The notes under the pieces were generated by a model. It saw only the letters and a list, made by a program, of their open reading frames with translations, was not told the origin of the DNA and ran no database searches. A stretch of 64,000 nucleotides of DNA from Albidovulum litorale (GTDB lineage Bacteria; Pseudomonadota; Alphaproteobacteria; Rhodobacterales; Rhodobacteraceae), in assembly GCF_025751495.1 (NCBI RefSeq), contig NZ_JAOWKZ010000001.1, forward strand, positions 565,920 through 629,919, read 5' to 3'. Positions 1 to 64,000 of the stretch are shown here, piece after piece. A program made the translations under genes and the position numbers. Every line of letters begins with the position of its first letter. Position 1 is the stretch's first letter.

Positions 1-8
1 TCGGCCAT
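1..8 (-). CDS. 5' end of an unidentified minus-strand gene
   Basis: The first bases read, on the minus strand, a GGAGA ribosome-binding site (around 14-18) followed seven bases later by ATG GCC GA, so a gene diverging from pgk probably starts here and runs out of the window. Only Met-Ala and part of a third codon are visible, so no function can be read from the sequence. From memory, cyclophilin-type peptidyl-prolyl isomerase genes often lie divergent to pgk in this family, but that is only a guess. Confidence 0.4.
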
Positions 9-160
9 GTCGGTCTCCTTGACTGTTGCGGGGGAACCTAGTGCGGGCGGACGCCCAAGAAAAGGGCAAAGCGCGCGTGTCGGTTGACCTTCGCCTATGG
101 TTCGGGCGATCTGGCGGATAAATCGTCAATTCGACCCGCCCGCCCGAAAGGATTCGCCCG

Positions 161-1348
161 ATGAGCTGGAAAACCCTCGACGACATGGACTTCAACGGCA
201 AGGTCGCCCTCGTCCGGGTCGATATCAACGTGCCGGTAGAAGCGGGCCGCGTCACCGACGCGACCCGCATCGAAAAGATCGTGCCGACCGTGAAGGCCAT
301 TCAGGAAAAGGGCGGCAAGGTCGTGCTGCTCGCCCATTTCGGCCGCCCCAAGGGGCAGGTCGTGCCGGAAATGAGCCTTCGGGTGACCTTGCCCGCGCTG
401 GAAGCGGCGCTCGGCCAGAAAGTCGCCTTCGCCGAGGATTGCATCGGCGGCCCGGCCAAGAAAGCCGTCGCGGCGATGGCGCCGGGCGACGTTCTCCTTC
501 TGGAAAACACCCGGTTCCATGCGGGCGAGGAAAAGAATGACCCGGCGATGGCCGCCTCGCTCGCGGCGCTTGGGCAGGTCTATGTCAATGACGCGTTCTC
601 GGCCGCGCACCGGGCCCATGCCTCGACCGAGGGCATCGCGCATCTGATGGCCTCCTGCGCGGGGCGGCTGATGGCGGCGGAACTGAAGGCGCTGGACGCC
701 GCCCTTGGTGATCCCGTTCGGCCCGTCGTGGCGGTCGTCGGCGGGGCCAAGGTCTCGACCAAGCTCGACCTTCTCGGCAACCTTGTTGAAAAGGTCAACC
801 ATCTGGTGATCGGCGGCGGAATGGCCAATACCTTCCTTGTCGCGCAGGGGATCGAGGTCGGTGCGTCCTTGGCCGAGCGCGACATGGCTGACACCGCCCG
901 CGCGATCCTTGCCAAGGCGGAAGAAGAAGGCTGCGCCATCCACCTGCCGACCGATGTCGTGGTCGCGCGGGAATTCAAGGCGGGTGCGGCGAACGAAACA
1001 GTCGCTGTCGATGCTTGTCCCGCAGATGCGATGATCCTCGATGCCGGTCCAGAGACGGTCGCCGCCATCGCTGATGTCTTCACCGCCTGCCGGACGCTGA
1101 TCTGGAACGGCCCCCTTGGCGCCTTCGAGATCGAGCCCTTCGATGCCGCGACCAACGCCGCGGCGGCCAAGGCGGCGGAGCTGACTAAGGCGGGCCACCT
1201 GACCTCCGTCGCCGGTGGCGGGGATACGGTGTCAGCGCTGAACAAGGCCGGTGTCGCCGGAGATTTCAGCTATATCTCCACCGCAGGCGGCGCGTTCCTG
1301 GAATGGATGGAGGGCAAGACCCTTCCCGGCGTCGCAGCCCTTGACTGA
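161..1348 (+). CDS. pgk: phosphoglycerate kinase
   Basis: Cytosolic glycolytic/gluconeogenic enzyme that transfers phosphate from 1,3-bisphosphoglycerate to ADP. The 395-residue product has the normal family length. It shows the N-terminal substrate motif VRVDINVP (about residues 18-25), the conserved [10 protein letters not shown] block, the [10 protein letters not shown] segment, and the C-terminal nucleotide loop with GGGDTVSAL. The start is supported by AAAGGA eight bases upstream. Its stop codon overlaps the TTG start of the following acetyltransferase gene, which implies translational coupling. A TTGACC hexamer at 84-89 may be a -35 element, but no convincing -10 was seen. Confidence 0.98.
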
Positions 1349-1865
1349 TCTCGTCCGCACCCGCCCGGCGCGCCCCGATGATGCCGGGGCGATGTGCGCG
1401 ATTCTCAACGCGATCATCGCAAAGGGCGGAACAACGGCCCATCAAAGACCGTTTGACGAAGCACGGATGCTGGCGCATTACATCCGCCCGCCGCGCCTGA
1501 TTTCCTGCACCGTGGCCGAGGATGCGGGTCGCCTTCTGGGCTTTCAGCACCTCGAATGGTGCGATCCCGACTGGCCCGGTCCGGGAAAGCTGCCCGCCGA
1601 TTGGGCGGTCATTGCAAGTTTCGTCGCCGACGGCGAGCAGGGTCGTGGCATCGGCAAGGCGCTGTGGTCCGTAACCCGGATCGCTGCCGAGACTGCAGGC
1701 GTCCGCACGATCGACGCGACCATTCGAACCGATAACACCGCAGGGCTCAGATACTATAGCGGGAGCGGGTTTGCCGATTACGACCGGCTCGTCGCGCTGC
1801 CGTTGCGGGATGGAACCAGGGTGGACCGGCAGCGCAAGCGTTTCGACCTGCCGCCCCGGGGGTAA
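1341..1865 (+). CDS. GNAT family N-acetyltransferase
   Basis: Predicted acetyl-CoA-dependent N-acetyltransferase of the phosphinothricin/Pat-like GNAT branch, 174 residues. The likely start is TTG at 1341, overlapping the last codons of pgk; it places the usual opening ([11 protein letters not shown]) at the N terminus, whereas an upstream ATG at 1251 would read through pgk in another frame. The acetyl-CoA loop appears as [11 protein letters not shown], followed by the [17 protein letters not shown] segment typical of the fold's C-terminal half. The substrate cannot be predicted; small amines or amino-acid analogues are usual. The TAA stop sits inside a 28-base palindrome. Confidence 0.85.
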
Positions 1866-1888
1866 GGTGGGTTTGAACCCACCTTACC
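1861..1888. repeat. dispersed palindrome, copy 1 (terminator-like)
   Basis: Perfect inverted repeat with 13-bp arms (GGTAAGGTGGGTT) separated by TG. It contains the stop codon of the acetyltransferase and lies between convergent genes. A second copy with the same core lies at 31386-31406, also just after a stop codon. There is no T-run, so it may be a bidirectional transcript-stabilising or weak terminating hairpin. Confidence 0.7.
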
Positions 1889-1903
1889 GGGCAAGTCAAA
1901 ATG

Positions 1904-2338
1904 TTACCGGGCGTTGTCGACGGGAATGTCGAGCGTGACCTCCCCGGCTTTCTCGAATGTCAGGGTAACGGTCACGCTGCCCCCATTTTTCGGACGCTCC
2001 GCAAGCCCCATGAACATCACGTGATCGCCCCCGCGCTGCAGCGCATGGGTGCCTCCGGCCGGGACCTCAAAGCCTTCGGGCACATGCATCATCTGCATCA
2101 CCCCGTCGCTGCCGGTCCTGTGGGTGTGCAGTTCGACCCGTTCGGCGATATCCGAGGCGACACCGACCAGCCGGTCGGACTCCGCCCCATGGTTCTCGAT
2201 CTGCATAAAGGCCGCGCCCGCCATGGCGCCGGGCATGAACCGGGCATAGGCGTCGGTCACGGTGATTGTATCTGCCGCGAATGCGGGCATTGCGAAGGCG
2301 ACCGCCACGGCGGTCAGGGTGGATTTCAGGAATGTCAT
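1904..2338 (-). CDS. periplasmic copper chaperone PCu(A)C
   Basis: Periplasmic copper-binding protein of the PCuAC (DUF461) family, which delivers Cu(I) to cytochrome oxidase CuA or CuB centres. The 144-residue product begins with a clear signal peptide (cleavage near A21-A22). It carries the family copper motif in exact spacing: H73, ten residues, M84, 21 residues, H106-x-M108. It follows, 33 bases downstream, a DUF2946-like gene on the same strand, a pairing often seen with this family, so the two are probably one operon. It converges on the acetyltransferase gene. Confidence 0.93.
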   Translation of the reverse strand: MTFLKSTLTAVAVAFAMPAFAADTITVTDAYARFMPGAMAGAAFMQIENHGAESDRLVGVASDIAERVELHTHRTGSDGVMQMMHVPEGFEVPAGGTHALQRGGDHVMFMGLAERPKNGGSVTVTLTFEKAGEVTLDIPVDNAR

Positions 2339-2371
2339 CTTTTTCTCCTAGGTTTCAGTCTGATGGTTGGA

Positions 2372-2728
2372 TCAGGCTGAAACCGGAGGGGCCCGCGCCC
2401 GCGATACCGGAGGCGCGTGGAATGTCGAAGACACGCCGTAAGAAACCACGACCTTCTCGGCCCGAACGACGGGTCGTTCAGGGTCTGGCGCGGTCAGCAC
2501 ATGGGCCGACAGAACCGACGCCACAAGGTCGGGGCAGAAATGGCTCTCGCCGGTGGGATTACCATCGGCGTCGAGCGTGACCTGAACCAGACCGCCGCCC
2601 GAGCAGAGCACCACCACCTGCCCCGCCACGGAGACCTGACCCCGCGCGGTCGCGGCAGCAAGGCTCATCGCCGTCACGGCGACGACGAGAATCAGGGCAA
2701 TCGCCTTGCGGAGCGGAAGGAAGATCAT
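2372..2728 (-). CDS. DUF2946-like membrane/secreted protein
   Basis: A 118-residue protein with an N-terminal hydrophobic segment (about residues 8-26, signal peptide or anchor), then a short domain with a CSGGG turn at C42 and an HFCPDL motif at C65. The arrangement (Cys, a DADGNP segment, then Cys-Pro) resembles the DUF2946 family, although the usual second Cys of CPDC is Leu here. The protein sits directly upstream of the PCuAC copper chaperone gene, suggesting a role in copper handling or oxidase assembly, but no biochemical function is known to me. The family call is from memory of the motif, not a search. Confidence 0.7.
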   Translation of the reverse strand: MIFLPLRKAIALILVVAVTAMSLAAATARGQVSVAGQVVVLCSGGGLVQVTLDADGNPTGESHFCPDLVASVLSAHVLTAPDPERPVVRAEKVVVSYGVSSTFHAPPVSRARAPPVSA

Positions 2729-3010
2729 AGCCGGAACCTAGAGGCGGGTGTGGGGATTGAAAAGGCCCGCGCCAATCGGTAGCAGAGTGGGGGGAAACGC
2801 CCCGGTTTCAGTTGTTTGGCTGGAACGGTGGTGAATTCGGTTAAGCCCCACACGATAAGCAGCGGTCGGACTCGGGACGAAACGGACCTTGCCGCATGCA
2901 CAACGTTAGCCGGGCGGGCGCCTGCCCGTGGGGTGGCGCGGCAACCAGTATTCAATACAATTTATGGCAGCAAAACCCCTCTGACCTCATGCGAGGCGCG
3001 CGGTTACAAA

Positions 3011-3040
3011 AGCGCCAGCCCGCCGGGACGGGCAGGCGCT
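3011..3040 (-). terminator. orphan intrinsic terminator-like hairpin
   Basis: On the minus strand AGCGCC-x-GCCCG pairs with CGGGC-x-GGCGCT around a six-base loop, an 11-bp stem with one A/A or T/T mismatch, followed by TTTTG. It lies about 100 bases beyond the rpmG terminator and belongs to no visible gene. Confidence 0.55.
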
Positions 3041-3143
3041 CGGCCGGCGCCTTCGGCTTGTTCCGGGCGAAAAGGGTCGTACGCGCCAAATTCCGCAACG
3101 GGCTCAGAGCAAGCCTGTGCGATTTCCAGACTTTCAAAAGGAA

Positions 3144-3165
3144 AGGCCGCGCAATTGCGCGGCCT
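3144..3165 (-). terminator. intrinsic terminator of rpmG
   Basis: Perfect palindrome with arms AGGCCGCGCAA, followed on the minus strand by TTTCCTTTT. It lies 25 bases after the rpmG stop codon. Confidence 0.85.
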
Positions 3166-3190
3166 AACTATCCCTCGGGATCGGCAGATC

Positions 3191-3358
3191 TTACTTGATC
3201 TTGCCTTCCTTGTATTCGACATGCTCACGCTTGACCGGGTCGTACTTACGCACAACCATCTTTTCAGTCATGGTGCGGGCATTCTTCTTGGTCACGTAGA
3301 AGTGCCCGGTGCCCGCCGTCGAGTTCAGACGGATCTTGATCGTCGTCGGCTTCGCCAT
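3191..3358 (-). CDS. rpmG: 50S ribosomal protein L33
   Basis: Small ribosomal protein of the large subunit, 55 residues. The translation opens [20 protein letters not shown] and continues with [10 protein letters not shown] and the [11 protein letters not shown] segment, which is the normal L33 pattern in alphaproteobacteria. It lacks the CxxC zinc pair found in some L33 paralogues, so it is the zinc-independent form. It is a single-gene unit with its own intrinsic terminator. Confidence 0.96.
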
Positions 3359-3490
3359 AGTCGTTCTCCACTAGCCGGACGGCAGCGCCGCCCGAGAAAT
3401 CCTTGAAGCCCGCCTTTTACTGGTCTTCCCGGCCGTGTCAACCACCTCTTCGCATCGGATCGCGACTCTGGCGGAGAGGCTTCCGGAGCC

Positions 3491-4237
3491 TCAGTTCCAG
3501 ACCTGCGCGCGGAACTCCCAAGGCGATACTCCATTGCCGTCCTTGTCAGCCGCCTCGAAATGCTCCCGCGCGACTGCGATAAACTCCGCGCGCGTCACCA
3601 CACCGTCACCATCGCCGTCCATCGGGTCGAAGCGGGCTTTCTTGCGAGCCTGCCGCGCCTCCTCGGCGGCCGGATTGAAACCGCCGCCCCACCCCATCCG
3701 GGTGGCCATGTATTCATCAGGCGTGAGCCCGCCATCATCGTCAAGGTCGAGCGCGCTGAACACCGCCTCGGCATGGTCGGCAGCCTCCTCGGCGGTGACG
3801 GTGCCGTTCTGGTCGCGGTCGACCTGCGCAAAGCCACCGCGGCCGGGCATCATCGGTCCCGGCCCGAACCCGCCGCCCCAACCGGGCGTGCCACCCCAGC
3901 CATGCATCATGCCGGGCCCCGGCATCCCGCCGCCCCAGCCCGGCATCCCGCCGCCCCAGCCGGGAGCCATGCCCCAATGCGGCATGTCGTCCCAGTCGGG
4001 ATGTTCGCCCGGCACGCCCCAGCCCGGGCCCATGCCCCAGCCCATGCCGCCGTGCGGGGCGAACCAGCCCCAACCCTGCGGCGCATCTCCCTGCGGCGCC
4101 ATCATGCCGTAGCCCGGCCCGCCCTGCCCCGGACCCATTCCATAGCCCATCCCGTAACGGGACCCGGTTTGCGCCTGCAGACCCGGAGCGGCGACACACG
4201 CGGCGACAAGCACGGCTACGAACGATTGCATCTGCAT
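3491..4237 (-). CDS. secreted Met/Trp/Gly-rich EF-hand protein
   Basis: A 248-residue exported protein. The start at 4237 is chosen because AAAGGAAC lies just upstream and a signal peptide (to about A22) follows. Residues 28-135 are a low-complexity tract dominated by Gly, Trp, Met, Pro and His (GYGMGPG, GWGGGMP, PHWGM). It is followed by EF-hand loops at about 140-151 (DRDQNGTVTAEE), 164-175 (DLDDDGGLTPDE), 207-218 (DGDGDGVVTRAE) and a slightly shortened one at 231-242. The EF-hands should bind calcium; the Met/His/Trp tract could bind a soft metal such as copper, which is inference. A perfect FNR-type box lies 66 bases upstream of the start. No named family is recognised. Confidence 0.8.
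   Translation of the reverse strand: MQMQSFVAVLVAACVAAPGLQAQTGSRYGMGYGMGPGQGGPGYGMMAPQGDAPQGWGWFAPHGGMGWGMGPGWGVPGEHPDWDDMPHWGMAPGWGGGMPGWGGGMPGPGMMHGWGGTPGWGGGFGPGPMMPGRGGFAQVDRDQNGTVTAEEAADHAEAVFSALDLDDDGGLTPDEYMATRMGWGGGFNPAAEEARQARKKARFDPMDGDGDGVVTRAEFIAVAREHFEAADKDGNGVSPWEFRAQVWN
3918..3959 (-). repeat. two tandem 21-bp repeats inside the EF-hand gene
   Basis: Two perfect 21-base copies (3918-3938 and 3939-3959) encode consecutive GWGGGMP units of the low-complexity tract, a sign of repeat expansion. Confidence 0.85.
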
Positions 4238-4302
4238 CGGAGTTCCTTTCGCGATTGCGACTAAAGTCGCTGACATGAAAGACCCGCCCGTTCGCATCGG
4301 TG

Positions 4303-4316
4303 TTGATCTGCATCAA
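4303..4316. promoter_or_regulatory. FNR/FixK-type operator
   Basis: TTGATCTGCATCAA is a perfect match to the TTGAT-N4-ATCAA consensus of FNR/FnrL/FixK regulators. Its centre is 73 bases upstream of the EF-hand gene start. If centred at -41.5, transcription would begin near 4268 and leave a leader of about 30 bases, a normal class II geometry. Confidence 0.7.
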
Positions 4317-4402
4317 CGACGCAGATCACGCTTGCGTGCGCGCGAAAACCGGCACGATCGCGAAATGCGCCGACCTCGAAGGAAATGCAGTCGCGGCGGC
4401 GC

Positions 4403-5107
4403 CTATCGGCCGGGTGCGGGCCGCCCCATCGCCGCATGGAGCCGGGTGCGCGCGGCCATGTCGAGTCCGAGCGCCGTGGCCAGCTGGTCGAGATAGGCCT
4501 GCTCCCCCGGCGTGTCGAGCCGGATCGCCATCAGCGATGACGAATAGACCTGTTCGCGCATCGAAGCACCCGCCGCCTCGGCCATCGCCATGGCGTCAAG
4601 CGGCCGGTCAAGCTCGGCCTCGACAAAGGCGATCTCTTCGTCGCTGGCATCGGTGAGGTGGTCTAGGATCTTCGCCCGCTCCTCGGCGTCGATCTCGCCA
4701 TCGGCCTTCGCGGCCTGGATCATCGCGCGGATCATCAGACGGGCGTTTTCCTCGGCGATGGGAGAGGCGGGCGAAGCACCTGTCATCGCCTCCATCATGT
4801 CGCCCATCGCCTTGCCGCCTGCGGTGGCCGCACTGGTCATGGAGCCGATCAGACTGCCGATGCCGGCCTCGGCTGCCTCGGAGGCACCGCCGAACTGTTC
4901 GTACATCTGCCGCACCATCTTCGCGCCGCCGGGCAGACCCATCTTCTCGGCCTGCTGGCCCCACTGATCGACTGCACCGCCCGGCTCCCCGGCCTGTTTC
5001 AGCGCCTCCCTGACGCCCTCCATCCCACCCGCTTTGCGATACTTGTCATAACCGCGCGCGGCGGCGAAACCGACGGCGAGCGTGGCAAGGGTCTTTACGA
5101 AACTCAT
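4403..5107 (-). CDS. DUF533/TerB-fold protein
   Basis: A 234-residue protein starting at the ATG at 5107, preceded by AGAGAGG. Residues 1-20 are hydrophobic (MSFVKTLATLAVGFAAARGY) and may anchor it to the inner membrane. The middle is Gly/Ala/Met-rich, and the C-terminal half (from about 115) has the acidic helical pattern of DUF533/YebE-like TerB-fold domains (ARLMIRAMIQAAKADGEIDAEERAKI), which places DGEID as a likely metal-binding turn. Function is unknown. It is the gene immediately upstream of the EF-hand gene on the same strand, but the FNR box between them suggests separate transcription. Confidence 0.8.
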   Translation of the reverse strand: MSFVKTLATLAVGFAAARGYDKYRKAGGMEGVREALKQAGEPGGAVDQWGQQAEKMGLPGGAKMVRQMYEQFGGASEAAEAGIGSLIGSMTSAATAGGKAMGDMMEAMTGASPASPIAEENARLMIRAMIQAAKADGEIDAEERAKILDHLTDASDEEIAFVEAELDRPLDAMAMAEAAGASMREQVYSSSLMAIRLDTPGEQAYLDQLATALGLDMAARTRLHAAMGRPAPGR

Positions 5108-5365
5108 GGCAAACCTCTCTGACGAACCACGGCCATGATACCTCAATCCTCGGTTGGTGCACCGGAAATTGCCGATCTCTCCTTCCCTTCGGTCGCGTTA
5201 CCCGAAAACGAACCGATCAAACTCCGCCCGGCAGCGACCAAAAATCTCCGAAAGGTAGTCGACGGCGACACGTATCACGGTCGGCACCGGAGTTCGACGG
5301 ACAAGGACCATGGGGTCCGACTGCTCAACCGTCTCGCACCCGGGCAGCTGTGACACCGTCGCAGC

Positions 5366-6301
5366 CTACAAGCTTTCATCCGGCACTGCCGCGCCGCGCG
5401 TCGGCGTATTGCGGCCTTTGAACCACTCCCGGATGAAATCGAGGAACACCCGAATTCGGGTCGCCATAAGGTGACGGTGCGCATAAACCGCGAAAACCGA
5501 TTGAGGTTCAGTCTGAAACCCGGGCAGAACCTGGATCAGCCGCCCCGCCGAAATCTCCGGCTCGGCAATGTAATCGTGCATGAGCGAGAGGCCATGCCCT
5601 GCCAGAACTGCCCCAAGCTGGGCACGGAAGGCATCAACGCTGAACCCTTCGGGGACACGGTATTCGACAGGACCGTCCGGCGTCTGGAGGGTGTGAACGT
5701 GACCCCAACTACCCGTGAAAAGCTTTACAATTGGGCGTCCTTTCAGTTCCTCCAGATCGGTCGGACAGCCGTGCGCGCTCACGTAACCGGGTGCTGCAAC
5801 GAAAATAAGCCGGTAGTCGAGGACCTTGATCGCCTGAAGCGTGGAGTCGGGCAGCCCGCCAACGCCTATGCGAAACGCGATATCCACATGTTCCTGAATG
5901 AGGTCCACGGTCCGGTTTGAAATACCGAGTTGAACTTGAACGCCCGGATGCTTGCCAAGAAACGCCGCGATGGCCGGCGGCAGCAGTTCATTGCCAAAAG
6001 CGACCGACGAACTGAGCGTGATCCGGCCACTCAGGACACGGTGACGCGCTCGCATCATCTCTCTTAGCGCATCAATTTCATCCAGTATCGCCTCGCCTCT
6101 TTGCAAGAAGACCTGTCCCTCTTCAGTTAGCGCGAGACGCCGCGTGCTGCGGTTGAAGAGGCGAACCCCGAGGTTGGATTCGAGATCCGACACGATCCTG
6201 CTTACCGAGGGCGGCGACAGATTGAGCGCGCGGCCCGCTGCCGCGAAGCTTCCCTGATAGACGATCTCGCCCATCACCCTCATGGCCAGAAGCATATCCA
6301 T
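5366..6301 (-). CDS. LysR-family transcriptional regulator
   Basis: DNA-binding regulator of 311 residues. The N-terminal winged helix-turn-helix (about 1-60) includes GSFAAAGRALNLSPPSVSRIVSDLESNLGVRLF, written here only in part as its key SFAAAGRALNLSPPSVSR stretch, and RLFNRSTRRLALTEEG. A LysR substrate-binding domain follows (about 90-295). It belongs to the CrgA/AaeR-like group by general appearance. Base composition and codon use are less GC-rich than in flanking genes, suggesting acquisition. An AT-rich intergenic region with a TATTCCA/TGGAATA dyad lies just upstream. The ligand and targets are unknown; the only adjacent divergent ORF is a small hypothetical. Confidence 0.92.
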   Translation of the reverse strand: MDMLLAMRVMGEIVYQGSFAAAGRALNLSPPSVSRIVSDLESNLGVRLFNRSTRRLALTEEGQVFLQRGEAILDEIDALREMMRARHRVLSGRITLSSSVAFGNELLPPAIAAFLGKHPGVQVQLGISNRTVDLIQEHVDIAFRIGVGGLPDSTLQAIKVLDYRLIFVAAPGYVSAHGCPTDLEELKGRPIVKLFTGSWGHVHTLQTPDGPVEYRVPEGFSVDAFRAQLGAVLAGHGLSLMHDYIAEPEISAGRLIQVLPGFQTEPQSVFAVYAHRHLMATRIRVFLDFIREWFKGRNTPTRGAAVPDESL

Positions 6302-6313
6302 GACAGTTTATAT

Positions 6314-6332
6314 TATTCCATATTTTGGAATA
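6314..6332. promoter_or_regulatory. candidate LysR operator dyad
   Basis: TATTCCA and TGGAATA form a perfect inverted repeat with a five-base spacer, 13 bases upstream of the LysR start, in an AT-rich stretch (about 6300-6370) unlike the rest of the window. It contains T-N11-A, the LysR-type signature, so autoregulation is plausible. Confidence 0.5.
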
Positions 6333-6423
6333 GTAAATGCCGTATATACTCAATTATATTGTAATACTGATCGACATATCCTTCTTCCATCAGCAGTCAT
6401 AAGGCCCGAGGAGGGAAGTCGCG

Positions 6424-6675
6424 ATGTTCGAATATGACACAAGCCATGTCTCCACGAGTTCACGGAACGAAAACCCGCAATGTCGCCATGGTATCGCGCG
6501 CAAGGCCTATGTCGACCGCAAAACCGCACGGGTTCTCGGCGAAGACGCCCTGCGCCGGAAGGCGGACCGCTTGCGCCTGGTATCGACCTACTGGCCCTCA
6601 ATAGTTGGGTTCGCTCAACGCGTTGCCCGCGCACTCTTGCTCGGATCAGACGCCGAGGCCGGAGGTCGGCGTTGA
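6424..6675 (+). CDS. small hypothetical protein
   Basis: An 83-residue ORF divergent from the LysR gene, preceded by a strong GAGGAGGGAAG ribosome-binding site six bases before the ATG. The product is Arg-rich and basic with no recognisable motif, signal peptide or membrane segment. It ends close to the rnpB terminator, which is on the opposite strand. The good ribosome-binding site and divergent position next to a LysR gene favour a real gene; the lack of any familiar family argues for caution. It could also be a truncated remnant of an acquired target gene. Confidence 0.45.
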   Translation: MFEYDTSHVSTSSRNENPQCRHGIARKAYVDRKTARVLGEDALRRKADRLRLVSTYWPSIVGFAQRVARALLLGSDAEAGGRR

Positions 6676-6687
6676 AGGGCCAAGAAA

Positions 6688-6714
6688 AAACGGCGGCCCC
6701 GAGGACCGCCGTTT
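6688..6714 (-). terminator. intrinsic terminator of rnpB
   Basis: On the minus strand AAACGGCGGTCC pairs with the GGCCGCCGTTT side and is followed by a run of six T residues. It lies about 15 bases beyond the 3' end of the RNase P RNA. Confidence 0.85.
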
Positions 6715-6728
6715 CGTGCCGAAATCAT

Positions 6729-7129
6729 GCGCGGATGGCCTGTAAGCCGGATTCTGTCCACCCCGAACCTTGATCCGGGGCTGGATGACCATTCCTCTCG
6801 TCCCGCCGTTACCGGCGGGATCAAGCTGCCAACCCGGGCCTCTCGGGCTGAAGCGTCCCTGCGGTGATATCGGTTGCCCGATCAACCCGCGCGAGGCCCC
6901 TATTTGGCATTGCTCCCGGTGGGGCTTGCCGTGCCGGTCCTGTTGCCAGTCCCGCGGTGGGCTCTTACCCCACCGTTTCACCCTTACCTCCGCCGAAACG
7001 GGGGCGGTATATTCTCTGTGGCGCTTTCCCTCGGGTTTCCCCGGCCGGGCGTTACCCGGCACCGTTGCTTCATGGAGTCCGGACTTTCCTCGTCCCCCGA
7101 AGGGGCCGCGATCATCCGGCCATCCGCGC
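6729..7129 (-). ncRNA. rnpB: RNase P RNA, class A
   Basis: Catalytic RNA of ribonuclease P, which removes the 5' leader from precursor tRNAs. The minus strand carries the conserved P4 block GAGGAAAGTCCGGACTCCAT near the 5' end (about 7070-7092) and the matching 3' block ACAGAATCCGGCTTACAGG before the end. The two termini pair through a 12-bp P1 helix (GCGCGGATGGCC at 7129-7118 with GGCCATCCGCGC at 6740-6729), which sets the boundaries. A promoter and an intrinsic terminator flank it. All protein-like ORFs in this interval are artefacts of the structured RNA gene. Confidence 0.95.
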
Positions 7130-7136
7130 GGGATTG

Positions 7137-7165
7137 GAGGTATGCGCTGAATCTGGCCGCGTCAA
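7137..7165 (-). promoter_or_regulatory. rnpB promoter
   Basis: On the minus strand TTGACG (7165-7160) and TACCTC (7142-7137) are separated by exactly 17 bases, a good housekeeping sigma-factor promoter. It predicts initiation at about 7130, matching the 5' end given by the P1 helix. Confidence 0.7.
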
Positions 7166-7209
7166 CTGCGTTGCGGGCGTGTCTGCGCGCTCCACCTGAC
7201 CCGAATTGA

Positions 7210-7238
7210 AAAGGGCGGCGCCTTCGCGCCGCCCTTTC
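7210..7238 (-). terminator. intrinsic terminator of the cold-shock gene
   Basis: AAAGGGCGGCG and CGCCGCCCTTT form an 11-bp stem, ending in TTTTC on the minus strand, 28 bases after the cold-shock stop codon. Confidence 0.8.
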
Positions 7239-7265
7239 CGGAATGTCCGAACGTTGCCGTTCAGC

Positions 7266-7472
7266 TCAGGCGAGCTGAAGGTTCGTCGCCGATTCACGGC
7301 CGTCACGGCCGGCTTCGACGTCGAAGGTCACTTTCTGACCGTCGGCCAGTTCGCGGATGCCCGCACGCTCAAGCGCCGAGATGTGCACGAACACGTCTTT
7401 TTTGCCGCCATCGGGAGCAATGAAGCCAAAACCTTTGGTAGCGTTGAACCATTTCACGGAGCCAGTAGCCAT
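7266..7472 (-). CDS. cold-shock domain protein, CspA family
   Basis: A 68-residue single-stranded nucleic-acid-binding protein that works as an RNA chaperone. It shows the family opening [15 protein letters not shown] with RNP1 (KGFGFI), then RNP2 (VFVHISAL) and the C-terminal GRESATNLQ block. It is monocistronic with its own terminator. The roughly 200-base gap upstream (7473-7675) carries no gene and is long enough for a structured cold-responsive leader, which is usual for this family but not shown here. Confidence 0.95.
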
Positions 7473-7675
7473 CGTGATATCTCCTGTTTAGTACCGCCCA
7501 CACAGCGCAGCGGTCCGGCGCAGTCAGTCACAATCGAAGAACTGAGGCCGGTAAGGGAGACAGTGGTCGAAAGAGGTAACGTCGCGGCCAGACATATGCA
7601 CTTTCGTACGCGATTTTGCAAGGATTATCGGTAACAAGGTGCGGGCAGGCCGGAACCTGCCCGCGCCGTGACGCA

Positions 7676-9256
7676 TCATTTCTTGGCAATGCGACCGTCG
7701 AGATAGGGCGTGTAGGGCGCGTTCGCCGCAAGGTATTCGGCCGTTACATCGGCCAGATCGGGACCAAAGTCATAGGCGTTCATGCCCTCGGACGCGAACA
7801 TGGAATACCCGTCGCCGCCATTGCGGACGAAGTTGTTCGTCACGATGCCATAGACCTTCGCGAGATCGAGCGGTTCCCATGTGCCGGCCATGTCCACCAT
7901 GACATCAGATATACGCTCTCCGCTGGAAGCGGCGGGATCGAACGTATATTTCATGCCGGAAACCTGCGGGAACCGACCGTCCTTCGACTCATCGTCGAAC
8001 TGGGCCATCCCGTTTTCAAGCGCTTCCTTGATCGTGGCACCGGTAGCCTGAAAGGTCGAAAGCGTGTTCTGGAACGGCAATACGGTCAGCACCTCGCCCA
8101 TTGTCACCTCGCCCGCGTCGATCGACGCGCGGAGGCCCCCGCCATTGGCGATGGCGATCTGGATGCCCTGATCGGCGACCCGAGCCAGCATCGCGTCGGC
8201 CACGAGGTTACCCATCTGGCATTCGACATGCCGGCAATTGGCGCGGTCGCCATCAATCGCCTCAGCCGCCTCGGCGACGACCTTATTGCGGATTTCCTCC
8301 AAAGGCACGGCGAGTTCGGCGACGCGCTCCTTCGTCGCAGCGTCTTCGGCGACAGCGGCATCCATGATCAGGGGTTCGCCAGTAGCCTCGATGATCTCGC
8401 CCGCATCGTCGAAGGTGACGTTCAGTTCGCCCAGAAACTTGCCATAGGCATAGGCCTGCACGATCGCAGTGCTACCTACCATCGTCGGATAAGGTCCCTT
8501 GGCTCGATCCGAGGTGTTGGAGAGATAGGTGTTGTCATGACCACCGACAATCACGTCGACGCCGGTTGTCTCGGCCGCGATCTTCTGGTCGGTCGCATAG
8601 CCGGAATGCGACAGCACGATGATCTTGTTCACCCCCTCGGCCGTCAATGCGTCGACCTCAGCCTGAACGGCGCCGACCGGATCTGTGAAGGTCACGTTCT
8701 TGCCGGGGCTGGATATTTCGTCGGTATCCTGCGGCGTAAGGCCGATCAGGCCGAGCTTCTCGCCGCCCTGTTCGATGATCACCGATTTCTGGATCGTACC
8801 GTCCAGAAGCGGCTCGCCCGAGATGTCGGCGTTCGACATCAGGATCGGGAACTCGACGGTATCGACGAAACCGCGCAGAACTTCCGGCCCGTCGTCAAAT
8901 TCGTGGTTGCCCACGGTCATCGCGGTATAGCCGAGCTTGTTCATGAACTCGGCCGAAACCGCGCCCTTGTAGTAGGTGTAGAAAAGCGTGCCCTGGAACT
9001 GGTCGCCTCCATCGACAAGGATCGAGTTGTTCGACCGCGCCCGCGCCTCGGCGATGGCTGTGACCAGCCGCGCGGTGCCGCCAAAGCATTCGCCCGCGTC
9101 GTTATCCTCGGCCGAACAGCCCGAATCGTATTTAGAGATCGGCTCGAACCGAGCATGGAAATCGTTGGTGTGCAGAATCGTCAGTGCATAATCCGCCTGC
9201 GCCATGCCCGCCGAAAGCGCGAGAAGTGCCGCGGAGGTAAGAATCCGGGTTGCCAT
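7676..9256 (-). CDS. secreted bifunctional metallophosphatase/5'-nucleotidase
   Basis: Exported nucleotidase of 526 residues that hydrolyses extracellular nucleotides to nucleosides and phosphate. The start at 9256 (ribosome-binding site CAGGGAG) gives a clean signal peptide cut near A21. The N-terminal calcineurin-like metallophosphatase domain carries HTNDFH (29-34), GGDQFQGT, VGNHEFD, LSHSGY and GGHDN metal-binding motifs. The C-terminal 5'-nucleotidase domain (from about 330) includes NGGGLRASI and the substrate-binding FVRNGGDGYSMF region. It is divergent from the DUF952-pyrD cluster, an apt neighbour since the product nucleosides could be salvaged, though that link is inference. Confidence 0.95.
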   Translation of the reverse strand: MATRILTSAALLALSAGMAQADYALTILHTNDFHARFEPISKYDSGCSAEDNDAGECFGGTARLVTAIAEARARSNNSILVDGGDQFQGTLFYTYYKGAVSAEFMNKLGYTAMTVGNHEFDDGPEVLRGFVDTVEFPILMSNADISGEPLLDGTIQKSVIIEQGGEKLGLIGLTPQDTDEISSPGKNVTFTDPVGAVQAEVDALTAEGVNKIIVLSHSGYATDQKIAAETTGVDVIVGGHDNTYLSNTSDRAKGPYPTMVGSTAIVQAYAYGKFLGELNVTFDDAGEIIEATGEPLIMDAAVAEDAATKERVAELAVPLEEIRNKVVAEAAEAIDGDRANCRHVECQMGNLVADAMLARVADQGIQIAIANGGGLRASIDAGEVTMGEVLTVLPFQNTLSTFQATGATIKEALENGMAQFDDESKDGRFPQVSGMKYTFDPAASSGERISDVMVDMAGTWEPLDLAKVYGIVTNNFVRNGGDGYSMFASEGMNAYDFGPDLADVTAEYLAANAPYTPYLDGRIAKK

Positions 9257-9406
9257 CTGGAACTCCCTGTTATCGTTGATCACGTCAGAATGGGCGCAGA
9301 TCGAAGCGGTGTCAAAGCCCATCACCGGTGCCGTAACGGCAGATTGTGAAGCCTTGATAACACGGCCGGGATTGACCGGAAGGGCGCGACCGGGCAAGAG
9401 CAGGCC

Positions 9407-9745
9407 ATGCTGATCTACAAGATCTTCCGCCGCCCCGAATGGGACGCTTTCCGCACCGCGGGCGAGACGCTCGGCGCGCCGGTCGATCTGGCCGACGGGT
9501 TCATCCATTTCTCAACCGCCGAACAGGTAACCGAGACGGCGGCAAAGCATTTTGCCACTGAAAGCGACCTGGTGCTTGTGGCGTTCCGGGCAGGTGACCT
9601 CGGTACCGATCTGCGCTGGGAACCCTCGCGCGGCGGGGCGCTGTTCCCGCATCTTTACAGGCCTCTGTCGATCTCCGAGGTTGTCTGGGACAAGTCGCTA
9701 CCGCTCGGGGCAACGGGTCATATCTTCCCTGAGGGCATGCTGTGA
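9407..9745 (+). CDS. DUF952 family protein
   Basis: A 112-residue cytosolic protein of the DUF952 family. Characteristic pieces are the opening IYKI, the [12 protein letters not shown] segment, LRWEPSRGG and FPHLYRPL. The family resembles a small ADP-ribosyltransferase-like or glutathione S-transferase-associated fold in some descriptions, but no function is established. Its stop codon overlaps the GTG start of pyrD (GTGA), so it is co-translated with the pyrimidine gene. Confidence 0.9.
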
Positions 9746-10800
9746 AGCTCATCGAACGAGCCGGTCTCTGCGCGCTCCATCAACTTGACCCCGAGGTCGC
9801 ACATGGCCTGTCGATCCGGGCCCTGTCAGCAGGCCTTGCGCCGCTGCCCGGCGTCTATCACAGCCCTCGGCTGAAAACCCGCCTCGCCGGGCTCGACCTG
9901 CCGAACCCGGTCGGGCTTGCCGCCGGTTACGATAAGAATGCTGAAGCCGTGACGCCGCTCACCCGCGCGGGCTTCGGCTTTGTCGAGGTCGGCGCGGCGA
10001 CCCCCCTGCCCCAGCCCGGCAACCCGAAACCCCGCCTTTTCCGTCTGAACGAGGACCGCGCCGTCATCAACCGCTTCGGCTTCAACAACGAAGGCGCCGA
10101 CGTCATCGCCGCCCGCCTCGCAAAGGCAAAACGCCATGTGCCCGTGGGCCTCAACCTTGGCGCCAACAAGACCTCCCATGACCGTGCCGCCGACTTCGCG
10201 AAGGTTCTGGCGACCTGTGGGCCGCATGTCGATTTCGCTACCGTCAACGTCTCGTCACCCAATACCGAGAAACTGCGCGACCTTCAGGGCAAGGCGGCTT
10301 TGTCCGCGCTGCTCGCGGGCGTAATTGCGACCCGCGACGGCCTACCCCGCCGCATCCCCGTCTTCCTCAAGATCGCCCCCGACCTGAATGAGGCCGAACT
10401 GGCCGACGTGGCCGAGGTCGCGCTGACCTCCGGCATCGACGCGGTGATCGCGACAAACACGACGCTGTCGCGCGAGGGGCTGAAAAGCCGCCATCGGGAC
10501 GAGGCAGGCGGCCTCTCCGGCGCGCCGCTCTTTGAAAAATCCACCCGCATCCTCGCGCAGCTGTCCCAGATGACAGAAGGCAAGCTGCCGCTCATCGGCG
10601 TTGGCGGGATAAGCTCGTCCGATGACGCGTATCAGAAGATCCGCGCCGGTGCGTCGGCGGTGCAGCTTTATTCGGCGATGGTCTATCAGGGCCTGTCGCT
10701 TGTCACCGAGATTGCCAAGGGCCTCGATGCGCTTCTGGCCCGCGACGGTTTCGCCACGGTGGCCGAGTCCGTCGGCACCGGACGAAAGGACTGGCTATGA
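9742..10800 (+). CDS. pyrD: dihydroorotate dehydrogenase (quinone), class 2
   Basis: Membrane-associated flavoenzyme of pyrimidine synthesis, oxidising dihydroorotate to orotate with ubiquinone as acceptor. The 352-residue length, the N-terminal amphipathic extension before [16 protein letters not shown], the [22 protein letters not shown] block, the catalytic-serine motif NVSSPNT and the FMN-binding VGGISS and [10 protein letters not shown] segments all fit class 2. The start is GTG, overlapping the DUF952 stop; the stop overlaps the ATG of the next gene (ATGA). The three genes DUF952, pyrD and ArsC-like form a tightly coupled operon. Confidence 0.97.
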
Positions 10801-11138
10801 CAGAGATCTGGCACAATCCCCGTTGCTCCAAATCCCGCCAGACACTGGCGCTCCTGGAAGAACGCGGCATCGCCCCGACGATCCGCCTTTATCAGCAGGA
10901 CGCGCCAACCGAGACTGAAATCCGTGCCGCGCTTGCCGCACTCGTCATTCCGGCCGTCGCCCTGATGCGTTCGGGCGATGCGCTATTCAAGGACCTCGGC
11001 CTGGCCAAAGACATGGAAGAGGACCGCCTGATCGCCGCCATGGCTGCGCATCCCGCGCTGATCGAACGGCCCGTCGTCCTGCACGAAGGCCGCGCCGCGC
11101 TCGGCCGTCCGCCGGAATCGGTGCTCGACCTCTTCTGA
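10797..11138 (+). CDS. ArsC-family glutaredoxin-type reductase
   Basis: A 113-residue protein of the glutaredoxin-dependent ArsC/Spx fold. The catalytic cysteine is C10 in the [12 protein letters not shown] motif, and the C-terminal [18 protein letters not shown] block carries the arginines that bind oxyanion in true arsenate reductases. It may be an arsenate reductase, but no arsenite exporter or ArsR regulator is next to it, and many family members have other roles. It is translationally coupled to pyrD by a four-base overlap. Confidence 0.88.
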
Positions 11139-11168
11139 TCTTCTTCTGTTCCGAAATACTCCGGGGGT

Positions 11169-11187
11169 CCGGGGGTGGAACCCCCGG
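11169..11187. terminator. hairpin between convergent genes
   Basis: CCGGGGG and CCCCCGG form a seven-bp perfect stem around a five-base loop. It lies between the ArsC-like stop (11138) and the MATE stop (11191), after the phrase GAAATACTCCGGGGG that recurs after other genes in this window. Probably a bidirectional terminator, though it lacks a T-run. Confidence 0.5.
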
Positions 11188-11190
11188 CAC

Positions 11191-12495
11191 TCAGGCCGCC
11201 ACTTCTTCCGCCCGCCGGTAGCGCAGAGCCATCGTCACCCCCCGCGCGACGTTCAGCACCATGAGCGCAGCCCAGAGCCCGTGATTGCCGAAGGCCCCGG
11301 GCAGGGTCATCAGGGCCACGACATAGATCGCCACGGAAACCAGCATCGCGTTGCGCATCTCGCGACTGAGCGTGGCACCGATGAAGATGCCGTCAAACAT
11401 CCAGCTTGCAACGCCGACGACAGGGGCCATTGCCACCCAGATCAGGTAGCCGCGCGCCGTCGCGCGCACATCCGGCTCGGTCGTCATCAGGTCGATCAGT
11501 ACGGGCCCCGCAAGCCAGAAGAAGAGGCCAAGCGCAACTGCGCCGCCAACACCCCACTGGCTGGTAACGACCGACGCGCGGCGAACGGTAAAGGCCGACC
11601 GCGCGCCGACCGCCTGCCCCACGAGCGATTCCGCAGCAAAGGCGAACCCGTCGAGCCCGAAGGCCGTGATCTCAAGGAACTGCAACAGCACCTGATTGGC
11701 GGCGAGCGTGACATCGCCGAAATGTGCGCCCCAGAAAACAAAAGTGGTGAAAGAGGCCTGAAGGATGACCGAGCGGATCATGATATCGCCGTTGACCTTC
11801 ATCATCCGCACGATACGGACCCGGTCAAAGACCCGCGCCCAGTCACACCATTGCCCGCCCGCGAAGGCGGGGCGGCAGAGCCAGAGGCCGAGGGCAAGGC
11901 CGCTCCATTCGGCGATCAGCGTGGCGACGGCCACGCCTTCCACACCCCAGCCGAACCCCAACACAAAGAGGAAATCGAGCCCGATATTCAGCCCGTTCAT
12001 CCAGAGCTGCAGGACGAGAACGCTTTTGGTGCGTTCCACCGCGATCAGCCAGCCCGTTACGGCATAAAGCGCGATGGTTGCCGGGGCGCCCCAGATGCGG
12101 ATCGCGAGATATCCGCGCGTCAGCGCCTCCACCTCGTCCGAGGCGGGCGCCAGCCAGAAAGCGGCACGGAAGAGCAGCACCTGAGAGAGAATAAAAACGA
12201 TACCGGCCGTGATGCCGATCATCAGCGCCCGCATCAGGATCGCGCCGGTTTCAGCGGGGTCCTTTGCGCCATGGGACTGGGCGACAAGGCCCGACGTACC
12301 CATCCTGAGGAAACCGAAAATCCAGTAGATCGAGGCGAGGACCACCGCCCCCACGCCCACCGCGCCGATGGGCGCTGCCTGACCCATCTGCCCCACAACG
12401 CCGGTATCGACCGCACCCAGAAGCGGCACCGTGGCGTTCGACAATACTATGGGCAGCGCGATCTTCAGAACGCGCCGATGGGTGATTTCAGCCAT
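11191..12495 (-). CDS. MATE family efflux transporter (DinF-like)
   Basis: Inner-membrane antiporter of 434 residues with twelve predicted helices in two related halves, the normal MATE length. The opening RRVLKIALPIVLSNATVPLLGAVDT includes the conserved proline of helix 1 and the VDTGVVGQMG motif typical of the DinF subgroup. MATE proteins export cationic drugs or metabolites using a proton or sodium gradient; the substrate here is unknown. The start overlaps the upstream thioesterase stop by eight bases, so it is the last gene of a PaaI-PaaI-MATE operon. Confidence 0.94.
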   Translation of the reverse strand: MAEITHRRVLKIALPIVLSNATVPLLGAVDTGVVGQMGQAAPIGAVGVGAVVLASIYWIFGFLRMGTSGLVAQSHGAKDPAETGAILMRALMIGITAGIVFILSQVLLFRAAFWLAPASDEVEALTRGYLAIRIWGAPATIALYAVTGWLIAVERTKSVLVLQLWMNGLNIGLDFLFVLGFGWGVEGVAVATLIAEWSGLALGLWLCRPAFAGGQWCDWARVFDRVRIVRMMKVNGDIMIRSVILQASFTTFVFWGAHFGDVTLAANQVLLQFLEITAFGLDGFAFAAESLVGQAVGARSAFTVRRASVVTSQWGVGGAVALGLFFWLAGPVLIDLMTTEPDVRATARGYLIWVAMAPVVGVASWMFDGIFIGATLSREMRNAMLVSVAIYVVALMTLPGAFGNHGLWAALMVLNVARGVTMALRYRRAEEVAA

Positions 12496-13003
12496 CCGAA
12501 CGGTCAGGCATCAGGAAATGCCCCGTTCCTTGCGCGAAAAGCCGCGACCGGTTGTCCTGCCAGGCTTCGACATGCACGCTGGCATAACGCCGCCCCGACC
12601 GGTTGACCCGCGCCCGCGCGTAAGCGTCGCGCGGCAGGCCGGTGCGCAGATAATCGACCGTGAAGTCGATGGTCTTCGGCAGACGCGGCAGATGGTTCGG
12701 GTCGAGTGTTTTCGGGTCGAGCCGCCCACTCTCCATCTCTTCCCAGATCAGCGACCACGAAAGCTCAATGATCGCAGCCACCTCAAGGAATGCCGCGGTC
12801 ACCCCGCCATGGATCGCGGGCAACATGGGATTGCCGATGAGCTTTTCATCGAAGGGCAGAACGGCGGTCAGTTCATCACCGCGCCGTTCGAACTCAATGC
12901 CAAGGAACTGGATATAGGGAACGCCATGCACGATGGCCTTCAGGGCCGCATCGCGGCGTTCCTTGACAACCTGCACCGGCTCGGGCTTGGCGCGTTTCGT
13001 CAT
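12488..13003 (-). CDS. PaaI-type hot-dog thioesterase (second copy)
   Basis: A 171-residue hot-dog-fold acyl-CoA thioesterase candidate. It keeps the family signature HGGVTAAFLEVAA (the PaaI HGG with the acidic position as Glu) after PMLPAI, and the IDFTVDYLRTGLPRDAYARA strand region. Its N terminus is longer than that of the upstream paralogue. Its ATG overlaps the stop of the preceding PaaI gene (ATGA), and its own stop overlaps the MATE start. The tandem may form a heteromer or serve two acyl chain types; this is inference. Confidence 0.88.
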   Translation of the reverse strand: MTKRAKPEPVQVVKERRDAALKAIVHGVPYIQFLGIEFERRGDELTAVLPFDEKLIGNPMLPAIHGGVTAAFLEVAAIIELSWSLIWEEMESGRLDPKTLDPNHLPRLPKTIDFTVDYLRTGLPRDAYARARVNRSGRRYASVHVEAWQDNRSRLFAQGTGHFLMPDRSDG

Positions 13004-13449
13004 GCGGTTCCCTCCCCTTTCCGTGCGGGTGCCCGTTCCAGCGTGAAGGCCCCGGTCGCCGTGGCCACCGGCAGCGACGTATCCGCGTCATGCGCCGTGG
13101 CGCGCACGAAGGCGACCGCGCGGGTGACGTGATAGCATTCTGCCCGCGCGGTGATGCGGTCGCCGGGTTTCGCCGGCCGCATGTAATCGATCCTGAGATC
13201 AATCGTCGCCGTTCCGATTACCCCGGTCGGGTGGCTCATCACCGCCGCCCCGCCGCAGGTATCCATCAGGGCCGAAACCGCACCGCCATGGATGACGCCC
13301 GTCTGCGGATCGCCGACAAAACGCGGATCATAGGGCATGGAGATCACCGCCACCCCGTCTTCGAGGCTGTCGAGCACCATTCCAAGCGCCCGGCTATGCG
13401 GGATCGCCTCAATGAACTGACGCGCGGCGGCGGTTTTTCTGTTGTCCAT
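13000..13449 (-). CDS. PaaI-type hot-dog thioesterase (first copy)
   Basis: A 149-residue hot-dog thioesterase, first gene of the PaaI-PaaI-MATE operon. The start at 13449 is supported by alignment to the paralogue and by an AAAGGA-like site. The active-site segment is TGVIHGGAVSALMDTCGG, the usual HGG followed by an acidic residue (Asp), and IDLRIDYMRPAKPGDRI forms the central strands. The gene is divergent from the 10-TM metal exporter, and a Fur-like palindrome lies in the 96-base gap between them, so shared control is possible. Confidence 0.9.
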   Translation of the reverse strand: MDNRKTAAARQFIEAIPHSRALGMVLDSLEDGVAVISMPYDPRFVGDPQTGVIHGGAVSALMDTCGGAAVMSHPTGVIGTATIDLRIDYMRPAKPGDRITARAECYHVTRAVAFVRATAHDADTSLPVATATGAFTLERAPARKGEGTA

Positions 13450-13510
13450 GGCCCCGATCCTTTCGGCCCGAGTTATTGGCCCTTGCCAAACCAGCCGCAA
13501 GTGGTATCTT

Positions 13511-13539
13511 CTGCAATTAAGAATAATTCGCAATTGCAG
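13511..13539. promoter_or_regulatory. Fur-family-like palindromic operator
   Basis: A 29-base near-perfect palindrome centred on A13525: outer arms CTGCAATT / AATTGCAG and inner arms GAAT / ATTC match exactly, with only two mismatched pairs between them. It resembles the Fur/Mur consensus (AATGAGAATnATTCTCATT). It ends six bases before the exporter start codon, so binding would block the promoter or initiation region. Confidence 0.6.
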
Positions 13540-13545
13540 AGCGCC

Positions 13546-14691
13546 ATGCACAATACCGACCTTACCACCCCCGCCCTGTCCGAAATCGGACTGACCCGGT
13601 TCGGCCCGTTCCGTCCGCGCCGGCTGCTATTGGTCGCAGCCCTCGTGGCTCTCGCGCTTGCACCCGGGGAACTGGGCGAGTTGACGCGCGGGCTGATGCA
13701 GGACGCGTTCGTACAGGTCTCGGCCTTTGTCGCGGCAACGCTTCTTTTGTTTTACGGGCTCGAGAAACTCTTCCGCTTCGATATGGGCCTTGCCATGGGC
13801 AAGGCGCGCGGAATGCAGGTGCCGATTGCCGCGCTTCTGGGCGCGACACCCGGTTGCGGCGGCGCTGTCGTCGTGGTGGCGGCCTATGCCTCGGGCAAGG
13901 TTTCGTTCGGCGCGGTCGTGGCCACGCTGACCGCAACGATGGGGGACGCTGCCTTTCTCCTGATCGCGACCCGGCCCGATGCCGCACTCGTTCTGCTGCC
14001 GATCCAGTTCGGCGCAGGCATCGTCACCGGCTGGCTCATCGACCGCTTCGTTTCCGTCGACTACCGGCCGCAGGGCGGCGCCTGCGAAATCGCCCCCCGG
14101 ATCGGCAAGACCCGTGCCCGCGACTACGCTTACCTCGCCGCTGCCATTCCCGGCCTGATCGTCGGTGCCGCACAGATCGGCGCCATTGAAATCAACCACA
14201 TCCTCGGGCTTCCCGTGGCGTGGTTCGCATTGGCAGGTGTCTTCACCGGCCTCGCGATCTGGGCTGCGTCGCCCGTGAACGCGATGACCAATTCCGCCGA
14301 CGGGCCGGTGACCCGGATGGCCGAGGAAACCTCTTTCATCTCCGTCTGGGTGATCATCGCCTATCTCGCCTATGACTATGCCGCCGCCTATGCCGGGCTT
14401 GATCTCAAAGCCGCCTTCGCCTCGATCGCCCCGGTCCTGCCGCTGATCGCCGCCGCCATCGGTTTCGTCCCCGGTTGCGGACCGCAGGTTCTGGTCGCCA
14501 CGCTCTACATCAACGGCGCGATTCCCTTCTCGGCGCTGATGGCCAATGCCATCTCGAATGACGGTGACGCACTCTTCCCCGCCATCGCTCTCGCCCCGAA
14601 AGCGGCGATAATGGCCACGGTGTTCTCGACAATCCCTGCGTTGATCCTCGCCTATGGCTTCTACATCTTCGCGCCCGGTTTCCTGAACTGA
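13546..14691 (+). CDS. putative 10-TM heavy-metal exporter (ArsP_2/manganese transporter family)
   Basis: Inner-membrane protein of 381 residues with about ten helices. Two internal halves each carry a Pro-Gly-Cys-Gly motif, GATPGCGGA and FVPGCGPQ, each followed by a helix that also contains conserved small residues and GD/ND acids (TMGDAAFLL, AISNDGDALFP). This matches the family called putative manganese transporter or ArsP_2. The chosen ATG follows the palindrome closely and has only a weak ribosome-binding site, so a leaderless transcript is possible. The substrate is inferred to be a divalent metal from family naming and the Fur-like operator. Confidence 0.82.
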   Translation: MHNTDLTTPALSEIGLTRFGPFRPRRLLLVAALVALALAPGELGELTRGLMQDAFVQVSAFVAATLLLFYGLEKLFRFDMGLAMGKARGMQVPIAALLGATPGCGGAVVVVAAYASGKVSFGAVVATLTATMGDAAFLLIATRPDAALVLLPIQFGAGIVTGWLIDRFVSVDYRPQGGACEIAPRIGKTRARDYAYLAAAIPGLIVGAAQIGAIEINHILGLPVAWFALAGVFTGLAIWAASPVNAMTNSADGPVTRMAEETSFISVWVIIAYLAYDYAAAYAGLDLKAAFASIAPVLPLIAAAIGFVPGCGPQVLVATLYINGAIPFSALMANAISNDGDALFPAIALAPKAAIMATVFSTIPALILAYGFYIFAPGFLN

Positions 14692-14758
14692 CACCGCGCA
14701 CCGATCGCGAGTTGTACGGCGCCTCTCCTGCGGTTACGTTCATCGCAGGAGGAGTCCG

Positions 14759-15130
14759 ATGGCCGACGAAGAGCTCACCTTCAAGCAGATGTGCGCGCGG
14801 TTCGACGTCACCCCGCGCACGTTGCGCTATTACGAATACATAGAGCTTCTGGCCCCCCGTAAGGACGGACGCGCCCGGTTCTATGGTCCGCGCGAAAGCG
14901 CGCGGATGAAGCTCATCCTGCGCGGCCGCCGCTTCGGTTTTTCGCTGGAGGAGATCCGCCAGTGGCTGCTCTTGTACGGCCAGAAGGGCACCAAGGAGCA
15001 GTATCAGGTATTCGTCGATCTCGCCAACCGACAGCTTGGTGAACTGCAGAAACAACGCGCCGAACTGGACCAGACGATCGGCGAACTCACGGACTTGCGC
15101 GACAAGACGGCCGAGTCGCTGAAGGGCTGA
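14759..15130 (+). CDS. MerR-family regulator 1
   Basis: DNA-binding protein of 123 residues. The N-terminal MerR helix-turn-helix is plain: FKQMCARFDVTPRTLRYYE, the LLAPRKDGRARFYGPRE wing, and LILRGRRFGFSLEEI. A coiled-coil dimer helix fills the C-terminal half. No cysteine or other metal or redox ligand cluster is present, which fits the acyl-CoA-responsive subgroup (LiuR/PbtR-like) better than metal sensors. It is the first of two tandem paralogues upstream of an acyl-CoA dehydrogenase. The ribosome-binding site is GCAGGAGGAG. Confidence 0.93.
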   Translation: MADEELTFKQMCARFDVTPRTLRYYEYIELLAPRKDGRARFYGPRESARMKLILRGRRFGFSLEEIRQWLLLYGQKGTKEQYQVFVDLANRQLGELQKQRAELDQTIGELTDLRDKTAESLKG

Positions 15131-15195
15131 ACGCCGCCTGCCGCCCCGATGCGGCGGTAGGGAAATGTCGCCCGATTGGCAAAAATCCTTAGGAC

Positions 15196-15298
15196 ATTAC
15201 GTCATAATTTTTGTGACGCCACGTTACAGTGACGTAGGCGTCAACTTCCCTTGTAAGGATCGAATTAACGTCCATTCTGCCCTACATGACGTTACGAC
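15196..15298. promoter_or_regulatory. cluster of ACGT-core dyads before MerR 2
   Basis: This gap contains ATTACGTCAT (15196-15205), a 30-base inverted arrangement with arms TGACGCC (15214-15220) and GGCGTCA (15237-15243) that encloses ACGTTAC and GTGACGT, then TTAACGTCC (about 15265) and TGACGTTACG (about 15287-15296). ACGT-centred dyads suit MerR-type regulators such as LiuR; several overlapping sites suggest cooperative auto- or cross-regulation by the two MerR proteins. Confidence 0.5.
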
Positions 15299-15316
15299 AA
15301 CCATGAGGGCCCGACC

Positions 15317-15709
15317 GTGAGTAATGAAACCATGACCATCCGCGAAATGTGCGACGCGTTCGACGTGACACCGCGCACGCTTCGCTTCTACGAATCCAAG
15401 GAACTCCTCTATCCGATACGCGAGGGGCAGAAGCGGCTTTACACGAAAAAGGATCGCGGGCGTCTCACGCTGATCCTGCGTGGCAAGCGCTTTGGCTTCA
15501 GCCTGGAGGAGATCCGGCAGCTTCTCGACCTCTACGATCCGCAAAGCCTGAACATGGCGCAGGTGGCCAAGACGCTCGACGTCGCCAAGCACCATCTGGC
15601 CGATATGACGCAACGGCGCGACGAGTTGAACGTCGCAATCGCTGAACTCGAAGCCCATATCGAACTGGGCGAAAAACATCTCGTTAATCCCAAACCGATC
15701 AAGATCTGA
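15317..15709 (+). CDS. MerR-family regulator 2
   Basis: A 130-residue paralogue of the preceding regulator: IREMCDAFDVTPRTLRFYE, a wing ending GQKRLYTKKDRGRL, LILRGKRFGFSLEEIRQLL, then a coiled coil. It also lacks metal-binding cysteines. It sits 18 bases upstream of the acyl-CoA dehydrogenase gene and is probably co-transcribed with it, so it is the likely local controller of the oxidation cluster. The dyad cluster lies directly upstream of its start. Confidence 0.93.
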   Translation: MSNETMTIREMCDAFDVTPRTLRFYESKELLYPIREGQKRLYTKKDRGRLTLILRGKRFGFSLEEIRQLLDLYDPQSLNMAQVAKTLDVAKHHLADMTQRRDELNVAIAELEAHIELGEKHLVNPKPIKI

Positions 15710-15727
15710 CACCAACGGAGAGCATTC

Positions 15728-17506
15728 ATGCCCAGCTACACGGCGCCCACACGCGACATACAATTCGTCCTGAACGAGGTTCTGGACGTCGCGAACAGCG
15801 ATGTGCCGGGCTATTCCGAACTGGAACCGGATTTCACCGCAGCGGTTCTGGAAGAATGCGGCAAGCTCAACTCTGAGGTGCTGGCGCCCCTGAATGTCGT
15901 TGGCGACAAGGAAGGCTGCCGTCTGGAAAACGGCGTCGTGCGCACGCCCACGGGCTTCAAGGCGGCCTTCGATCAGGTTCGCGAAGGCGGCTGGACCGGC
16001 CTCGACATGCCCGAAGAGTTCGGCGGCCAGAACATGCCTTACGTCATGGGCATCGCCACGCTGGAAATGTTCGCCTCGGCCAACCAGGCCTTCGCCATGT
16101 ATCAGGGTCTGACCCATGGTGCGGCCTCGGCCATCCTCGCTCACGGATCGGAACACCAGAAGGCGACCTACCTGCCCAAGATGGTCAGTTGCGACTGGAC
16201 GGGCACCATGAACCTGACCGAGCCGCATTGCGGCACCGATCTGGGGCTGATGCGCACCAAGGCCGAACCGCAGGCCGACGGCAGCTATGCCATCACCGGG
16301 CAGAAGATCTTCATCTCGGCCGGCGAACACGACATGGCCGACAACATCATCCATCTGGTTCTGGCCAAGATCCCCGGCGGGCCCGAGGGGATCAAGGGTG
16401 TGAGCCTCTTCATCGTGCCGAAATTCCTGGTGAAGGAAGACGGCAGCCTGGGGGAACGCAACGCGCTCTCCTGTGGCAAGATCGAGGAAAAGATGGGCAT
16501 CCACGGCAACTCGACCTGCGTTATGAACTATGACGGGGCCAAGGGTTTTCTGATCGGCGAGATGCACAAGGGCATGCGGGCCATGTTCACGATGATGAAC
16601 GAGGCGCGTCTGGGCGTCGGCATGCAGGGTCTCGCACAGGCCGAGGCCGCCTATCAGAACGCGGTGGCCTATGCCAAGGACCGGCTGCAGGGCCGTGCGG
16701 TGACGGGCGCGGAAAACCCCGACGGACCCGCTGACCCGCTGATTGTCCATCCCGATATCCGCCGAAGCCTGATGGACCAGAAAAGTTTCACCGAAGGGGC
16801 GCGCGCCTTTATCCTCTGGGGTTCAACGCTGATCGACAAGTCGCATCGCGGCGGGGATGCCGACGCGGAGGGCATGATCTCGCTCCTGACCCCGGTCATC
16901 AAGGGTTTCCTCACCGATCGCGGTTACGACATGACGGTGCAGGCCCAGCAGATCTATGGCGGCCACGGCTATATCGAGGAATGGGGCATGTCGCAGTTCA
17001 CCCGCGACGCCCGGATTGCGATGATCTACGAGGGCGCTAATGGCGTTCAGGCGCTCGACCTCGTCGGTCGCAAACTGGCCGCCGATGGCGGCAAGCATGT
17101 GATGGCCTTCTTCGACATGGTGAAGAGCTTCATCAAGGAAAACGAAGGCGACGAGGGCCTGAAGAAGGACTTCCTCGAGCCTTTGAAGGCAGCCTCGAAA
17201 GACCTTCAGGCGGCCGGGATGTTTTTCATGCAGAACGGCATGAAGAACCCCAATGCCGCGCTCGCGGGCTCCTACGACTTCATGCACCTTTTCGGCCATG
17301 TCTGCCTCGGCCTGATGTGGGCGCGCTCGGCCAAGGTGGCGCTTGCGGCGCTCGCGGGCGGCGCTTCCGACACCGCGTTTTACGAAAACAAGCTCACGAC
17401 GGGGCGCTACTACATGGCCCGGCAACTGCCGATGACGGCGACCCATCTCGCGCGCATCCAGTCGGGTGCCGATGTCGTGATGACGCTGCCTGCCGACGCG
17501 TTCTAA
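15728..17506 (+). CDS. acyl-CoA dehydrogenase, large form (DmdC/FadE-like)
   Basis: FAD-dependent acyl-CoA dehydrogenase of 592 residues, which desaturates an acyl-CoA at the alpha-beta position. The order is N-terminal helical domain, central beta domain ([23 protein letters not shown]), C-terminal helical domain with [18 protein letters not shown] and the catalytic-base region [18 protein letters not shown], then an extra C-terminal domain found in the about 590-residue subfamily. That subfamily includes DmdC, which acts on 3-methylmercaptopropionyl-CoA, and general acyl-CoA dehydrogenases. The exact substrate cannot be settled from sequence. It follows the second MerR gene and heads the oxidation cluster. 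Confidence 0.94.
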
Positions 17507-17582
17507 AGTCTCCGGGAAGAGACACGCATGGACGGCTCCCGCGGCACATCGCGGGGGTCAGACCGAACGCCAGAGGACCCGA

Positions 17583-17795
17583 ATGCCCAAACGCCTGCGC
17601 CTGACCCGACGTTTCCCGGCAGCAATGTCGAACGACGCCTATCGCACGCTGTCGCGCTTTGCCGACGAGGCCGAGATCACGACCGACGAGGCGCTGACTT
17701 TCCTCTTCGAGCATTTCGGATCTGTGACGCACAAGGACAACCTCACCCACCGGCTCAGGTTATTCAAAGCCGAGCTTGAAGACCGGAAGGCATGA
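17583..17795 (+). CDS. small conserved-looking hypothetical protein
   Basis: A 70-residue basic protein starting at an ATG with AGAGGA six to eight bases upstream. The sequence is helical and charged (DAYRTLSRFADEAEITTDEALTFLFEHF), without cysteines, signal peptide or membrane segment; the Thr-Asp-Glu-Ala-Leu helix might belong to a small helix-turn-helix or ribbon-helix-helix fold, but this is not certain. It lies between the acyl-CoA dehydrogenase and glutathione transferase genes on the same strand, with a small hairpin (17538-17555) before it. Confidence 0.65.
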   Translation: MPKRLRLTRRFPAAMSNDAYRTLSRFADEAEITTDEALTFLFEHFGSVTHKDNLTHRLRLFKAELEDRKA

Positions 17796-18099
17796 GCAGG
17801 ATGGCGATGTCGGAATTGAGTATTTTTGCCAAGAAGAAATACAAGATGCGCCCCGGAAACGACGTCGGCCCTCAAACCTGGGGTGCTTCTCGTCGATCCC
17901 GGAGCGACTTCTCCTTGGGCGGTCATCGGCACTCCTGCCTGTACCGCCCCGCGAAACTCGCCCGATTCTGGTTAACAAATCCTTGTTCTTCTTGGCGAAA
18001 ATACTCCACGGGGTCGCCATTGGGTGCGCCATTGGTTCGAGCACCAATGGCGACGGGGTGTGAAACCCCCGCTGGCGCGACATTCAGCAGGGGCACGGC
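17796..18099. other. 304-base gap with paired inverted repeats and hairpin
   Basis: No gene is supported here. GAGTATTTTTGCCAAGAAGAA at 17818-17838 is matched by its inverse at 17986-18006 (20 of 21 bases), and a strong hairpin follows at 18013-18054. The stretch interrupts an otherwise tight cluster, so the genes on either side probably have separate transcripts. Confidence 0.6.
18013..18054 (+). terminator. strong hairpin upstream of the GST gene
   Basis: GTCGCCATTGGGTGC (18013-18027) pairs with the 14-base arm 18041-18054 with one bulged G, around a 13-base loop. No T-run follows directly, so it could be a Rho-assisted terminator, a processing site or a leader structure of the GST gene. 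Confidence 0.5.
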
Positions 18100-18738
18100 A
18101 TGACTGCAAAACTCCACTGCTTTGGCGAAAGCGGCAATGCCTACAAGGCGGCGCTGACGCTGGAACTTTCCGGCTATAACTGGGAACCGGTCTTCGTCGA
18201 TTTCTTCAACGGCGCGACACGCACACCCGAGTTTCGCAAGCTCAATGTCATGGGAGAGGTGCCGGTCTTTGAGGAAGACGGCCAGACACTCAGCCAGTCC
18301 GGCGCGATCATGTATCATGTCGTCAAGCGGACGGGCAAACTCGGCGGCGCACCGGGCAAGGCCGAAGAGGTCTTGCGCTGGGTCCTGTGGGACAATCACA
18401 AGATGTCCTCGCAGGCCGGGATGACCCGGTTCCTGATGAACTTCCTGCCCGAGGACAAGCGCCCCAGGGACGTCATCGCCTTCATGCAGGCCCGCCTCAA
18501 GAATGCCTATGCCGCGCTTGACGCCCATCTGAAGGGCCGCGACTGGATCGTCGGCGGCGGCCCGACCATCGCCGACATCTCGGCTTGCGGCTACCTCTAT
18601 TACCCTGAGCCCTTCGGTTTCGACCGCAAGGACTGGCCCGAAATCGACCGCTGGCTGGCGGGCATTTCTGCCCTGCCCGGCTGGAAACATCCCTATGACC
18701 TTATGCCCGGCAACCCCTCTGACCGGGCGGCGAACTGA
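18100..18738 (+). CDS. glutathione S-transferase family protein
   Basis: A 212-residue cytosolic protein with an N-terminal thioredoxin-like GST domain (LHCFGESGNAYKAALTLEL, then NVMGEVPVFEEDGQTLSQSGAIMYHV with the cis-proline after Val and the SQS glutathione contact) and an all-helical C-terminal domain (PTIADISACGYLYY). It could detoxify reactive acyl or enoyl products made by the neighbouring pathway; that link rests on position only. The thiolase gene follows 12 bases after its stop. Confidence 0.92.
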   Translation: MTAKLHCFGESGNAYKAALTLELSGYNWEPVFVDFFNGATRTPEFRKLNVMGEVPVFEEDGQTLSQSGAIMYHVVKRTGKLGGAPGKAEEVLRWVLWDNHKMSSQAGMTRFLMNFLPEDKRPRDVIAFMQARLKNAYAALDAHLKGRDWIVGGGPTIADISACGYLYYPEPFGFDRKDWPEIDRWLAGISALPGWKHPYDLMPGNPSDRAAN

Positions 18739-18750
18739 CCGGAGGACACG

Positions 18751-19962
18751 ATGACCGAAGCCTATATCTATGACGCCGTGCGCAGCCCGCGCGGCAAGGG
18801 CCGCGCCGATGGCGCGCTCCATGAAGTGACCTCTGTCGCACTCTCGGCGAAGATCCTGAACGCCGTGAAGGAACGCAATAACCTTGCGGGCCACGCTGTC
18901 GAGGACGTGATCTGGGGCAACGTGACCCAGGTCGGCGAACAAGGCGGATGCCTCGCCCGTTCTGCCGTGCTGCTCTCGGACCTCGACGAACGCATCCCGG
19001 GCCTTGCCATCAACCGCTTCTGTGCCTCTGGCATGGAAGCCGTGAACCTTGCCGCCAATCAGGTAAAGGGCGGCGCCGGTCAGGCCTATATCGCGGGTGG
19101 CGTCGAAATGATGGGCCGCGTTGCCATGGGATCGGACGGGGCGGCGATCGCCGTCGATCCGACGCTGGCGATGAAGACCTATTTCGTTCCGCAGGGCATT
19201 TCCGCCGACATCATCGCCACCGAATACGGGTTCAGCCGAGATGAGGCGGATGCGCTTGCGGTGGAGTCTCAAAACCGCGCTGCAAAGGCTTGGGAAGACA
19301 AGCGTTTCGCCAAGTCTATCGTCACGATCCGCGACCAGAATGGGCTGCCGATCCTCGACCATGACGAATACATGCGCCCCGGCACCGACATGCAGACCCT
19401 TGGCGCGCTGAAAGCCTCGTTCAAGGATATGGGCGAGGTCATGCCCGGTTTCGACAAGGTCGCGCTGATGAAATATCCGCATCTGGAGCGGATCAATCAT
19501 ATCCACCACGCCGGCAACTCCTCTGGCATCGTGGATGGGGCGGCGGCCGTCCTGATCGGCAACAAGGAATTCGGTGAGGCCCACGGCCTGAAACCCCGCG
19601 CCCGCATCCGCGCCACGGCCAAGATCGGCACCGATCCGACGATCATGCTGACCGGCCCGGTGCCGGTGACCGAGAAAATTCTGAAGGACAGCGGCATGTC
19701 GATCAACGACATCGACCTCTTTGAGGTTAATGAGGCCTTCGCCTCCGTCGTTCTGCGCTTCATGCAGGCCTTCGACGTCGACAATTCCAAGGTCAACGTC
19801 AATGGCGGCTCCATCGCCATGGGCCACCCGCTTGGCGCCACGGGTGCCATCATCATCGGCACGCTTCTGGATGAGCTGGAGCGCAGCGGCAAGGGCACCG
19901 GCCTCGCCACGCTCTGCATCGCCTCCGGCATGGGTGCGGCCACGATCATCGAGCGGGTGTGA
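18751..19962 (+). CDS. fadA: acetyl-CoA C-acyltransferase (thiolase)
   Basis: Thiolase of 403 residues that cleaves 3-ketoacyl-CoA with CoA in beta-oxidation. The nucleophile cysteine is in NRFCASGMEAVN, the histidine in VNEAFASVVLRF with NGGSIAMGHPLGATG, and the second cysteine in LCIASGMGAATI. The protein pairs with the multifunctional FadJ-type enzyme two genes downstream. GGAGG lies before the ATG. Its stop lies at or overlaps the start of the cupin gene. Confidence 0.94.
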   Translation: MTEAYIYDAVRSPRGKGRADGALHEVTSVALSAKILNAVKERNNLAGHAVEDVIWGNVTQVGEQGGCLARSAVLLSDLDERIPGLAINRFCASGMEAVNLAANQVKGGAGQAYIAGGVEMMGRVAMGSDGAAIAVDPTLAMKTYFVPQGISADIIATEYGFSRDEADALAVESQNRAAKAWEDKRFAKSIVTIRDQNGLPILDHDEYMRPGTDMQTLGALKASFKDMGEVMPGFDKVALMKYPHLERINHIHHAGNSSGIVDGAAAVLIGNKEFGEAHGLKPRARIRATAKIGTDPTIMLTGPVPVTEKILKDSGMSINDIDLFEVNEAFASVVLRFMQAFDVDNSKVNVNGGSIAMGHPLGATGAIIIGTLLDELERSGKGTGLATLCIASGMGAATIIERV

Positions 19963-19964
19963 CC

Positions 19965-20438
19965 ATGCCCGTCATCGACAAAAGCAAGGTGCCGGTGAAG
20001 ACCGGCTCCATCTATCCCGAACCCTATGCCAGCCAGATGGCCGGGCGATCCAGCCTGCGCCTCGGCGATGCTGGCGGGCTGACACAGTTCGGTGCGAATG
20101 AGGTGATCCTTGCGCCCGGCGCGCTGTCCAGCTTGCGCCACTGGCATCACCGCGAGGATGAGTTCGTGATGGTCACGCAAGGCGAATGCGTGCTGGTGCA
20201 GGATGAGGGCGAGACCCTCATGCGCCCCGGCGATTGCGCCGCCTTTCCGGCGGGCGATCCGAACGGCCATCATTTCATCAACAAATCGGCAGCCGAGGCG
20301 CGGTTCCTCGTCATCGGCTCCCGCATGAACCCCGAAAAAGCCACCTATTCCGATGTCGATCTGGAAGTGGAGCTGAAGGACGGCAAGGCCACATTCACCC
20401 ATAAGGACGGCACCCCCTATCAGGGAGACAGAACATGA
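19965..20438 (+). CDS. cupin-domain protein within the beta-oxidation operon
   Basis: A 157-residue single-domain cupin. The metal-binding motif is LRHWHHREDEFVMVTQGE (two His, one Glu) and motif 2 is RPGDCAAFPAGDPNGHHF, so a mononuclear metal site is likely. The start may be ATG at 19965, or GTG at 19959 which would overlap the thiolase stop (GTGA). Its stop overlaps the next start (ATGA), so it is firmly co-translated with thiolase and FadJ. Its substrate is unknown; a role as an auxiliary isomerase, decarboxylase or sensor is only inference. Confidence 0.9.
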   Translation: MPVIDKSKVPVKTGSIYPEPYASQMAGRSSLRLGDAGGLTQFGANEVILAPGALSSLRHWHHREDEFVMVTQGECVLVQDEGETLMRPGDCAAFPAGDPNGHHFINKSAAEARFLVIGSRMNPEKATYSDVDLEVELKDGKATFTHKDGTPYQGDRT

Positions 20439-22636
20439 CCGATTTCACCTACGAAGTGGACGCAGACGGCGTCGCCATCATCACCTGGGACGTACCGAAC
20501 AAGTCGATGAACGTCCTGAACCTCGACAGCATGGTCACGCTGGAGGGCTTCGTCGATCAGGCGCTGGCCGACGACAAGGTGAAGGGCGTGATCCTGACCT
20601 CTGGCAAGAAGGATTTCGCCGGAGGCATGGACCTCAACGTCATCGCCAAGATGAAGGAAAGTGCCGGCGACGACCCGGCGCGGGGTCTTTTCGAAGGGAT
20701 CATGAAGTTCCACGGGCTGGAGCGGAAGATCGAGCTTGCGGGCATGGACTTCAAGACCAAGAAGGGCGGCAAGCCCATCGCCGCCGCCCTGCCCGGCACA
20801 GCCCTTGGTATCGGGCTGGAAATTCCGCTCTCCTGTCACCGGATCATTGCCGCCGACAACCCCAAGGCGAAGATCGGCCTGCCGGAGATCATGGTCGGCA
20901 TCTTTCCCGGAGCGGGCGGCACGATGCGCCTGACCCGCAAGCTGGGCGCGATGGCGGCGGCACCGTTCCTGCTGGAAGGCAAGCTTTCCGATCCGAAGAA
21001 GGCAAAGGCCGCGGGCATCATCGATGAGGTCGTGGCGCCCGAAGACCTGATGACCCGCGCCAAGGAATGGGTCCTGTCGGCGACCGACGCCGATATCGTC
21101 AAACCGTGGGACGCCAAGGGATACAAGATGCCCGGCGGCACGCCCTATCACCCGGCGGGATTTATGACATTCGTCGGGGCCTCGGCCATGGTCCATGGCA
21201 AGACGCAGGGCGTCTATCCGGCGGCGAAGGCGCTGCTGGCGGCGGTCTATGAGGGCGCCATGGTGCCCTTCGACACCGCGCTGAAGATCGAGGCGCGCTG
21301 GTTCACCAATGTGCTGATGAACCCCTCGTCGGCGGCGATGATCCGCAGCCTCTTCATCAACAAGGAGGCCTTGGAGAAAGGCGCGAACCGCCCGAAGGTC
21401 GATGACCAGACGGTGAAGAAGGTGGGCGTGCTCGGTGCTGGCATGATGGGCGCGGGCATCGCCTATGTCTCGGCCAGCGCGGGCATCGAGGTTGTGCTGA
21501 TCGACGCGAAACAGGAGGCCGCCGACAAGGGCAAGTCCTATTCCGAAGGGCTCTTGGACAAGGGCATGAAGCGGGGCAAGGTGACGGCCGAGAAGAAGGC
21601 CGAGGTTCTTGGCCGGATCAATGCGACGACCGATTATGCCGCGCTTCAGGGCTGCGACCTGATCGTCGAGGCGGTCTTTGAGGATATGGGCGTCAAGGCC
21701 GACGTGACAGCGAAGGCCGAAGCCGTCATCCCGGCGGATGCGATCTTTGCCACCAACACCTCGACCCTGCCGATCTCGGACCTTGCCAAGGCGTCGAAGC
21801 GGCCCGAGCAGTTCATCGGCATCCACTTCTTCTCGCCTGTCGACAAGATGATGCTGGTGGAGATCATCAAGGGAAAGGAAACCGGCGACGTGGCCGTGGC
21901 CAAGGCGCTCGACTTCGTGCGGCAGATCAGGAAGACGCCGATCGTCGTCAACGATGCGCGCTTCTTCTACGCCAACCGCTGCATCATTCCCTATATCAAC
22001 GAAGGCATCCGCATGGTGGCCGAGGGCGTCGAACCGGCGCTGATCGAGAATGCCGCGAAGCTCTTGGGCTTCCCGCTTGGGCCGCTGCAACTCGTCGATG
22101 AGACCTCCATCGACCTTGGCGTGAAGATCGCCAAGGCGACGAAGGCGGCGATGGGCGATGCCTATCCTGACAGCGCGGTTGACGAGGTCCTCTTCGCGAT
22201 GGCCGACAGGGGCCGTCTGGGGCGCAAGTCCAATGCGGGCTTTTACGCCTATGACGATAAAGGCGGGCGTTTGGGGCTCTGGGAGGAATTGGGCGCGGTC
22301 TGGCCGGTGGCCGACACGCAACCCGACCTGCATGAGGTCCAGCACCGGCTGATGATGGCGCAGGTGCTGGAGGCGGTCAGGGCGCTGGAAGAGGGCGTGC
22401 TGGAGGACATCCGCGAAGGCGATGTGGGCGCGATCCTCGGCTGGGGCTTCGCGCCCTGGTCGGGCGGTCCGTTCGCATGGCTCGACATCATCGGGGCCGA
22501 ACAGGCCGTGGCGATCTGCGGGGGCTTGGAAAACCGCTATGGCGCCCGCTTTGTGGCGCCCAAGCTGCTCCGTGACCTCGCGGCGAAGGGAGAAACCTTC
22601 TATGGTCGCCTGTCGCCCGTCGGCAAAGCGGCCTGA
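20435..22636 (+). CDS. fadJ: 3-hydroxyacyl-CoA dehydrogenase/enoyl-CoA hydratase, multifunctional
   Basis: A 733-residue fusion enzyme for the middle steps of beta-oxidation. Residues about 1-200 form the crotonase domain (SGKKDFAGGMDLNV oxyanion loop, GLPEIMVGIFPGAGGTMRL with the catalytic Glu). About 320-500 form the NAD-binding dehydrogenase domain (VGVLGAGMMGAGIAYVSA, FATNTSTLPIS, GIHFFSPVDKM), and the rest the C-terminal dehydrogenase domains (NRCIIPYINEG). It acts with the thiolase encoded two genes upstream. Length and order are those of FadJ/FadB alpha subunits. A GC-rich hairpin follows its stop. Confidence 0.96.
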   Translation: MTDFTYEVDADGVAIITWDVPNKSMNVLNLDSMVTLEGFVDQALADDKVKGVILTSGKKDFAGGMDLNVIAKMKESAGDDPARGLFEGIMKFHGLERKIELAGMDFKTKKGGKPIAAALPGTALGIGLEIPLSCHRIIAADNPKAKIGLPEIMVGIFPGAGGTMRLTRKLGAMAAAPFLLEGKLSDPKKAKAAGIIDEVVAPEDLMTRAKEWVLSATDADIVKPWDAKGYKMPGGTPYHPAGFMTFVGASAMVHGKTQGVYPAAKALLAAVYEGAMVPFDTALKIEARWFTNVLMNPSSAAMIRSLFINKEALEKGANRPKVDDQTVKKVGVLGAGMMGAGIAYVSASAGIEVVLIDAKQEAADKGKSYSEGLLDKGMKRGKVTAEKKAEVLGRINATTDYAALQGCDLIVEAVFEDMGVKADVTAKAEAVIPADAIFATNTSTLPISDLAKASKRPEQFIGIHFFSPVDKMMLVEIIKGKETGDVAVAKALDFVRQIRKTPIVVNDARFFYANRCIIPYINEGIRMVAEGVEPALIENAAKLLGFPLGPLQLVDETSIDLGVKIAKATKAAMGDAYPDSAVDEVLFAMADRGRLGRKSNAGFYAYDDKGGRLGLWEELGAVWPVADTQPDLHEVQHRLMMAQVLEAVRALEEGVLEDIREGDVGAILGWGFAPWSGGPFAWLDIIGAEQAVAICGGLENRYGARFVAPKLLRDLAAKGETFYGRLSPVGKAA

Positions 22637-22639
22637 AAA

Positions 22640-22662
22640 GGCGGCGGGGGGTAGCCCCCGCC
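22640..22662 (+). terminator. terminator-like hairpin after the fadJ-type gene
   Basis: GGCGG and GGGGG on the left pair with CCCCCGCC on the right around a GTAG loop with one bulge. It has no T-run and is placed four bases after the stop codon. Confidence 0.45.
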
Positions 22663-22796
22663 TCCACCCCGCGGCGGTCGACAGCGCAAATGGCGACAGC
22701 CAAGTTCGACTTCGCCGAAGCCTCCCCGTTTCTACACCCCCATGAAACCCTTGCGGCCCCCTGCAAGACATGCAACTTGCGATGGCAGGGGGTGCC

Positions 22797-23690
22797 ATGG
22801 CTTTTCCGATCCACGAACTGGCGGCGCTTGGCACCGCGACCTGCTGGGCGACAACCGGCATTCTGGCCTCTGACGCCGTCCGGGCGCTTGGGCCATTTCA
22901 TTTCAACCTGATCCGCCAGGGCCTGGTGGCCCTGCTTCTGGCCGCAATCGTTCTGACCTCCGGCACCATGGCACTGCCCAACTGGCACGGGATCGTGGTG
23001 CTGGCGCTGTCGGGCGTTATCGGCATCCTCCTGGGCGATACGTTCAACTTCGCTGCGGTCGGCCGGCTCGGACCACGACGCGCGGGCGCGATCTATGCGC
23101 TGAACGCCCCGATGGCGGCCGTGCTCGCCTGGCTGGTCCTTGGCGAACGGCTTGGTGGGCAGGCGGCGCTTGGCATCGGCATCACGGTCACCGGTGTCGC
23201 GCTGGCGATCATGGGGCGGCCACCCCAGACCGCGCACCGGTTCGAGCAGATGAACGGTCGGCTGCGGGCGGGCCTGTTCTTCGGTCTTCTGGCCGCACTT
23301 GGTCAGGCCATCGGGGCCCTGATCGCCCGGCCCTATATGCAGGGCGGGCTCGACCCCTATGTGGGGTCGCTGATCCGGGTCGGTGCCTCGGGGCTGATGA
23401 TGGGCGTTGTGGCTGCCCTCCCCCTCGCCCCGCCACGCCCCGTATCAATCAGCCGAACTGCACTTGTGCTGACCGCGCTGACGGCGGTGATCGGGCTACT
23501 GCTGGGCATGACGTTGTTTCTCTACGCGCTTCAGGGCGCGAAAACCGGGATCATCGCGACGCTTTCAGCGACATCCCCGGTGATCATCCTGCCGCTCCTC
23601 TGGATCAGAACCGGCCAGCGACCCAGCGCCAAGAGCTGGGCTGGCGCAGCCCTCGCCGTGGCGGGGCTGGCGCTGATCTTCACCAGATAG
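22797..23690 (+). CDS. DMT-superfamily (EamA) transporter 1
   Basis: Inner-membrane exporter of 297 residues with ten helices in two EamA repeats (about 5-138 and 150-295). The ATG at 22797 is preferred because GCAGGGGG precedes it and the first helix follows at once. Typical features are LGDTFNFAAVGRLGPRRAGAIYALNAPMAAVLAWLVLGE in repeat one, here cited only by its LNAPMAAVLAWLVLGERL core, and the matching SPVIILPLLWIRTGQRPS end of repeat two. EamA proteins export amino acids or metabolites; no substrate can be assigned. Confidence 0.9.
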   Translation: MAFPIHELAALGTATCWATTGILASDAVRALGPFHFNLIRQGLVALLLAAIVLTSGTMALPNWHGIVVLALSGVIGILLGDTFNFAAVGRLGPRRAGAIYALNAPMAAVLAWLVLGERLGGQAALGIGITVTGVALAIMGRPPQTAHRFEQMNGRLRAGLFFGLLAALGQAIGALIARPYMQGGLDPYVGSLIRVGASGLMMGVVAALPLAPPRPVSISRTALVLTALTAVIGLLLGMTLFLYALQGAKTGIIATLSATSPVIILPLLWIRTGQRPSAKSWAGAALAVAGLALIFTR

Positions 23691-23696
23691 GCGCGC

Positions 23697-24353
23697 CTAG
23701 TCTGGGTCGAAGCGATAGCCAAACCGCTCAATGTCAGCAGCGCAAACTTGCGCGACCGTTTCGGCATCGTCAGCCGAATAAAGCCGCCGCCAGTCGCTCG
23801 GTCGATCCGATGCATTCTCGACGGCGAGCGGCGCAAGCCGAAAGCCGAGATGGGCCTCGAACGGGATCACGTCTTCGTCGAAATGCTCCAGCCGGATGAA
23901 GAGGTCACAACGCTCATTCCCTCCGGAAGTTTTCACATAACTTCCATAGGGATGTAAGGCAAAGCTCTTGCGGGTTTCGGACGCGTTCAGGAAGTCACTG
24001 AACTCCGATTCCTTCGCCAGCGCCACGGCGGGATGGGCGAAGCTCTGGGCGCGCAGCCAGTGATAATAACTGACCATCCGGTCCCAGGGATTGCGCACCA
24101 TGGTCACAGTGAAAAACGAACCAATTTCTTCGTCCGTGGCGAGGCCGCGAATATGGGCAAGCGTCGAATGCTTCCAAAGCCGTCCGGCGGTCTCAACCCC
24201 CTTCAGCCGTCCCTTTCGCGCCTTCGCCTTCGGCGTGTCGCCAACGAAGATATCGTCGCGCTTCGCCCGCGCCTCCAGCGCCAGCGTCAGCGCCGTTCCC
24301 CCGGTCTTGGGGATATGGATGAAGATATAGCGGCGCCCGCGCGACAGGATCAT
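23697..24353 (-). CDS. sulfotransferase-family protein
   Basis: A 218-residue protein of the Sulfotransfer_2 type. The PAPS 5'-phosphosulfate loop is IHIPKTGGTAL (near residues 12-22) and the 3'-phosphate-binding region is VTMVRNPWDRMVSYYHWL. Such enzymes sulfate carbohydrates or other surface molecules; in marine alphaproteobacteria they are often orphan. The start at 24353 places the first strand just before the loop. It lies ten bases downstream of a DMT transporter gene and is probably co-transcribed with it. Confidence 0.9.
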   Translation of the reverse strand: MILSRGRRYIFIHIPKTGGTALTLALEARAKRDDIFVGDTPKAKARKGRLKGVETAGRLWKHSTLAHIRGLATDEEIGSFFTVTMVRNPWDRMVSYYHWLRAQSFAHPAVALAKESEFSDFLNASETRKSFALHPYGSYVKTSGGNERCDLFIRLEHFDEDVIPFEAHLGFRLAPLAVENASDRPSDWRRLYSADDAETVAQVCAADIERFGYRFDPD

Positions 24354-24363
24354 GCAGGCGAAT

Positions 24364-25287
24364 TTATCTCCCGCGAAGCGCGATGATAAGCCCTGCGGCA
24401 AAGATCATGACGATGCCCGAGACCGCCGTCGGGGCCAGCACATCGCCCCAGATCACATAGGCCCAAAAGGCCGAGGCGGGCAGGATCACGTATTCGAAGA
24501 TCGCAACCCGGCTGGCCTCGGCAACCTGATAGGCCTTGATCATCATGCCCACCCCAAGAAGCGAGCCCGCCGCCTGCACGAAAGTCCAGAAAAGGAAGGT
24601 CGACGTGGGCCAGACCGCGCCGCGAATGATGAACCCGTCGGCCCCCGCAGGCACCTCCTGCGGCCAGAGCGCGAAAGCCGCCATACCGATCAGGCCAAAG
24701 ACGCCGAGGGCGCCAAAGAACCCTATCAGCAGTGTTTCCGCCGTCTCGCCCGCGCACCATTGCCGCGTCGCGATATTGCCAAGCGCATAAAGCGCACCCG
24801 CCCCGATGGGCAGAAGCGTGAGCGGGCTCAGAAGCGTCCCCTGCCCCGGCCCGAGGACGAGCATCGCACCGCCGAACCCTAGGATCACGCCGAGTATCCG
24901 GAACGGTCCAAGCGCCTGGCCAAAGATGAAGCGGGAAATCAGCAGGGTGAAGATGGGTGCCGTGAAAAGCCCCGCCGCCACGGTTGCGACCGGCAGGAAG
25001 GCGAGGCAGCCGAAATAGACGATCATCGCCGTGCCGTGCAGCGCACTCCGCCCCGCAACCGCCGCCCAGTTGCGCGGGCGCAGCCGCCAGCCCATGACCG
25101 CCGCGACCGCCCCGAGGATCACGAAGCCGAAAGCCGTCCGGGTTGCAAAGAACTGCCAGAGCCCGGCATCGCGCGCGATAAGCTGCACGTAATTGTCGGT
25201 AAACCCGATCGCCATGGCGTAACCGAGGATTAGAAACGCCGCGAGGATCGTCGCATTCACCGCCCTCGGCTCAGCTTCTGTCGTCAT
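24364..25287 (-). CDS. DMT-superfamily (EamA) transporter 2
   Basis: A 307-residue ten-helix inner-membrane protein with two EamA repeats. It includes FATRTAFGFVILG, SALHGTAMIVYFGCLAFLPVATVAAGLFTAP (only its VATVAAGLFTAPIFTLL end is diagnostic) and, in repeat two, AYQVAEASRVAIFEYVILP. The start at 25287 follows the weak site GGTGGC and is divergent from the acyl-CoA synthetase gene. The next gene on the strand encodes a sulfotransferase. The substrate is unknown. Confidence 0.9.
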   Translation of the reverse strand: MTTEAEPRAVNATILAAFLILGYAMAIGFTDNYVQLIARDAGLWQFFATRTAFGFVILGAVAAVMGWRLRPRNWAAVAGRSALHGTAMIVYFGCLAFLPVATVAAGLFTAPIFTLLISRFIFGQALGPFRILGVILGFGGAMLVLGPGQGTLLSPLTLLPIGAGALYALGNIATRQWCAGETAETLLIGFFGALGVFGLIGMAAFALWPQEVPAGADGFIIRGAVWPTSTFLFWTFVQAAGSLLGVGMMIKAYQVAEASRVAIFEYVILPASAFWAYVIWGDVLAPTAVSGIVMIFAAGLIIALRGR

Positions 25288-25381
25288 ATCGCCACCAAAT
25301 GTCGAATCCCGGTATCCTTGAAGCCGCTGCGATGGCAATAATCGCGCCGGTTAGCGACATCTTCGGTCGGGGAGGACTGGT

Positions 25382-27007
25382 ATGGGTTGGATGGCGGATG
25401 AAACCGGACTGGGGCGGAATGCGGCGAACTTCGTGCCCCTGACGCCACTGTCGTTTCTGGCGCGCGCAGGCGATGTTTTTGCCGATCAGACCGCAGTGGT
25501 CTATCGCGGCACACGCCGGACCTACGCCGAATACCGCGCCCGGGTCAGCCGCCTTGCCTCTGCCCTGACCGCGCGTGGCGTGCAGCCGGGCGATGTGGTC
25601 GCCACGTTGCTGCCCAACATACCCGCCCAGGCCGAGGCGCATTTCGGCATTCCCGCCGCTGGCGCCGTCCTGAACACGATCAACACGCGCCTCGATACGG
25701 ACACGATCGCCTATATCTTCGGTCACGGACAGGCGAAGATCGCACTGGTCGATACCGCGCTACTGCCACTGGCCGAAGCCGCGATTGCCGAAATGGACGG
25801 CCCCGGGCCTGAGATTATCGAGGTCGCCGACCGAGAGGCGGGCTTTGCCCCGTCCGGCCGCTACACCGAATACGAGGCGCTCTTGAAACAGGGCGACCCC
25901 GACGCGCCCTGGATCATGCCGCAGGATGAATGGGAAAGCCTGTCGCTCAACTACACCTCCGGCACCACGGGCCGGCCAAAGGGCGTCGTCTATCACCATC
26001 GCGGCGCCTATCTCCTCGCGATGGGGACTGCCGTGACATGGGCCGTTGGCATCAGGCCGGTCTACCTGACCATCGTGCCCCTGTTTCACTGTAACGGCTG
26101 GTGCCACACCTGGATGCTGCCCGCCGTCGGCGGCACGCTCGTCTGCTGCCGGGATGTCACCGCCAAGAACATCTATGACGCCATCGCCGATGAGGGCGTG
26201 ACCCATATGGGCGGTGCGCCGATCGTGCTGAATTCGATCATCAACGCCAAGGACGCCGACCGCCGCCCCTTCGACCATGTGGTCGAGGTCTATACCGCCG
26301 GCGCCCCGCCCCCTGCCGCCACATTGGCCGCCATCGAGCCGCTCGGCTTCCGCGTCACACAGGTCTACGGCCTGACAGAAACCTACGGCCATGTCACCGA
26401 ATGCCTCTGGCACGGCCGCTGGGATGGGCTGGCGCAGGCCGAACGCGCGTCGATCAAGGCACGCACCGGGGTCCTGATGCCCTTCATGGAGGACATCACC
26501 GTCCACGACGAAACCGGCAATCCTGTGCCCCGCGACGGCAAGACCGTGGGCGAGATTGCCATTCGCGGCAATTCGGTGATGAAGGGCTACTACAAGAACC
26601 CCGAGGCCACGGCCGAAGCCTTCAAGGGCGGGTTCTTCCGCTCCGGCGACATCGCCTTCCAGCACGAGGACGGCTATATCAAGATCACCGACCGCGCCAA
26701 GGACATCATCATCTCGGGCGGCGAGAACGTGTCGTCGGTCGAGGTCGAGGGCGCGCTGATGCACCATCCGGCCGTCTCGCTCTGCTCCGTCGTGGCCAAG
26801 CCCGATGACAAATGGGGCGAGGTGCCCTGCGCCTTCGTCGAACTGAAAGAAGGTCGGACGGCGGATGAGGCGGAGCTTATCGCCTTTGCCCGCGAGCGGC
26901 TGGCAGGCTTCAAGACCCCCAAGAGGGTGGTCTTCTGCGAACTTCCAAAGACCTCGACCGGCAAGGTGCAGAAGTTCGAATTAAGGGCGCGGGCAAAGGA
27001 ACTCTGA
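25382..27007 (+). CDS. acyl-CoA synthetase, DmdB-like AMP-forming ligase
   Basis: A 541-residue adenylate-forming ligase that activates a carboxylic acid with ATP and CoA. Motifs in order: YTSGTTGRPKG (P-loop), YGLTETYGH (A5), SGDIAFQHEDGYI (A7), RAKDIIISGGENVSSVEVE (A8) and the catalytic lysine in KTSTGKVQK near the end. Length and the opening GWMADETGL followed by ANFVPLTPLSFL closely recall, from memory, the roseobacter 3-methylmercaptopropionate CoA ligase DmdB, but medium-chain or aryl acids are alternatives. Divergent from a DMT transporter gene; no dmdA is in the window. Confidence 0.9.
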   Translation: MGWMADETGLGRNAANFVPLTPLSFLARAGDVFADQTAVVYRGTRRTYAEYRARVSRLASALTARGVQPGDVVATLLPNIPAQAEAHFGIPAAGAVLNTINTRLDTDTIAYIFGHGQAKIALVDTALLPLAEAAIAEMDGPGPEIIEVADREAGFAPSGRYTEYEALLKQGDPDAPWIMPQDEWESLSLNYTSGTTGRPKGVVYHHRGAYLLAMGTAVTWAVGIRPVYLTIVPLFHCNGWCHTWMLPAVGGTLVCCRDVTAKNIYDAIADEGVTHMGGAPIVLNSIINAKDADRRPFDHVVEVYTAGAPPPAATLAAIEPLGFRVTQVYGLTETYGHVTECLWHGRWDGLAQAERASIKARTGVLMPFMEDITVHDETGNPVPRDGKTVGEIAIRGNSVMKGYYKNPEATAEAFKGGFFRSGDIAFQHEDGYIKITDRAKDIIISGGENVSSVEVEGALMHHPAVSLCSVVAKPDDKWGEVPCAFVELKEGRTADEAELIAFARERLAGFKTPKRVVFCELPKTSTGKVQKFELRARAKEL

Positions 27008-27196
27008 TCGCTACATCCCCGCTACCGGACCATGGGTTCAAAGAAAAGGTCTGCCCGTGATCGTGTTGGTTCGCTTTGCGGACAAAACAGGTATCTGGAT
27101 TCCGACTTCGCCACCGAGATCACGAAGTGCAATCCAACATCAACGCAGGCTCTTCGAATTCGTCGCTTGTGACAACTCGGCGATTAAGCTCACAAT

Positions 27197-28021
27197 TTAC
27201 GCTGGCATCTGCCCGATTACTTCAACGTAAGTAGTGCCTGACAATCCGCCCGGGTCCTTGGCTTCCATTTCAAGACGACGTGCAACAGAAGCGCGCTCAT
27301 CCTCCGTGATCCAACCCTTTCCTACGGCCTCATTCACAAAGTCGGCTTGCGTCCAGAGCCCCGACATCGCCCGGTACATGCCCGCTCTTGCTTCTGCGTT
27401 CGGCGAGTAGGCGTAGACCGGTCTCGCACTGAGGACGTTCAATCCAACTCCCGCAAATAAAGCCGGAAGATCACGTCCGATGTCCGGGTAGCCGTCGTTT
27501 TCGCGTACTGATCTTTGGAGGGTCGACATCACCGTCTTCATCGCGACATCGGCAGGACCATATAGGCTGGCGCCAAAGTCGATTTCCCGAAACGCAGCCA
27601 AGCCTCCTGGCTTCAACACCCGCTTCACCTCTTCGAGAACCGGGCCGACATCGCTGAACTGCATCAGAATGGTGTGTCCGTAGACCACGTCGAAGACGTC
27701 GTTCGGAAATGGAAGGGCGAGCACGCTCGCGGTCTCGAACCGACAGTTGCCGAGTCCCAGTTTCGCGGCTTTTTCGCGGGCGATCTCGATCTGCGAAGCC
27801 TCGATATCGACACCCACGGCCTCGCCCGGTGCGATCGCCTCAGCCAATCCTACCGTGATCGAGCCTGGTCCGCATCCGACATCCAAGACCGACATCCCGG
27901 AAGTCAGTCTTGGAAGCAGAAAACCCGCATTCACGGCAGCCGTCCGACTGCCCATCAATCCAATCGCCGCCGGGCTATAGCCGAATGCGTAAATCCTGCC
28001 ATCAGAGTTCTCTCTCGACAT
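27197..28021 (-). CDS. class I SAM-dependent methyltransferase
   Basis: A 274-residue methyltransferase. The ATG at 28021 has AAGGAA upstream. The SAM-binding motif I is VLDVGCGPGSITVGLAE, motif II acidic residue is in AVGVDIEASQIE, and VLKPGGLAAFREIDFG is the post-motif segment of UbiE/type 11 enzymes. The substrate is unknown. Base composition is visibly less GC-rich than the neighbours, and the flanking gap (27008-27196) is also atypical, which suggests horizontal acquisition into the interval after rne. Confidence 0.88.
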   Translation of the reverse strand: MSRENSDGRIYAFGYSPAAIGLMGSRTAAVNAGFLLPRLTSGMSVLDVGCGPGSITVGLAEAIAPGEAVGVDIEASQIEIAREKAAKLGLGNCRFETASVLALPFPNDVFDVVYGHTILMQFSDVGPVLEEVKRVLKPGGLAAFREIDFGASLYGPADVAMKTVMSTLQRSVRENDGYPDIGRDLPALFAGVGLNVLSARPVYAYSPNAEARAGMYRAMSGLWTQADFVNEAVGKGWITEDERASVARRLEMEAKDPGGLSGTTYVEVIGQMPA

Positions 28022-28160
28022 CACTATTCCTTGCTGCGGTAGGTTGAGGATGGCGCTAATTGTTGAAATGCTACGCTTAACACCCCCACATTGAAAGCTT
28101 TCGAGAATAAGGCCCGCTTTGGGCTCAGAACAGCCCGACAAGACTTCCTGATACGCCCAA

Positions 28161-28190
28161 AGAAAAAGGCCGGGCGATCTGCCCGGCCTT
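28161..28190 (-). terminator. intrinsic terminator of rne
   Basis: AAGGCCGGGC and GCCCGGCCTT form a ten-bp perfect stem with a five-base loop, followed on the minus strand by TTTTTCTTT. It lies 22 bases after the rne stop. Confidence 0.9.
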
Positions 28191-28211
28191 TTCATGTCAT
28201 CCGTTCAAGGC

Positions 28212-30971
28212 TTACCGCCCGAGCGACCACCAGCCGCGCCGTTTAGGCTTCGCGGCTTCTTCTTCGGCCGTTTCCGCCATCTGCGGGTCCGGCTGCAAGG
28301 CTGCGTCGGCCTCTGCGGCCACAGGCTCAGGGGCCGGCTCGTGCTCGACCTTTGCCGGGGCTTCCTCCGCCACCGGTGCGGCAGGTTCCGCCGCCACGAC
28401 TACGGGCGCCTCTTCGGCGGCAGGCTTCGCCGCCGCCTTGCGGCTGCGCGAGGTCCGGGGCTTTGCCGGTTTTTTCGGCTCGGCCTCGGCTTCCACCGCC
28501 TGGGCGGGTTCGGCCTCGGCTTCAGCCTCTGCCGCTTTCTTTGACCGGCTCCGGCCCGTCGCGGCCCGCTTGCGCGGTGAGGCTTTCTTGGGCTCCGCTT
28601 CGGCCTCGGCCACCTCGGAGGACGCGGCCTCGACCGGTGCTTCCTCGGCAGCGACAGCCTCAGCGGGTTCCGCCACGGCTTCGGTCTCCGGCTTTTTCTT
28701 ACGCGACCGGCTGCGGCGCGATTTCGGCTTCTCGGCTGCTGCCTCTTCGGCCACCGGTTCCGCCGCGGCTTCCGCCGCTGGCTCGGTCACCGCATCCGTA
28801 TCTTCCGCGCCGGCATCGCTGTCGTCGCCCTGATCGGCGCCCTGCGCCGCATCGGCGCCATTGCCGCCACCCTTGCGCCGCCGCCGACGACGGCGCTTCT
28901 TCTTGCGCGGGGCATCGCCTTCGCCGTCGCTTGCAGCGGGGGCCGCAGCGACGGCGTCTTCTTCCTCGTCCTCGGCCTCGACCTCGGCGATGTCGTCCTC
29001 TTCCTCCTCGGCCAGTCGCAGCGCATCGACCGAGACAACCGGCGCGGCCTCGGGCACAACCCGGGTCGCGGTCTTGAACTTTTCGATGGAGAAATCGGGG
29101 CTGACCATCGCCGGATCGGCCTCGATCCGGATCGACATGCCGTAACGCGCCTCGATCTGGGCCAGATGCTCGCGCTTCTGGTTGAAGAGGAAGTTCACGA
29201 CAGCGACGGGGGCCTTCAGCAGCACTTCACGCGACCGCTTGCGGGTCCCCTCCTCTTCCAGCTGGCGCAGGATCTGCAGGGCAAGGTTGTCGTCCGACCG
29301 GATGATGCCGGTGCCGTGGCAATGCGGACAAGGCGCGGTCGTCGATTCCAGCATGCCCGGGCGTAGCCGCTGGCGGCTCATCTCCAGAAGACCGAAGCCC
29401 GAAATGCGGCCAACCTGAATGCGGGCGCGGTCGGTTTTCAGCTTCTCCTTCAGGCGCTTCTCGACGGCGGCGTTGTTCTTACGCTCTTCCATGTCGATGA
29501 AGTCGATGACGATAAGCCCTGCAAGGTCGCGCAGGCGCAACTGCCGCGCCACTTCCTCGGCCGCCTCAAGGTTGGTCTTGAGCGCGGTTTCCTCGATCGA
29601 ACCTTCCTTTGTCGCGCGGCCTGAGTTCACGTCGATGGCGACGAGCGCCTCGGTCACGCCGATGACGATATAGCCGCCCGATTTGAGCTGAACGGTCGGG
29701 TTGAACATCGCCGCGAGGTAGCTTTCAACCTGATAGCGGGCGAACAAGGGCAGCCCCTCGTGGTAGTGCTTCACGTTCTTGGCGTGGGACGGCATGATCA
29801 TCTTCATGAAGTCCTTGGCCGCGCGGTAGCCGTCCGGCCCCTCGACCAGAACCTCGTCGATGTCTTTGTTGTAAAGGTCGCGGATCGTGCGCTTGATCAG
29901 ATCACCTTCTTCATAAATCGGCGCGGGCGCGATCGACTTCATCGTCAGATCGCGGATCTGCTCCCAGAGCCGCATCAGGTATTCGTAGTCGCGCTTGATC
30001 TCGGCCTTGGTGCGCTGGCTTCCGGCGGTGCGGATGATCAGACCGGCACCCTGCGGCACCTCGATCTCGCCCGCGATCTCCTTCAGCTTCTTGCGGTCGG
30101 CGGCATTGGTGATCTTGCGGCTGATCCCGCCGCCCCGGGCGGTGTTCGGCATCAACACGCAGTAGCGGCCGGCAAGCGACAGATAGGTCGTCAGCGCCGC
30201 ACCCTTGTTGCCGCGTTCTTCCTTGACGACCTGGACCAGCATGATCTGCCGGACCTTGATCACTTCCTGGATCTTGTAACGGCGCGGACGCGGCTTCCTC
30301 GGCTGGCGGATCTCCTCGGCCACATCCTCGTCCGCAACCGATTCGATTTCCTCATCGGTGTCAGAGGCATGATCAGCCGCAACATAGGGGCCTTCAGCCT
30401 CGGCGTCGCCATTCCCGTCATCGGCGTCGTTGTCGACAGCCGATTCAACGGTGTCAGGCGTCTCAGTGGTCGCCGCCCCAGTGCTTTCCTCGTCGGCATT
30501 GGTCACGTCCGAAGCGTCCGTCTGATCGGCATCCTCGTCATCGAGGTCGACCACGGTCATGCCCGGGATATCGTCGCTCGTGACCACCGCGTCGTCGGAC
30601 CGGGCCTTCTCGGCCTTTGACTTGGGTTTCGGCCTGCTGCGGCGACGGCCCCGGTTGTTCTCCTCGGCCTCCTGCGCCTCGGCATAGGCACGCTCTTCTT
30701 CCAGAAGCGCCTGCCGGTCCGCGACCGGGATCTGGTAATAATCCGGATGGATTTCCGAAAAGGCGAGGAAGCCGTGACGGTTGCCGCCGTAATCGACAAA
30801 GGCAGCCTGAAGCGAGGGTTCGACCCGCGTGACCTTGGCTAGATAGATATTGCCGGCAAGCTGGCGTTTGTTGACGGTTTCAAAGTCGAATTCCTCAACC
30901 TTGTTTCCGTCGACCACCACAACGCGGGTCTCTTCCGCGTGGGTGGCATCGATGAGCATTTTCTTGGCCAT
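28212..30971 (-). CDS. rne: ribonuclease E
   Basis: Endoribonuclease E, 919 residues, core of the RNA degradosome and of rRNA/tRNA maturation. The catalytic half contains an S1 domain at residues 38-85 and again after 230, split by a long acidic insert (about 88-228, rich in Asp, Glu, Ala) as is common in this group. The metal-binding acids lie in VAIDVNSGRAT and IVIDFIDMEER, and the zinc-link motif CPHCHGTG is near residue 546. The C-terminal 270 residues are a low-complexity Ala/Glu/Lys/Arg scaffold ending KPKRRGWWSLGR. Start ATG at 30971. Confidence 0.97.
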   Translation of the reverse strand: MAKKMLIDATHAEETRVVVVDGNKVEEFDFETVNKRQLAGNIYLAKVTRVEPSLQAAFVDYGGNRHGFLAFSEIHPDYYQIPVADRQALLEEERAYAEAQEAEENNRGRRRSRPKPKSKAEKARSDDAVVTSDDIPGMTVVDLDDEDADQTDASDVTNADEESTGAATTETPDTVESAVDNDADDGNGDAEAEGPYVAADHASDTDEEIESVADEDVAEEIRQPRKPRPRRYKIQEVIKVRQIMLVQVVKEERGNKGAALTTYLSLAGRYCVLMPNTARGGGISRKITNAADRKKLKEIAGEIEVPQGAGLIIRTAGSQRTKAEIKRDYEYLMRLWEQIRDLTMKSIAPAPIYEEGDLIKRTIRDLYNKDIDEVLVEGPDGYRAAKDFMKMIMPSHAKNVKHYHEGLPLFARYQVESYLAAMFNPTVQLKSGGYIVIGVTEALVAIDVNSGRATKEGSIEETALKTNLEAAEEVARQLRLRDLAGLIVIDFIDMEERKNNAAVEKRLKEKLKTDRARIQVGRISGFGLLEMSRQRLRPGMLESTTAPCPHCHGTGIIRSDDNLALQILRQLEEEGTRKRSREVLLKAPVAVVNFLFNQKREHLAQIEARYGMSIRIEADPAMVSPDFSIEKFKTATRVVPEAAPVVSVDALRLAEEEEDDIAEVEAEDEEEDAVAAAPAASDGEGDAPRKKKRRRRRRRKGGGNGADAAQGADQGDDSDAGAEDTDAVTEPAAEAAAEPVAEEAAAEKPKSRRSRSRKKKPETEAVAEPAEAVAAEEAPVEAASSEVAEAEAEPKKASPRKRAATGRSRSKKAAEAEAEAEPAQAVEAEAEPKKPAKPRTSRSRKAAAKPAAEEAPVVVAAEPAAPVAEEAPAKVEHEPAPEPVAAEADAALQPDPQMAETAEEEAAKPKRRGWWSLGR

Positions 30972-31415
30972 GTAATCTTTCCGAACGCAGAAAGCGGCCG
31001 GGACCCTGGCGGGCCGGCACGCAAACGGCATTCAATTGCTGATGCGAAAGGCGGTGCGGAACACAGTGGGGCGGCGGCCGAAGGCCTGCCGGTGGTCCGC
31101 TGCTCTGTCCTCACGCGCTTCATCGCGGTTCTGTCCCGGATGCCTCGCGGCATCCAACTCGGGCCCCGGGGCCGGACGCGGCTGACGGGGCGAATGTGCG
31201 GCCTTGCGGCCAATCGGCCTGCCATTGCCCTGCCCGGGACCGGTGCGGTTCCGGCGCGCAGGACGGCAGCAAATCTGATGGGTCGGGGCGCAGGTAACGC
31301 GCCGGATCGACGTGGAGCGACATTAGCGGGGAACGCCGGTCGAACACAATGGCCAATTTGGCGTGCGCCGCCGCAGGCCGGAGGCAAGGTGGGTTAAACC
31401 CACCTTACATTCGCC
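30972..31415. other. 444-base leader/gap upstream of rne
   Basis: No gene is supported. It presumably holds the rne promoter and a long 5' untranslated region; rne leaders are commonly used for autoregulation, but no specific structure is assigned here. The far end carries the second copy of a dispersed palindrome (31386-31406). Confidence 0.5.
31386..31406. repeat. dispersed palindrome, copy 2 (terminator-like)
   Basis: Perfect inverted repeat of ten-bp arms AAGGTGGGTT around a single A. It shares its core with the copy at 1861-1888 and lies ten bases beyond the DctD-like stop codon. Confidence 0.7.
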
Positions 31416-32747
31416 TCAGAGGTAATCTGACCGCTGCAGCGAATACTTCGCCATCTTCTCGTTCAGCGTCCGGCGCGGCAGGCAAAGCTCTTCCATCACC
31501 GCCGCGATGGAGCCCTTGTGGCGCCGCATCGTATTGTCGATCAGCATCTTCTCGAAGCTCTCGACATAATCCTTCAGGGGCTTGCCCTCCGTCGTCATCA
31601 CGGGCCCGGCCTCTTCGTTCTCGGCCATGAGAAGCGAAGCGATGGAGCCCGATCCGCGCCGGTTCTGAAGGACAGCGCGTTCGGCCACGTTGATCAACTG
31701 GCGGACATTGCCCGGCCACGGCGCTTGTAGCAGCTGCGCCGCCTCCTGCGCCGTCACCTGCGGCGCATCGCAGCCATATTCCTCGGCGAACTGTTCGGCG
31801 AGCCGGGTGAACAGCGTCAGGATATCTTCACCGCGCGAGCGCAGGGGCGGCAGCATGATCTTGAGCGCCGCAAGGCGGAAATAGAGGTCGGGACGCAGGG
31901 CGTCCTCCACGGTCCTGCCCTGTTCGTGGTCGTTGCAGATCGCGATAATGCGGGTCTCGGCCGGGCTTCCCTGCTCGTTGATGAAGGTCAGAAGCCGCGC
32001 CTGCAAGGGCTGGCTCAGCGCCTCGACATCCTCAAGGACAAGCGTACCGCCGCGCGCCTCCTCAACGAGCGGGATCTGCCCACCCTCCTCCATCGGCCCG
32101 AAAAGCCGCGCGCCAAGCTGGTCTTCGGAATAGGCGGCACAGGACAGGACCGAGAATTTCTTGCCCGCCCGCGGCCCCACCGCGTGCAGCGCATGGGCGA
32201 CCAAAGTCTTGCCCGTCCCGGTCTCGCCGTCGATCAGCACATGGCCGTCGGCCTGACCGAGATCGAGAATATCCTCGCGCAGCCGCTCCATCGCCGGGGA
32301 ATTGCCGATCAGCTTCTTCATGATTGTGGTGCCGTCGCTGAGTTCCTTCCTCAGCGCCCGGTTGTCGAGCGTCATCCGACGCGCCTGGCTCGCGCGTTTG
32401 GCAAGCTCGGTCATACGGTCAGGGTTGAACGGCTTTTCAAGAAAATCATAGGCCCCGACCCGCATCGCCTCCACCGCCATAGGCACATCGCCATGGCCGG
32501 TGATCATCACGACGGGCAGACCGCTGTCGACGCTCATCAGGCGCTTGAGAAAGGCCATACCGTCCATGCCGGGCATCTTGATATCCGACACCACGACCCC
32601 GGGATAATCCGATCCGATCGCCTTCAGCGCATCTTCCGCGCAGGCAAAGGTCTCGGTGTCGAACCCCGACAGGGCCAGCCACTGGCTGATTGACTGCCGC
32701 ATATCCTGTTCGTCATCGACGATCGCCACTTTCATCGCGCGTGCCAT
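31416..32747 (-). CDS. dctD: NtrC/DctD-type response regulator lacking GAFTGA
   Basis: A 443-residue response regulator: receiver domain (1-120; D11, D12, phospho-acceptor D55, K105), AAA+ domain (about 145-375) and a C-terminal Fis-type helix-turn-helix (about 405-440). The Walker A motif GETGTGKT (174-181) is intact. However, the sigma-54-contacting GAFTGA loop is absent (LFGPMEEGGQIP stands at 215-226), and Walker B reads LVLED rather than the usual FLDE. It therefore may not activate sigma-54 promoters. It follows the DctB-like kinase gene by 11 bases. The classical role is C4-dicarboxylate uptake control; no dct transporter is nearby. Confidence 0.9.
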   Translation of the reverse strand: MARAMKVAIVDDEQDMRQSISQWLALSGFDTETFACAEDALKAIGSDYPGVVVSDIKMPGMDGMAFLKRLMSVDSGLPVVMITGHGDVPMAVEAMRVGAYDFLEKPFNPDRMTELAKRASQARRMTLDNRALRKELSDGTTIMKKLIGNSPAMERLREDILDLGQADGHVLIDGETGTGKTLVAHALHAVGPRAGKKFSVLSCAAYSEDQLGARLFGPMEEGGQIPLVEEARGGTLVLEDVEALSQPLQARLLTFINEQGSPAETRIIAICNDHEQGRTVEDALRPDLYFRLAALKIMLPPLRSRGEDILTLFTRLAEQFAEEYGCDAPQVTAQEAAQLLQAPWPGNVRQLINVAERAVLQNRRGSGSIASLLMAENEEAGPVMTTEGKPLKDYVESFEKMLIDNTMRRHKGSIAAVMEELCLPRRTLNEKMAKYSLQRSDYL

Positions 32748-32758
32748 GAACTACCTCT

Positions 32759-34588
32759 TCACTCCGCTGCCTGCGTCTTCCCGGTTAATATGGGGAGCTG
32801 CACTTCGAATACAGCCCCACCCCCCGGTGCGTTGCGCGCCGTGAGGCGCCCGCCAAGGTCTTTCACGATCCCGGATGAAATGGCCAGCCCCAGTCCGACC
32901 CCCTCTCCGGGCTTCTTGGTGGTGTAGAAAGGCTCGAAGAGGTTTTCGAGATCGTCGATCCCGTGGCCGTTGTCACGAACCGCAAGGGTCACCGTCTCGC
33001 CCGCCGTCAGGATGATCTCGATCTCGGGATCGGCGCTCTGCCGCGTCGCGTCTAGCGCGTTCCTTAGGAGGTTGATGATCACCTGTTCCAACCGCACCCG
33101 GTCGGCCATCACCACCACGCTTTCACGGGTCAGCATCCGGGTGATGCGCACGGACCTTGTGCGAAGCGTCGGCTCCATCATCGACAAAGCGGAGGAAATA
33201 CAAGACCTTACATCGACCGGCTCAAATGCCTCGCCGCCCTTGCGGGCATAGCTTTTCAATTGCCGGGTGATCGCGCCCATGCGTTCGATCAGGTCGTCGA
33301 TGCGCTGGAACGATGACAGCGCCTCTTCCGCGCGTCGGCGCTGTAACAAAAGCCGGGCCCCCGCGAGATAGGTTTTCATCGCCGCGAGCGGCTGGTTCAG
33401 CTCGTGGCTCACTGCCGCCGACATCTCGCCCAAAGCGGCGAGTTTCGAGGACTGCGCCAGCGTCTGTTCGGCCACTTCAAGGTCTTTCTGGACCTTCTCG
33501 CGTTCGGCAATCACCTGCTGAAGACGGGCGTTCAGTTGTCGCAGATCGGCAGATTCCCGCCGCGCAACGGCGGATTGGCGCCGGGCCCTGCGCGAGAGCA
33601 GATAAAAGATCAGTGAGAGCAGCACCGCGAAGACCATGATTTCGAGCGCCAGAAAGGCGTTCACTTTCTCGCGGATCGAATCGTAGGTGGTGAAGCTGAT
33701 CAGCTTCCAGCCCCGGAACGGGATGCGGGCCTCGTTACGCATCACGGCCTCGCCACGGACATAGGCATCGGGCGGGTCGTTGGCCCAATCCGTCGTGGCC
33801 TGGAAAGCCCGGGCAATGGCCGAGGGTGCCGGGCGCACGGCCAGCGCCTCGCCGATCGGCAGGCCGCGCCAGCGCGGTTCGGTCGACAGGATGACCCGGT
33901 TTTCGCTGTTTACCACGGCGACGGCATCCGAAATTCCGGCCCAGACCCGTTCGAACTTCGCCAGTTCGGCGCCGACAACGATGACCCCGACCAGCCGGTT
34001 GTCCGAAAGGACGGCGCGCGAATAGGCGAAGTCGTAACCGCCCGTCGCCCGCTCCCCGACCGTAAAGACCGTATCCTTGGACCGCTGTGCATTGACGAAT
34101 TGCGGAGCCGACCCGAAATTCGTGCCGATCTGGGTCCGGTCGGTCGCGGCGACCGTGCGGCCGCTCGCATCCAGAAGCAGGATCGAGGCGGCACCAATCT
34201 CTGTCTGGGCCGAGATCAGGTTCTGCGATGTGGTGGAAAAATCGGCCGAGTTGAGCGCCGAAATCAGTTGCGGATCGCGCGCCAGAAGAAGTGGCACGAC
34301 CGAGGTTCGCTGCAATTCGCTAAGGATATGGCCGGTATAAAGCGCGAGCCGCACTTCGGCGCGGTTGCGCGTCGTTTCGGTAAACCGGTCGCCAAGAAAC
34401 GAGTTCGTGACCCAGATCACCGCGACGGCGCCCGCGATCAGCGCCAGCACGATCAGACGCAGCCACCACGGGCTGCGAATCGACACGAAACGTCGCCGCA
34501 TCGGTTGCCCGCCGCCCCCCTCCGATGCGGAGGGCGCCTTGCCGGCGGCTGCGGCAGGAAAGACGATGCGGGCCTTGTCCTCTGACAT
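32759..34588 (-). CDS. dctB: DctB-type sensor histidine kinase
   Basis: Inner-membrane sensor kinase of 609 residues. A cytosolic N-terminal tail is followed by a helix (about 40-62), a periplasmic double-PAS-like sensor region (about 63-310), a second helix (about 315-335), a coiled coil, the HisKA domain with phospho-accepting H395 in SAAVSHELNQPLAAMK, and an HATPase domain (NLLRNALDA, VRDNGHGI, FEPFYTTKKPGEGVGLGL). The architecture is that of DctB, which senses C4-dicarboxylates in the periplasm. Its partner regulator is encoded 11 bases downstream; purQ lies 47 bases upstream. Confidence 0.92.
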   Translation of the reverse strand: MSEDKARIVFPAAAAGKAPSASEGGGGQPMRRRFVSIRSPWWLRLIVLALIAGAVAVIWVTNSFLGDRFTETTRNRAEVRLALYTGHILSELQRTSVVPLLLARDPQLISALNSADFSTTSQNLISAQTEIGAASILLLDASGRTVAATDRTQIGTNFGSAPQFVNAQRSKDTVFTVGERATGGYDFAYSRAVLSDNRLVGVIVVGAELAKFERVWAGISDAVAVVNSENRVILSTEPRWRGLPIGEALAVRPAPSAIARAFQATTDWANDPPDAYVRGEAVMRNEARIPFRGWKLISFTTYDSIREKVNAFLALEIMVFAVLLSLIFYLLSRRARRQSAVARRESADLRQLNARLQQVIAEREKVQKDLEVAEQTLAQSSKLAALGEMSAAVSHELNQPLAAMKTYLAGARLLLQRRRAEEALSSFQRIDDLIERMGAITRQLKSYARKGGEAFEPVDVRSCISSALSMMEPTLRTRSVRITRMLTRESVVVMADRVRLEQVIINLLRNALDATRQSADPEIEIILTAGETVTLAVRDNGHGIDDLENLFEPFYTTKKPGEGVGLGLAISSGIVKDLGGRLTARNAPGGGAVFEVQLPILTGKTQAAE

Positions 34589-34635
34589 TATTCCGGAGTG
34601 TAAGCCCAGCGTACGCGGGCCTCAAGCACCGGCAC

Positions 34636-35304
34636 TCAGCTCAGCGCCATCGCGTCCATGAGCGAGCGGAAAAGCACCGATCCGTCGGACCCGCCATGCG
34701 CCGCCTCGGCCATACGCTCGGGATGCGGCATCATGCCAAGGACCCTGCGATTGGCCGAGAGAACACCCGCGATGTCGGCCGTGGCCCCGTTCGGGTTCTC
34801 GACATAGGTGAAGGCGATGCGGTCGTCGCCTTTCAGGCGGTTCAGCCCATCTTCGTCGATCGTGTAATTTCCGTCGTGATGGGCGATCGGGATACGGATC
34901 GTCTGACCCTTCGTCCAGCCTGCGGTATAGGCGCTGTCGGCCGTCGCGACCTTCAGGTCAAGCGCCTTGCAGACATATTTCAGCGTGGCGTTCCGCAAAA
35001 GCGCACCGGGCAGCAGGCCGGTTTCGGTCAGAACCTGAAAGCCGTTGCAGATGCCGATGACATAGCCGCCCTTTTCAGCAAAGGCCTTGACCGACGCGGC
35101 GACCGGTGACTGCGCCGCAATCGCGCCACAGCGCAGGTAGTCGCCGAAGGAGAATCCTCCCGGAATGCCGACGATATCGGTCCCTGTGGGCAAATCGCTG
35201 TCCTTGTGCCAGACCTTCACCACCTCGGCCCCAGCGCGTTCGAAGGCGACGGCCAGATCGCGGTCGCAGTTCGATCCGGGGAAGGTGATGACGGCGGCTT
35301 TCAT
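34636..35304 (-). CDS. purQ: phosphoribosylformylglycinamidine synthase subunit PurQ
   Basis: Glutamine amidotransferase subunit of FGAM synthase, supplying ammonia to PurL in purine synthesis. At 222 residues it has the usual length. The nucleophile is C86 in GICNGFQ, and the His-Glu of the triad are in MMPHPERM near residues 193-197. It requires PurS and PurL; purS and purC lie 4.4 kb away on the same strand, with four unrelated genes between them, which departs from the usual compact purC-purS-purQ order. Confidence 0.97.
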   Translation of the reverse strand: MKAAVITFPGSNCDRDLAVAFERAGAEVVKVWHKDSDLPTGTDIVGIPGGFSFGDYLRCGAIAAQSPVAASVKAFAEKGGYVIGICNGFQVLTETGLLPGALLRNATLKYVCKALDLKVATADSAYTAGWTKGQTIRIPIAHHDGNYTIDEDGLNRLKGDDRIAFTYVENPNGATADIAGVLSANRRVLGMMPHPERMAEAAHGGSDGSVLFRSLMDAMALS

Positions 35305-35412
35305 GGGGCAATCTCCTCGGGCCTCGTTCCGTCCCGGCCCATAACGCAAAGCCACGGAACATGAAAGACACGAGTTCTTTGCAGCAGCAAATCGGTGGCC
35401 CGGGCCCGTCCT

Positions 35413-35790
35413 CTAGAAGACGAATGGCGCGATCCAGGCGTGCCGTCCCTCGGTATACACCTCCTGGCTCGGCGCGGGGAAATCCGGATCACCGAATGCG
35501 CCGACAGCGATCGCGTACATGTCGGGCTTCCTCAACGGTTCCCAGAACACCGTCGATCCGCAGCCAACGCAAAAATGGAACTTCAGCAGATATCCGGAAT
35601 CCGATGAACGGCTGAAGGTGTGAAATTGACCCTGAACGCGTACTCTTTCCTTGCGGAAAAATGCCGCCACGCCAAATGGCGCACCTGTTCGTTTTTGGCA
35701 TGCGGTGCAATGGCATGCGGAAACAAGTTCAGGTTCCCCCGAACAACGGACCAAAAGCTTGCCGCATGAACAGGTTGCCTCGCGCACCAT
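35413..35790 (-). CDS. GFA-family zinc protein (CENP-V/GFA domain)
   Basis: A 125-residue protein of the GFA/CENP-V fold. Zinc ligands are visible as CSCGKLLVRC, CHCTACQKRTG and FCVGCGSTVFWE. The founding member was described as glutathione-dependent formaldehyde-activating, but most family members have no proven activity. The start at 35790 follows GGGGAGGATGTG. It is divergent from the SulP transporter gene. Whether it has any link to the alcohol dehydrogenase nearby is unknown. Confidence 0.9.
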   Translation of the reverse strand: MVREATCSCGKLLVRCSGEPELVSACHCTACQKRTGAPFGVAAFFRKERVRVQGQFHTFSRSSDSGYLLKFHFCVGCGSTVFWEPLRKPDMYAIAVGAFGDPDFPAPSQEVYTEGRHAWIAPFVF

Positions 35791-36023
35791 CACATCCTCC
35801 CCTTCAACCCGGCTCGTCCGCACCGTTGTCACCAGTGTATTTAGCCCTGAATGTGCCACCCCGCGAAATCGAAAATAAGGGGCAGGCTGCAGGGAACATG
35901 TGCAGGTGCCCTGCAGCGACGGGAACGCAGCCATTCCGAAAAATCGACCCTCCGGGGTTTCACCCCCATCCAATCGCGGTTACACGGGCCGCTGCGAACA
36001 GACCCAATCCCCGAGGTTTCCCG

Positions 36024-37619
36024 ATGACCCGCTCCGCGCTTGCGGCCTTTGCCGCTGCCGTGTCGCCGACCCATGCGCCGGCCTTCCCGCTGTCGGTGGC
36101 AGCACTCAGGACCGAGCTGCTTTCGGGGCTGACGGTGGCGCTCGCCCTCGTGCCCGAGGCGGTGGCCTTTGCCTTCGTCGCAGGCGTCCATCCCCTTGTC
36201 GGGCTTTACGCGGCCTTCCTCGTCGGACTGATCACCGCGCTCATCGGCGGACGGCCCGGCATGATCTCGGGCGCAACCGGAGCACTTGCGGTTGTCATGG
36301 TGTCGCTCGTCGCGAGCCATGGGGCCGAATACCTGTTCGCTGCCGTTGTCCTCATGGGGATACTCCAGATCGCGGCCGGGCTGCTTAAGCTCGGCAAGTT
36401 CATCCGCCTTGTGCCGCATCCGGTGATGCTCGGTTTCGTCAACGGGCTCGCCATCGTGATCGGCCTTGCCCAATTGGAACAATTCCGCCTGCCCGACGGC
36501 AATGGCGGCCATGTCTGGATGACGGGCTGGCCCCTCGTCACCATGCTGGCACTGGTGGCGGCGACCATGGCGATCATCTGGGTCATGCCACGGATCACGC
36601 GGGCCATCCCCGCACCCTTGGCCGGAATCGGTATCGTCGCAGCGCTGGTCATCGGTTTCGGCATCGAAGTGCCGCGCGTCGGCGATCTGGCCTCGATCAA
36701 GGGCGGCCTGCCCGCCTTCCACCTGCCCACCGTGCCCTTCAGCATGGAGACGCTGAAGATCATCCTGCCCTATTCGGTGATCCTCGCCGCCATCGGCCTG
36801 ATCGAGAGTCTTTTGACGCTGAACCTCGTGGGGGAAATTACCGGCAAGCGCGGCGGCGCGAGCCAGGAATGTGTGGCCCAGGGTGTGGCCAATACCGTGA
36901 CCGGTTTCTTCGGCGGCATGGGCGGCTGCGCGATGATCGGCCAGTCAATGATCAACGTGACCTCGGGCGGGCGCACCCGTGTCGCGGCGACCGCTGCCGC
37001 GCTCTTCCTCCTGTCATTCATCCTCTTCGCCTCGCCGCTCATCGAACAGATCCCGCTCGCTGCCCTTGTCGGCGTCATGTTCATGGTCGTCATCGGCACC
37101 TTCGCCTGGCAGAGCTTCCGGGTGCTGAGGAAAGTGCCGCGCGTCGATGCGGTGGTGATCATCCTCGTGACCGCGATCACGGTCGCGACCGACCTTGCGA
37201 CCGCCGTCGTCGCCGGTGTCATCGTCTCGGCGCTGGCCTATGCCTGGCAGAACGCCAAGCGCATCCATGCGACGACGGCTGAGGAGGACGGCGCCAAGGT
37301 CTACCGGATCGAGGGGCCTTTGTTCTTTGGCTCGACCGACGGGTTTGCCGAACTCTTCACCCCCGAAACCGATCCCGCCCGGGTCATCGTGGATTTCGAT
37401 GGCAGCCGCGTCGCCGACCAGTCCGCCCTCGCCGCCATCGAGGCCTTGGCCGCACGCTACGAGGCGCAGGGAAAGACATTGGTCCTGCGCCATCTCAGCC
37501 GCGATTGCCACGCGCTTCTGAACCGCGCGGGCCAGCTGATGGTCGACAGCGAGGATGACCCCGATTACGGCATCGCGGTGGATTACGGTGTGAAGGCCGG
37601 GGTTCTGGGTGGTCACTGA
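36024..37619 (+). CDS. SulP-family inorganic anion transporter with STAS domain
   Basis: Inner-membrane transporter of 531 residues. The N-terminal transmembrane domain opens with LLSGLTVALALVPEAVAFAFVAGVHPLVGLYAAF (diagnostic core VALALVPEAVAFAFVAG) and includes the conserved region GFFGGMGGCAMIGQSMIN. A shortened C-terminal STAS domain follows from about 420 (VIVDFDGSRVADQSALAAIEAL). Family members carry sulfate, bicarbonate or other anions; the substrate here is not identifiable. The start ATG at 36024 gives a short cytosolic N terminus; in-frame codons further upstream are not used by the family. Confidence 0.93.
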   Translation: MTRSALAAFAAAVSPTHAPAFPLSVAALRTELLSGLTVALALVPEAVAFAFVAGVHPLVGLYAAFLVGLITALIGGRPGMISGATGALAVVMVSLVASHGAEYLFAAVVLMGILQIAAGLLKLGKFIRLVPHPVMLGFVNGLAIVIGLAQLEQFRLPDGNGGHVWMTGWPLVTMLALVAATMAIIWVMPRITRAIPAPLAGIGIVAALVIGFGIEVPRVGDLASIKGGLPAFHLPTVPFSMETLKIILPYSVILAAIGLIESLLTLNLVGEITGKRGGASQECVAQGVANTVTGFFGGMGGCAMIGQSMINVTSGGRTRVAATAAALFLLSFILFASPLIEQIPLAALVGVMFMVVIGTFAWQSFRVLRKVPRVDAVVIILVTAITVATDLATAVVAGVIVSALAYAWQNAKRIHATTAEEDGAKVYRIEGPLFFGSTDGFAELFTPETDPARVIVDFDGSRVADQSALAAIEALAARYEAQGKTLVLRHLSRDCHALLNRAGQLMVDSEDDPDYGIAVDYGVKAGVLGGH

Positions 37620-37639
37620 CCCCCGGGCAATGACGCGGA

Positions 37640-38683
37640 TTACTGCGCGAAATCGGTAATGACCGCGACGCCGGGCGGCGTCGGGCCGTCGAAGGCCGCA
37701 AGCTCGGTCGAGGCATCGGAAAGCGCCACGCGGCGGGCGATGAGCGGGGTCAGGTCCACCTGCCCGGCTTCGATGAGGCTCAGAAGGCTCGGGTAGCGCC
37801 ATGCGGGCATGCCGCGCGTGCCATAAAGGGCCAGCTGGCCGGAATAGACCGCATCCATCGGCAGGGTCATCTGCGTATGTTTTCCGGCGGGCATGCCGAT
37901 CTGCACCATGCGTCCGAGTTTCCGCAGGCATTTCAAGGCGCTTACGGTGGTTTCCGCAATCCCCAGCGCTTCGACCGCGACATGCGCGCCGCCGCCGGTG
38001 ATCTCGCGGATGGCTTCGTGGGCGTCACAGGTTGAGGCATTGACCGTGGCATCTGCACCATGGGCGCTTGCATGGGCAAGCTTGTCCTCGACCACATCGA
38101 CCATGACCACCCTTGCGCCGATGGCTTTCGCCAGCAACAACGCCGAGAGCCCCACGCCGCCGCTGCCGAAGACCGCGAGCCATTCGCCCGGCTGAAGCGC
38201 GGCGCGGCCCGTCAACCCGTGCCAGGCCGTCGTGACCCGGCAACCAAGGGCAGCCGCCAATGCGGGGTCCATCGCCTCGGGCAAAGCCGTCAGGTTGTGA
38301 TCGGCGCGCGGCACCGCAATCCTCTCGGCAAAGGCGCCGGGATGGGTGAAACCGGGAATGACCTGTGTCGGGCAGGTCGTCTGGTTTCCCGCCGCACAGG
38401 ACGGGCACTGGCCGCAAGCGAGGATGAATGGCGCTATGACGCGGTCGCCGCGACGCCAACGGGTCACCCGCGCGCCCACCTCTTCAACCACGCCGCAATA
38501 TTCGTGGCCCGGCACATGCGGGAGCGAAACGTCCGGGTCCGAGCCGGTCCATGAATGCCAGTCCGACCGGCAGACACCGCAGGCCAGCACCTTCAGGACC
38601 ACCCCGTCCTCAGGGCAATCCGGGTCGGCAATGGATGCCAGTTCAAGAGGCGCACGAAACTTGGTCAGGACGGCGGCGCGCAT
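37640..38683 (-). CDS. zinc-dependent alcohol dehydrogenase
   Basis: Medium-chain dehydrogenase of 347 residues. Catalytic zinc ligands are C38 (ACGVCRSD) and H60-E61 (VPGHEY); the structural zinc site is CGQCPSCAAGNQTTC; the NAD(P)-binding turn is GSGGVGLSAL. Start at 38683 after GGAGAG. It resembles the YjgB/AdhP-like group that oxidises alcohols or reduces aldehydes. It is 46 bases downstream of a DMT transporter gene on the same strand and probably shares its transcript. The two genes lie in the insertion between purS and purQ. Confidence 0.92.
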   Translation of the reverse strand: MRAAVLTKFRAPLELASIADPDCPEDGVVLKVLACGVCRSDWHSWTGSDPDVSLPHVPGHEYCGVVEEVGARVTRWRRGDRVIAPFILACGQCPSCAAGNQTTCPTQVIPGFTHPGAFAERIAVPRADHNLTALPEAMDPALAAALGCRVTTAWHGLTGRAALQPGEWLAVFGSGGVGLSALLLAKAIGARVVMVDVVEDKLAHASAHGADATVNASTCDAHEAIREITGGGAHVAVEALGIAETTVSALKCLRKLGRMVQIGMPAGKHTQMTLPMDAVYSGQLALYGTRGMPAWRYPSLLSLIEAGQVDLTPLIARRVALSDASTELAAFDGPTPPGVAVITDFAQ

Positions 38684-38729
38684 GGCGAATCTCTCCGGCT
38701 CCGGTGATTTTGGCGCGACCATGCACCGA

Positions 38730-39644
38730 TCACGCCCGCTTTGGAACAAGGTCGAAGGCGATCAGGCTTCCAAAGACCAATGTCACGCCAAGGGCCTGTA
38801 GCGGCGACAGGGTCTCGCCAACCAGAATGACGGCGAAGGCGATCATCATGATCGGCTCGAGGATCGACAGGACGGACGCCTTGGTCGCACCGAGGATCGT
38901 CGCGGCGATGAAAAAGAAGAGGTATCCGAGAGTGAAGCTGACGCCCGCAGCAAGAACCCATCCCCAACCCACCGCATTGGCCGGAAAGCGCATCGGCTGC
39001 ATGGCACCGGTCAGCGGGCCAAGAACCGCGAGCAGAATGAAATACGCCCCCGCCCAGAGTGTCATATGAAGATTTGCCCGTACGGCGCCAAGCGCGATCG
39101 AGGTATCGGTGGTGGCAAGAACCGTAACCGCGATACCAAGCGAGGACACCAAGGCAAGGGCGATACCGGTCAGGTTCGCGTTTTCAAGGCTGACTCCAAG
39201 GGCCAGCGCAAGGCCGAGAAACGCAAGGATCATGCAGATCACCTCGGCACGACCCAGGCGCGTCAGGCCACGAAAGTGGTTCACGGCCGCTACGAAGAAC
39301 GGAAAGGTGAAGAACAGCACGCTCGCGAGGCTAACGTCGATATAGGCGACCGCGCTCATCCCGCCCCCGGCTGAAAAGAGCATCGCTATGCCAGCGAGCG
39401 CGGTTTTTCTTACGAACGGCCTCGGAATAGACAGCATATTGCCGCGCATCCGCAGGAAGACCGCAAGACCGGTGACGGCGACAACCGCACGGATCACCAG
39501 CACCGCGATTGGGTTTGCCCCCTCGCCATAGGCAAGCTTCGCCGCATTCGGCATGAGCCCGATGAAGAGCGCCGCGACGATGATGAAGAAAAGGCCAAGA
39601 AACCGACTTCCGGCAGCGTGGGCCGAAGCATCCCCTTGCGCCAT
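38730..39644 (-). CDS. DMT-superfamily (EamA) transporter 3
   Basis: A 304-residue ten-helix inner-membrane transporter with two EamA repeats. Start at ATG 39644 is preceded by GGGGGAAGGG; a GTG five codons earlier is in frame but overlaps that site. Repeat one includes AVVAVTGLAVFLRMRGN and VSLASVLFFTFPFFVAAVNHF; repeat two ends TKASVLSILEPIMMIAFAVILVGE, the classic EP-containing helix. It could export an amino acid or nucleobase-like compound; nothing in the sequence decides this. Confidence 0.91.
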   Translation of the reverse strand: MAQGDASAHAAGSRFLGLFFIIVAALFIGLMPNAAKLAYGEGANPIAVLVIRAVVAVTGLAVFLRMRGNMLSIPRPFVRKTALAGIAMLFSAGGGMSAVAYIDVSLASVLFFTFPFFVAAVNHFRGLTRLGRAEVICMILAFLGLALALGVSLENANLTGIALALVSSLGIAVTVLATTDTSIALGAVRANLHMTLWAGAYFILLAVLGPLTGAMQPMRFPANAVGWGWVLAAGVSFTLGYLFFFIAATILGATKASVLSILEPIMMIAFAVILVGETLSPLQALGVTLVFGSLIAFDLVPKRA

Positions 39645-39742
39645 GTGCCCTTCCCCCACCAGTGCTTGGCGACGGAGAAGGCTAGCGCCGGGTCATGCGA
39701 AAGGCAATTTTATTACAGCGGACCGAAAAACCCAGGCGACGT

Positions 39743-39982
39743 TCAGGCGATCTCGACCGTGTATTTCTCGATCACGGTATTGGCGAGAAGCTTCTCGCAC
39801 ATCGCCTTGACCTCGGCCTCGGCCGCCGCCTTGTCGGTCGCGGCCAGATCAAGCTCGATCACCTTGCCCTGACGCACGCCCTCCACGCCGGAAAAACCGA
39901 GCGTGCCAAGCGCATGTTTCACCGCCTCGCCCTGCGGGTCGAGAACGCCATCCTTCAGCATGACATGGACACGGGCTTTCAT
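39743..39982 (-). CDS. purS: phosphoribosylformylglycinamidine synthase subunit PurS
   Basis: Small dimerising subunit of FGAM synthase, 79 residues, with the standard opening KARVHVMLKDGVLDPQGEAV and the LGFSGVEGVRQGKVIEL strand. PurS bridges PurQ and PurL. The gene follows purC by 14 bases and is expected to be co-transcribed with it. Confidence 0.96.
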   Translation of the reverse strand: MKARVHVMLKDGVLDPQGEAVKHALGTLGFSGVEGVRQGKVIELDLAATDKAAAEAEVKAMCEKLLANTVIEKYTVEIA

Positions 39983-39996
39983 CGGATCGGGGCCTT

Positions 39997-40758
39997 TCAG
40001 TTGATCAGCGTCGGTTTCGACATATGGGTGGCCTGCGTCGGCAGCACGCCAAGGCGGCGGGCGACCTCGCTATAGGCATCGGCCAGATCGCCGAGATCGC
40101 GGCGGAACACGTCCTTGTCCAGCTTCTGGCCGGTCTTGATGTCCCACAGCCGGCACGAATCGGGGCTGATTTCGTCGGCCACGATCAGCCGCATGAAATC
40201 GCCGTCCCAGATCCGCCCGATCTCGATCTTGAAATCTATGAGCTTGATGCCGACGCCATAGAAAATGCCCGACAGGAAGTCGTTGACCCGAAGCGCGATG
40301 GAGACGATGTCGTCAAGGTCCTGCTGGTTGGCCCAGCCAAAGGCGACGATATATTCCTCGCTGACCATCGGATCGCCCAGCGCATCGTTCTTGTAGCTGT
40401 ATTCGACGATCGGGCGCGGCAGGGCGGTGCCCTCTTCCATGCCCAAACGCTTCGACAGCGACCCGGCCGCGAAATTGCGCACGATCACTTCCAGCGGAAT
40501 GATTTCCACCTGCCGGATCAGCTGCTCACGCATGTTCAGACGGCGGATGAAGTGGTTGGGGATGCCGATATTGGCGAGGCCCGTCATGAAATACTCGGAC
40601 AGGCGGTTGTTCAGAACGCCCTTGCCTTCGATCGTCGCCTTCTTCTGCGCGTTGAAGGCGGTGGCGTCGTCCTTGAAATACTGCACGAAGGTGCCGGGCT
40701 CGGGGCCTTCGTAGAGAATCTTCGCCTTGCCTTCGTAGATTTTCTTGCGACGTGCCAT
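39997..40758 (-). CDS. purC: SAICAR synthetase
   Basis: ATP-dependent ligase joining aspartate to CAIR in purine synthesis, 253 residues. Motifs include [44 protein letters not shown] and [10 protein letters not shown] with the [12 protein letters not shown] block, all canonical. It is divergent from the DUF1476 gene with a 169-base control region between them. Gene order purC-purS matches related genomes; purQ has been separated from them. Confidence 0.97.
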
Positions 40759-40927
40759 GCAAGCTCCGTTCGTATGGCGGAAAAACCCCGCCCCATCTTG
40801 CCGCCGCTATAGGACAACCACGCTTTCGCCGCAAGCCATTGGCCCCGGGGATCGCCTCAGGGCTTGCAGAGCCGGGGTGCTGCGGGCATATGAGGAATAA
40901 CGGACCACTTCCAGACGGGACCCAGCC

Positions 40928-41242
40928 ATGACCACATTCGACGACCGCGAGAACGCTTTCGAGAACAAGTTCGCTCATGACGAGGAAATGAAGTTCAAGG
41001 CCGAAGCGCGTCGCAACAAGCTTCTCGGCCTCTGGGCGGCCGGGCTCATGGGCAAGTCGGGCGACGATGCCGCGGCCTACGCAAAGGAAGTGGTCGCCGC
41101 CGATTTCGAGGAAGCGGGCGATGAGGATGTCTATCGCAAGGTCGCCGGTGATCTCGGCGCCTCGGCCAGCGAACAGACGATCCGCGCCAAGATGGCCGAG
41201 CTGATGATCGAGGCCAAGCGCCAGCTCATGGACGAGGCCTGA
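40928..41242 (+). CDS. DUF1476 / F1-ATPase inhibitor zeta-type protein
   Basis: A 104-residue helical protein of the DUF1476 family. The opening FDDRENAFENKFAHDEEMKFKAEARRNK (core FDDRENAFENKFAHD) is the inhibitory N-terminal segment described for the zeta subunit of Paracoccus denitrificans F1FO-ATP synthase, which blocks ATP hydrolysis. The rest is a four-helix bundle. That this copy inhibits ATPase is inferred from family membership. Divergent from purC; a hairpin follows it. Confidence 0.9.
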   Translation: MTTFDDRENAFENKFAHDEEMKFKAEARRNKLLGLWAAGLMGKSGDDAAAYAKEVVAADFEEAGDEDVYRKVAGDLGASASEQTIRAKMAELMIEAKRQLMDEA

Positions 41243-41273
41243 GGCCCGACCGCACCCGATCGCCATAAGGTCC

Positions 41274-41294
41274 GGACCGCCGTCAAGGCGGTCC
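41274..41294 (+). terminator. terminator-like hairpin after DUF1476
   Basis: GGACCGCC and GGCGGTCC form an eight-bp perfect stem with a five-base loop, 32 bases after the stop. The T-run is weak. Confidence 0.5.
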
Positions 41295-41483
41295 TATGCC
41301 ATTGGCCCTGAGCGTACCCATACAGCGAACTTGGCAATGAGCGACCTTGTGGACCGGCCGCGTTTTCGGCGGATTCACGATCATCATGAGAAAGATCGGT
41401 TTGAAAACCGCCCGCCGAAATGGCACATCGGGGCAAACGGGGACGCGACTGCCCCGGTACCGCATTGATGAAAGGCTTTCCCG

Positions 41484-42497
41484 ATGAGCGACCCGCTTTC
41501 CCGCCTCCTGGCGACGCGCGACTGGCTGCTGGCCGACGGCGCGACCGGCACCAATCTCTTCAACATGGGGCTGACTGCGGGTGAGGCGCCGGAACTGTGG
41601 AACACCGACAAGCCGGACAATATCCGTACGCTCTACAAGAGCGCGGTGGATGCCGGGTCAGACATCTTCCTGACCAACACCTTCGGCGGCAATGCAAGCC
41701 GGATGAAGCTGCACAATGCGCAGGGCCGGGTGCGCGAGTTGAACCGGATCGGCGCGGAACTGGGGCGCGAAATCGCCGATGCGGCGGGCCGCACCGTCAT
41801 CGTTGCGGGCTCCATGGGCCCGACGGGCGAGATCATGGCGCCGATGGGCTCGCTGACGCATGAGATCGCGGTCGAGATGTTCCACGAACAGGCCGAGGGG
41901 CTGAAAGAGGGCGGCGTCGATGTGCTCTGGGTGGAGACGATCTCCGCGCCAGAGGAATATGCCGCCGCCGCCGAGGCCTGCGGCCGCGCGGGCATGCCCT
42001 GGTGCGGCACGATGAGCTTCGACACCGCCGGGCGCACAATGATGGGCATGACCTCAGCCGCGATGGCCGCGATGGTCGAGAAGCTGCCGAACCCGCCCCT
42101 GGCTTTCGGCGCCAATTGCGGCGTGGGGGCGGCGGACCTCATGCGCACCGTGCTTGGCTTCGTCGCGGCGGGCCCCGAACGGCCGATCATCGCCAAGGGC
42201 AATGCCGGCATCCCGAAATACCATGACGGCCATATCCATTATGACGGCACGCCGGACCTGATGGCCGAATATGCCGTGCTCGCGCGCGATGCGGGCGCCA
42301 CGATCATCGGCGGCTGCTGCGGCACGATGCCCGAACATCTCGCCGCGATGCGGGAAGCGCTTGAGACCCGCCCGCGCGGGGCACGCCCGACCCTCGACGA
42401 GATCGCGGCAAAGCTCGGCGGCTTTTCTTCGGCCTCGGACGGCACCGGCGACGACGCGGCTCCGGGGCGCGAACGACGCGGCCGCCGGCGCGGCTGA
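41484..42497 (+). CDS. bmt: homocysteine S-methyltransferase (betaine/split MetH type)
   Basis: A 337-residue zinc methyltransferase of the homocysteine-binding barrel family. Opening DGATGTNLFNMGL, the SMGPTGE loop, and zinc-ligand cysteines in FGANCGVGA and GGCCGTMPEH are all present. The C terminus is a charged, Arg-rich tail. It could use betaine, or serve as the homocysteine half of a split cobalamin-dependent methionine synthase with the corrinoid protein encoded at 44889. From memory, roseobacters use such a split enzyme. Start ATG at 41484 follows GAAAGG. Confidence 0.9.
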   Translation: MSDPLSRLLATRDWLLADGATGTNLFNMGLTAGEAPELWNTDKPDNIRTLYKSAVDAGSDIFLTNTFGGNASRMKLHNAQGRVRELNRIGAELGREIADAAGRTVIVAGSMGPTGEIMAPMGSLTHEIAVEMFHEQAEGLKEGGVDVLWVETISAPEEYAAAAEACGRAGMPWCGTMSFDTAGRTMMGMTSAAMAAMVEKLPNPPLAFGANCGVGAADLMRTVLGFVAAGPERPIIAKGNAGIPKYHDGHIHYDGTPDLMAEYAVLARDAGATIIGGCCGTMPEHLAAMREALETRPRGARPTLDEIAAKLGGFSSASDGTGDDAAPGRERRGRRRG

Positions 42498-42671
42498 ATC
42501 ACGCGAGGCGCGTTATCTGCGCCGCCTCGCACGCCGCGGGTTGCCCATGGCGCGATCCCGCGAACAGGTCGATTGACTTGGACTGATTCTGCGCCGGTCC
42601 GGGCCTGCTTTGGGCTATTTTGCCATTCGTGTTACACTATGCTGACCGCCCCCCGGAGGGAGGATACAGCG

Positions 42672-43568
42672 TTGCACCTGCGCCTCGTCGTACAAATTCG
42701 ATTGCTTTTTTTGGTGGTTCTGATGCCCGGCATGGCGGCAGCGCAGAATCTGGTTTCCCTTGCCTCCTCTGGCGATATGACAGGCCTGAAGGCGGCATTG
42801 CCCGCAGAGTCGAACCCGGACCCGGAAACGCTCGCCAAACCGCTCTACTTTGCATCCCAGCGTGGACAGGACGAGGCCGTGGACTACCTGTTATCGGTAG
42901 GCGCCAACCCTGACTCTACGACTGAATTCGGCACCACGCTCGGGATCGCAGCGCGGAACAACCACACCGGGATCGTTGCCACCCTGCTTGCTGCCGGTGC
43001 CGATCCGAACCTGCCCGGCGGCGAAGATTTGACGATGCCGCTCCATGAGGCCGCCGAGCGTGGCGCAATCGAATCCGCCCGCCTCTTGCTGGGACACGGC
43101 GCCGATGTGAATGCGGTTACCCTTCGATACGGTTGGCCCGCAATTCAGTATGCAGGATCGAAGGACCGAAGCGAGATGGTCGCGTTTCTGCGGGACATGG
43201 GCGCCGGTCCGGCGCCAGTGGATGCGCTCACGCCGGGGGAACTTGAATCGGCCGACCCGGAGGAAGGACGCGTGCTAGCCTACGAATGCGGCGGGTGCCA
43301 TGGCCTGACACCCGGCGAAATCAACACAGGCCAACATCCCGGCCCCAACCTGGTCGGCGTGGTAGGCCGGACCAAGGCGTCGGTCGAAGGCTTTCCCTAT
43401 ACCGAGGAGATGAAGGCACAGACGGGAAACTGGACCCCCGAAGACCTCAACGTTTTTCTCGCCGATCCATTCAATATCGTACCCGGAACCGACATGACCC
43501 GTGGCGGTCAGCCTGATCGCGCCGCGCGGATCGCCATCATTGCATACCTCGCCAGTCTTACGCCCTAG
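42672..43568 (+). CDS. secreted ankyrin-repeat/cytochrome c fusion
   Basis: A 298-residue periplasmic protein. TTG at 42672 is chosen because a strong GGAGGGAGGA site is eight bases before it and a clean signal peptide (cut after A24) starts there. Ankyrin repeats cover about 33-180 (SSGDMTGLKAALPA, SQRGQDEAVDYLLSVGANPD, ARNNHTGIVATLLAAGADPN, AERGAIESARLLLGHGADVN, then a degenerate one). A cytochrome c domain follows at about 195-298 with haem motif CGGCH (206-210) and a distal Met near 275 (PGTDM). It should be an electron carrier joined to a protein-binding scaffold. The partner is unknown. Confidence 0.88.
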   Translation: MHLRLVVQIRLLFLVVLMPGMAAAQNLVSLASSGDMTGLKAALPAESNPDPETLAKPLYFASQRGQDEAVDYLLSVGANPDSTTEFGTTLGIAARNNHTGIVATLLAAGADPNLPGGEDLTMPLHEAAERGAIESARLLLGHGADVNAVTLRYGWPAIQYAGSKDRSEMVAFLRDMGAGPAPVDALTPGELESADPEEGRVLAYECGGCHGLTPGEINTGQHPGPNLVGVVGRTKASVEGFPYTEEMKAQTGNWTPEDLNVFLADPFNIVPGTDMTRGGQPDRAARIAIIAYLASLTP

Positions 43569-43640
43569 AAACGAAAGAATTGCGCAGATCTGAAGATTTT
43601 GCAGCATCTGTTGCACAATATGTGCGTTCAAGACCGCAAG

Positions 43641-44723
43641 TCAGAAAAGCGAAAGCTGATCGCCGGGCCTCGGCGGCGGGGCAAAGGCGGAACAATCGAG
43701 GTCAGGCAGGTCATGCGCCAAACCCAGCCGTTTCGTGGCAATCGCGAAACGGTGGGCGATCAGATCGGCATGCAGCCCCTCGCCCCGCATCCGCCGGTCC
43801 CAGTCTGGGTCATAGTCCTTGCCACCCCGCATCTCGCGCAGGCGGTTCATGACATGCGCCGCCCGGCCCGGCTCGGCTCGCGCCAGCCAGTCGCGGAAAA
43901 GCTCCGCCACCTCATGCGGCAGGCGCAAGAGTATCCAGCTTGCCGCCGTGGCCCCCGCTTCCGCGGCGGCGGTCAGAATGCGCTCCATCTCCGGCTCGGT
44001 CAGAACCGGGATCACGGGGGAAACCATCGCCCGGACCGGCACCCCTGCCCCGGCCAAGGCCCGGATCATCGCCAGCCGCCGCTCCGGTGTGGGCGCGCGC
44101 GGTTCCATCCGCCGGGCAAGGCGCGCGTCAAGTGTCGTCACCGACACGCCCACCTGCACCAGCCGCCGAGCCGCCATGCCGCTCAAGATATCCAGATCGC
44201 GCTCGATCAGCGCCCCCCGCGTGATGATCGTCACCGGGTGATTCCACGCCGACAGAACCTCCAGCATCCGCCGCGTGATCCGGTAGCGCTGTTCGATCGG
44301 CTGATAGGGGTCGGTATTGGTGCCGATGGCGATCGGCGCGACCTTGTAGGACTTGCGACCCAGTTCCCGTTCCAGCACCTCCGGTGCCGTCGGCCTCGCC
44401 ACCAGCTTCGTTTCGAAATCGAGCCCCGCCGACAGGCCCAGATAGCCATGGCTAGGCCGCGCATAACAATAGATGCAGCCATGCTCGCAGCCCCGGTAAG
44501 CATTGAGGGAACGGTCGAAATTCAGGTCCGGAGAGGTCACCGGATTGATCACCGAACGCGGTCGTTCCTCGCTGACCTCGGTCCGCGCCACCCGCTCTTC
44601 CTCGGCAATCTCCCAGCCGTCGTTTTCCGCCACCCGCGCATAGGGCTCAAACCGGCCCGCCGCATTACTCACGGCACCACGCGCCTTCAGGCGCAGAAAG
44701 GGATCGGGGGGCGGCAAGGACAT
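43641..44723 (-). CDS. PA0069-family radical SAM protein
   Basis: A 360-residue radical S-adenosylmethionine protein of the PA0069/Rv2578c type. The 4Fe-4S cluster cysteines are in YRGCEHGCIYCYARPSH (CxxxCxxC), and the TIM-barrel strands NTDPYQPIEQ, TIITRGALIERD and VSVTTLD follow. The C terminus carries PPRPGDQLSLF, typical of the group. Its reaction is unknown; relatives have been linked to DNA repair by similarity to spore photoproduct lyase. Divergent from the corrinoid protein gene. Confidence 0.9.
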   Translation of the reverse strand: MSLPPPDPFLRLKARGAVSNAAGRFEPYARVAENDGWEIAEEERVARTEVSEERPRSVINPVTSPDLNFDRSLNAYRGCEHGCIYCYARPSHGYLGLSAGLDFETKLVARPTAPEVLERELGRKSYKVAPIAIGTNTDPYQPIEQRYRITRRMLEVLSAWNHPVTIITRGALIERDLDILSGMAARRLVQVGVSVTTLDARLARRMEPRAPTPERRLAMIRALAGAGVPVRAMVSPVIPVLTEPEMERILTAAAEAGATAASWILLRLPHEVAELFRDWLARAEPGRAAHVMNRLREMRGGKDYDPDWDRRMRGEGLHADLIAHRFAIATKRLGLAHDLPDLDCSAFAPPPRPGDQLSLF

Positions 44724-44888
44724 GGTACGAAATTAGAACATTTAGCGAACATGAATCAAGCACGACCGCAACCGTTACCGCCACCTTGTCGCTCTCTGTC
44801 GCCGAATGCGCGGGCTATGTCGCAAATCGCCAAGTGATGTGGCAACATTGGCCGCATTACGGGCGCAAGAACCGCCAGGAGACATGCT

Positions 44889-45590
44889 ATGGCCGACGAA
44901 GAAGAAATCATCCTTTCCGAGCTCGACGACGAAGAGCTCGTGCTTCAGATGCACGACGACCTCTATGACGGTCTCAAGGAAGAGATCGAAGAGGGCGTGC
45001 GCATCCTTCTGGACCGAGGCTGGGCACCCTACGACGTGCTGACCAAGGCGCTCGTGGCCGGCATGACCATCGTTGGCGCCGACTTCCGCGACGGTATCCT
45101 CTTCGTTCCGGAAGTGCTTCTCGCCGCGAACGCGATGAAGGCCGGCATGGCGATCCTGAAGCCGCTTCTGGCCGAAACCGGCGCGCCGAAGGTCGGCAAG
45201 ATGGTGATCGGTACCGTCAAGGGCGACATCCACGACATCGGCAAGAACCTCGTCGGCATGATGATGGAAGGTGCGGGTTTCGAAGTCGTCGACATCGGCA
45301 TCAACAACCCGGTCGAAAACTACATCGCCGCGCTTGAGCGGGAAGAGGCGGACATCCTCGGCATGTCGGCGCTTCTCACCACCACGATGCCCTACATGAA
45401 GGTCGTGATCGACACGATGAAGGAAAAGGGCATGCGCGACGACTACATCGTGCTCGTCGGCGGCGCGCCGCTGAACGAAGAATTCGGCAAGGCCATCGGT
45501 GCCGACGCCTATTGCCGCGATGCGGCCGTCGCGGTGCAGACCGCGAAGGACTTCATCTCGCGCAAGCACAACAAGCTCGCCGCTGGCTGA
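44889..45590 (+). CDS. corrinoid (B12-binding) methyltransferase protein
   Basis: A 233-residue corrinoid protein like MtbC/MtmC or the cobalamin module of MetH. It has an N-terminal helical cap (1-100) and a Rossmann-like B12-binding domain with the DxHxxG motif at D113, H115 and G118 (GDIHDIGKN), plus GMSALLTTTMPYM and VGGAPLNEEF in the loops that embrace the cofactor tail. It carries no methyltransferase domain, so it must work with partners such as the homocysteine methyltransferase at 41484. Followed by an intrinsic terminator. Confidence 0.93.
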   Translation: MADEEEIILSELDDEELVLQMHDDLYDGLKEEIEEGVRILLDRGWAPYDVLTKALVAGMTIVGADFRDGILFVPEVLLAANAMKAGMAILKPLLAETGAPKVGKMVIGTVKGDIHDIGKNLVGMMMEGAGFEVVDIGINNPVENYIAALEREEADILGMSALLTTTMPYMKVVIDTMKEKGMRDDYIVLVGGAPLNEEFGKAIGADAYCRDAAVAVQTAKDFISRKHNKLAAG

Positions 45591-45612
45591 GTTTTAGGGA
45601 ATGCTCCCTGTC

Positions 45613-45650
45613 GGCCCCGCAGGCATATGGCCTCGCGGGGCCTTTTTCTT
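45613..45650 (+). terminator. intrinsic terminator of the corrinoid gene
   Basis: GGCCCCGC with AGG pairs with CCT and GCGGGGCC around a CATATGG loop, followed by TTTTTCTTT. It lies 22 bases after the stop. Confidence 0.9.
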
Positions 45651-45711
45651 TCCGGTGACTTCACATCCGGCCCCGATGGACACAGATAGAAGGGGAAGGG
45701 AAATAACGGCC

Positions 45712-45885
45712 ATGCCACGCGTCTTGTTGATCCTCGTCCTCGTTCTCGTCGCTGCCGCGTTGACGATAGCCGCCGCCGCTGCGGTCAGTGCAACCGGCCT
45801 TGTCCCGCCCGCCATCGCGGCACTGTCCGGTGTCGCACTGATGGCGCTCGCGCTTCTCGTCCGGTTTCTGGGGGGCAAGTCGTGA
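45712..45885 (+). CDS. mini membrane protein coupled to DUF1638
   Basis: A 57-residue protein that is almost all hydrophobic: two helices (about 4-28 and 32-52) joined at GLVPPA. The last codons overlap the GTG start of the DUF1638 gene (GTGA), which is strong evidence of a real coupled gene despite its size. AAGGGGAAGGG lies upstream at a long spacing. It is encoded between the corrinoid and DUF1638 genes but after the corrinoid terminator. No family recognised. Confidence 0.65.
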   Translation: MPRVLLILVLVLVAAALTIAAAAAVSATGLVPPAIAALSGVALMALALLVRFLGGKS

Positions 45886-46508
45886 TTCCTTCCGACAAGG
45901 TCCTGACCGAGGAGGGCATTGGTCCCGCGCACAAAGGCCGCATCCTGCTGATCGCCTGCGGCGCGCTCGCGCGCGAGATCGTCGACCTGAAAGAGGCCAA
46001 TGGCTGGACACATCTCGACCTCACTTGCCTGCCCGCGAAATACCACCTCTGGCCCGAGAAGATCACCGAGGCCGTGACCGAGGCGGTCGAAAAGCACCGC
46101 GATTCCTATGACGAAATCTTCGTCGTCTATGCCGATTGCGGCACCGGCGGCGGGCTGGAGGCGCGCTGCGCCGAGCTTGGCGTCAACATGATCCCCGGAC
46201 CGCATTGCTATTCCTTCTTCGAGGGCAACGACACCTTCGCCGCGCGCGAAGAGTTCACCGCCTTCTACCTCACCGACTTCCTCGTCCGTCAGTTCGACGC
46301 CTTCGTCTGGAAACCGATGGGGCTCGACCGACACCCCGAACTCCGGGACATGTATTTCGGCAATTACGAGAAACTGGTCTACCAAGCCCAGACCGACGAC
46401 CCCGCACTCGACGCCAAGGCCGAGGATTGCGCGAAACGCCTTGGCCTCGCCTATGAACGCCGCTTCACCGGATATGGCGATCTGAAGACCGAACTCGCAA
46501 AGTTGTAA
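45882..46508 (+). CDS. DUF1638 family protein
   Basis: A 208-residue protein of DUF1638, a family that in many genomes sits next to corrinoid methyltransferase genes. It starts with GTG overlapping the stop of the mini membrane protein gene. Visible motifs are LLIACGALAREIVDL, LTCLPAKYHLWPEKI and VVYADCGTGGGLEARC followed by PGPHCYSFFEG; the conserved Cys and His residues suggest a metal or corrinoid contact. Function is unproven; a role in cobalamin-dependent methyl transfer is inferred from position. Confidence 0.9.
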   Translation: MIPSDKVLTEEGIGPAHKGRILLIACGALAREIVDLKEANGWTHLDLTCLPAKYHLWPEKITEAVTEAVEKHRDSYDEIFVVYADCGTGGGLEARCAELGVNMIPGPHCYSFFEGNDTFAAREEFTAFYLTDFLVRQFDAFVWKPMGLDRHPELRDMYFGNYEKLVYQAQTDDPALDAKAEDCAKRLGLAYERRFTGYGDLKTELAKL

Positions 46509-46529
46509 CCGCCGGGGCTGGGGTATCCG

Positions 46530-47603
46530 TCATCCGATCCGCCCACCGAACCAGCGCGCGACGCTCACCGACAGGATGATCCTGAGAAGGTGATGCGCGG
46601 TCACGTAGAGGATCGACATCTTCAGGCTGAGCGCGATCAACCCCATCTCCACCAGACCACCCGGCGCGAAGGCCAGAAAGACAGCGCGCACCGGTTCGCC
46701 CGCCACCGGCGCAAGGGCGACGGAGAAGAGGACCGCGCCCCCAATGGTCACGCCCGCATTCATCACAGCAAGGCGCAGGGCCACCAGAATCCGCCCCTTC
46801 GGCATGCCCGCAAAGCGCACCCCCAGCGATGTGCCGATCACCACCTGCGCCGCCGCCAGCATCCAGCCGGGCGGCACGCCCTCGGTCCAGCCCGCCATAT
46901 GGGCCGCCGCCGACAGAAGGATCGGCCCCAGCACATGACCGGCGGGCAGGCGCAGGCGCAGGCCGACGATGGCCCCGACAACGGCGCAGAAGGTCAGAAT
47001 CGCCACATCCCCGATATGTAACGGCGCTCCCGCCACCGCCGCTCCCCCGGCGGACCCGACCGCATGGCCCTCCATCAGCGAAAAGGCGACCGGCACCAGA
47101 ACGATGGTCAGAATGAGCCGCAGGAATTGCAGCATCGCCAGCATCTGCACATCGGCGCCAGCCTCCTCGCCCATCTGCACGGTCTCGACAAGACCGCCCG
47201 GAGCGGTGCCGTAAAGCGCGGTGACCCGATCCACCCGGCCCGTCGCGGTCAAAAGCCGGAAGCCGAGGTAATGCACCAGCGGAATGAAAACGCAGAGCGC
47301 GGCGAGCGAGGGCAGCCAATGCGCGGCTTCCCCGACAATCTCCGGCCGCGCGGCCCCGCCGATGGCGATGCCGATAATCGGGATGACCAGCATCCGGATC
47401 TTCTGCGGCGCCTGCGGCAGATGGCCCAGTGGCTTCAGCCCGGCAATCGCCGCAGCCCCCACAGCCAGAAGCGAACCGAGAAGCATCGGCAGCGGCAGAT
47501 GCAGCGCCTTCGCGACAAAGCCGCCTGCAAAGCCTAGAACATAGGTCAAAACCACCGTCGGCCAGTGCGGTACGCCGAAAAACGAAGTGAGGCGGGGCGT
47601 CAT
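46530..47603 (-). CDS. AbrB-family (COG3180) membrane protein
   Basis: A 357-residue inner-membrane protein made of two homologous halves of about five or six helices each. LLGSLLAVGAAAIAGL, TALYGTAPGGLVETVQMGEEAGADVQMLA and the repeat-two counterpart FLAFAPGGLVEMGLIALSL are marks of the AbrB/ammonia-monooxygenase-like family (named by error; these are transporters, not regulators). The paired APGGLVE motifs are the best sign of internal duplication. The substrate is unknown. It converges on the DUF1638 gene. Confidence 0.88.
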   Translation of the reverse strand: MTPRLTSFFGVPHWPTVVLTYVLGFAGGFVAKALHLPLPMLLGSLLAVGAAAIAGLKPLGHLPQAPQKIRMLVIPIIGIAIGGAARPEIVGEAAHWLPSLAALCVFIPLVHYLGFRLLTATGRVDRVTALYGTAPGGLVETVQMGEEAGADVQMLAMLQFLRLILTIVLVPVAFSLMEGHAVGSAGGAAVAGAPLHIGDVAILTFCAVVGAIVGLRLRLPAGHVLGPILLSAAAHMAGWTEGVPPGWMLAAAQVVIGTSLGVRFAGMPKGRILVALRLAVMNAGVTIGGAVLFSVALAPVAGEPVRAVFLAFAPGGLVEMGLIALSLKMSILYVTAHHLLRIILSVSVARWFGGRIG

Positions 47604-47686
47604 GCGGAACCGGGTTCGGGTGTCGTCATGCAACTTCTCCCCCCCGATCCTGACATGAACCTGTCCGCGCGCGCCGAATGCATCGG

Positions 47687-48211
47687 TTACAGCAGATCGC
47701 GCACGAACATGATCGTGCCGTCGTCCGACAGGTCCGGGTCGCGCCTGAACCCGGCCTTTTCGAGAACCCGGACCGAGGCCGCATTCTCTCGCACGGTTCC
47801 GCCGATCAGGCGCAGCGGCGCGGCGGGGCGTGCGGCCTCGATCAGCCCGGACAAAAGTTCGCTCGCAAGCCCCTTGCCCCATTCCGCCTCGGCCAGAACG
47901 TATCCCACATGGACCGAAAGGGGCGCATCGGGCGCATCGAAGGCGGCGAGGATCATGAGGCCCGCGATGTGCCCCTCCACCCGGGATCGCGCGACGAAAA
48001 GCGCGCTTTCCGCCAACCGGTCCTCGACCCAACCGGCGATACCGGCTTTGCCCGGGCCCGGTTGCAGCTTTTCGGGAAGATGCTGCAACACGCGCGGCGT
48101 CAGAACCTTGCCGAGTTCGGCCAAGGCAGGCCGGTCTTCCTCTGGCCGCCACCGGCGCAGCGACAGGCGGGCCGTATCGAAATCGGGAATGGGTACCGGT
48201 CGGACCTCCAT
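47687..48211 (-). CDS. GNAT N-acetyltransferase, RimJ/RimL type
   Basis: A 174-residue acetyltransferase with the opening [15 protein letters not shown] and the acetyl-CoA-binding segment [21 protein letters not shown], then [22 protein letters not shown]. This is the RimJ/RimL/AAC6-like pattern. Its ATG is five bases after the slyX stop, so the two form an operon. Target unknown. Confidence 0.9.
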
Positions 48212-48216
48212 CGCCC

Positions 48217-48420
48217 CTACCAGTGCGGCGGCTTCTGATCGGCCAGCGGGATACCCCCCGATGCTTCGGCCTCCGCCTCCGCCGCCCGCTCCATCAAAAG
48301 CGCCACGCGGCGGGTCAACAGGTCGATCTCACGCGCCTGCCTCGCGATTACATCCGACAGGTCATCGACCGCGCGTCTGAGATGCGCAATCTCTTCCTCC
48401 GCCTTTTCCAGCCTCTCCAT
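48217..48420 (-). CDS. slyX: SlyX-family protein
   Basis: A 67-residue coiled-coil protein. It begins [20 protein letters not shown], runs in heptads through [19 protein letters not shown], and ends with the LADQKPPHW tail that characterises SlyX (usual end PPHY or PPHW). The function of SlyX is not known. The start is internal to a long ORF antisense to hisS; only this end is real. Operon with the downstream acetyltransferase gene, divergent from hisS. Confidence 0.85.
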
Positions 48421-48567
48421 CCGTCCTCGCTTCCCGGCACCTGCCATACGTTTTGCCGACATAATGCCGACGTTTCGCAGACCGCCCTTTTCCGGCCGCT
48501 CGACCTGCTTGTTCCCCCGCCCCCCATCCGTTACACCCGCGCGCGGAGAAATGTGAAGGGTCGGATC

Positions 48568-50058
48568 ATGGCCAAGGACAAGGGACCGCGCAGACCGAAG
48601 GCTGAAACGCCGAAAGGGTTCCGCGATTATTTCGGCGCCGAAGTGACGGAGCGCAAGGCGATGCTGGACCGGATCGCCGCCGTCTACCATCGCTACGGCT
48701 TCGATCCCCTGGAGACCTCGGCCGTGGAAACCGTTGAGGCGCTTGGGAAATTCCTGCCCGATGTGGACCGCCCGAACGAAGGTGTCTTCGCGTGGCAGGA
48801 GGATGACGCCGACTGGCTGGCGCTCCGCTACGACCTGACCGCCCCCCTCGCCCGCGTCGCCGCGCAATATCGCAACGACTTGCCGACGCCCTATCGCCGC
48901 TACGCGATGGGCGCGGTCTGGCGCAACGAGAAACCCGGACCGGGCCGATTCCGCCAGTTTTATCAATGCGATGCGGATACCGTTGGCTCCGGATCGGTTG
49001 CCGCCGACGCCGAGATTTGCGCCATGCTGACCGATGCGCTGGAAGAGGTCGGCATCCCCCGCGGCGACTACGTCGTGCGGGTAAACAATCGTAAAGTTCT
49101 GAATGGTGTAATGGAGGTCGCGGGCGTCCTCGATCCCGCCGATCCGTCGAAGTTCGAACATGAACGCGGCATCGTCATGCGCGCCATCGACAAGATCGAC
49201 CGGCTGGGTGAGATGGGTGTCCGTGCGCTGATCGGAAAGGGCCGCATGGATGAAAGCGGCGATTATACTGATGGCGCGGGCTTGTCGGACGCACAGGCAG
49301 ATGTCGTTCTCGGTTTCATGTCCGCCCGCCGCGACACCGGGGCGGAAACCGTGGCGCGTCTGCGCGAACTGGCGGGCGGCTCCGCTATCGGCACCGAAGG
49401 TGTCGATGAGCTTGAAAGGATTGCCGAGCTTCTCGCCGCCCAAGGCTACGGCCCCGACCGCATCGTCATCGACCCCTCCGTCGTGCGCGGCCTCGGCTAC
49501 TATACCGGCCCGGTATTTGAGGCTGAACTGACCTTCGAGATCCTCGACGAAAAGGGCCGCCCGCGTCAGTTCGGCTCGGTCGCCGGTGGCGGGCGCTACG
49601 ACGATCTCGTCAAGCGTTTCACCGGTCAGTCGGTCCCGGCAACCGGCGTCTCCATCGGGGTTGACCGCCTTCTGGCCGCACTTCATGCCAAGGGGCGGAT
49701 GCAGACCGACGCGCGGGGCCCCGTTGTCGTCACGGTCATGGACCGCGACCGGATGGCCGATTATCAGGCGATGGCGACCGAGCTTCGGCAGGCGGGCATC
49801 CGCGCCGAAGTCTATCTCGGCAACCCGAAGAATTTCGGCAACCAGTTGAAATACGCCGATAAACGGAACTCCCCCGCCGCCGTCATCCAGGGCACGGACG
49901 AGGCCCAGCGCTGCGTCGTTCAGGTCAAGGACCTGTTCCTCGGCGCGAAGATCGCCGCCGAGGCCAGCCACGAGGAATGGAAGAACCAGCCCGCCCAGAC
50001 CGAGGTGCCGCGCGATGCGTTGGTGGCCGAGGTGCGCCGCATTCTCGGGTCCGTCTGA
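48568..50058 (+). CDS. hisS: histidyl-tRNA synthetase
   Basis: Class II aminoacyl-tRNA synthetase, 496 residues. Motif 1 includes [11 protein letters not shown], motif 2 is [23 protein letters not shown], the histidine loop is [12 protein letters not shown], and motif 3 is [13 protein letters not shown]; the C-terminal anticodon-binding domain follows. Start ATG at 48568. The next gene hisZ begins immediately after its stop, giving a hisS-hisZ-hisG operon, typical of alphaproteobacteria with short HisG. Confidence 0.97.
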
Positions 50059-51153
50059 ATGGCGCTGAAAGGGGCAGCCCGGGCCGAGGCCGACCGCCTC
50101 ATGGCCGCCTTCCGTGCCGCGGGCGCGGTGGCGGTGGAGGCTGACATCCTCCAGCCCGCCGAGGTGCTTCTGGACCTCTATGGCGAGGATATCCGCGGCC
50201 GCGCCTATGTAACCGCCGACCCGATCCGGGGCGAAATGATGCTGCGCCCAGACTTCACCGTGCCCGTCGTGCAGATGCATATGGCGGGCGGGGCAGAGCC
50301 TGCGCGCTACTGCTATCTGGGTGAGGTGTTCCGCAAGCAGGAACATCTGACCGACCGGAAAAGCGAATATTTTCAGGTAGGTTACGAGATTTTCGACCGT
50401 GAAAACCCGGTTCAGGCGGATGCCGAGGTCTTTGCCCTTTTCGCGGGCCTCCTTGCGCCCCTGAACCTCCGCGCCGTCACCGGTGACATCGCAATCCTGA
50501 TGGATGCGGTGCGTGGGCTGAAGACGCTGGAAAGCCGCAAGGCGGCCCTTCTGCGCCACATCTGGCGACCCCGCCGTTTCACCCAGCTTCTCGACCGGTT
50601 CGGCGGCCGCGCGCCGGTCCCCGCCACCCGCGCGCGCCTCCTCGAGACGCTTGCCCGGGGCAACAGCCCCGTTCAAGCGCCACTCGTCGGACTGCGGTCC
50701 GAAGCCGAGATTGCGGCGCGGCTCGCAGCCTTGCAGGAAGATGCCGCCGCAGCACCGATCGCGGCCGAGGAAGTGACACGGCTGAACGATCTTCTGAACC
50801 TGTCGGCGAAAAGCCCTGCCGCGCTCGCGCATCTGCGTGACCTGGCGCGTGACATGCCTGCCATCGCCCCGGCGACCGATCGGATGGAAGCGCGGCTTGA
50901 GGCGCTCGCTGCAAAGGGTGTCGCCGTGGATGACCTCGATTTCGAGGCCTCTCACGGTCGCACGACGCTCGAATATTACGACGGCTTCGTCTTTTCTTTC
51001 CACGGGCTCGACCCCGACCTGCCGCCCATCGCCTCAGGTGGGCGCTATGACGCGCTGACCGAGGTTCTGGGACAAGGCCGCTCCATCCCCGCCGTCGGCG
51101 GCGTGATCCGCCCCGGACTTGTCGCCGACCTGACGGAGGGCGCACCATGCTGA
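50059..51153 (+). CDS. hisZ: ATP phosphoribosyltransferase regulatory subunit
   Basis: Catalytically inactive HisRS paralogue of 364 residues, which activates the short HisG and mediates histidine feedback. It keeps the class II core (RPDFTVPVVQMHM, ARYCYLGEVFRKQEHLTDRK) but lacks the anticodon domain, and its C-terminal LEYYDGFVFSFHG replaces the synthetase histidine loop. Its start abuts hisS and its end overlaps the hisG start by seven bases, so the three are coupled. Confidence 0.96.
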   Translation: MALKGAARAEADRLMAAFRAAGAVAVEADILQPAEVLLDLYGEDIRGRAYVTADPIRGEMMLRPDFTVPVVQMHMAGGAEPARYCYLGEVFRKQEHLTDRKSEYFQVGYEIFDRENPVQADAEVFALFAGLLAPLNLRAVTGDIAILMDAVRGLKTLESRKAALLRHIWRPRRFTQLLDRFGGRAPVPATRARLLETLARGNSPVQAPLVGLRSEAEIAARLAALQEDAAAAPIAAEEVTRLNDLLNLSAKSPAALAHLRDLARDMPAIAPATDRMEARLEALAAKGVAVDDLDFEASHGRTTLEYYDGFVFSFHGLDPDLPPIASGGRYDALTEVLGQGRSIPAVGGVIRPGLVADLTEGAPC

Positions 51154-51851
51154 AACTCGGCATCCCGTCCAAGGGCAGGCTCATGGAGCAGACATTCGAC
51201 TGGTTCGGCGCGCGCGGCATCACGCTCCGCCGGACTGGTTCGGACCGCGAATATGCGGGCGCTGTCGAGGGGGCCGAAGGGCTTGAACTCGTGCTTTTGT
51301 CGGCAGGCGAGATTCCGCGCGAACTGGCCGCTGGCCGCATCCATCTTGGCGTCACCGGATCGGACCTCGTCCGCGACAAGCTCGCCGACTGGGACCGGCA
51401 GGTGGCGGAACTGGCACCGATGGGTTTCGGTCATGCCGACCTGATCATCGCGGTCCCGGCCTCATGGCCTGACGTGGACACGCTCGACGACCTCGACGCC
51501 GCCGCCGCGGCCTTCCGCCGGACCCACGGCCACCGCCTGCGGATCGCGACGAAATACCACCGGCTGGTGCGCAACTTCCTGACCGAGAACGGCGTCGCTG
51601 ATTACCAGCTTGTCGACAGCCAGGGCGCGACCGAGGGCACGGTCAAGAACCTGACCGCCGAAGCGATTGCCGACATCACCTCGACAGGTGAGACCCTGCG
51701 CGCGAACCACCTGAAGATCCTCACCGACGGGCTTATCCATCAAAGCCAGGCGACGCTCTACGCCGCCCGCAGCGCCGACTGGCGCAACGGCGCCCGACCG
51801 ATCCTGACTGACCTTTCCCAGCGCCTCGGCTTCAACCCGAACGCGCTCTGA
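51147..51851 (+). CDS. hisG: ATP phosphoribosyltransferase, short form
   Basis: First enzyme of histidine synthesis, joining ATP and PRPP, 234 residues. It starts LKLGIPSKGRLMEQTFDWF; the PRPP-binding loop is SQGATEGTVKNLTAEAI. The regulatory C-terminal domain of the long form is missing, which is why HisZ is needed. GCACC ATG is within the hisZ end. Confidence 0.96.
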   Translation: MLKLGIPSKGRLMEQTFDWFGARGITLRRTGSDREYAGAVEGAEGLELVLLSAGEIPRELAAGRIHLGVTGSDLVRDKLADWDRQVAELAPMGFGHADLIIAVPASWPDVDTLDDLDAAAAAFRRTHGHRLRIATKYHRLVRNFLTENGVADYQLVDSQGATEGTVKNLTAEAIADITSTGETLRANHLKILTDGLIHQSQATLYAARSADWRNGARPILTDLSQRLGFNPNAL

Positions 51852-51887
51852 TCTACTTCCTTTCAGAAATGCTCCGGGGTCGTCCGA

Positions 51888-52319
51888 TCACCGCAGCCCG
51901 ATCTCGGCCAAGGCCAGCGCCATCTCCTCGGGCAGCGCCGTATCGGTCCCACGCCCCTTCGGCAGGTCACGCGGCGCGTCCTTGGGGTCGAGATAACGCC
52001 AGCCCTGAAACGGGCGGCGCATCGCGGCCTCGGTGCGCACAATCTCCGGGTCCATCACGATGCCGCAGCGGCGGATGCCGTCGCCCCGGTCGACCTCATC
52101 CAGCCGGACGATCCGCTGACGGCAGAGGATCACGCCCTTTATCACCCAGTAAAGCGACCCGCCCGCCAGAATCTCTGCCTCGCGCTTTGGCCACATCCGG
52201 GTGACGTGGCGCCGCTCGCCGGTGGCAAAGGGCGACGGATGGGTGTTCTGCCAATCCAAGAGGTCATCGACGCTGTCCGCGCCGACGCAAAGCTTCAGAA
52301 GATGGACGAATCCGGCCAT
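51888..52319 (-). CDS. DUF1489 family protein
   Basis: A 143-residue protein with the opening FVHLLKLCVGADSVDDLLDWQ, THVTRMWPKRE-like segment (HVTRMWPKREAEILAGGSLYWVIKG in part) and CRQRIVRLDEV. This is the DUF1489 family, common in alphaproteobacteria and of unknown function. No signal peptide is present. It converges on hisG and is divergent from nrdJ. Confidence 0.9.
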   Translation of the reverse strand: MAGFVHLLKLCVGADSVDDLLDWQNTHPSPFATGERRHVTRMWPKREAEILAGGSLYWVIKGVILCRQRIVRLDEVDRGDGIRRCGIVMDPEIVRTEAAMRRPFQGWRYLDPKDAPRDLPKGRGTDTALPEEMALALAEIGLR

Positions 52320-52432
52320 GTCACCCCCAAGACCTTGCCATTCTACGCCCCCGGCCCACGAGATCAAGTTGACCGGGGCGGCAGGTCCGCGTATCGTGAT
52401 AAGCCTTTCCAAAGACCGAGGACTGCCGCACG

Positions 52433-54712
52433 ATGACCCGTTTCGCCGCCCCCATTGCCGAGCAGATATGGGACATGAAGTACCGCTTCAAGCAGGCGGA
52501 CGGCACGCCCATCGACGGCACGGTCGAGGATTCTTGGCGGCGGATCGCGCGGGCGCTCGCCTCGGTCGAAAAGGACCCGGCAGCCTGGGAAGACCGCTTC
52601 TACGCCGCGCTTGAGCATTTCAAATACCTGCCCGCGGGCCGCATCACCGCAGGCGCGGGCACGGGGCGCACGGTCACGCTCTTCAACTGCTTTGTCATGG
52701 GCACGATCCCCGACGATATGGGCGGCATCTTCGACGGGCTGAAGGAAGCCGCGCTGACCATGCAGCAGGGCGGCGGCATCGGCTATGACTTCTCCACCAT
52801 CCGGCCGAGGGGGGCCGAGGTGAAGGGCGTCGCCGCCGACGCCTCGGGCCCGCTGTCGTTCATGGATGTCTGGGACGCGATGTGCCGCACGATCATGTCG
52901 GCGGGCTCGCGTCGGGGCGCGATGATGGCCACCATGCGCTGCGATCACCCAGATATCGAGGATTTCATCGCCGCCAAGCAGGACGCCGCGCGGCTGCGCA
53001 TGTTCAACCTCTCCGTCCTCGTCACCGACCCGTTCATGGCGGCAGTGAAGGCGGACGGGCCGTGGGAGCTGACTTTCGGCGGCAAGGTCTACAAAACCCT
53101 TCAGGCGCGTGACCTGTGGAACAAGATCATGCGGGCGACCTATGATTATGCCGAGCCGGGCGTGATCTTCATCGACCGCATCAACGCCGCGAACAACCTG
53201 AACTATGCCGAGACCATCGCCGCCACCAATCCCTGCGGCGAACAGCCCCTGCCGCCCTATGGCGCCTGCCTTCTCGGCTCCATCAACCTCGCCCGCCTTG
53301 TCTGGTATCCGTACGAGGACCGCGCCCATCTCTGCGAAACCTCGCTCGACGACCTCGTCGCGACCGCCGTGCGGATGATGGACAACACCGTCGATGCCTC
53401 GCGCTTCCCGCTCGCGAGCCAAGAGGCCGAAGCGCAGGCCAAACGCCGGATAGGCCTTGGCGTCACCGGACTGGCGGACGCCCTTCTGATGGTCGGCCTG
53501 CGCTACGGCTCGGAAGAGGCCGCGAAGCAGACCGAAAAGTGGATGCACCACATCGCGCGGGCGGCCTATCTGGCCTCGGTGGAACTGGCGAAGGAAAAGG
53601 GCGCGTTCCCGCTCTTCGATGCGGAAAAGTACCTCGCTTCGGGCAATATGATGCAGATGGATGACGACGTGCGTAAGGCCGTCGCCAAACATGGCATCCG
53701 CAACGCGCTCCTGACCTCTATCGCGCCCACCGGCACGATCAGCCTTTATGCCGGCAATGTCTCCTCCGGCATCGAGCCGGTCTTTGCCTATGCCTACACC
53801 CGCAAGGTGTTGCAGAAGGACGGCTCGCGTACCGAGGAGGAGGTCGTTGATTACGCCTATCACCTCTGGCGCGAACGCTTCGGCGACAAGCCCCTGCCCG
53901 ATCATTTTGTCAACGCCCAGACACTGCCGCCTTTGGATCACGTGCGAATGCAGGCGGCGGCGCAGAAATGGGTGGATTCGTCGATCTCGAAGACCATCAA
54001 CTGCCCCGAGGAGATCAGCTTCGAGGCGTTCAAGGACGTCTACATGGCGGCCTGGGATCAGGGCTGCAAGGGCTGCACCACGTACCGCCCGAACGAAGTG
54101 ACAGGTTCGGTCCTGACCGTCAGCGAAAAGGCTGACGAGGCCCCGGATCAGGTCCGGGGCGCCGTATCGACGGATGGCGAGGTGGTCTATCTCTCCGAAC
54201 CCCTGGACCGACCACAATCGCTGGAGGGCGCGACCTACAAGCTGAAATGGCCCGACAGCGAACACGCCATCTACATCACGATCAACGACATCGTGCAGGG
54301 CGGCCACCGGCGGCCCTTCGAGGTCTTCATCAACTCCAAGAACATGGAGCATTTCGCCTGGACCGTGGCGCTGACCCGCATGATCTCGGCCGTCTTCCGG
54401 CGGGGCGGAGATGTCAGCTTCGTCGTTGAGGAGATGAAGGCCGTCTTCGACCCGCGCGGCGGCGCGTGGATGCAGGGCCGCTACATCCCCTCGATCCTCG
54501 CCGCGATCGGCGGTGTCATCGAACGCCACATGATCGCCATCGGCTTCCTCGAAGGCGAAGGGCTCGGCCTCAAGACCGATCCCAAGGCCGAGGTCATGTC
54601 GGTGGGAGAGGCCCCGCGCGGCCCCGCCTGCCCGTCCTGCGGGCAATACGGCATGCAGATGATCGAAGGCTGCATGACCTGCCCGTCCTGCGGCCATTCG
54701 AAATGCGGCTGA
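52433..54712 (+). CDS. nrdJ: adenosylcobalamin-dependent ribonucleotide reductase (class II)
   Basis: Oxygen-independent ribonucleotide reductase using adenosylcobalamin to make deoxynucleotides, 759 residues. Active-site features: first redox cysteine in LFNCFVMGTI, the radical-site stretch TNPCGEQPLPPYGACLLGSINL, and the C-terminal CPSCGQYGMQ and CPSCGHSKCG cysteine pairs that shuttle reducing equivalents. Single-chain class II reductases do not need a radical-generating partner. It uses the same cofactor family as the corrinoid system 7 kb away. Confidence 0.96.
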   Translation: MTRFAAPIAEQIWDMKYRFKQADGTPIDGTVEDSWRRIARALASVEKDPAAWEDRFYAALEHFKYLPAGRITAGAGTGRTVTLFNCFVMGTIPDDMGGIFDGLKEAALTMQQGGGIGYDFSTIRPRGAEVKGVAADASGPLSFMDVWDAMCRTIMSAGSRRGAMMATMRCDHPDIEDFIAAKQDAARLRMFNLSVLVTDPFMAAVKADGPWELTFGGKVYKTLQARDLWNKIMRATYDYAEPGVIFIDRINAANNLNYAETIAATNPCGEQPLPPYGACLLGSINLARLVWYPYEDRAHLCETSLDDLVATAVRMMDNTVDASRFPLASQEAEAQAKRRIGLGVTGLADALLMVGLRYGSEEAAKQTEKWMHHIARAAYLASVELAKEKGAFPLFDAEKYLASGNMMQMDDDVRKAVAKHGIRNALLTSIAPTGTISLYAGNVSSGIEPVFAYAYTRKVLQKDGSRTEEEVVDYAYHLWRERFGDKPLPDHFVNAQTLPPLDHVRMQAAAQKWVDSSISKTINCPEEISFEAFKDVYMAAWDQGCKGCTTYRPNEVTGSVLTVSEKADEAPDQVRGAVSTDGEVVYLSEPLDRPQSLEGATYKLKWPDSEHAIYITINDIVQGGHRRPFEVFINSKNMEHFAWTVALTRMISAVFRRGGDVSFVVEEMKAVFDPRGGAWMQGRYIPSILAAIGGVIERHMIAIGFLEGEGLGLKTDPKAEVMSVGEAPRGPACPSCGQYGMQMIEGCMTCPSCGHSKCG

Positions 54713-54809
54713 CCGGCCGGACGGCTGGTTATTGATGAGTCCGGGAGAAAACGCCCTTTTTTGGGGGTTTTTGACACCCTTTTGTCCAGATATTATCGCC
54801 CTCTGCGGC

Positions 54810-54811
54810 TA
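54810..54811. repeat. TA target duplication, left copy
   Basis: TA directly outside the left IS inverted repeat, matched by TA at 55662-55663. Two-base duplications at TA are usual for IS427-group elements. Confidence 0.5.
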
Positions 54812-55661
54812 GGTCATGTTGACAAATGGCGGAGCCATAGGCGGATCGACGTGATGTCGATGAAGCCAAGAAAGCTCTCGGCGGTCTTGTCGTAGCGGGT
54901 AGCGACGCGCCGGGCGTTTTTAAGCTTGTTGAAGCAGCGCTTGACCAGATTGCGCAGCCGGTAGAGGGTCCGGTCGACCGCCACGCGCAGTTTGCGGGTC
55001 TTGCGCATGGGGATGACTGGCACGACGTTGCGGGCCTCCATGGTTTTGCGAACGTTGTCAGAGTCATAGCCGCGATCCGCCAGCAGGACAGACGGCTCGG
55101 GCAGGTTATCGGCCATGACCAGATCGAAGCCCAGGTAGTCCGATGTCTGGCCCGGCGTGATCTCCGACCTCATGGGCAGGCCGACGCATTGACGCGGAGG
55201 TGGATCTTGGTCGTAAAGCCACCTCTTGAACGGCCAAAACCTTGTCGCGGAGTCCCCCTTTAGCGCCCGCTGCCTGATGATGGGCGCGAACCACGGTGCT
55301 GTCGATCATCTGCAGGGCATCGGGAACCAGCCGACTTTTGTTCAGCGTGTCCATGATCTGCTCCCAGAGCCCGGCCAATGTCCAGCGCCGGAACTGGCGA
55401 TAGACCGACGACCACTTACCGAACTCTTCAGGTAGATCGCGCCACGGCGATCCGGTGCGCGCAATCCAGAAAATCCCATCCAGAACAAGACGATGGTTCT
55501 TGGGTTTGCGCCCTTTCGGAGCGCGGACCGCGAAGATGAAGGGCTCATGAAAGGCCCACTCCTCGTCCGACATCAAGTCTCGTGCCGAGCTGGTCTCCAT
55601 AGCAGATACCAGCTTGAATCACGCTCAGAGCGCCCTATGAATCCCTTTTGTCAACACGGCC
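54812..55661 (-). mobile_element. IS5-family (IS427-group) insertion sequence, degraded
   Basis: An 850-base element bounded by imperfect inverted repeats sharing TGTTGACAAA (left at 54817-54826; right on the minus strand at 55656-55647), with TA duplications outside. It encodes a DDE transposase that is now broken. It lies between nrdJ and the MFS gene, about 157 bases upstream of the MFS start, and may supply or disturb that promoter. Confidence 0.85.
54814..55600 (-). pseudogene. IS5/IS427-type transposase, frameshifted and catalytically altered
   Basis: The N-terminal part (55600 to about 55243; METSSARDLMSDEEWAFHEP) carries the first catalytic Asp in QMIDSTVVRAHHQAAGA. The reading frame then moves by -1 near 55240, which could be the programmed shift of the group, but a second shift, best explained by a one-base loss near 55180-55184, is needed to reach the C-terminal part (55173-54814), which has the second Asp in LLADRGYDSDNVR. 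The catalytic Glu position reads LVKRCFNKLK instead of the expected LVERCFNKLK, a GAG to AAG change. The protein is very probably inactive. Confidence 0.85.
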
Positions 55662-55818
55662 TAAAACTCCCCTCGGATGCGCACCCGAATACCCGCTGCA
55701 AAAGTGTTTCGCGGCCGCGCCGCCTGAAAACAGCCGCTCCGTTTTGCGGCCATACAATTCTTCTCTGGTCATTCCCGCATCGGAACGCCAAGGTGGCCGC
55801 GCTTCACCGGACAAGCCC

Positions 55819-57039
55819 ATGCGCCTTCTGATCTCCTTTGCTGCTCTGTTCCTGTCGGTCGTTCTTTTGCAGCTCGGCACCGGCGGCGTGGCGCCGCTAG
55901 ATGCTCTTTCGGGTGTGGAACTTGGCTTTTCCACCGCCGAGGTCGGGACGCTTGGGTCTGCACATTTTTTCGGCTTTTTCATCGGCTGCTGGTGGGCGCC
56001 CCGGCTCATGGGCACTGTCGGCCATTCCCGCGCTTTCGCGGCCTTCACGGCCGCCGGAACAATCGGCCTTATCGCCCATATGATGATCGTCGATCCCATC
56101 GCCTGGGCGCTTTTGCGCATGGCCTCGGGCGCATGCGTCGCGGGCTGCTACACGATCATCGAGGCCTGGCTGCAGGCCAAGGTCACGAACGAAACGCGCG
56201 GCCGGGCGATGGGTATCTACCGTATCGTCGATGTCGGCGGTTCGCTCGCGGCGCAGCTGGTCATCGGAGTGCTCAGTCCTGCCACCTATTTCTCGTACAA
56301 TCTTTTGGCCATTATCTGCTGCGCGGCCCTTTTGCCCCTGACCGTCAGCCGCGCGCCGCAGCCCGACACGCCCGCCGCTCCGCGCCTGCGCCCCGCCATG
56401 GCCTGGGCCAAGTCGCCGCTTGCCGCCGCCGGCGTCATCGTCTCGGGCGTCTCCACCGCCGCCTTCCGCATGGTCGGTCCGATCTACGGGATCGAGGTCG
56501 GCCTTTCGGCCGACATGATCGCGCTGTTCCTCGCCGCCTTCGTCCTTGGCGGCGCGGTGGCGCAATTTCCGGTGGGCTGGCTCGCCGACAAGTTCGACCG
56601 GCGGACCGTTCTCATGTGGTTGTCCGTCACCGCCGCCCTCGCCTGCGGCACAACGGTGGCGCTTTCCGGCCTCGGCACTGCCGCGATCTTCCTCACCGCT
56701 GGGTTCTTTGGCATAACCACGATGCCGATCTATTCGGTTTCCACCGCCCATGCCCATGACTTCGCCACTGACGAGGAACGGGTCGAACTGTCGGCGGCAT
56801 TGATGTTCCTTTACGCGCTTGGCGCTATCGCCTCGCCGCTCGTAGCCTCCAGCCTGATTGCATGGTTCGGCCCTGCCTCTATGTTCGTTTTCATCGCGAC
56901 GATCCATCTTGGCCTTCTGGTTTTCGGCGCGCTCAGGATGCGCGCGCGCCCCACGCCCTCGGACCGCACCCGCTATGTCTATACTCCGCGCACCAGCTTC
57001 CTGATCGGGCGGCTCCTGAAGCGAAACGGCGAGGATTGA
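55819..57039 (+). CDS. MFS transporter
   Basis: Major facilitator protein of 406 residues with twelve helices. Opening RLLISFAALFLSVVLLQLGTG, FFIGCWWAPRLMGTVGHSR at the loop between helices 2 and 3, RMASGACVAGCYTIIEAWL, and GWLADKFDRRTVLMW in the second half are typical of the YcaD/Fsr-like branch. The start ATG at 55819 opens directly with helix 1. The insertion sequence sits upstream. Substrate unknown. Confidence 0.9.
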   Translation: MRLLISFAALFLSVVLLQLGTGGVAPLDALSGVELGFSTAEVGTLGSAHFFGFFIGCWWAPRLMGTVGHSRAFAAFTAAGTIGLIAHMMIVDPIAWALLRMASGACVAGCYTIIEAWLQAKVTNETRGRAMGIYRIVDVGGSLAAQLVIGVLSPATYFSYNLLAIICCAALLPLTVSRAPQPDTPAAPRLRPAMAWAKSPLAAAGVIVSGVSTAAFRMVGPIYGIEVGLSADMIALFLAAFVLGGAVAQFPVGWLADKFDRRTVLMWLSVTAALACGTTVALSGLGTAAIFLTAGFFGITTMPIYSVSTAHAHDFATDEERVELSAALMFLYALGAIASPLVASSLIAWFGPASMFVFIATIHLGLLVFGALRMRARPTPSDRTRYVYTPRTSFLIGRLLKRNGED

Positions 57040-57102
57040 ACCCTCTGGCCCTTGCCGCCCAAAGCCGGTAAATCGGCCCGGCGACGGACGGAAAGGCGAC
57101 AG

Positions 57103-58821
57103 ATGGCCCGGATTCTCATCACTTCGGCGATCCCCTATATCAACGGGATCAAGCACCTCGGCAATCTCGTGGGCTCGCAGCTCCCGGCCGATCTCTATGC
57201 CCGCTACATGCGGTGCCGGGGCCATGAGGTCATGTTCATCTGCGCGACCGACGAACACGGTACGCCCGCCGAACTTGCCGCTGCCAAGGCAGGTAAGCCG
57301 GTGGCCGATTATTGCGCCGAGATGTGGCAGATTCAGAGCGATCTCGCCAAGGGCTTCCGCCTGTCCTTCGACCATTTCGGCCGCTCGTCGAGCCAGCGCA
57401 ACCACGCGCTGACCCAGCATTTCGCGAAGAAACTCGCCGAGAACGGCTTCATCGAGGAAGTAACCGAAAGCCAGGTCTTCTCCGTCGCCGACAACCGCTT
57501 CCTGCCCGACCGCTATATCGAGGGCACCTGCCCGAATTGCGGGTACGACAAGGCGCGGGGCGATCAGTGCGAGAACTGCACCAAGCAGCTTGACCCGACC
57601 GACCTGATAAACCCGCGTTCCGCCGTCTCAGGCTCGACCGAGCTGGAGGTGCGTGAGACCAAGCACCTTTACCTGAAACAGAAATCTCTGAAGGGTGAAA
57701 TCGAGGCATGGATCGACAGCCAGCAGGACTGGCCGGTCCTGACCACCTCCATCGCCAAGAAATGGCTGCATGACGGTGAGGGCTTGCAGGATCGGGGCAT
57801 CACCCGCGACCTCAGCTGGGGCGTTCCGGTACAGTTTCCCGGCGCTCCCTGGAGCGGCATGGACGGTAAGGTCTTTTATGTCTGGTTCGACGCGCCCATC
57901 GAATATATCGCCGGGACCGCCGAATGGGCCGACGCGAACGGCAAGACCGAGGCTGACTGGGAACGCTGGTGGCGGACCGACAAGGGTGCCGAAGATGTGC
58001 GCTACGTGCAGTTCATGGGCAAGGACAACGTGCCGTTCCACACGCTTTCCTTCCCCGCGACGATCATGGGGTCGCGCGAGCCGTGGAAAAAGGTCGATTA
58101 CATCAAGAGCTTCAACTACCTGAACTACGATGGCGGCCAGTTTTCCACCTCGCAGGGGCGCGGCGTCTTCATGGATCAGGCGCTGTCGATCCTGCCTGCC
58201 GACTACTGGCGCTGGTGGCTCCTCAGCCACGCGCCCGAAAACTCCGACAGCGAATTCACCTGGGAAAACTTCCAGGTCTCGGTCAACAAGGACCTTGCCG
58301 ATGTGCTCGGCAATTTCGTCAGCCGCATCACCAAGTTCTGCCGCTCGAAATTCGGCGAGGCGCTGCCGGAGGGCGGCCAGACCGGCGAGCGCGCCAAGGC
58401 GCTGATCGAAGAACTGGAGGCCCGTGTCCGCGCCTATGAGGCGCATATGGAGGCGATGGATATCCGCAAGGCGGCGGCTGAGCTGCGCGCCATCTGGGTG
58501 GCGGGCAACGAGTACCTGCAAGCAGCGGCCCCCTGGTCGGTCTTCAAGGAAGACCCCGACCGCGCGGCGGCGATGGTGCGGCTGGGTCTGAATCTCGTCC
58601 GGCTCTACGCGATCCTGTCGGAACCCTTCATCCCCGACGCCTCGGCCACGATGCTGAAGGCGATGGGCTGCGAGGATAAAAGCTGGCCCGGCCCGATCGC
58701 CGAAGCGCTGACCGCGCTCAAGCCCGGCCATACCTTCGAGACCCCCGACGTCCTCTTCGCTAAGATCGCCGACGAGGACCGCGAGGACTGGCAGAAACGG
58801 TTCAGCGGTATCCGGGCTTGA
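57103..58821 (+). CDS. metG: methionyl-tRNA synthetase
   Basis: Class I synthetase of 572 residues charging tRNA-Met. The HIGH equivalent is near [17 protein letters not shown] (IKHLG), the zinc domain has [17 protein letters not shown], and the KMSKS equivalent is QFSTSQGRG, a variant of the KFSTS form usual in the MetG1 subgroup. No C-terminal tRNA-binding extension is present. Start ATG at 57103 after GGAAAGG. Confidence 0.97.
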
Positions 58822-59127
58822 AGCAAGCGTCACTCTGACGCAGGCAGGCGCGCACGTCATCTATGTGACACGCGAACATATTGTTTGTTCACGTGCGATC
58901 GGTGACATGCGCGACTGCGCCCCATTCTCCCGCCAATGCCAGTAAAGACACATGTTGCCGGTTCCATGAACCAGACACTCGACACGCGCCCATTGCCGCG
59001 ATAAACGGCCATGGATTGCTGTAGCCACGACAGCCCGCCCAAGACCGGCGCGGCTTACATGATGTTCGATGTTGCGGCGCGGGATATTGGTCGGAAGGCC
59101 ATCCCCAGAGGAACCGATGCCGACCGC
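58822..59127. other. 306-base gap with a palindrome before the desaturase
   Basis: Apart from possible upstream start codons of the desaturase gene (59011, 59059), nothing coding is supported. The main feature is a 27-base dyad at 58869-58895. Confidence 0.5.
58869..58895. promoter_or_regulatory. 27-base palindrome upstream of the desaturase gene
   Basis: Arms CACGCGAACA and TGTTCACGTG match in nine of ten positions across a seven-base spacer. The GAAC/GTTC spacing does not fit LexA. A TetR- or FadR-type operator is possible for a lipid gene, but this is inference. Confidence 0.5.
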
Positions 59128-60153
59128 ATGAACAGCCTGCCCCAACCCGCCGCCGTCGCGACCGACCCCAAGGACTGGGTCCGCATTCTCGCCGCCTATC
59201 GCGACCCCGACCCGCTGCGCAGCACCTACGAGCTTCTGGTCAGCGTGATCCCCTTCCTCGGCCTCTGGGCCGTGGCATGGAGGGCGGTTTCGGTTAGCGG
59301 CTGGCTGGCGCTTGCCATCGCGGTCCTGAATGCGGGCTTTCTGGTCCGCCTCTTCATGATCCAGCACGATTGCGGACATGGGGGCTATTTCCGCAACCGG
59401 GCAATTGCCGACTGGGCTGGGCGGGCGATTGGTGTTCTTACCCTTACGCCCTACGACGTGTGGCGGCGCACCCATGCAATTCACCACTCCTCGGCTGGAA
59501 ATCTGGACCATCGCGGCGTTGGCGATATCCATACGATGACAGTGCGTGAATACCGGGCATTGTCACCGCTGGGGCGGTTTGGCTACCGTCTCTATCGCAA
59601 CCCGATCACTCTGTTCGTGCTCGGACCAATCTATATCTTCCTCTTTCAGAACCGCCTGCCCGTGGGCCTCATGCGTGGCGGCGCGCAGTACTGGGTCAGC
59701 GCGATGGGCACCAATGCCGCGCTTGCCGTGATTCTGACCGCGATCATCTATTTCGGCGGGCTGAAGGTCATCGCGCTGGTCTTCCTGCCAACCGTTCTGG
59801 TCGCTGCCGCGGCCGGCATCTGGCTGTTCTTCGTTCAGCACCAATTCGAGGAAACCCATTGGGACAAGGGTGACGAGTGGCAGTTGCACGACGCGGCCCT
59901 GCACGGCAGCTCGCACTATGTTCTGCCACCGGTCCTGCGCTGGTTCACCGGCAATATCGGCATCCATCACGTCCACCATCTGTACAGCCGTATCCCCTTC
60001 TACCGGCTGCCTGAGGTCCTGCGTGATCACAGCGCGTTAGCGACCGCGAACCGGCTGACCCTGCGCGAGAGCCTCTCGTGCGCACGGCTGCACCTCTGGG
60101 ACGAAGAGCGACGGCGACTTCTGTCCTTCGCCGAGGCGCGCAAACTGCCCTGA
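59128..60153 (+). CDS. membrane fatty acid desaturase
   Basis: Di-iron membrane desaturase of 341 residues from the ATG at 59128. The three histidine boxes are HDCGHGG, HAIHH and HHVHH, with four hydrophobic segments between them. The box spacing and PFYRLPEVL end resemble delta-12/omega-6-type bacterial acyl-lipid desaturases. Three in-frame ATGs (59011, 59059, 59128) are possible; none has a strong ribosome-binding site, so the start is unsure. It adjusts membrane fluidity by adding double bonds; regiospecificity is unknown. Confidence 0.88.
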   Translation: MNSLPQPAAVATDPKDWVRILAAYRDPDPLRSTYELLVSVIPFLGLWAVAWRAVSVSGWLALAIAVLNAGFLVRLFMIQHDCGHGGYFRNRAIADWAGRAIGVLTLTPYDVWRRTHAIHHSSAGNLDHRGVGDIHTMTVREYRALSPLGRFGYRLYRNPITLFVLGPIYIFLFQNRLPVGLMRGGAQYWVSAMGTNAALAVILTAIIYFGGLKVIALVFLPTVLVAAAAGIWLFFVQHQFEETHWDKGDEWQLHDAALHGSSHYVLPPVLRWFTGNIGIHHVHHLYSRIPFYRLPEVLRDHSALATANRLTLRESLSCARLHLWDEERRRLLSFAEARKLP

Positions 60154-60171
60154 TATTGTGAGGCGTCGGGA

Positions 60172-60187
60172 GCCGTTTTGAAACGGC
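60172..60187. terminator. small hairpin between convergent genes
   Basis: GCCGTTT and AAACGGC form a seven-bp stem around TG between the desaturase stop and the amidase stop. The arms contain T/A ends, so it could end both transcripts weakly. Confidence 0.4.
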
Positions 60188-60202
60188 AGAGGCCCGGGAA
60201 TC

Positions 60203-60862
60203 TCACTCCACACCATTGACCGGAAAGCGTTTGGCCAGCTCGTCGGCCATCGCGCGGTCAATGTCGTCCTCTGGCCCTAGGGCGCCGGGACGGAATCGCA
60301 TGCGGAAGGCGGTCAGAACCGCCTCCGGCGCAGCATCGGGATAGCCGATAGCGCGCGCTGAGGTCCTGAAATCGGCGCGGTGATCGCCTTCGCCCTGCGG
60401 CCATACCGCGAAACCGCCAAGCGCCAGCCGCTGCCAGTTGAACCGGGGACCCGGGTCGCGTTTGCGCTCGGGCGCCATGTCCGAATGGCCGATGATCCCT
60501 TCGGGACGGATTGCCCAGCGCGCCATGATTGCGGCAAGCAGCCGTTCCAGCGCAGCCATCTGCGGTTCGGGAAACGGCGCATCGCCGGGATTGGCGAGTT
60601 CGATCCCGATGGAATGGGAATTCACATCGGTTATGCCACCCCAGGCCCCAGCCCCGGCATGCCAGGCGCGGCGGGCCTCATCAACGAGTTGGTCGCAGGT
60701 CCCATCCTCGGCGATCAGCCAATGCGCCGACACCTCGGCCGCAGGGTCGCAAAGCCGCGCACGCGACTCGGCGCAGGTCGGCATCGCGGTATAGTGGATC
60801 ACGATCAGGCTCGGCCGCGCCCCTTCCCGTCTGTCGCCGGAATTGGGCGAGGCAAAGGCCAA
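60203..60862 (-). CDS. N-acetylmuramoyl-L-alanine amidase (AmpD-like)
   Basis: A 219-residue zinc amidase of the Amidase_2 fold. The first zinc His is H23 in LIVIHYTAM, others lie in HAGAGAWGG and GHSDMAPERKRDPG (His and Asp). TTG is the start codon, since no ATG lies before H23. No signal peptide is visible, which fits cytosolic AmpD-type recycling of anhydro-muropeptides, although surface-acting relatives exist. It begins three bases after the lipoprotein gene stop, so it is part of the gatC-gatA-lipoprotein-amidase cluster. Confidence 0.9.
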   Translation of the reverse strand: MAFASPNSGDRREGARPSLIVIHYTAMPTCAESRARLCDPAAEVSAHWLIAEDGTCDQLVDEARRAWHAGAGAWGGITDVNSHSIGIELANPGDAPFPEPQMAALERLLAAIMARWAIRPEGIIGHSDMAPERKRDPGPRFNWQRLALGGFAVWPQGEGDHRADFRTSARAIGYPDAAPEAVLTAFRMRFRPGALGPEDDIDRAMADELAKRFPVNGVE

Positions 60863-60865
60863 GGT

Positions 60866-61633
60866 TCAGCCGCGTGCGTTCTGGAACGGCGTCGGATCCC
60901 AGCGGCAGGCGAAGCCGTCGCCATCCGGATCGAGGTTCTTCGGATCGCGCTGCGGTCCACCCGATTTCAGGAAGGCCTCTTGCGCCTCTTCGGGGTTTGC
61001 ATAGCGACCACAGGCACGTTCGTGATTGGCAAGCGCAATGGAGGAGCGGCGGTAGATCGGCTCACCCAGACGGTTCGGGGCTTTGACCGCATATTCGATG
61101 ATCAGCGCCGCGTTGCCGCCACTGCGCGTGGGCAGTGCGCCGGGTTGAATCTGCTGGTACTGAGCCCGGTTCTGGGCAATCCGTTCCTTATCGGATTCGA
61201 TCGTCTCACGTGTCGAAACGGCTGAAAAATCTTGTTCGTCCGAGATCCCGGCATTGCTGACCGCCGGCGCGGCGTCGGGAACGGTCGCGGGCACCGTGGT
61301 GGGCGCTGCCGAGGCGGTCTGGGGATAAAGCGGTTGCTGCGGAACGACCGTAGTCTGGCTTTGGGCCAGAGGTGCCGCGCCGCTGACACCGGCCTGCGCA
61401 AGTTCGGCTGCCGTCGGTGCACCGGTCCCGGTCGAGGGGAACGGAACCGCCGCATTCGTCACCGGCCCCTGAACCGTCTGCGTCGTCGCATACCGCTGCG
61501 CCTGCAAAGCTGCCTGTTGGCGCTGGTATTCATCGTAGTCGCCAAAACCGACCCCGCCACCACGAGCCGCAGGCTCTGACGGGACGCAGGCAGTGACGAG
61601 CAACAGGGCAAGACAGGGCAACAGGTAACGCAT
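60866..61633 (-). CDS. lipoprotein with excalibur-like calcium motif
   Basis: A 255-residue predicted lipoprotein: signal peptide with lipobox LLVTAC (lipidated Cys 16), a long Ala/Pro/Thr/Gln-rich disordered middle (about 20-150), then a C-terminal domain ending DPDGDGFACRWDP, the DxDxDGxxC excalibur pattern. The middle looks like a cell-wall spacer. Start ATG at 61633 after GGAGAG. It lies between gatA and the amidase gene. The domain is known mostly from surface proteins; calcium binding is inferred. Confidence 0.85.
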   Translation of the reverse strand: MRYLLPCLALLLVTACVPSEPAARGGGVGFGDYDEYQRQQAALQAQRYATTQTVQGPVTNAAVPFPSTGTGAPTAAELAQAGVSGAAPLAQSQTTVVPQQPLYPQTASAAPTTVPATVPDAAPAVSNAGISDEQDFSAVSTRETIESDKERIAQNRAQYQQIQPGALPTRSGGNAALIIEYAVKAPNRLGEPIYRRSSIALANHERACGRYANPEEAQEAFLKSGGPQRDPKNLDPDGDGFACRWDPTPFQNARG

Positions 61634-61666
61634 CCGGAACTCTCCGATCCTTTTAAGCGGCGCCAC

Positions 61667-63154
61667 TTACCACCATTTCGCGGGTTTGGAAACAAATCCT
61701 GCGGCGCGTTCCAGCACATAGGCGTGATTCAGCAGATCGCCCTCTTCCCACGGGCGGCCGATCAACTGCAACCCAAGCGGCAAGCCCTGCCGGTCAAGAC
61801 CGGTCGGAACCGCGATGCCGGGAAGGCCCGCGAGATTTACAGTGACGGTGAAGACGTCATTGAGATACATGGCGATCGGGTCGGCATCAGCCATCTCGCC
61901 CAGCCCGAAGGCGGCCGAGGGCGTGGCAGGTGTCAGGATCGCGTCGATGCCGTCGGCAAAGACATTTTCGAAGTCGCGCTTGATCAGGGCGCGCACCTTG
62001 CGGGCGCGATTGTAATAGGCGTCGTAGAACCCGGCCGATAGCACATAGGTCCCGATCATCACCCGGCGCTGAACCTCGTGACCGAAGCCCTCGGCGCGGG
62101 TTTTTTCGTACATCTCGGTGATGCCGTCGCCCTGGGCCAGCTTGGCACGGTGGCCATAGCGCACCCCGTCATAGCGGGCGAGGTTCGAGGACGCCTCGGC
62201 GGGCGCGACCACGTAATAGGCGGGCAGCGCGTATTTCGTGTGCGGCAGCGAGATATCGACGATCTCGGCGCCCGCATCCTTCATCATCGCGGTACCGTCA
62301 GCCCAGAGCTTCTCGATCTCTTCGGGCATGCCGTCCATGCGGTATTCGCGGGGAATGCCTATCTTCTTGCCCCGGATGTCACCCGTGAGGGCCGCCTCGA
62401 AATCCGGCACAGGCAGGTCGGCGGACGTCGAGTCCTTCGGGTCATGGCCGCACATCGCCTGTAGCATGATCGCTGCATCGCGCACATCCTTGGTCATCGG
62501 CCCGGCCTGATCGAGCGACGAGGCGAAGGCGACGATCCCCCAGCGCGAGCAGCGGCCATAGGTCGGCTTGATGCCAGTTATGCCGGTGAAGGCGGCGGGC
62601 TGGCGGATCGAGCCGCCGGTATCGGTGCCGGTCGCGGCAAGGCAGAGGTCGGCGGCAACCGCGCTCGCCGAACCGCCCGAGGACCCGCCCGGGGTCAGCG
62701 CAGTATCGTCATTGCCGCGCCGCCACGGATTGACCGCGTTGCCGTAGCACGAGGTCTCGTTCGAGGACCCCATGGCAAATTCGTCCATGTTGAGCTTGCC
62801 GAGCATCACCGCGCCTGCATCGGCCAGTTGCTCGCTGACGGTGGATTCGTATTCGGGTTTGAAATTCTTAAGGATGTTCGACGCGGCCTGCGACGGGACG
62901 CCTCTGGTGCAGAACAGATCCTTGATGCCCACTGGGATACCGCACATCGACGGCGCATCGCCCGCCTTGATGCGGGCATCCGCCGCCGCAGCGCGCTCGC
63001 GCGCGATCTCGGGCGTCTTGTGCACGAAGGCATTGAGCGCCCCGGCCCCCTCGATCGCCGACAGGCAGGCTTCGGTCAGTTCCGCAGAACTGGTTTCACC
63101 CTTGCGCAACGCATCGCGCGCCGCCGCAATCGTCAGTTGGTTCAGCGCGCTCAT
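61667..63154 (-). CDS. gatA: Asp/Glu-tRNA amidotransferase subunit A
   Basis: Glutaminase subunit of GatCAB, 495 residues, supplying ammonia to turn Glu-tRNA-Gln (and Asp-tRNA-Asn) into the amide form. The amidase signature with the Ser-cisSer-Lys triad appears as [12 protein letters not shown] (Lys) and [14 protein letters not shown] followed by [13 protein letters not shown]. It overlaps gatC by four bases. GatB is not in the window. Confidence 0.97.
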
Positions 63155-63438
63155 TCGACCACCTTCGGCACTGCAAAGAACCCCTCGCGCGCATCGGGTG
63201 CGTTCGACAGGATCTTGTCGACCATATTGCCATCCGTCACCACGTCCTCGCGCCGCTTCAGACGCATGGGCGTCACCGAGGTCATCGGCTCCACGCCCTC
63301 GACATCGACCTCATTGAGCTGTTCCATGAAGGCGAGCACGGCGGACAATTCGCCTGCCAGCGCCGGAAGGTCATCTTCCTTCACGGCAATCCGTGCCAGA
63401 TGCGCGACCTTGCGCGCGGTGTCGGTGTCAATGGACAT
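63151..63438 (-). CDS. gatC: Asp/Glu-tRNA amidotransferase subunit C
   Basis: Small GatC subunit of 95 residues that wraps around GatA. The start ATG at 63438 gives the family opening [22 protein letters not shown], and [14 protein letters not shown] with [19 protein letters not shown] closes the protein. Its stop overlaps the gatA start (ATGA). The longer in-frame ORF upstream belongs to no family and is ignored. Confidence 0.95.
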
Positions 63439-63522
63439 CGGGCTGTACTCCGTCCTTGGATCGGGGCAGGGTTTACCCTCAGGGCGACCGGCCCGCAAGG
63501 GCGGCAACACTGGGAGGATGCC

Positions 63523-64000
63523 ATGAAAATCACCTGGCTTGGCCATTCCGGCTTTCGTATCGAGATCGGGGGGGCGGTGATCCTGCTCGACCCCTGGCTG
63601 ACCGGTAATCCGATGTTCCCGGCCGAGAGGCGGACAGAGGCGATTGCGGGGGCGACGCACGTGATGATCACCCATGGCCACGGCGATCACACCGGCGACG
63701 CGGTGGGCATCGCAAAGGATGGCGGCATTCCGGTGGTCGGCATCTACGATCTGATCTCCCATTGGGAGGCCGCCGAAGGGATTTCCGGTATCGGGTTCAA
63801 CAAGGGCGGCACGGTCGATCTGGGCGGCGCGAAGATCACGATGGTGGCGGCGAGTCATTCTTCCTCGCTTGCCGGGCGCGACGGGCCGGTCTATGCCGGG
63901 CATGAGGCGGGCTACATGATCGCGGGCGAGGGTCACGTGATCTATGTCTCGGGCGATACCGACATCATGGCCGATATGGGATGGATGGGCGAATATCATA
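63523..64000 (+). CDS. metallo-beta-lactamase-fold hydrolase (UPF0173 type), 3' truncated by window
   Basis: The visible 159 residues begin [20 protein letters not shown] and contain DPWLTGNP, the zinc motif [12 protein letters not shown] (HxHxDH) and AASHSSSL and [11 protein letters not shown], all marks of the UPF0173/UlaG-like metal-dependent hydrolases. GGGAGGATGCC precedes the ATG. The gene continues beyond the window. The substrate is unknown. Divergent from gatC. Confidence 0.92.

Follow-up and report, generated by a model that had tools for sequence, protein, structure and literature searches.

Do a homocysteine methyltransferase and a free-standing corrinoid protein encoded close together in Albidovulum litorale belong to a methionine synthase divided over several polypeptides, and what do the DUF1638 gene and the very small ORF downstream of them contribute? 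We addressed this in a window of 64,000 nucleotides (the whole stretch of DNA analyzed), in the rest of the genome and in related loci of other bacteria. A first-pass annotation had proposed such a split cobalamin-dependent enzyme, with the first two genes about 2.4 kb apart and no full-length metH in the window; its coordinates and gene identities are borne out by Pfam matches, and the distance is 2.39 kb. The features of the locus are as follows:

41484..42497, + strand: mtgE, homocysteine S-methyltransferase module of the PGA1_c13370 / SPO1884 type (PF02574, NF005718)
44889..45590, + strand: mtgC, free-standing corrinoid (cobalamin-binding) protein (PF02310 and PF02607)
45613..45647, + strand: terminator-like hairpin (45613-45642) and T run, 3′ of mtgC
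45712..45885, + strand: mini protein, a two-helix membrane protein of 57 residues (HMM match, dN/dS, structure model)
45882..45885, + strand: GTGA overlap of four bases, mini stop and DUF1638 start
45882..46508, + strand: DUF1638 protein (PF07796) with a GTG start, proposed corrinoid reactivation partner

Gene content of the locus and the genome

The genes are arranged in the order methyltransferase, radical SAM, corrinoid, DUF1638. MtgE is a separate protein with PF02574 as its sole Pfam match (213.3 bits), and it scores 610.9 bits against NCBIfam NF005718 (cut-off 338), a family titled betaine--homocysteine S-methyltransferase. MtgC likewise stands alone, with the corrinoid-binding and cap domains PF02310 and PF02607 and no other Pfam domain; its scores against the NCBIfam models for the glycine betaine-specific corrinoid protein MtgC, NF047996 and NF047995, are below the cut-offs (195.8/370 and 180.2/310 bits, respectively), and it is a relative, but no member, of these families. 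The product of 45882-46508 belongs to PF07796 (115.8 bits, cut-off 27), and in most loci of the host's bacterial family mtgC is the upstream neighbor of DUF1638, at 78-90% identity.

The first-pass annotation suggested a genome-wide search for metH and metE, and named an intact metH elsewhere, together with the lack of a methionine phenotype, as what would refute it. In the genome of 4,054,431 bases (completeness rating 99.99%), neither the MetH reactivation domain (PF02965) nor the MetE C-terminal domain (PF01717) had a match, and no intact metH was found in the window or elsewhere. A separate pterin-binding, MtgD-like PF00809 protein (93.8 bits) is encoded on contig C3 at 540,715-541,674 (L002:1429-2388); a second PF00809 match in the genome (L001) scores higher than L002 and resembles FolP. 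In this one genome, a RACo/RamA-like activase takes the place of a MetH reactivation domain: there is a single PF14574 match (287.3 bits), and the Fer2, linker, middle and C-terminal domains are present. The system is completed by genes beyond the window, namely those for the pterin-binding and RACo parts.

Mutant studies have established split synthases of this kind in Phaeobacter (Price et al., 2018; PMC5764234) and Ruegeria (Mausz et al., 2025; PMC12478193), which agrees with the earlier statement that roseobacters use separate methionine synthase polypeptides. We report gene content, the lack of both metH and the MetE domain, patterns of co-occurrence, gene neighborhoods, cysteine conservation and the behavior of the mini gene after DUF1638 loss; the need for MtgC, MtgD, MtgE, RACo and DUF1638 has been shown by mutants in other organisms. 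Phaeobacter inhibens DSM 17395 likewise divides the homocysteine-methyltransferase, pterin-binding and corrinoid functions among separate proteins, and it has a RamA-like and a DUF1638 protein, a radical SAM gene adjoining mtgC and no PF02965; mutants in the orthologues were rescued by methionine, and the gene order seen here is that of tags c13370-c13340 (PMC5764234). Since our locus matches these mutant-proven systems, the core of the synthase is already known, and the host adds one more genome to it.

Taken together, locus and genome probably represent a Rhodobacteraceae split cobalamin-dependent methionine synthase in which DUF1638 helps RACo to reactivate the cobalamin of MtgC and of which the mini protein is not a part. 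In such a system, MtgD would transfer the methyl group from methyl-tetrahydrofolate to cob(I)alamin on MtgC, and MtgE would hand it on to homocysteine. Whenever the cobalamin of MtgC became oxidized to cob(II)alamin, it would be reduced back by the ATP-dependent, ferredoxin-domain RACo/RamA protein. DUF1638 would assist this step, presumably docking on the corrinoid protein by way of a putative site around its three near-universal cysteines, and the 57-residue membrane protein would be a co-transcribed neighbor with an independent function outside the synthase.

It could be argued from the NCBIfam title of its family that MtgE is a true betaine-homocysteine methyltransferase and that the locus encodes no methionine synthase at all. 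We consider this highly improbable, given that searches of the genome turned up neither a MetH nor a MetE domain as another route to methionine, that the MtgE orthologue of P. inhibens is required for methionine synthesis along with the corrinoid and pterin genes (PMC5764234), and that residues and mutants argue for MtgE identity of such proteins (PMC12478193). A link to betaine is nevertheless possible at the level of MtgC: the genome has seven MTTB-family genes, so MtgC could also serve betaine demethylation, as it does besides methionine synthesis in the MtgBCDE system of Ruegeria pomeroyi DSS-3 (PMC12478193).

DUF1638 and its association with corrinoid proteins

The first-pass annotation regarded the part played by DUF1638 as undescribed, a view superseded by Price et al. 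(2018; PMC5764234), who showed that methionine synthesis requires the DUF1638 gene PGA1_c13340 and suggested that it acts in B12 reactivation, naming no specific mechanism. Among 249 Pseudomonadota genomes, DUF1638 occurred in 41, RACo_C_ter in 39 and both in 38 (raw counts, kinship ignored); three had DUF1638 without RACo and one had RACo without DUF1638. The latter combination was seen in G283 and also in G090, which is 97% complete. Seventeen of the 38 genomes with the pair also carry the PF02965 MetH domain, indicating that DUF1638 and RACo there serve something other than, or besides, methionine. Furthermore, the three genomes without RACo have DUF1638 solely as a kinase fusion; thus, DUF1638 is not always RACo-dependent.

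Outside the host's bacterial family, 18 of 27 match places, selected by the analyst, were read. A corrinoid gene was present on the same strand in 13 of the 14 free-standing DUF1638 loci read in 9-kb stretches, and a RACo gene within the stretch in 10. Five of these are RACo-corrinoid-URO-D-DUF1638 operons, a type in which kinase genes also occur; as in the host, DUF1638 adjoins the corrinoid gene, with RACo in 5/5, whereas a different kind of methyltransferase, of the URO-D type, and signaling kinases replace mtgE. In four loci a kinase-like protein carries DUF1638 at its N terminus; the fusions include histidine kinases. The tracking of RACo, the corrinoid neighbors in unrelated operons and the histidine-kinase fusions suggest that DUF1638 acts as a corrinoid-protein partner. 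From its kinase fusions and the URO-D operons, the link is to corrinoid proteins rather than to homocysteine or betaine chemistry.

Such a partner need not act in reductive reactivation, and DUF1638 might instead be a chaperone that loads the corrinoid protein with cobalamin or stores it. This alternative would be in keeping with the corrinoid gene next to DUF1638 at 13 of the 14 distant free-standing loci. It would also suit the three sampled genomes in which DUF1638 occurs solely fused to a kinase, where the absence of RACo fits a corrinoid-directed over a RACo-directed role. We nonetheless think it unlikely: all 38 other DUF1638 genomes possess RACo, and in P. inhibens cofitness ties DUF1638 to the RamA-like gene (PMC5764234).

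Reactivation of MtgC together with RACo thus remains our preferred role for DUF1638, and the residues of the protein offer some guidance as to how it might act. Cys26, Cys49, His55, Cys86, His108 and Cys109 are invariant in both family alignments, and three of the cysteines are near-universal. Quite tentatively, DUF1638 may be a general corrinoid-docking domain with a metal or iron-sulfur site made up of the three cysteines plus a histidine/cysteine; together with RACo it would take part in delivering electrons to, or opening, oxidized corrinoid proteins (MtgC and those partnered with URO-D proteins), and when fused to histidine kinases it would read the corrinoid state for corrinoid-based signaling. 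The kinase fusions and URO-D operons name Cys26, His55, Cys86 and Cys109 as targets for mutation.

The AlphaFold2 model of DUF1638 has a mean pLDDT of 91.9. Foldseek returned nothing at E ≤ 0.001 (best E 2.6e-3), and the DUF1638 profile had 21 matches among PDB sequences, the best at E 0.37, with no usable relative. The VIA list was headed by nitrogenase-like subunits (residues 19-105 vs. 9d9u_B: Z 8.0, rmsd 2.6, 84 aligned), followed by racemases (Z 6-7.5); the spacing of Cys26 and Cys86 may resemble that of P-cluster ligands. As the tool calls Z under 8 common, we claim neither a nitrogenase-like P-cluster subunit fold nor a racemase fold, and no match from Foldseek or VIA indicates what DUF1638 binds. 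A separate search for relatives on viral contigs gave 10 pattern matches, none of them related.

The mini protein and the mtgC-mini intergenic region

Small hydrophobic ORFs can arise by chance, and the mini ORF diverges quickly: it is 42% identical to its closest relative among the matches listed, where mtgC is 99% and DUF1638 86% identical. It is scarcely credible, however, that it is a hydrophobic chance frame or a leader of the DUF1638 message. An HMM trained on 27 relatives, with the window protein left out, recovered that protein (E 2.7e-8 at Z=1000) and matched 87/250 ORFs vs. 0/250 antisense control ORFs. In the host's family, 110 of 114 match places were read (all but the full matches of G083 and G058 and two fragments of G032), and 190 loci, after removal of 5 duplicates and 19 without mtgC in range, yielded 166 distinct mtgC-DUF1638 pairs, 87 of which have the mini gene. 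The held-out set gave 42 matches, or 40/94 once L038 and L071, identical to training members, were discounted. Seven of the 76 pairs with a gap of 170-500 bases lack an HMM match, and two of these (L037 and L092) hold hydrophobic small ORFs, making 87 a lower bound. Among 43 close, non-independent pairs of mini genes, dN/dS was 0.02-0.55, and thus below 0.6, in all 38 that were unsaturated; the other five were saturated. The gene also survives away from DUF1638. The structure model (mean pLDDT 80.6) has two helices, at residues 2-27 and 33-54. No Pfam or NCBIfam family matched the window protein up to E=1, and 30 aligned members gave scattered single weak matches. The mini protein is therefore a real, fast-evolving family.

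A two-helix protein translationally coupled to DUF1638, as the first-pass annotation described it, invites the idea of a membrane-anchored complex of the two acting on MtgC. Indeed, the mini gene runs into the DUF1638 start in 41 of the 87 loci, with an overlap of exactly four bases in 20, and a search of 120 genomes gave 52 mini matches, of which 47 are no more than 2 kb away from DUF1638. Such a complex is nonetheless very unlikely, as 79 of the 166 pairs have no recognizable mini gene, and at least 13 loci have a gap of about 300 bases between it and DUF1638, occupied by a YbjQ_1 gene where read (seven by eye; one Pfam-confirmed). Mini presence requires at least 31 changes on the tree of 166 vs. 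46-63 with shuffled labels, and no mini match turned up among the 1189 small ORFs at 18 loci from beyond the host's bacterial family. Moreover, all four sampled genomes with MetH but without DUF1638 and RACo retain the mini gene, with no mtgC match in the stretches read. The mini protein is hence no obligate partner and can outlive loss of the split synthase; the gene itself stands as annotated, while the implied partnership is weakened. The tight overlap in the host would suggest one, and the gene-loss patterns, which point otherwise, advise caution.

In the host, mtgC and DUF1638 are separated by the terminator-like hairpin and the mini gene, whereas the corresponding P. inhibens tags, c13350 and c13340, follow each other directly (PMC5764234), leaving no annotated gene between them; in R. 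pomeroyi one tag, SPO2161, is skipped between mtgC (SPO2160) and DUF1638 (SPO2162). A promoter scan of 41200-46700 found no site and an Rfam search of 41000-47000 no match up to E=1. In 41200-46700 there were five terminator-like sites vs. a mean of 4.2 in shuffles, and the fold of the whole 130-base mtgC-mini stretch was unexceptional (z -1.55; 12/200 shuffles as good). With fold and scan near shuffle level at this single locus, the case for a terminator comes from comparing 87 loci: by the same scan, 42 of the mtgC-mini intergenic stretches have no terminator-like site, and 45 have one similar to that of the host, vs. 4% of shuffles.

The split methionine synthase and its surroundings

The main finding, a split cobalamin methionine synthase, is a good observation, but the system is of a kind already known. 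In P. inhibens, methionine synthesis was shown to be divided among three separate proteins, and RamA-like and DUF1638 mutants of this species are likewise rescued by methionine (Price et al., 2018; PMC5764234). The latter result, given in passages of that paper, overtakes the first-pass annotation, which had regarded the role of DUF1638 as undescribed; the same passages report the radical SAM neighbor gene as not important for methionine. In R. pomeroyi, the corrinoid protein MtgC and the pterin-binding protein MtgD were shown to have a dual use, in making methionine and in demethylating glycine betaine (Mausz et al., 2025; PMC12478193). An S. meliloti protein is simply listed in the relevant passage of one further paper, and the passages retrieved from these three papers, the ones that a full-text search for DUF1638 returned, mention neither a kinase fusion nor a small protein.

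The window corresponds to positions 565,920-629,919 of contig C3, in a genome of 4.05 Mb, and the locus within it is arranged as follows.

Genes and signals of the region (window positions)
41484-42497, + strand: mtgE, homocysteine S-methyltransferase
42573-43568 (longest ORF), + strand: fusion of ankyrin repeats and a cytochrome c domain
43641-44723, - strand: PA0069-family radical SAM gene
44889-45590, + strand: mtgC, corrinoid protein
45613-45647: GC-rich hairpin with a T run, 3' of mtgC
45712-45885, + strand: mini ORF, 57 residues
45882-46508, + strand: DUF1638 protein

The first-pass annotation had seen no full-length metH in the window, and no intact copy was found elsewhere: searches for PF02965 (MetH reactivation) and PF01717 (MetE C-terminal), which were positive in 7 and 10, respectively, of 14 known genomes used as controls, gave no match in this genome. 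It encodes two PF00809 proteins, one of which (L001, a strong match) looks like a dihydropteroate synthase, while the other is MtgD-like and lies 25 kb upstream of the window (L002:1429-2388; C3 540,715-541,674). Immediately 5' of the MtgD-like gene is a 307-residue gene (L002:478-1401, +) without a Pfam match at 1e-3, the product of which is reminiscent, by eye, of methylenetetrahydrofolate reductase; metF2 adjoins mtgD in R. pomeroyi. The genome also carries one DUF1638 gene and seven MTTB-family genes, and one of its proteins has the four domains of RACo, the RamA-like activase.

A search with DUF1638 among the named genomes read gave Defluviimonas sp. WL0002 as the top culture-named match (84%), which places the genome in the Rhodobacteraceae. 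Of 80 named loci read, 61 span mtgE and none has a counterpart of the ankyrin-cytochrome c gene, which thus looks like a lineage-specific insertion separating mtgE from its radical SAM neighbor. The radical SAM gene is kept next to mtgC in 60 of the 80.

Terminator-like sites occur in 45 of 87 stretches between mtgC and the mini gene; where mini is absent and the gap measures 40-200 bases, 17 of 47 have one. The rate in shuffles is 4%. This suggests that mtgC is produced in excess of the downstream genes or that mini and DUF1638 form a separate unit. Such a site after mtgC qualifies the operon assumption made in passages of PMC5764234. The mini and DUF1638 genes overlap in 41 of the 87 loci, by four bases in 20, as in the window, an arrangement that fits translational coupling.

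DUF1638 as a candidate partner of corrinoid proteins

Among 249 Pseudomonadota genomes, DUF1638 was found in 41, RACo_C_ter in 39 and both in 38; RACo occurred without DUF1638 in G283, and DUF1638 without RACo in three genomes (G149, G156, G192), as weak matches within 590-846-residue proteins. Of the 38 genomes that have the two together, 17 contain PF02965 as well, so the DUF1638-RACo pair is not for methionine alone. In 13 of 14 distant free-standing DUF1638 loci from other families, a corrinoid gene shares the strand of DUF1638 (2.4 kb off in L246); 10 of the 14 have a RACo gene within the stretch read, and five show RACo-corrinoid-URO-D-DUF1638 operons followed by sensor genes. The proteins of the three genomes without RACo and a second copy in G128 make up a group of four (L230-L233), in which DUF1638-like N-terminal regions precede HATPase domains; three score above the Pfam cut-off and L233 falls just under it (26.1 vs. 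27). Corrinoid and URO-D genes adjoin the kinase gene in L230, L231 and L233, and in L232 the contig ends. These histidine-kinase-like proteins could be corrinoid-based sensors. Part of the remaining interest lies in DUF1638 itself, for which the fusions and operons narrow the hypotheses to a partner of corrinoid proteins.

Two alignments of family sequences, of 28 and of 62 members, show Cys26, Cys49, His55, Cys86, His108 and Cys109 without exception. Ten distant free-standing proteins all retain Cys26, His55, Cys86 and Cys109, and six each retain Cys49 and His108. The four kinase fusions all keep Cys86 and Cys109, and three keep Cys26 (the fourth, as called, starts later); they all lack His55 but have, by eye, a cysteine close to its position. 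In the structure model (mean pLDDT 91.9), Cys26 and Cys49 are located at the ends of strands 21-26 and 45-50, respectively, and Cys86 lies four residues beyond strand 78-82. The conserved residues may form a site for metal, cluster or thiol chemistry. Fold searches with the model returned no confident match.

The small membrane protein between mtgC and DUF1638

An HMM built from 27 relatives of the mini protein was applied to 166 distinct mtgC-DUF1638 pairs and found it between the two genes in 87 (45 of 70 in named genomes and 42 of 96 in the remaining genomes, two of the 42 being equal to training members), whereas none of 250 antisense control ORFs from the same stretches matched. Occurrence varied with the mtgC-DUF1638 gap: 0 of 58 below 170 bases, 69 of 76 at 170-500 and 18 of 32 above 500. 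Among 43 close pairs, which share sequences and are not independent, dN/dS was 0.02-0.55 in 38 and saturated in five. The proteins range from 49 to 73 residues, and 84 of the 87 have two hydrophobic segments; the structure model has helices at 2-27 and 33-54 (mean pLDDT 80.6). Lysine plus arginine averages 0.63 on the N-terminal side of the hydrophobic segments, 0.14 between them and 2.28 on the C-terminal side, a distribution which suggests that both ends would be cytoplasmic. Outside the family, 1189 small ORFs from 18 loci gave no match. Judged by its sequences, the mini ORF is a gene, and as a new small-protein family it forms part of the remaining interest.

A search of 120 family genomes for the mini protein gave single matches in 52 of them: 47 lie within 2 kb of DUF1638, one adjoins mtgC on another contig, and four are in genomes lacking DUF1638. 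Eight of the 120 lack DUF1638. Four of these, 99-100% complete, have MetH above cut-off and no RACo, and exactly these four keep mini, which still adjoins the radical SAM gene in two of them (L253, L255). In the remaining four, RACo is present and no MetH match exceeds the cut-off; three are 74-82% complete and G090 is 97% complete. On a FastTree tree of the 166 loci, presence or absence of mini requires at least 31 changes, against 46-63 with shuffled labels. We conclude that mini is not tied to the synthase and is a neighbor with its own task, a small membrane protein.

In a subset of 13 loci, ~300 bases separate mini from DUF1638, and in the seven of them that were read a YbjQ-like gene fills the gap, with Pfam confirmation in one. 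This gene (YbjQ_1, putative heavy-metal-binding) is at L128:5691-6017 and also in L129, L162, L168, L171, L185 and L198, where the mini protein upstream is longer (71-73 residues) and has an acidic tail. In Tateyamaria-type loci (L153, L163 and L167, all at 5465-6010), a 181-residue gene, thioredoxin-like by eye, replaces mini between mtgC and DUF1638, and in L173 and L187 a methyltransferase-like gene lies there.
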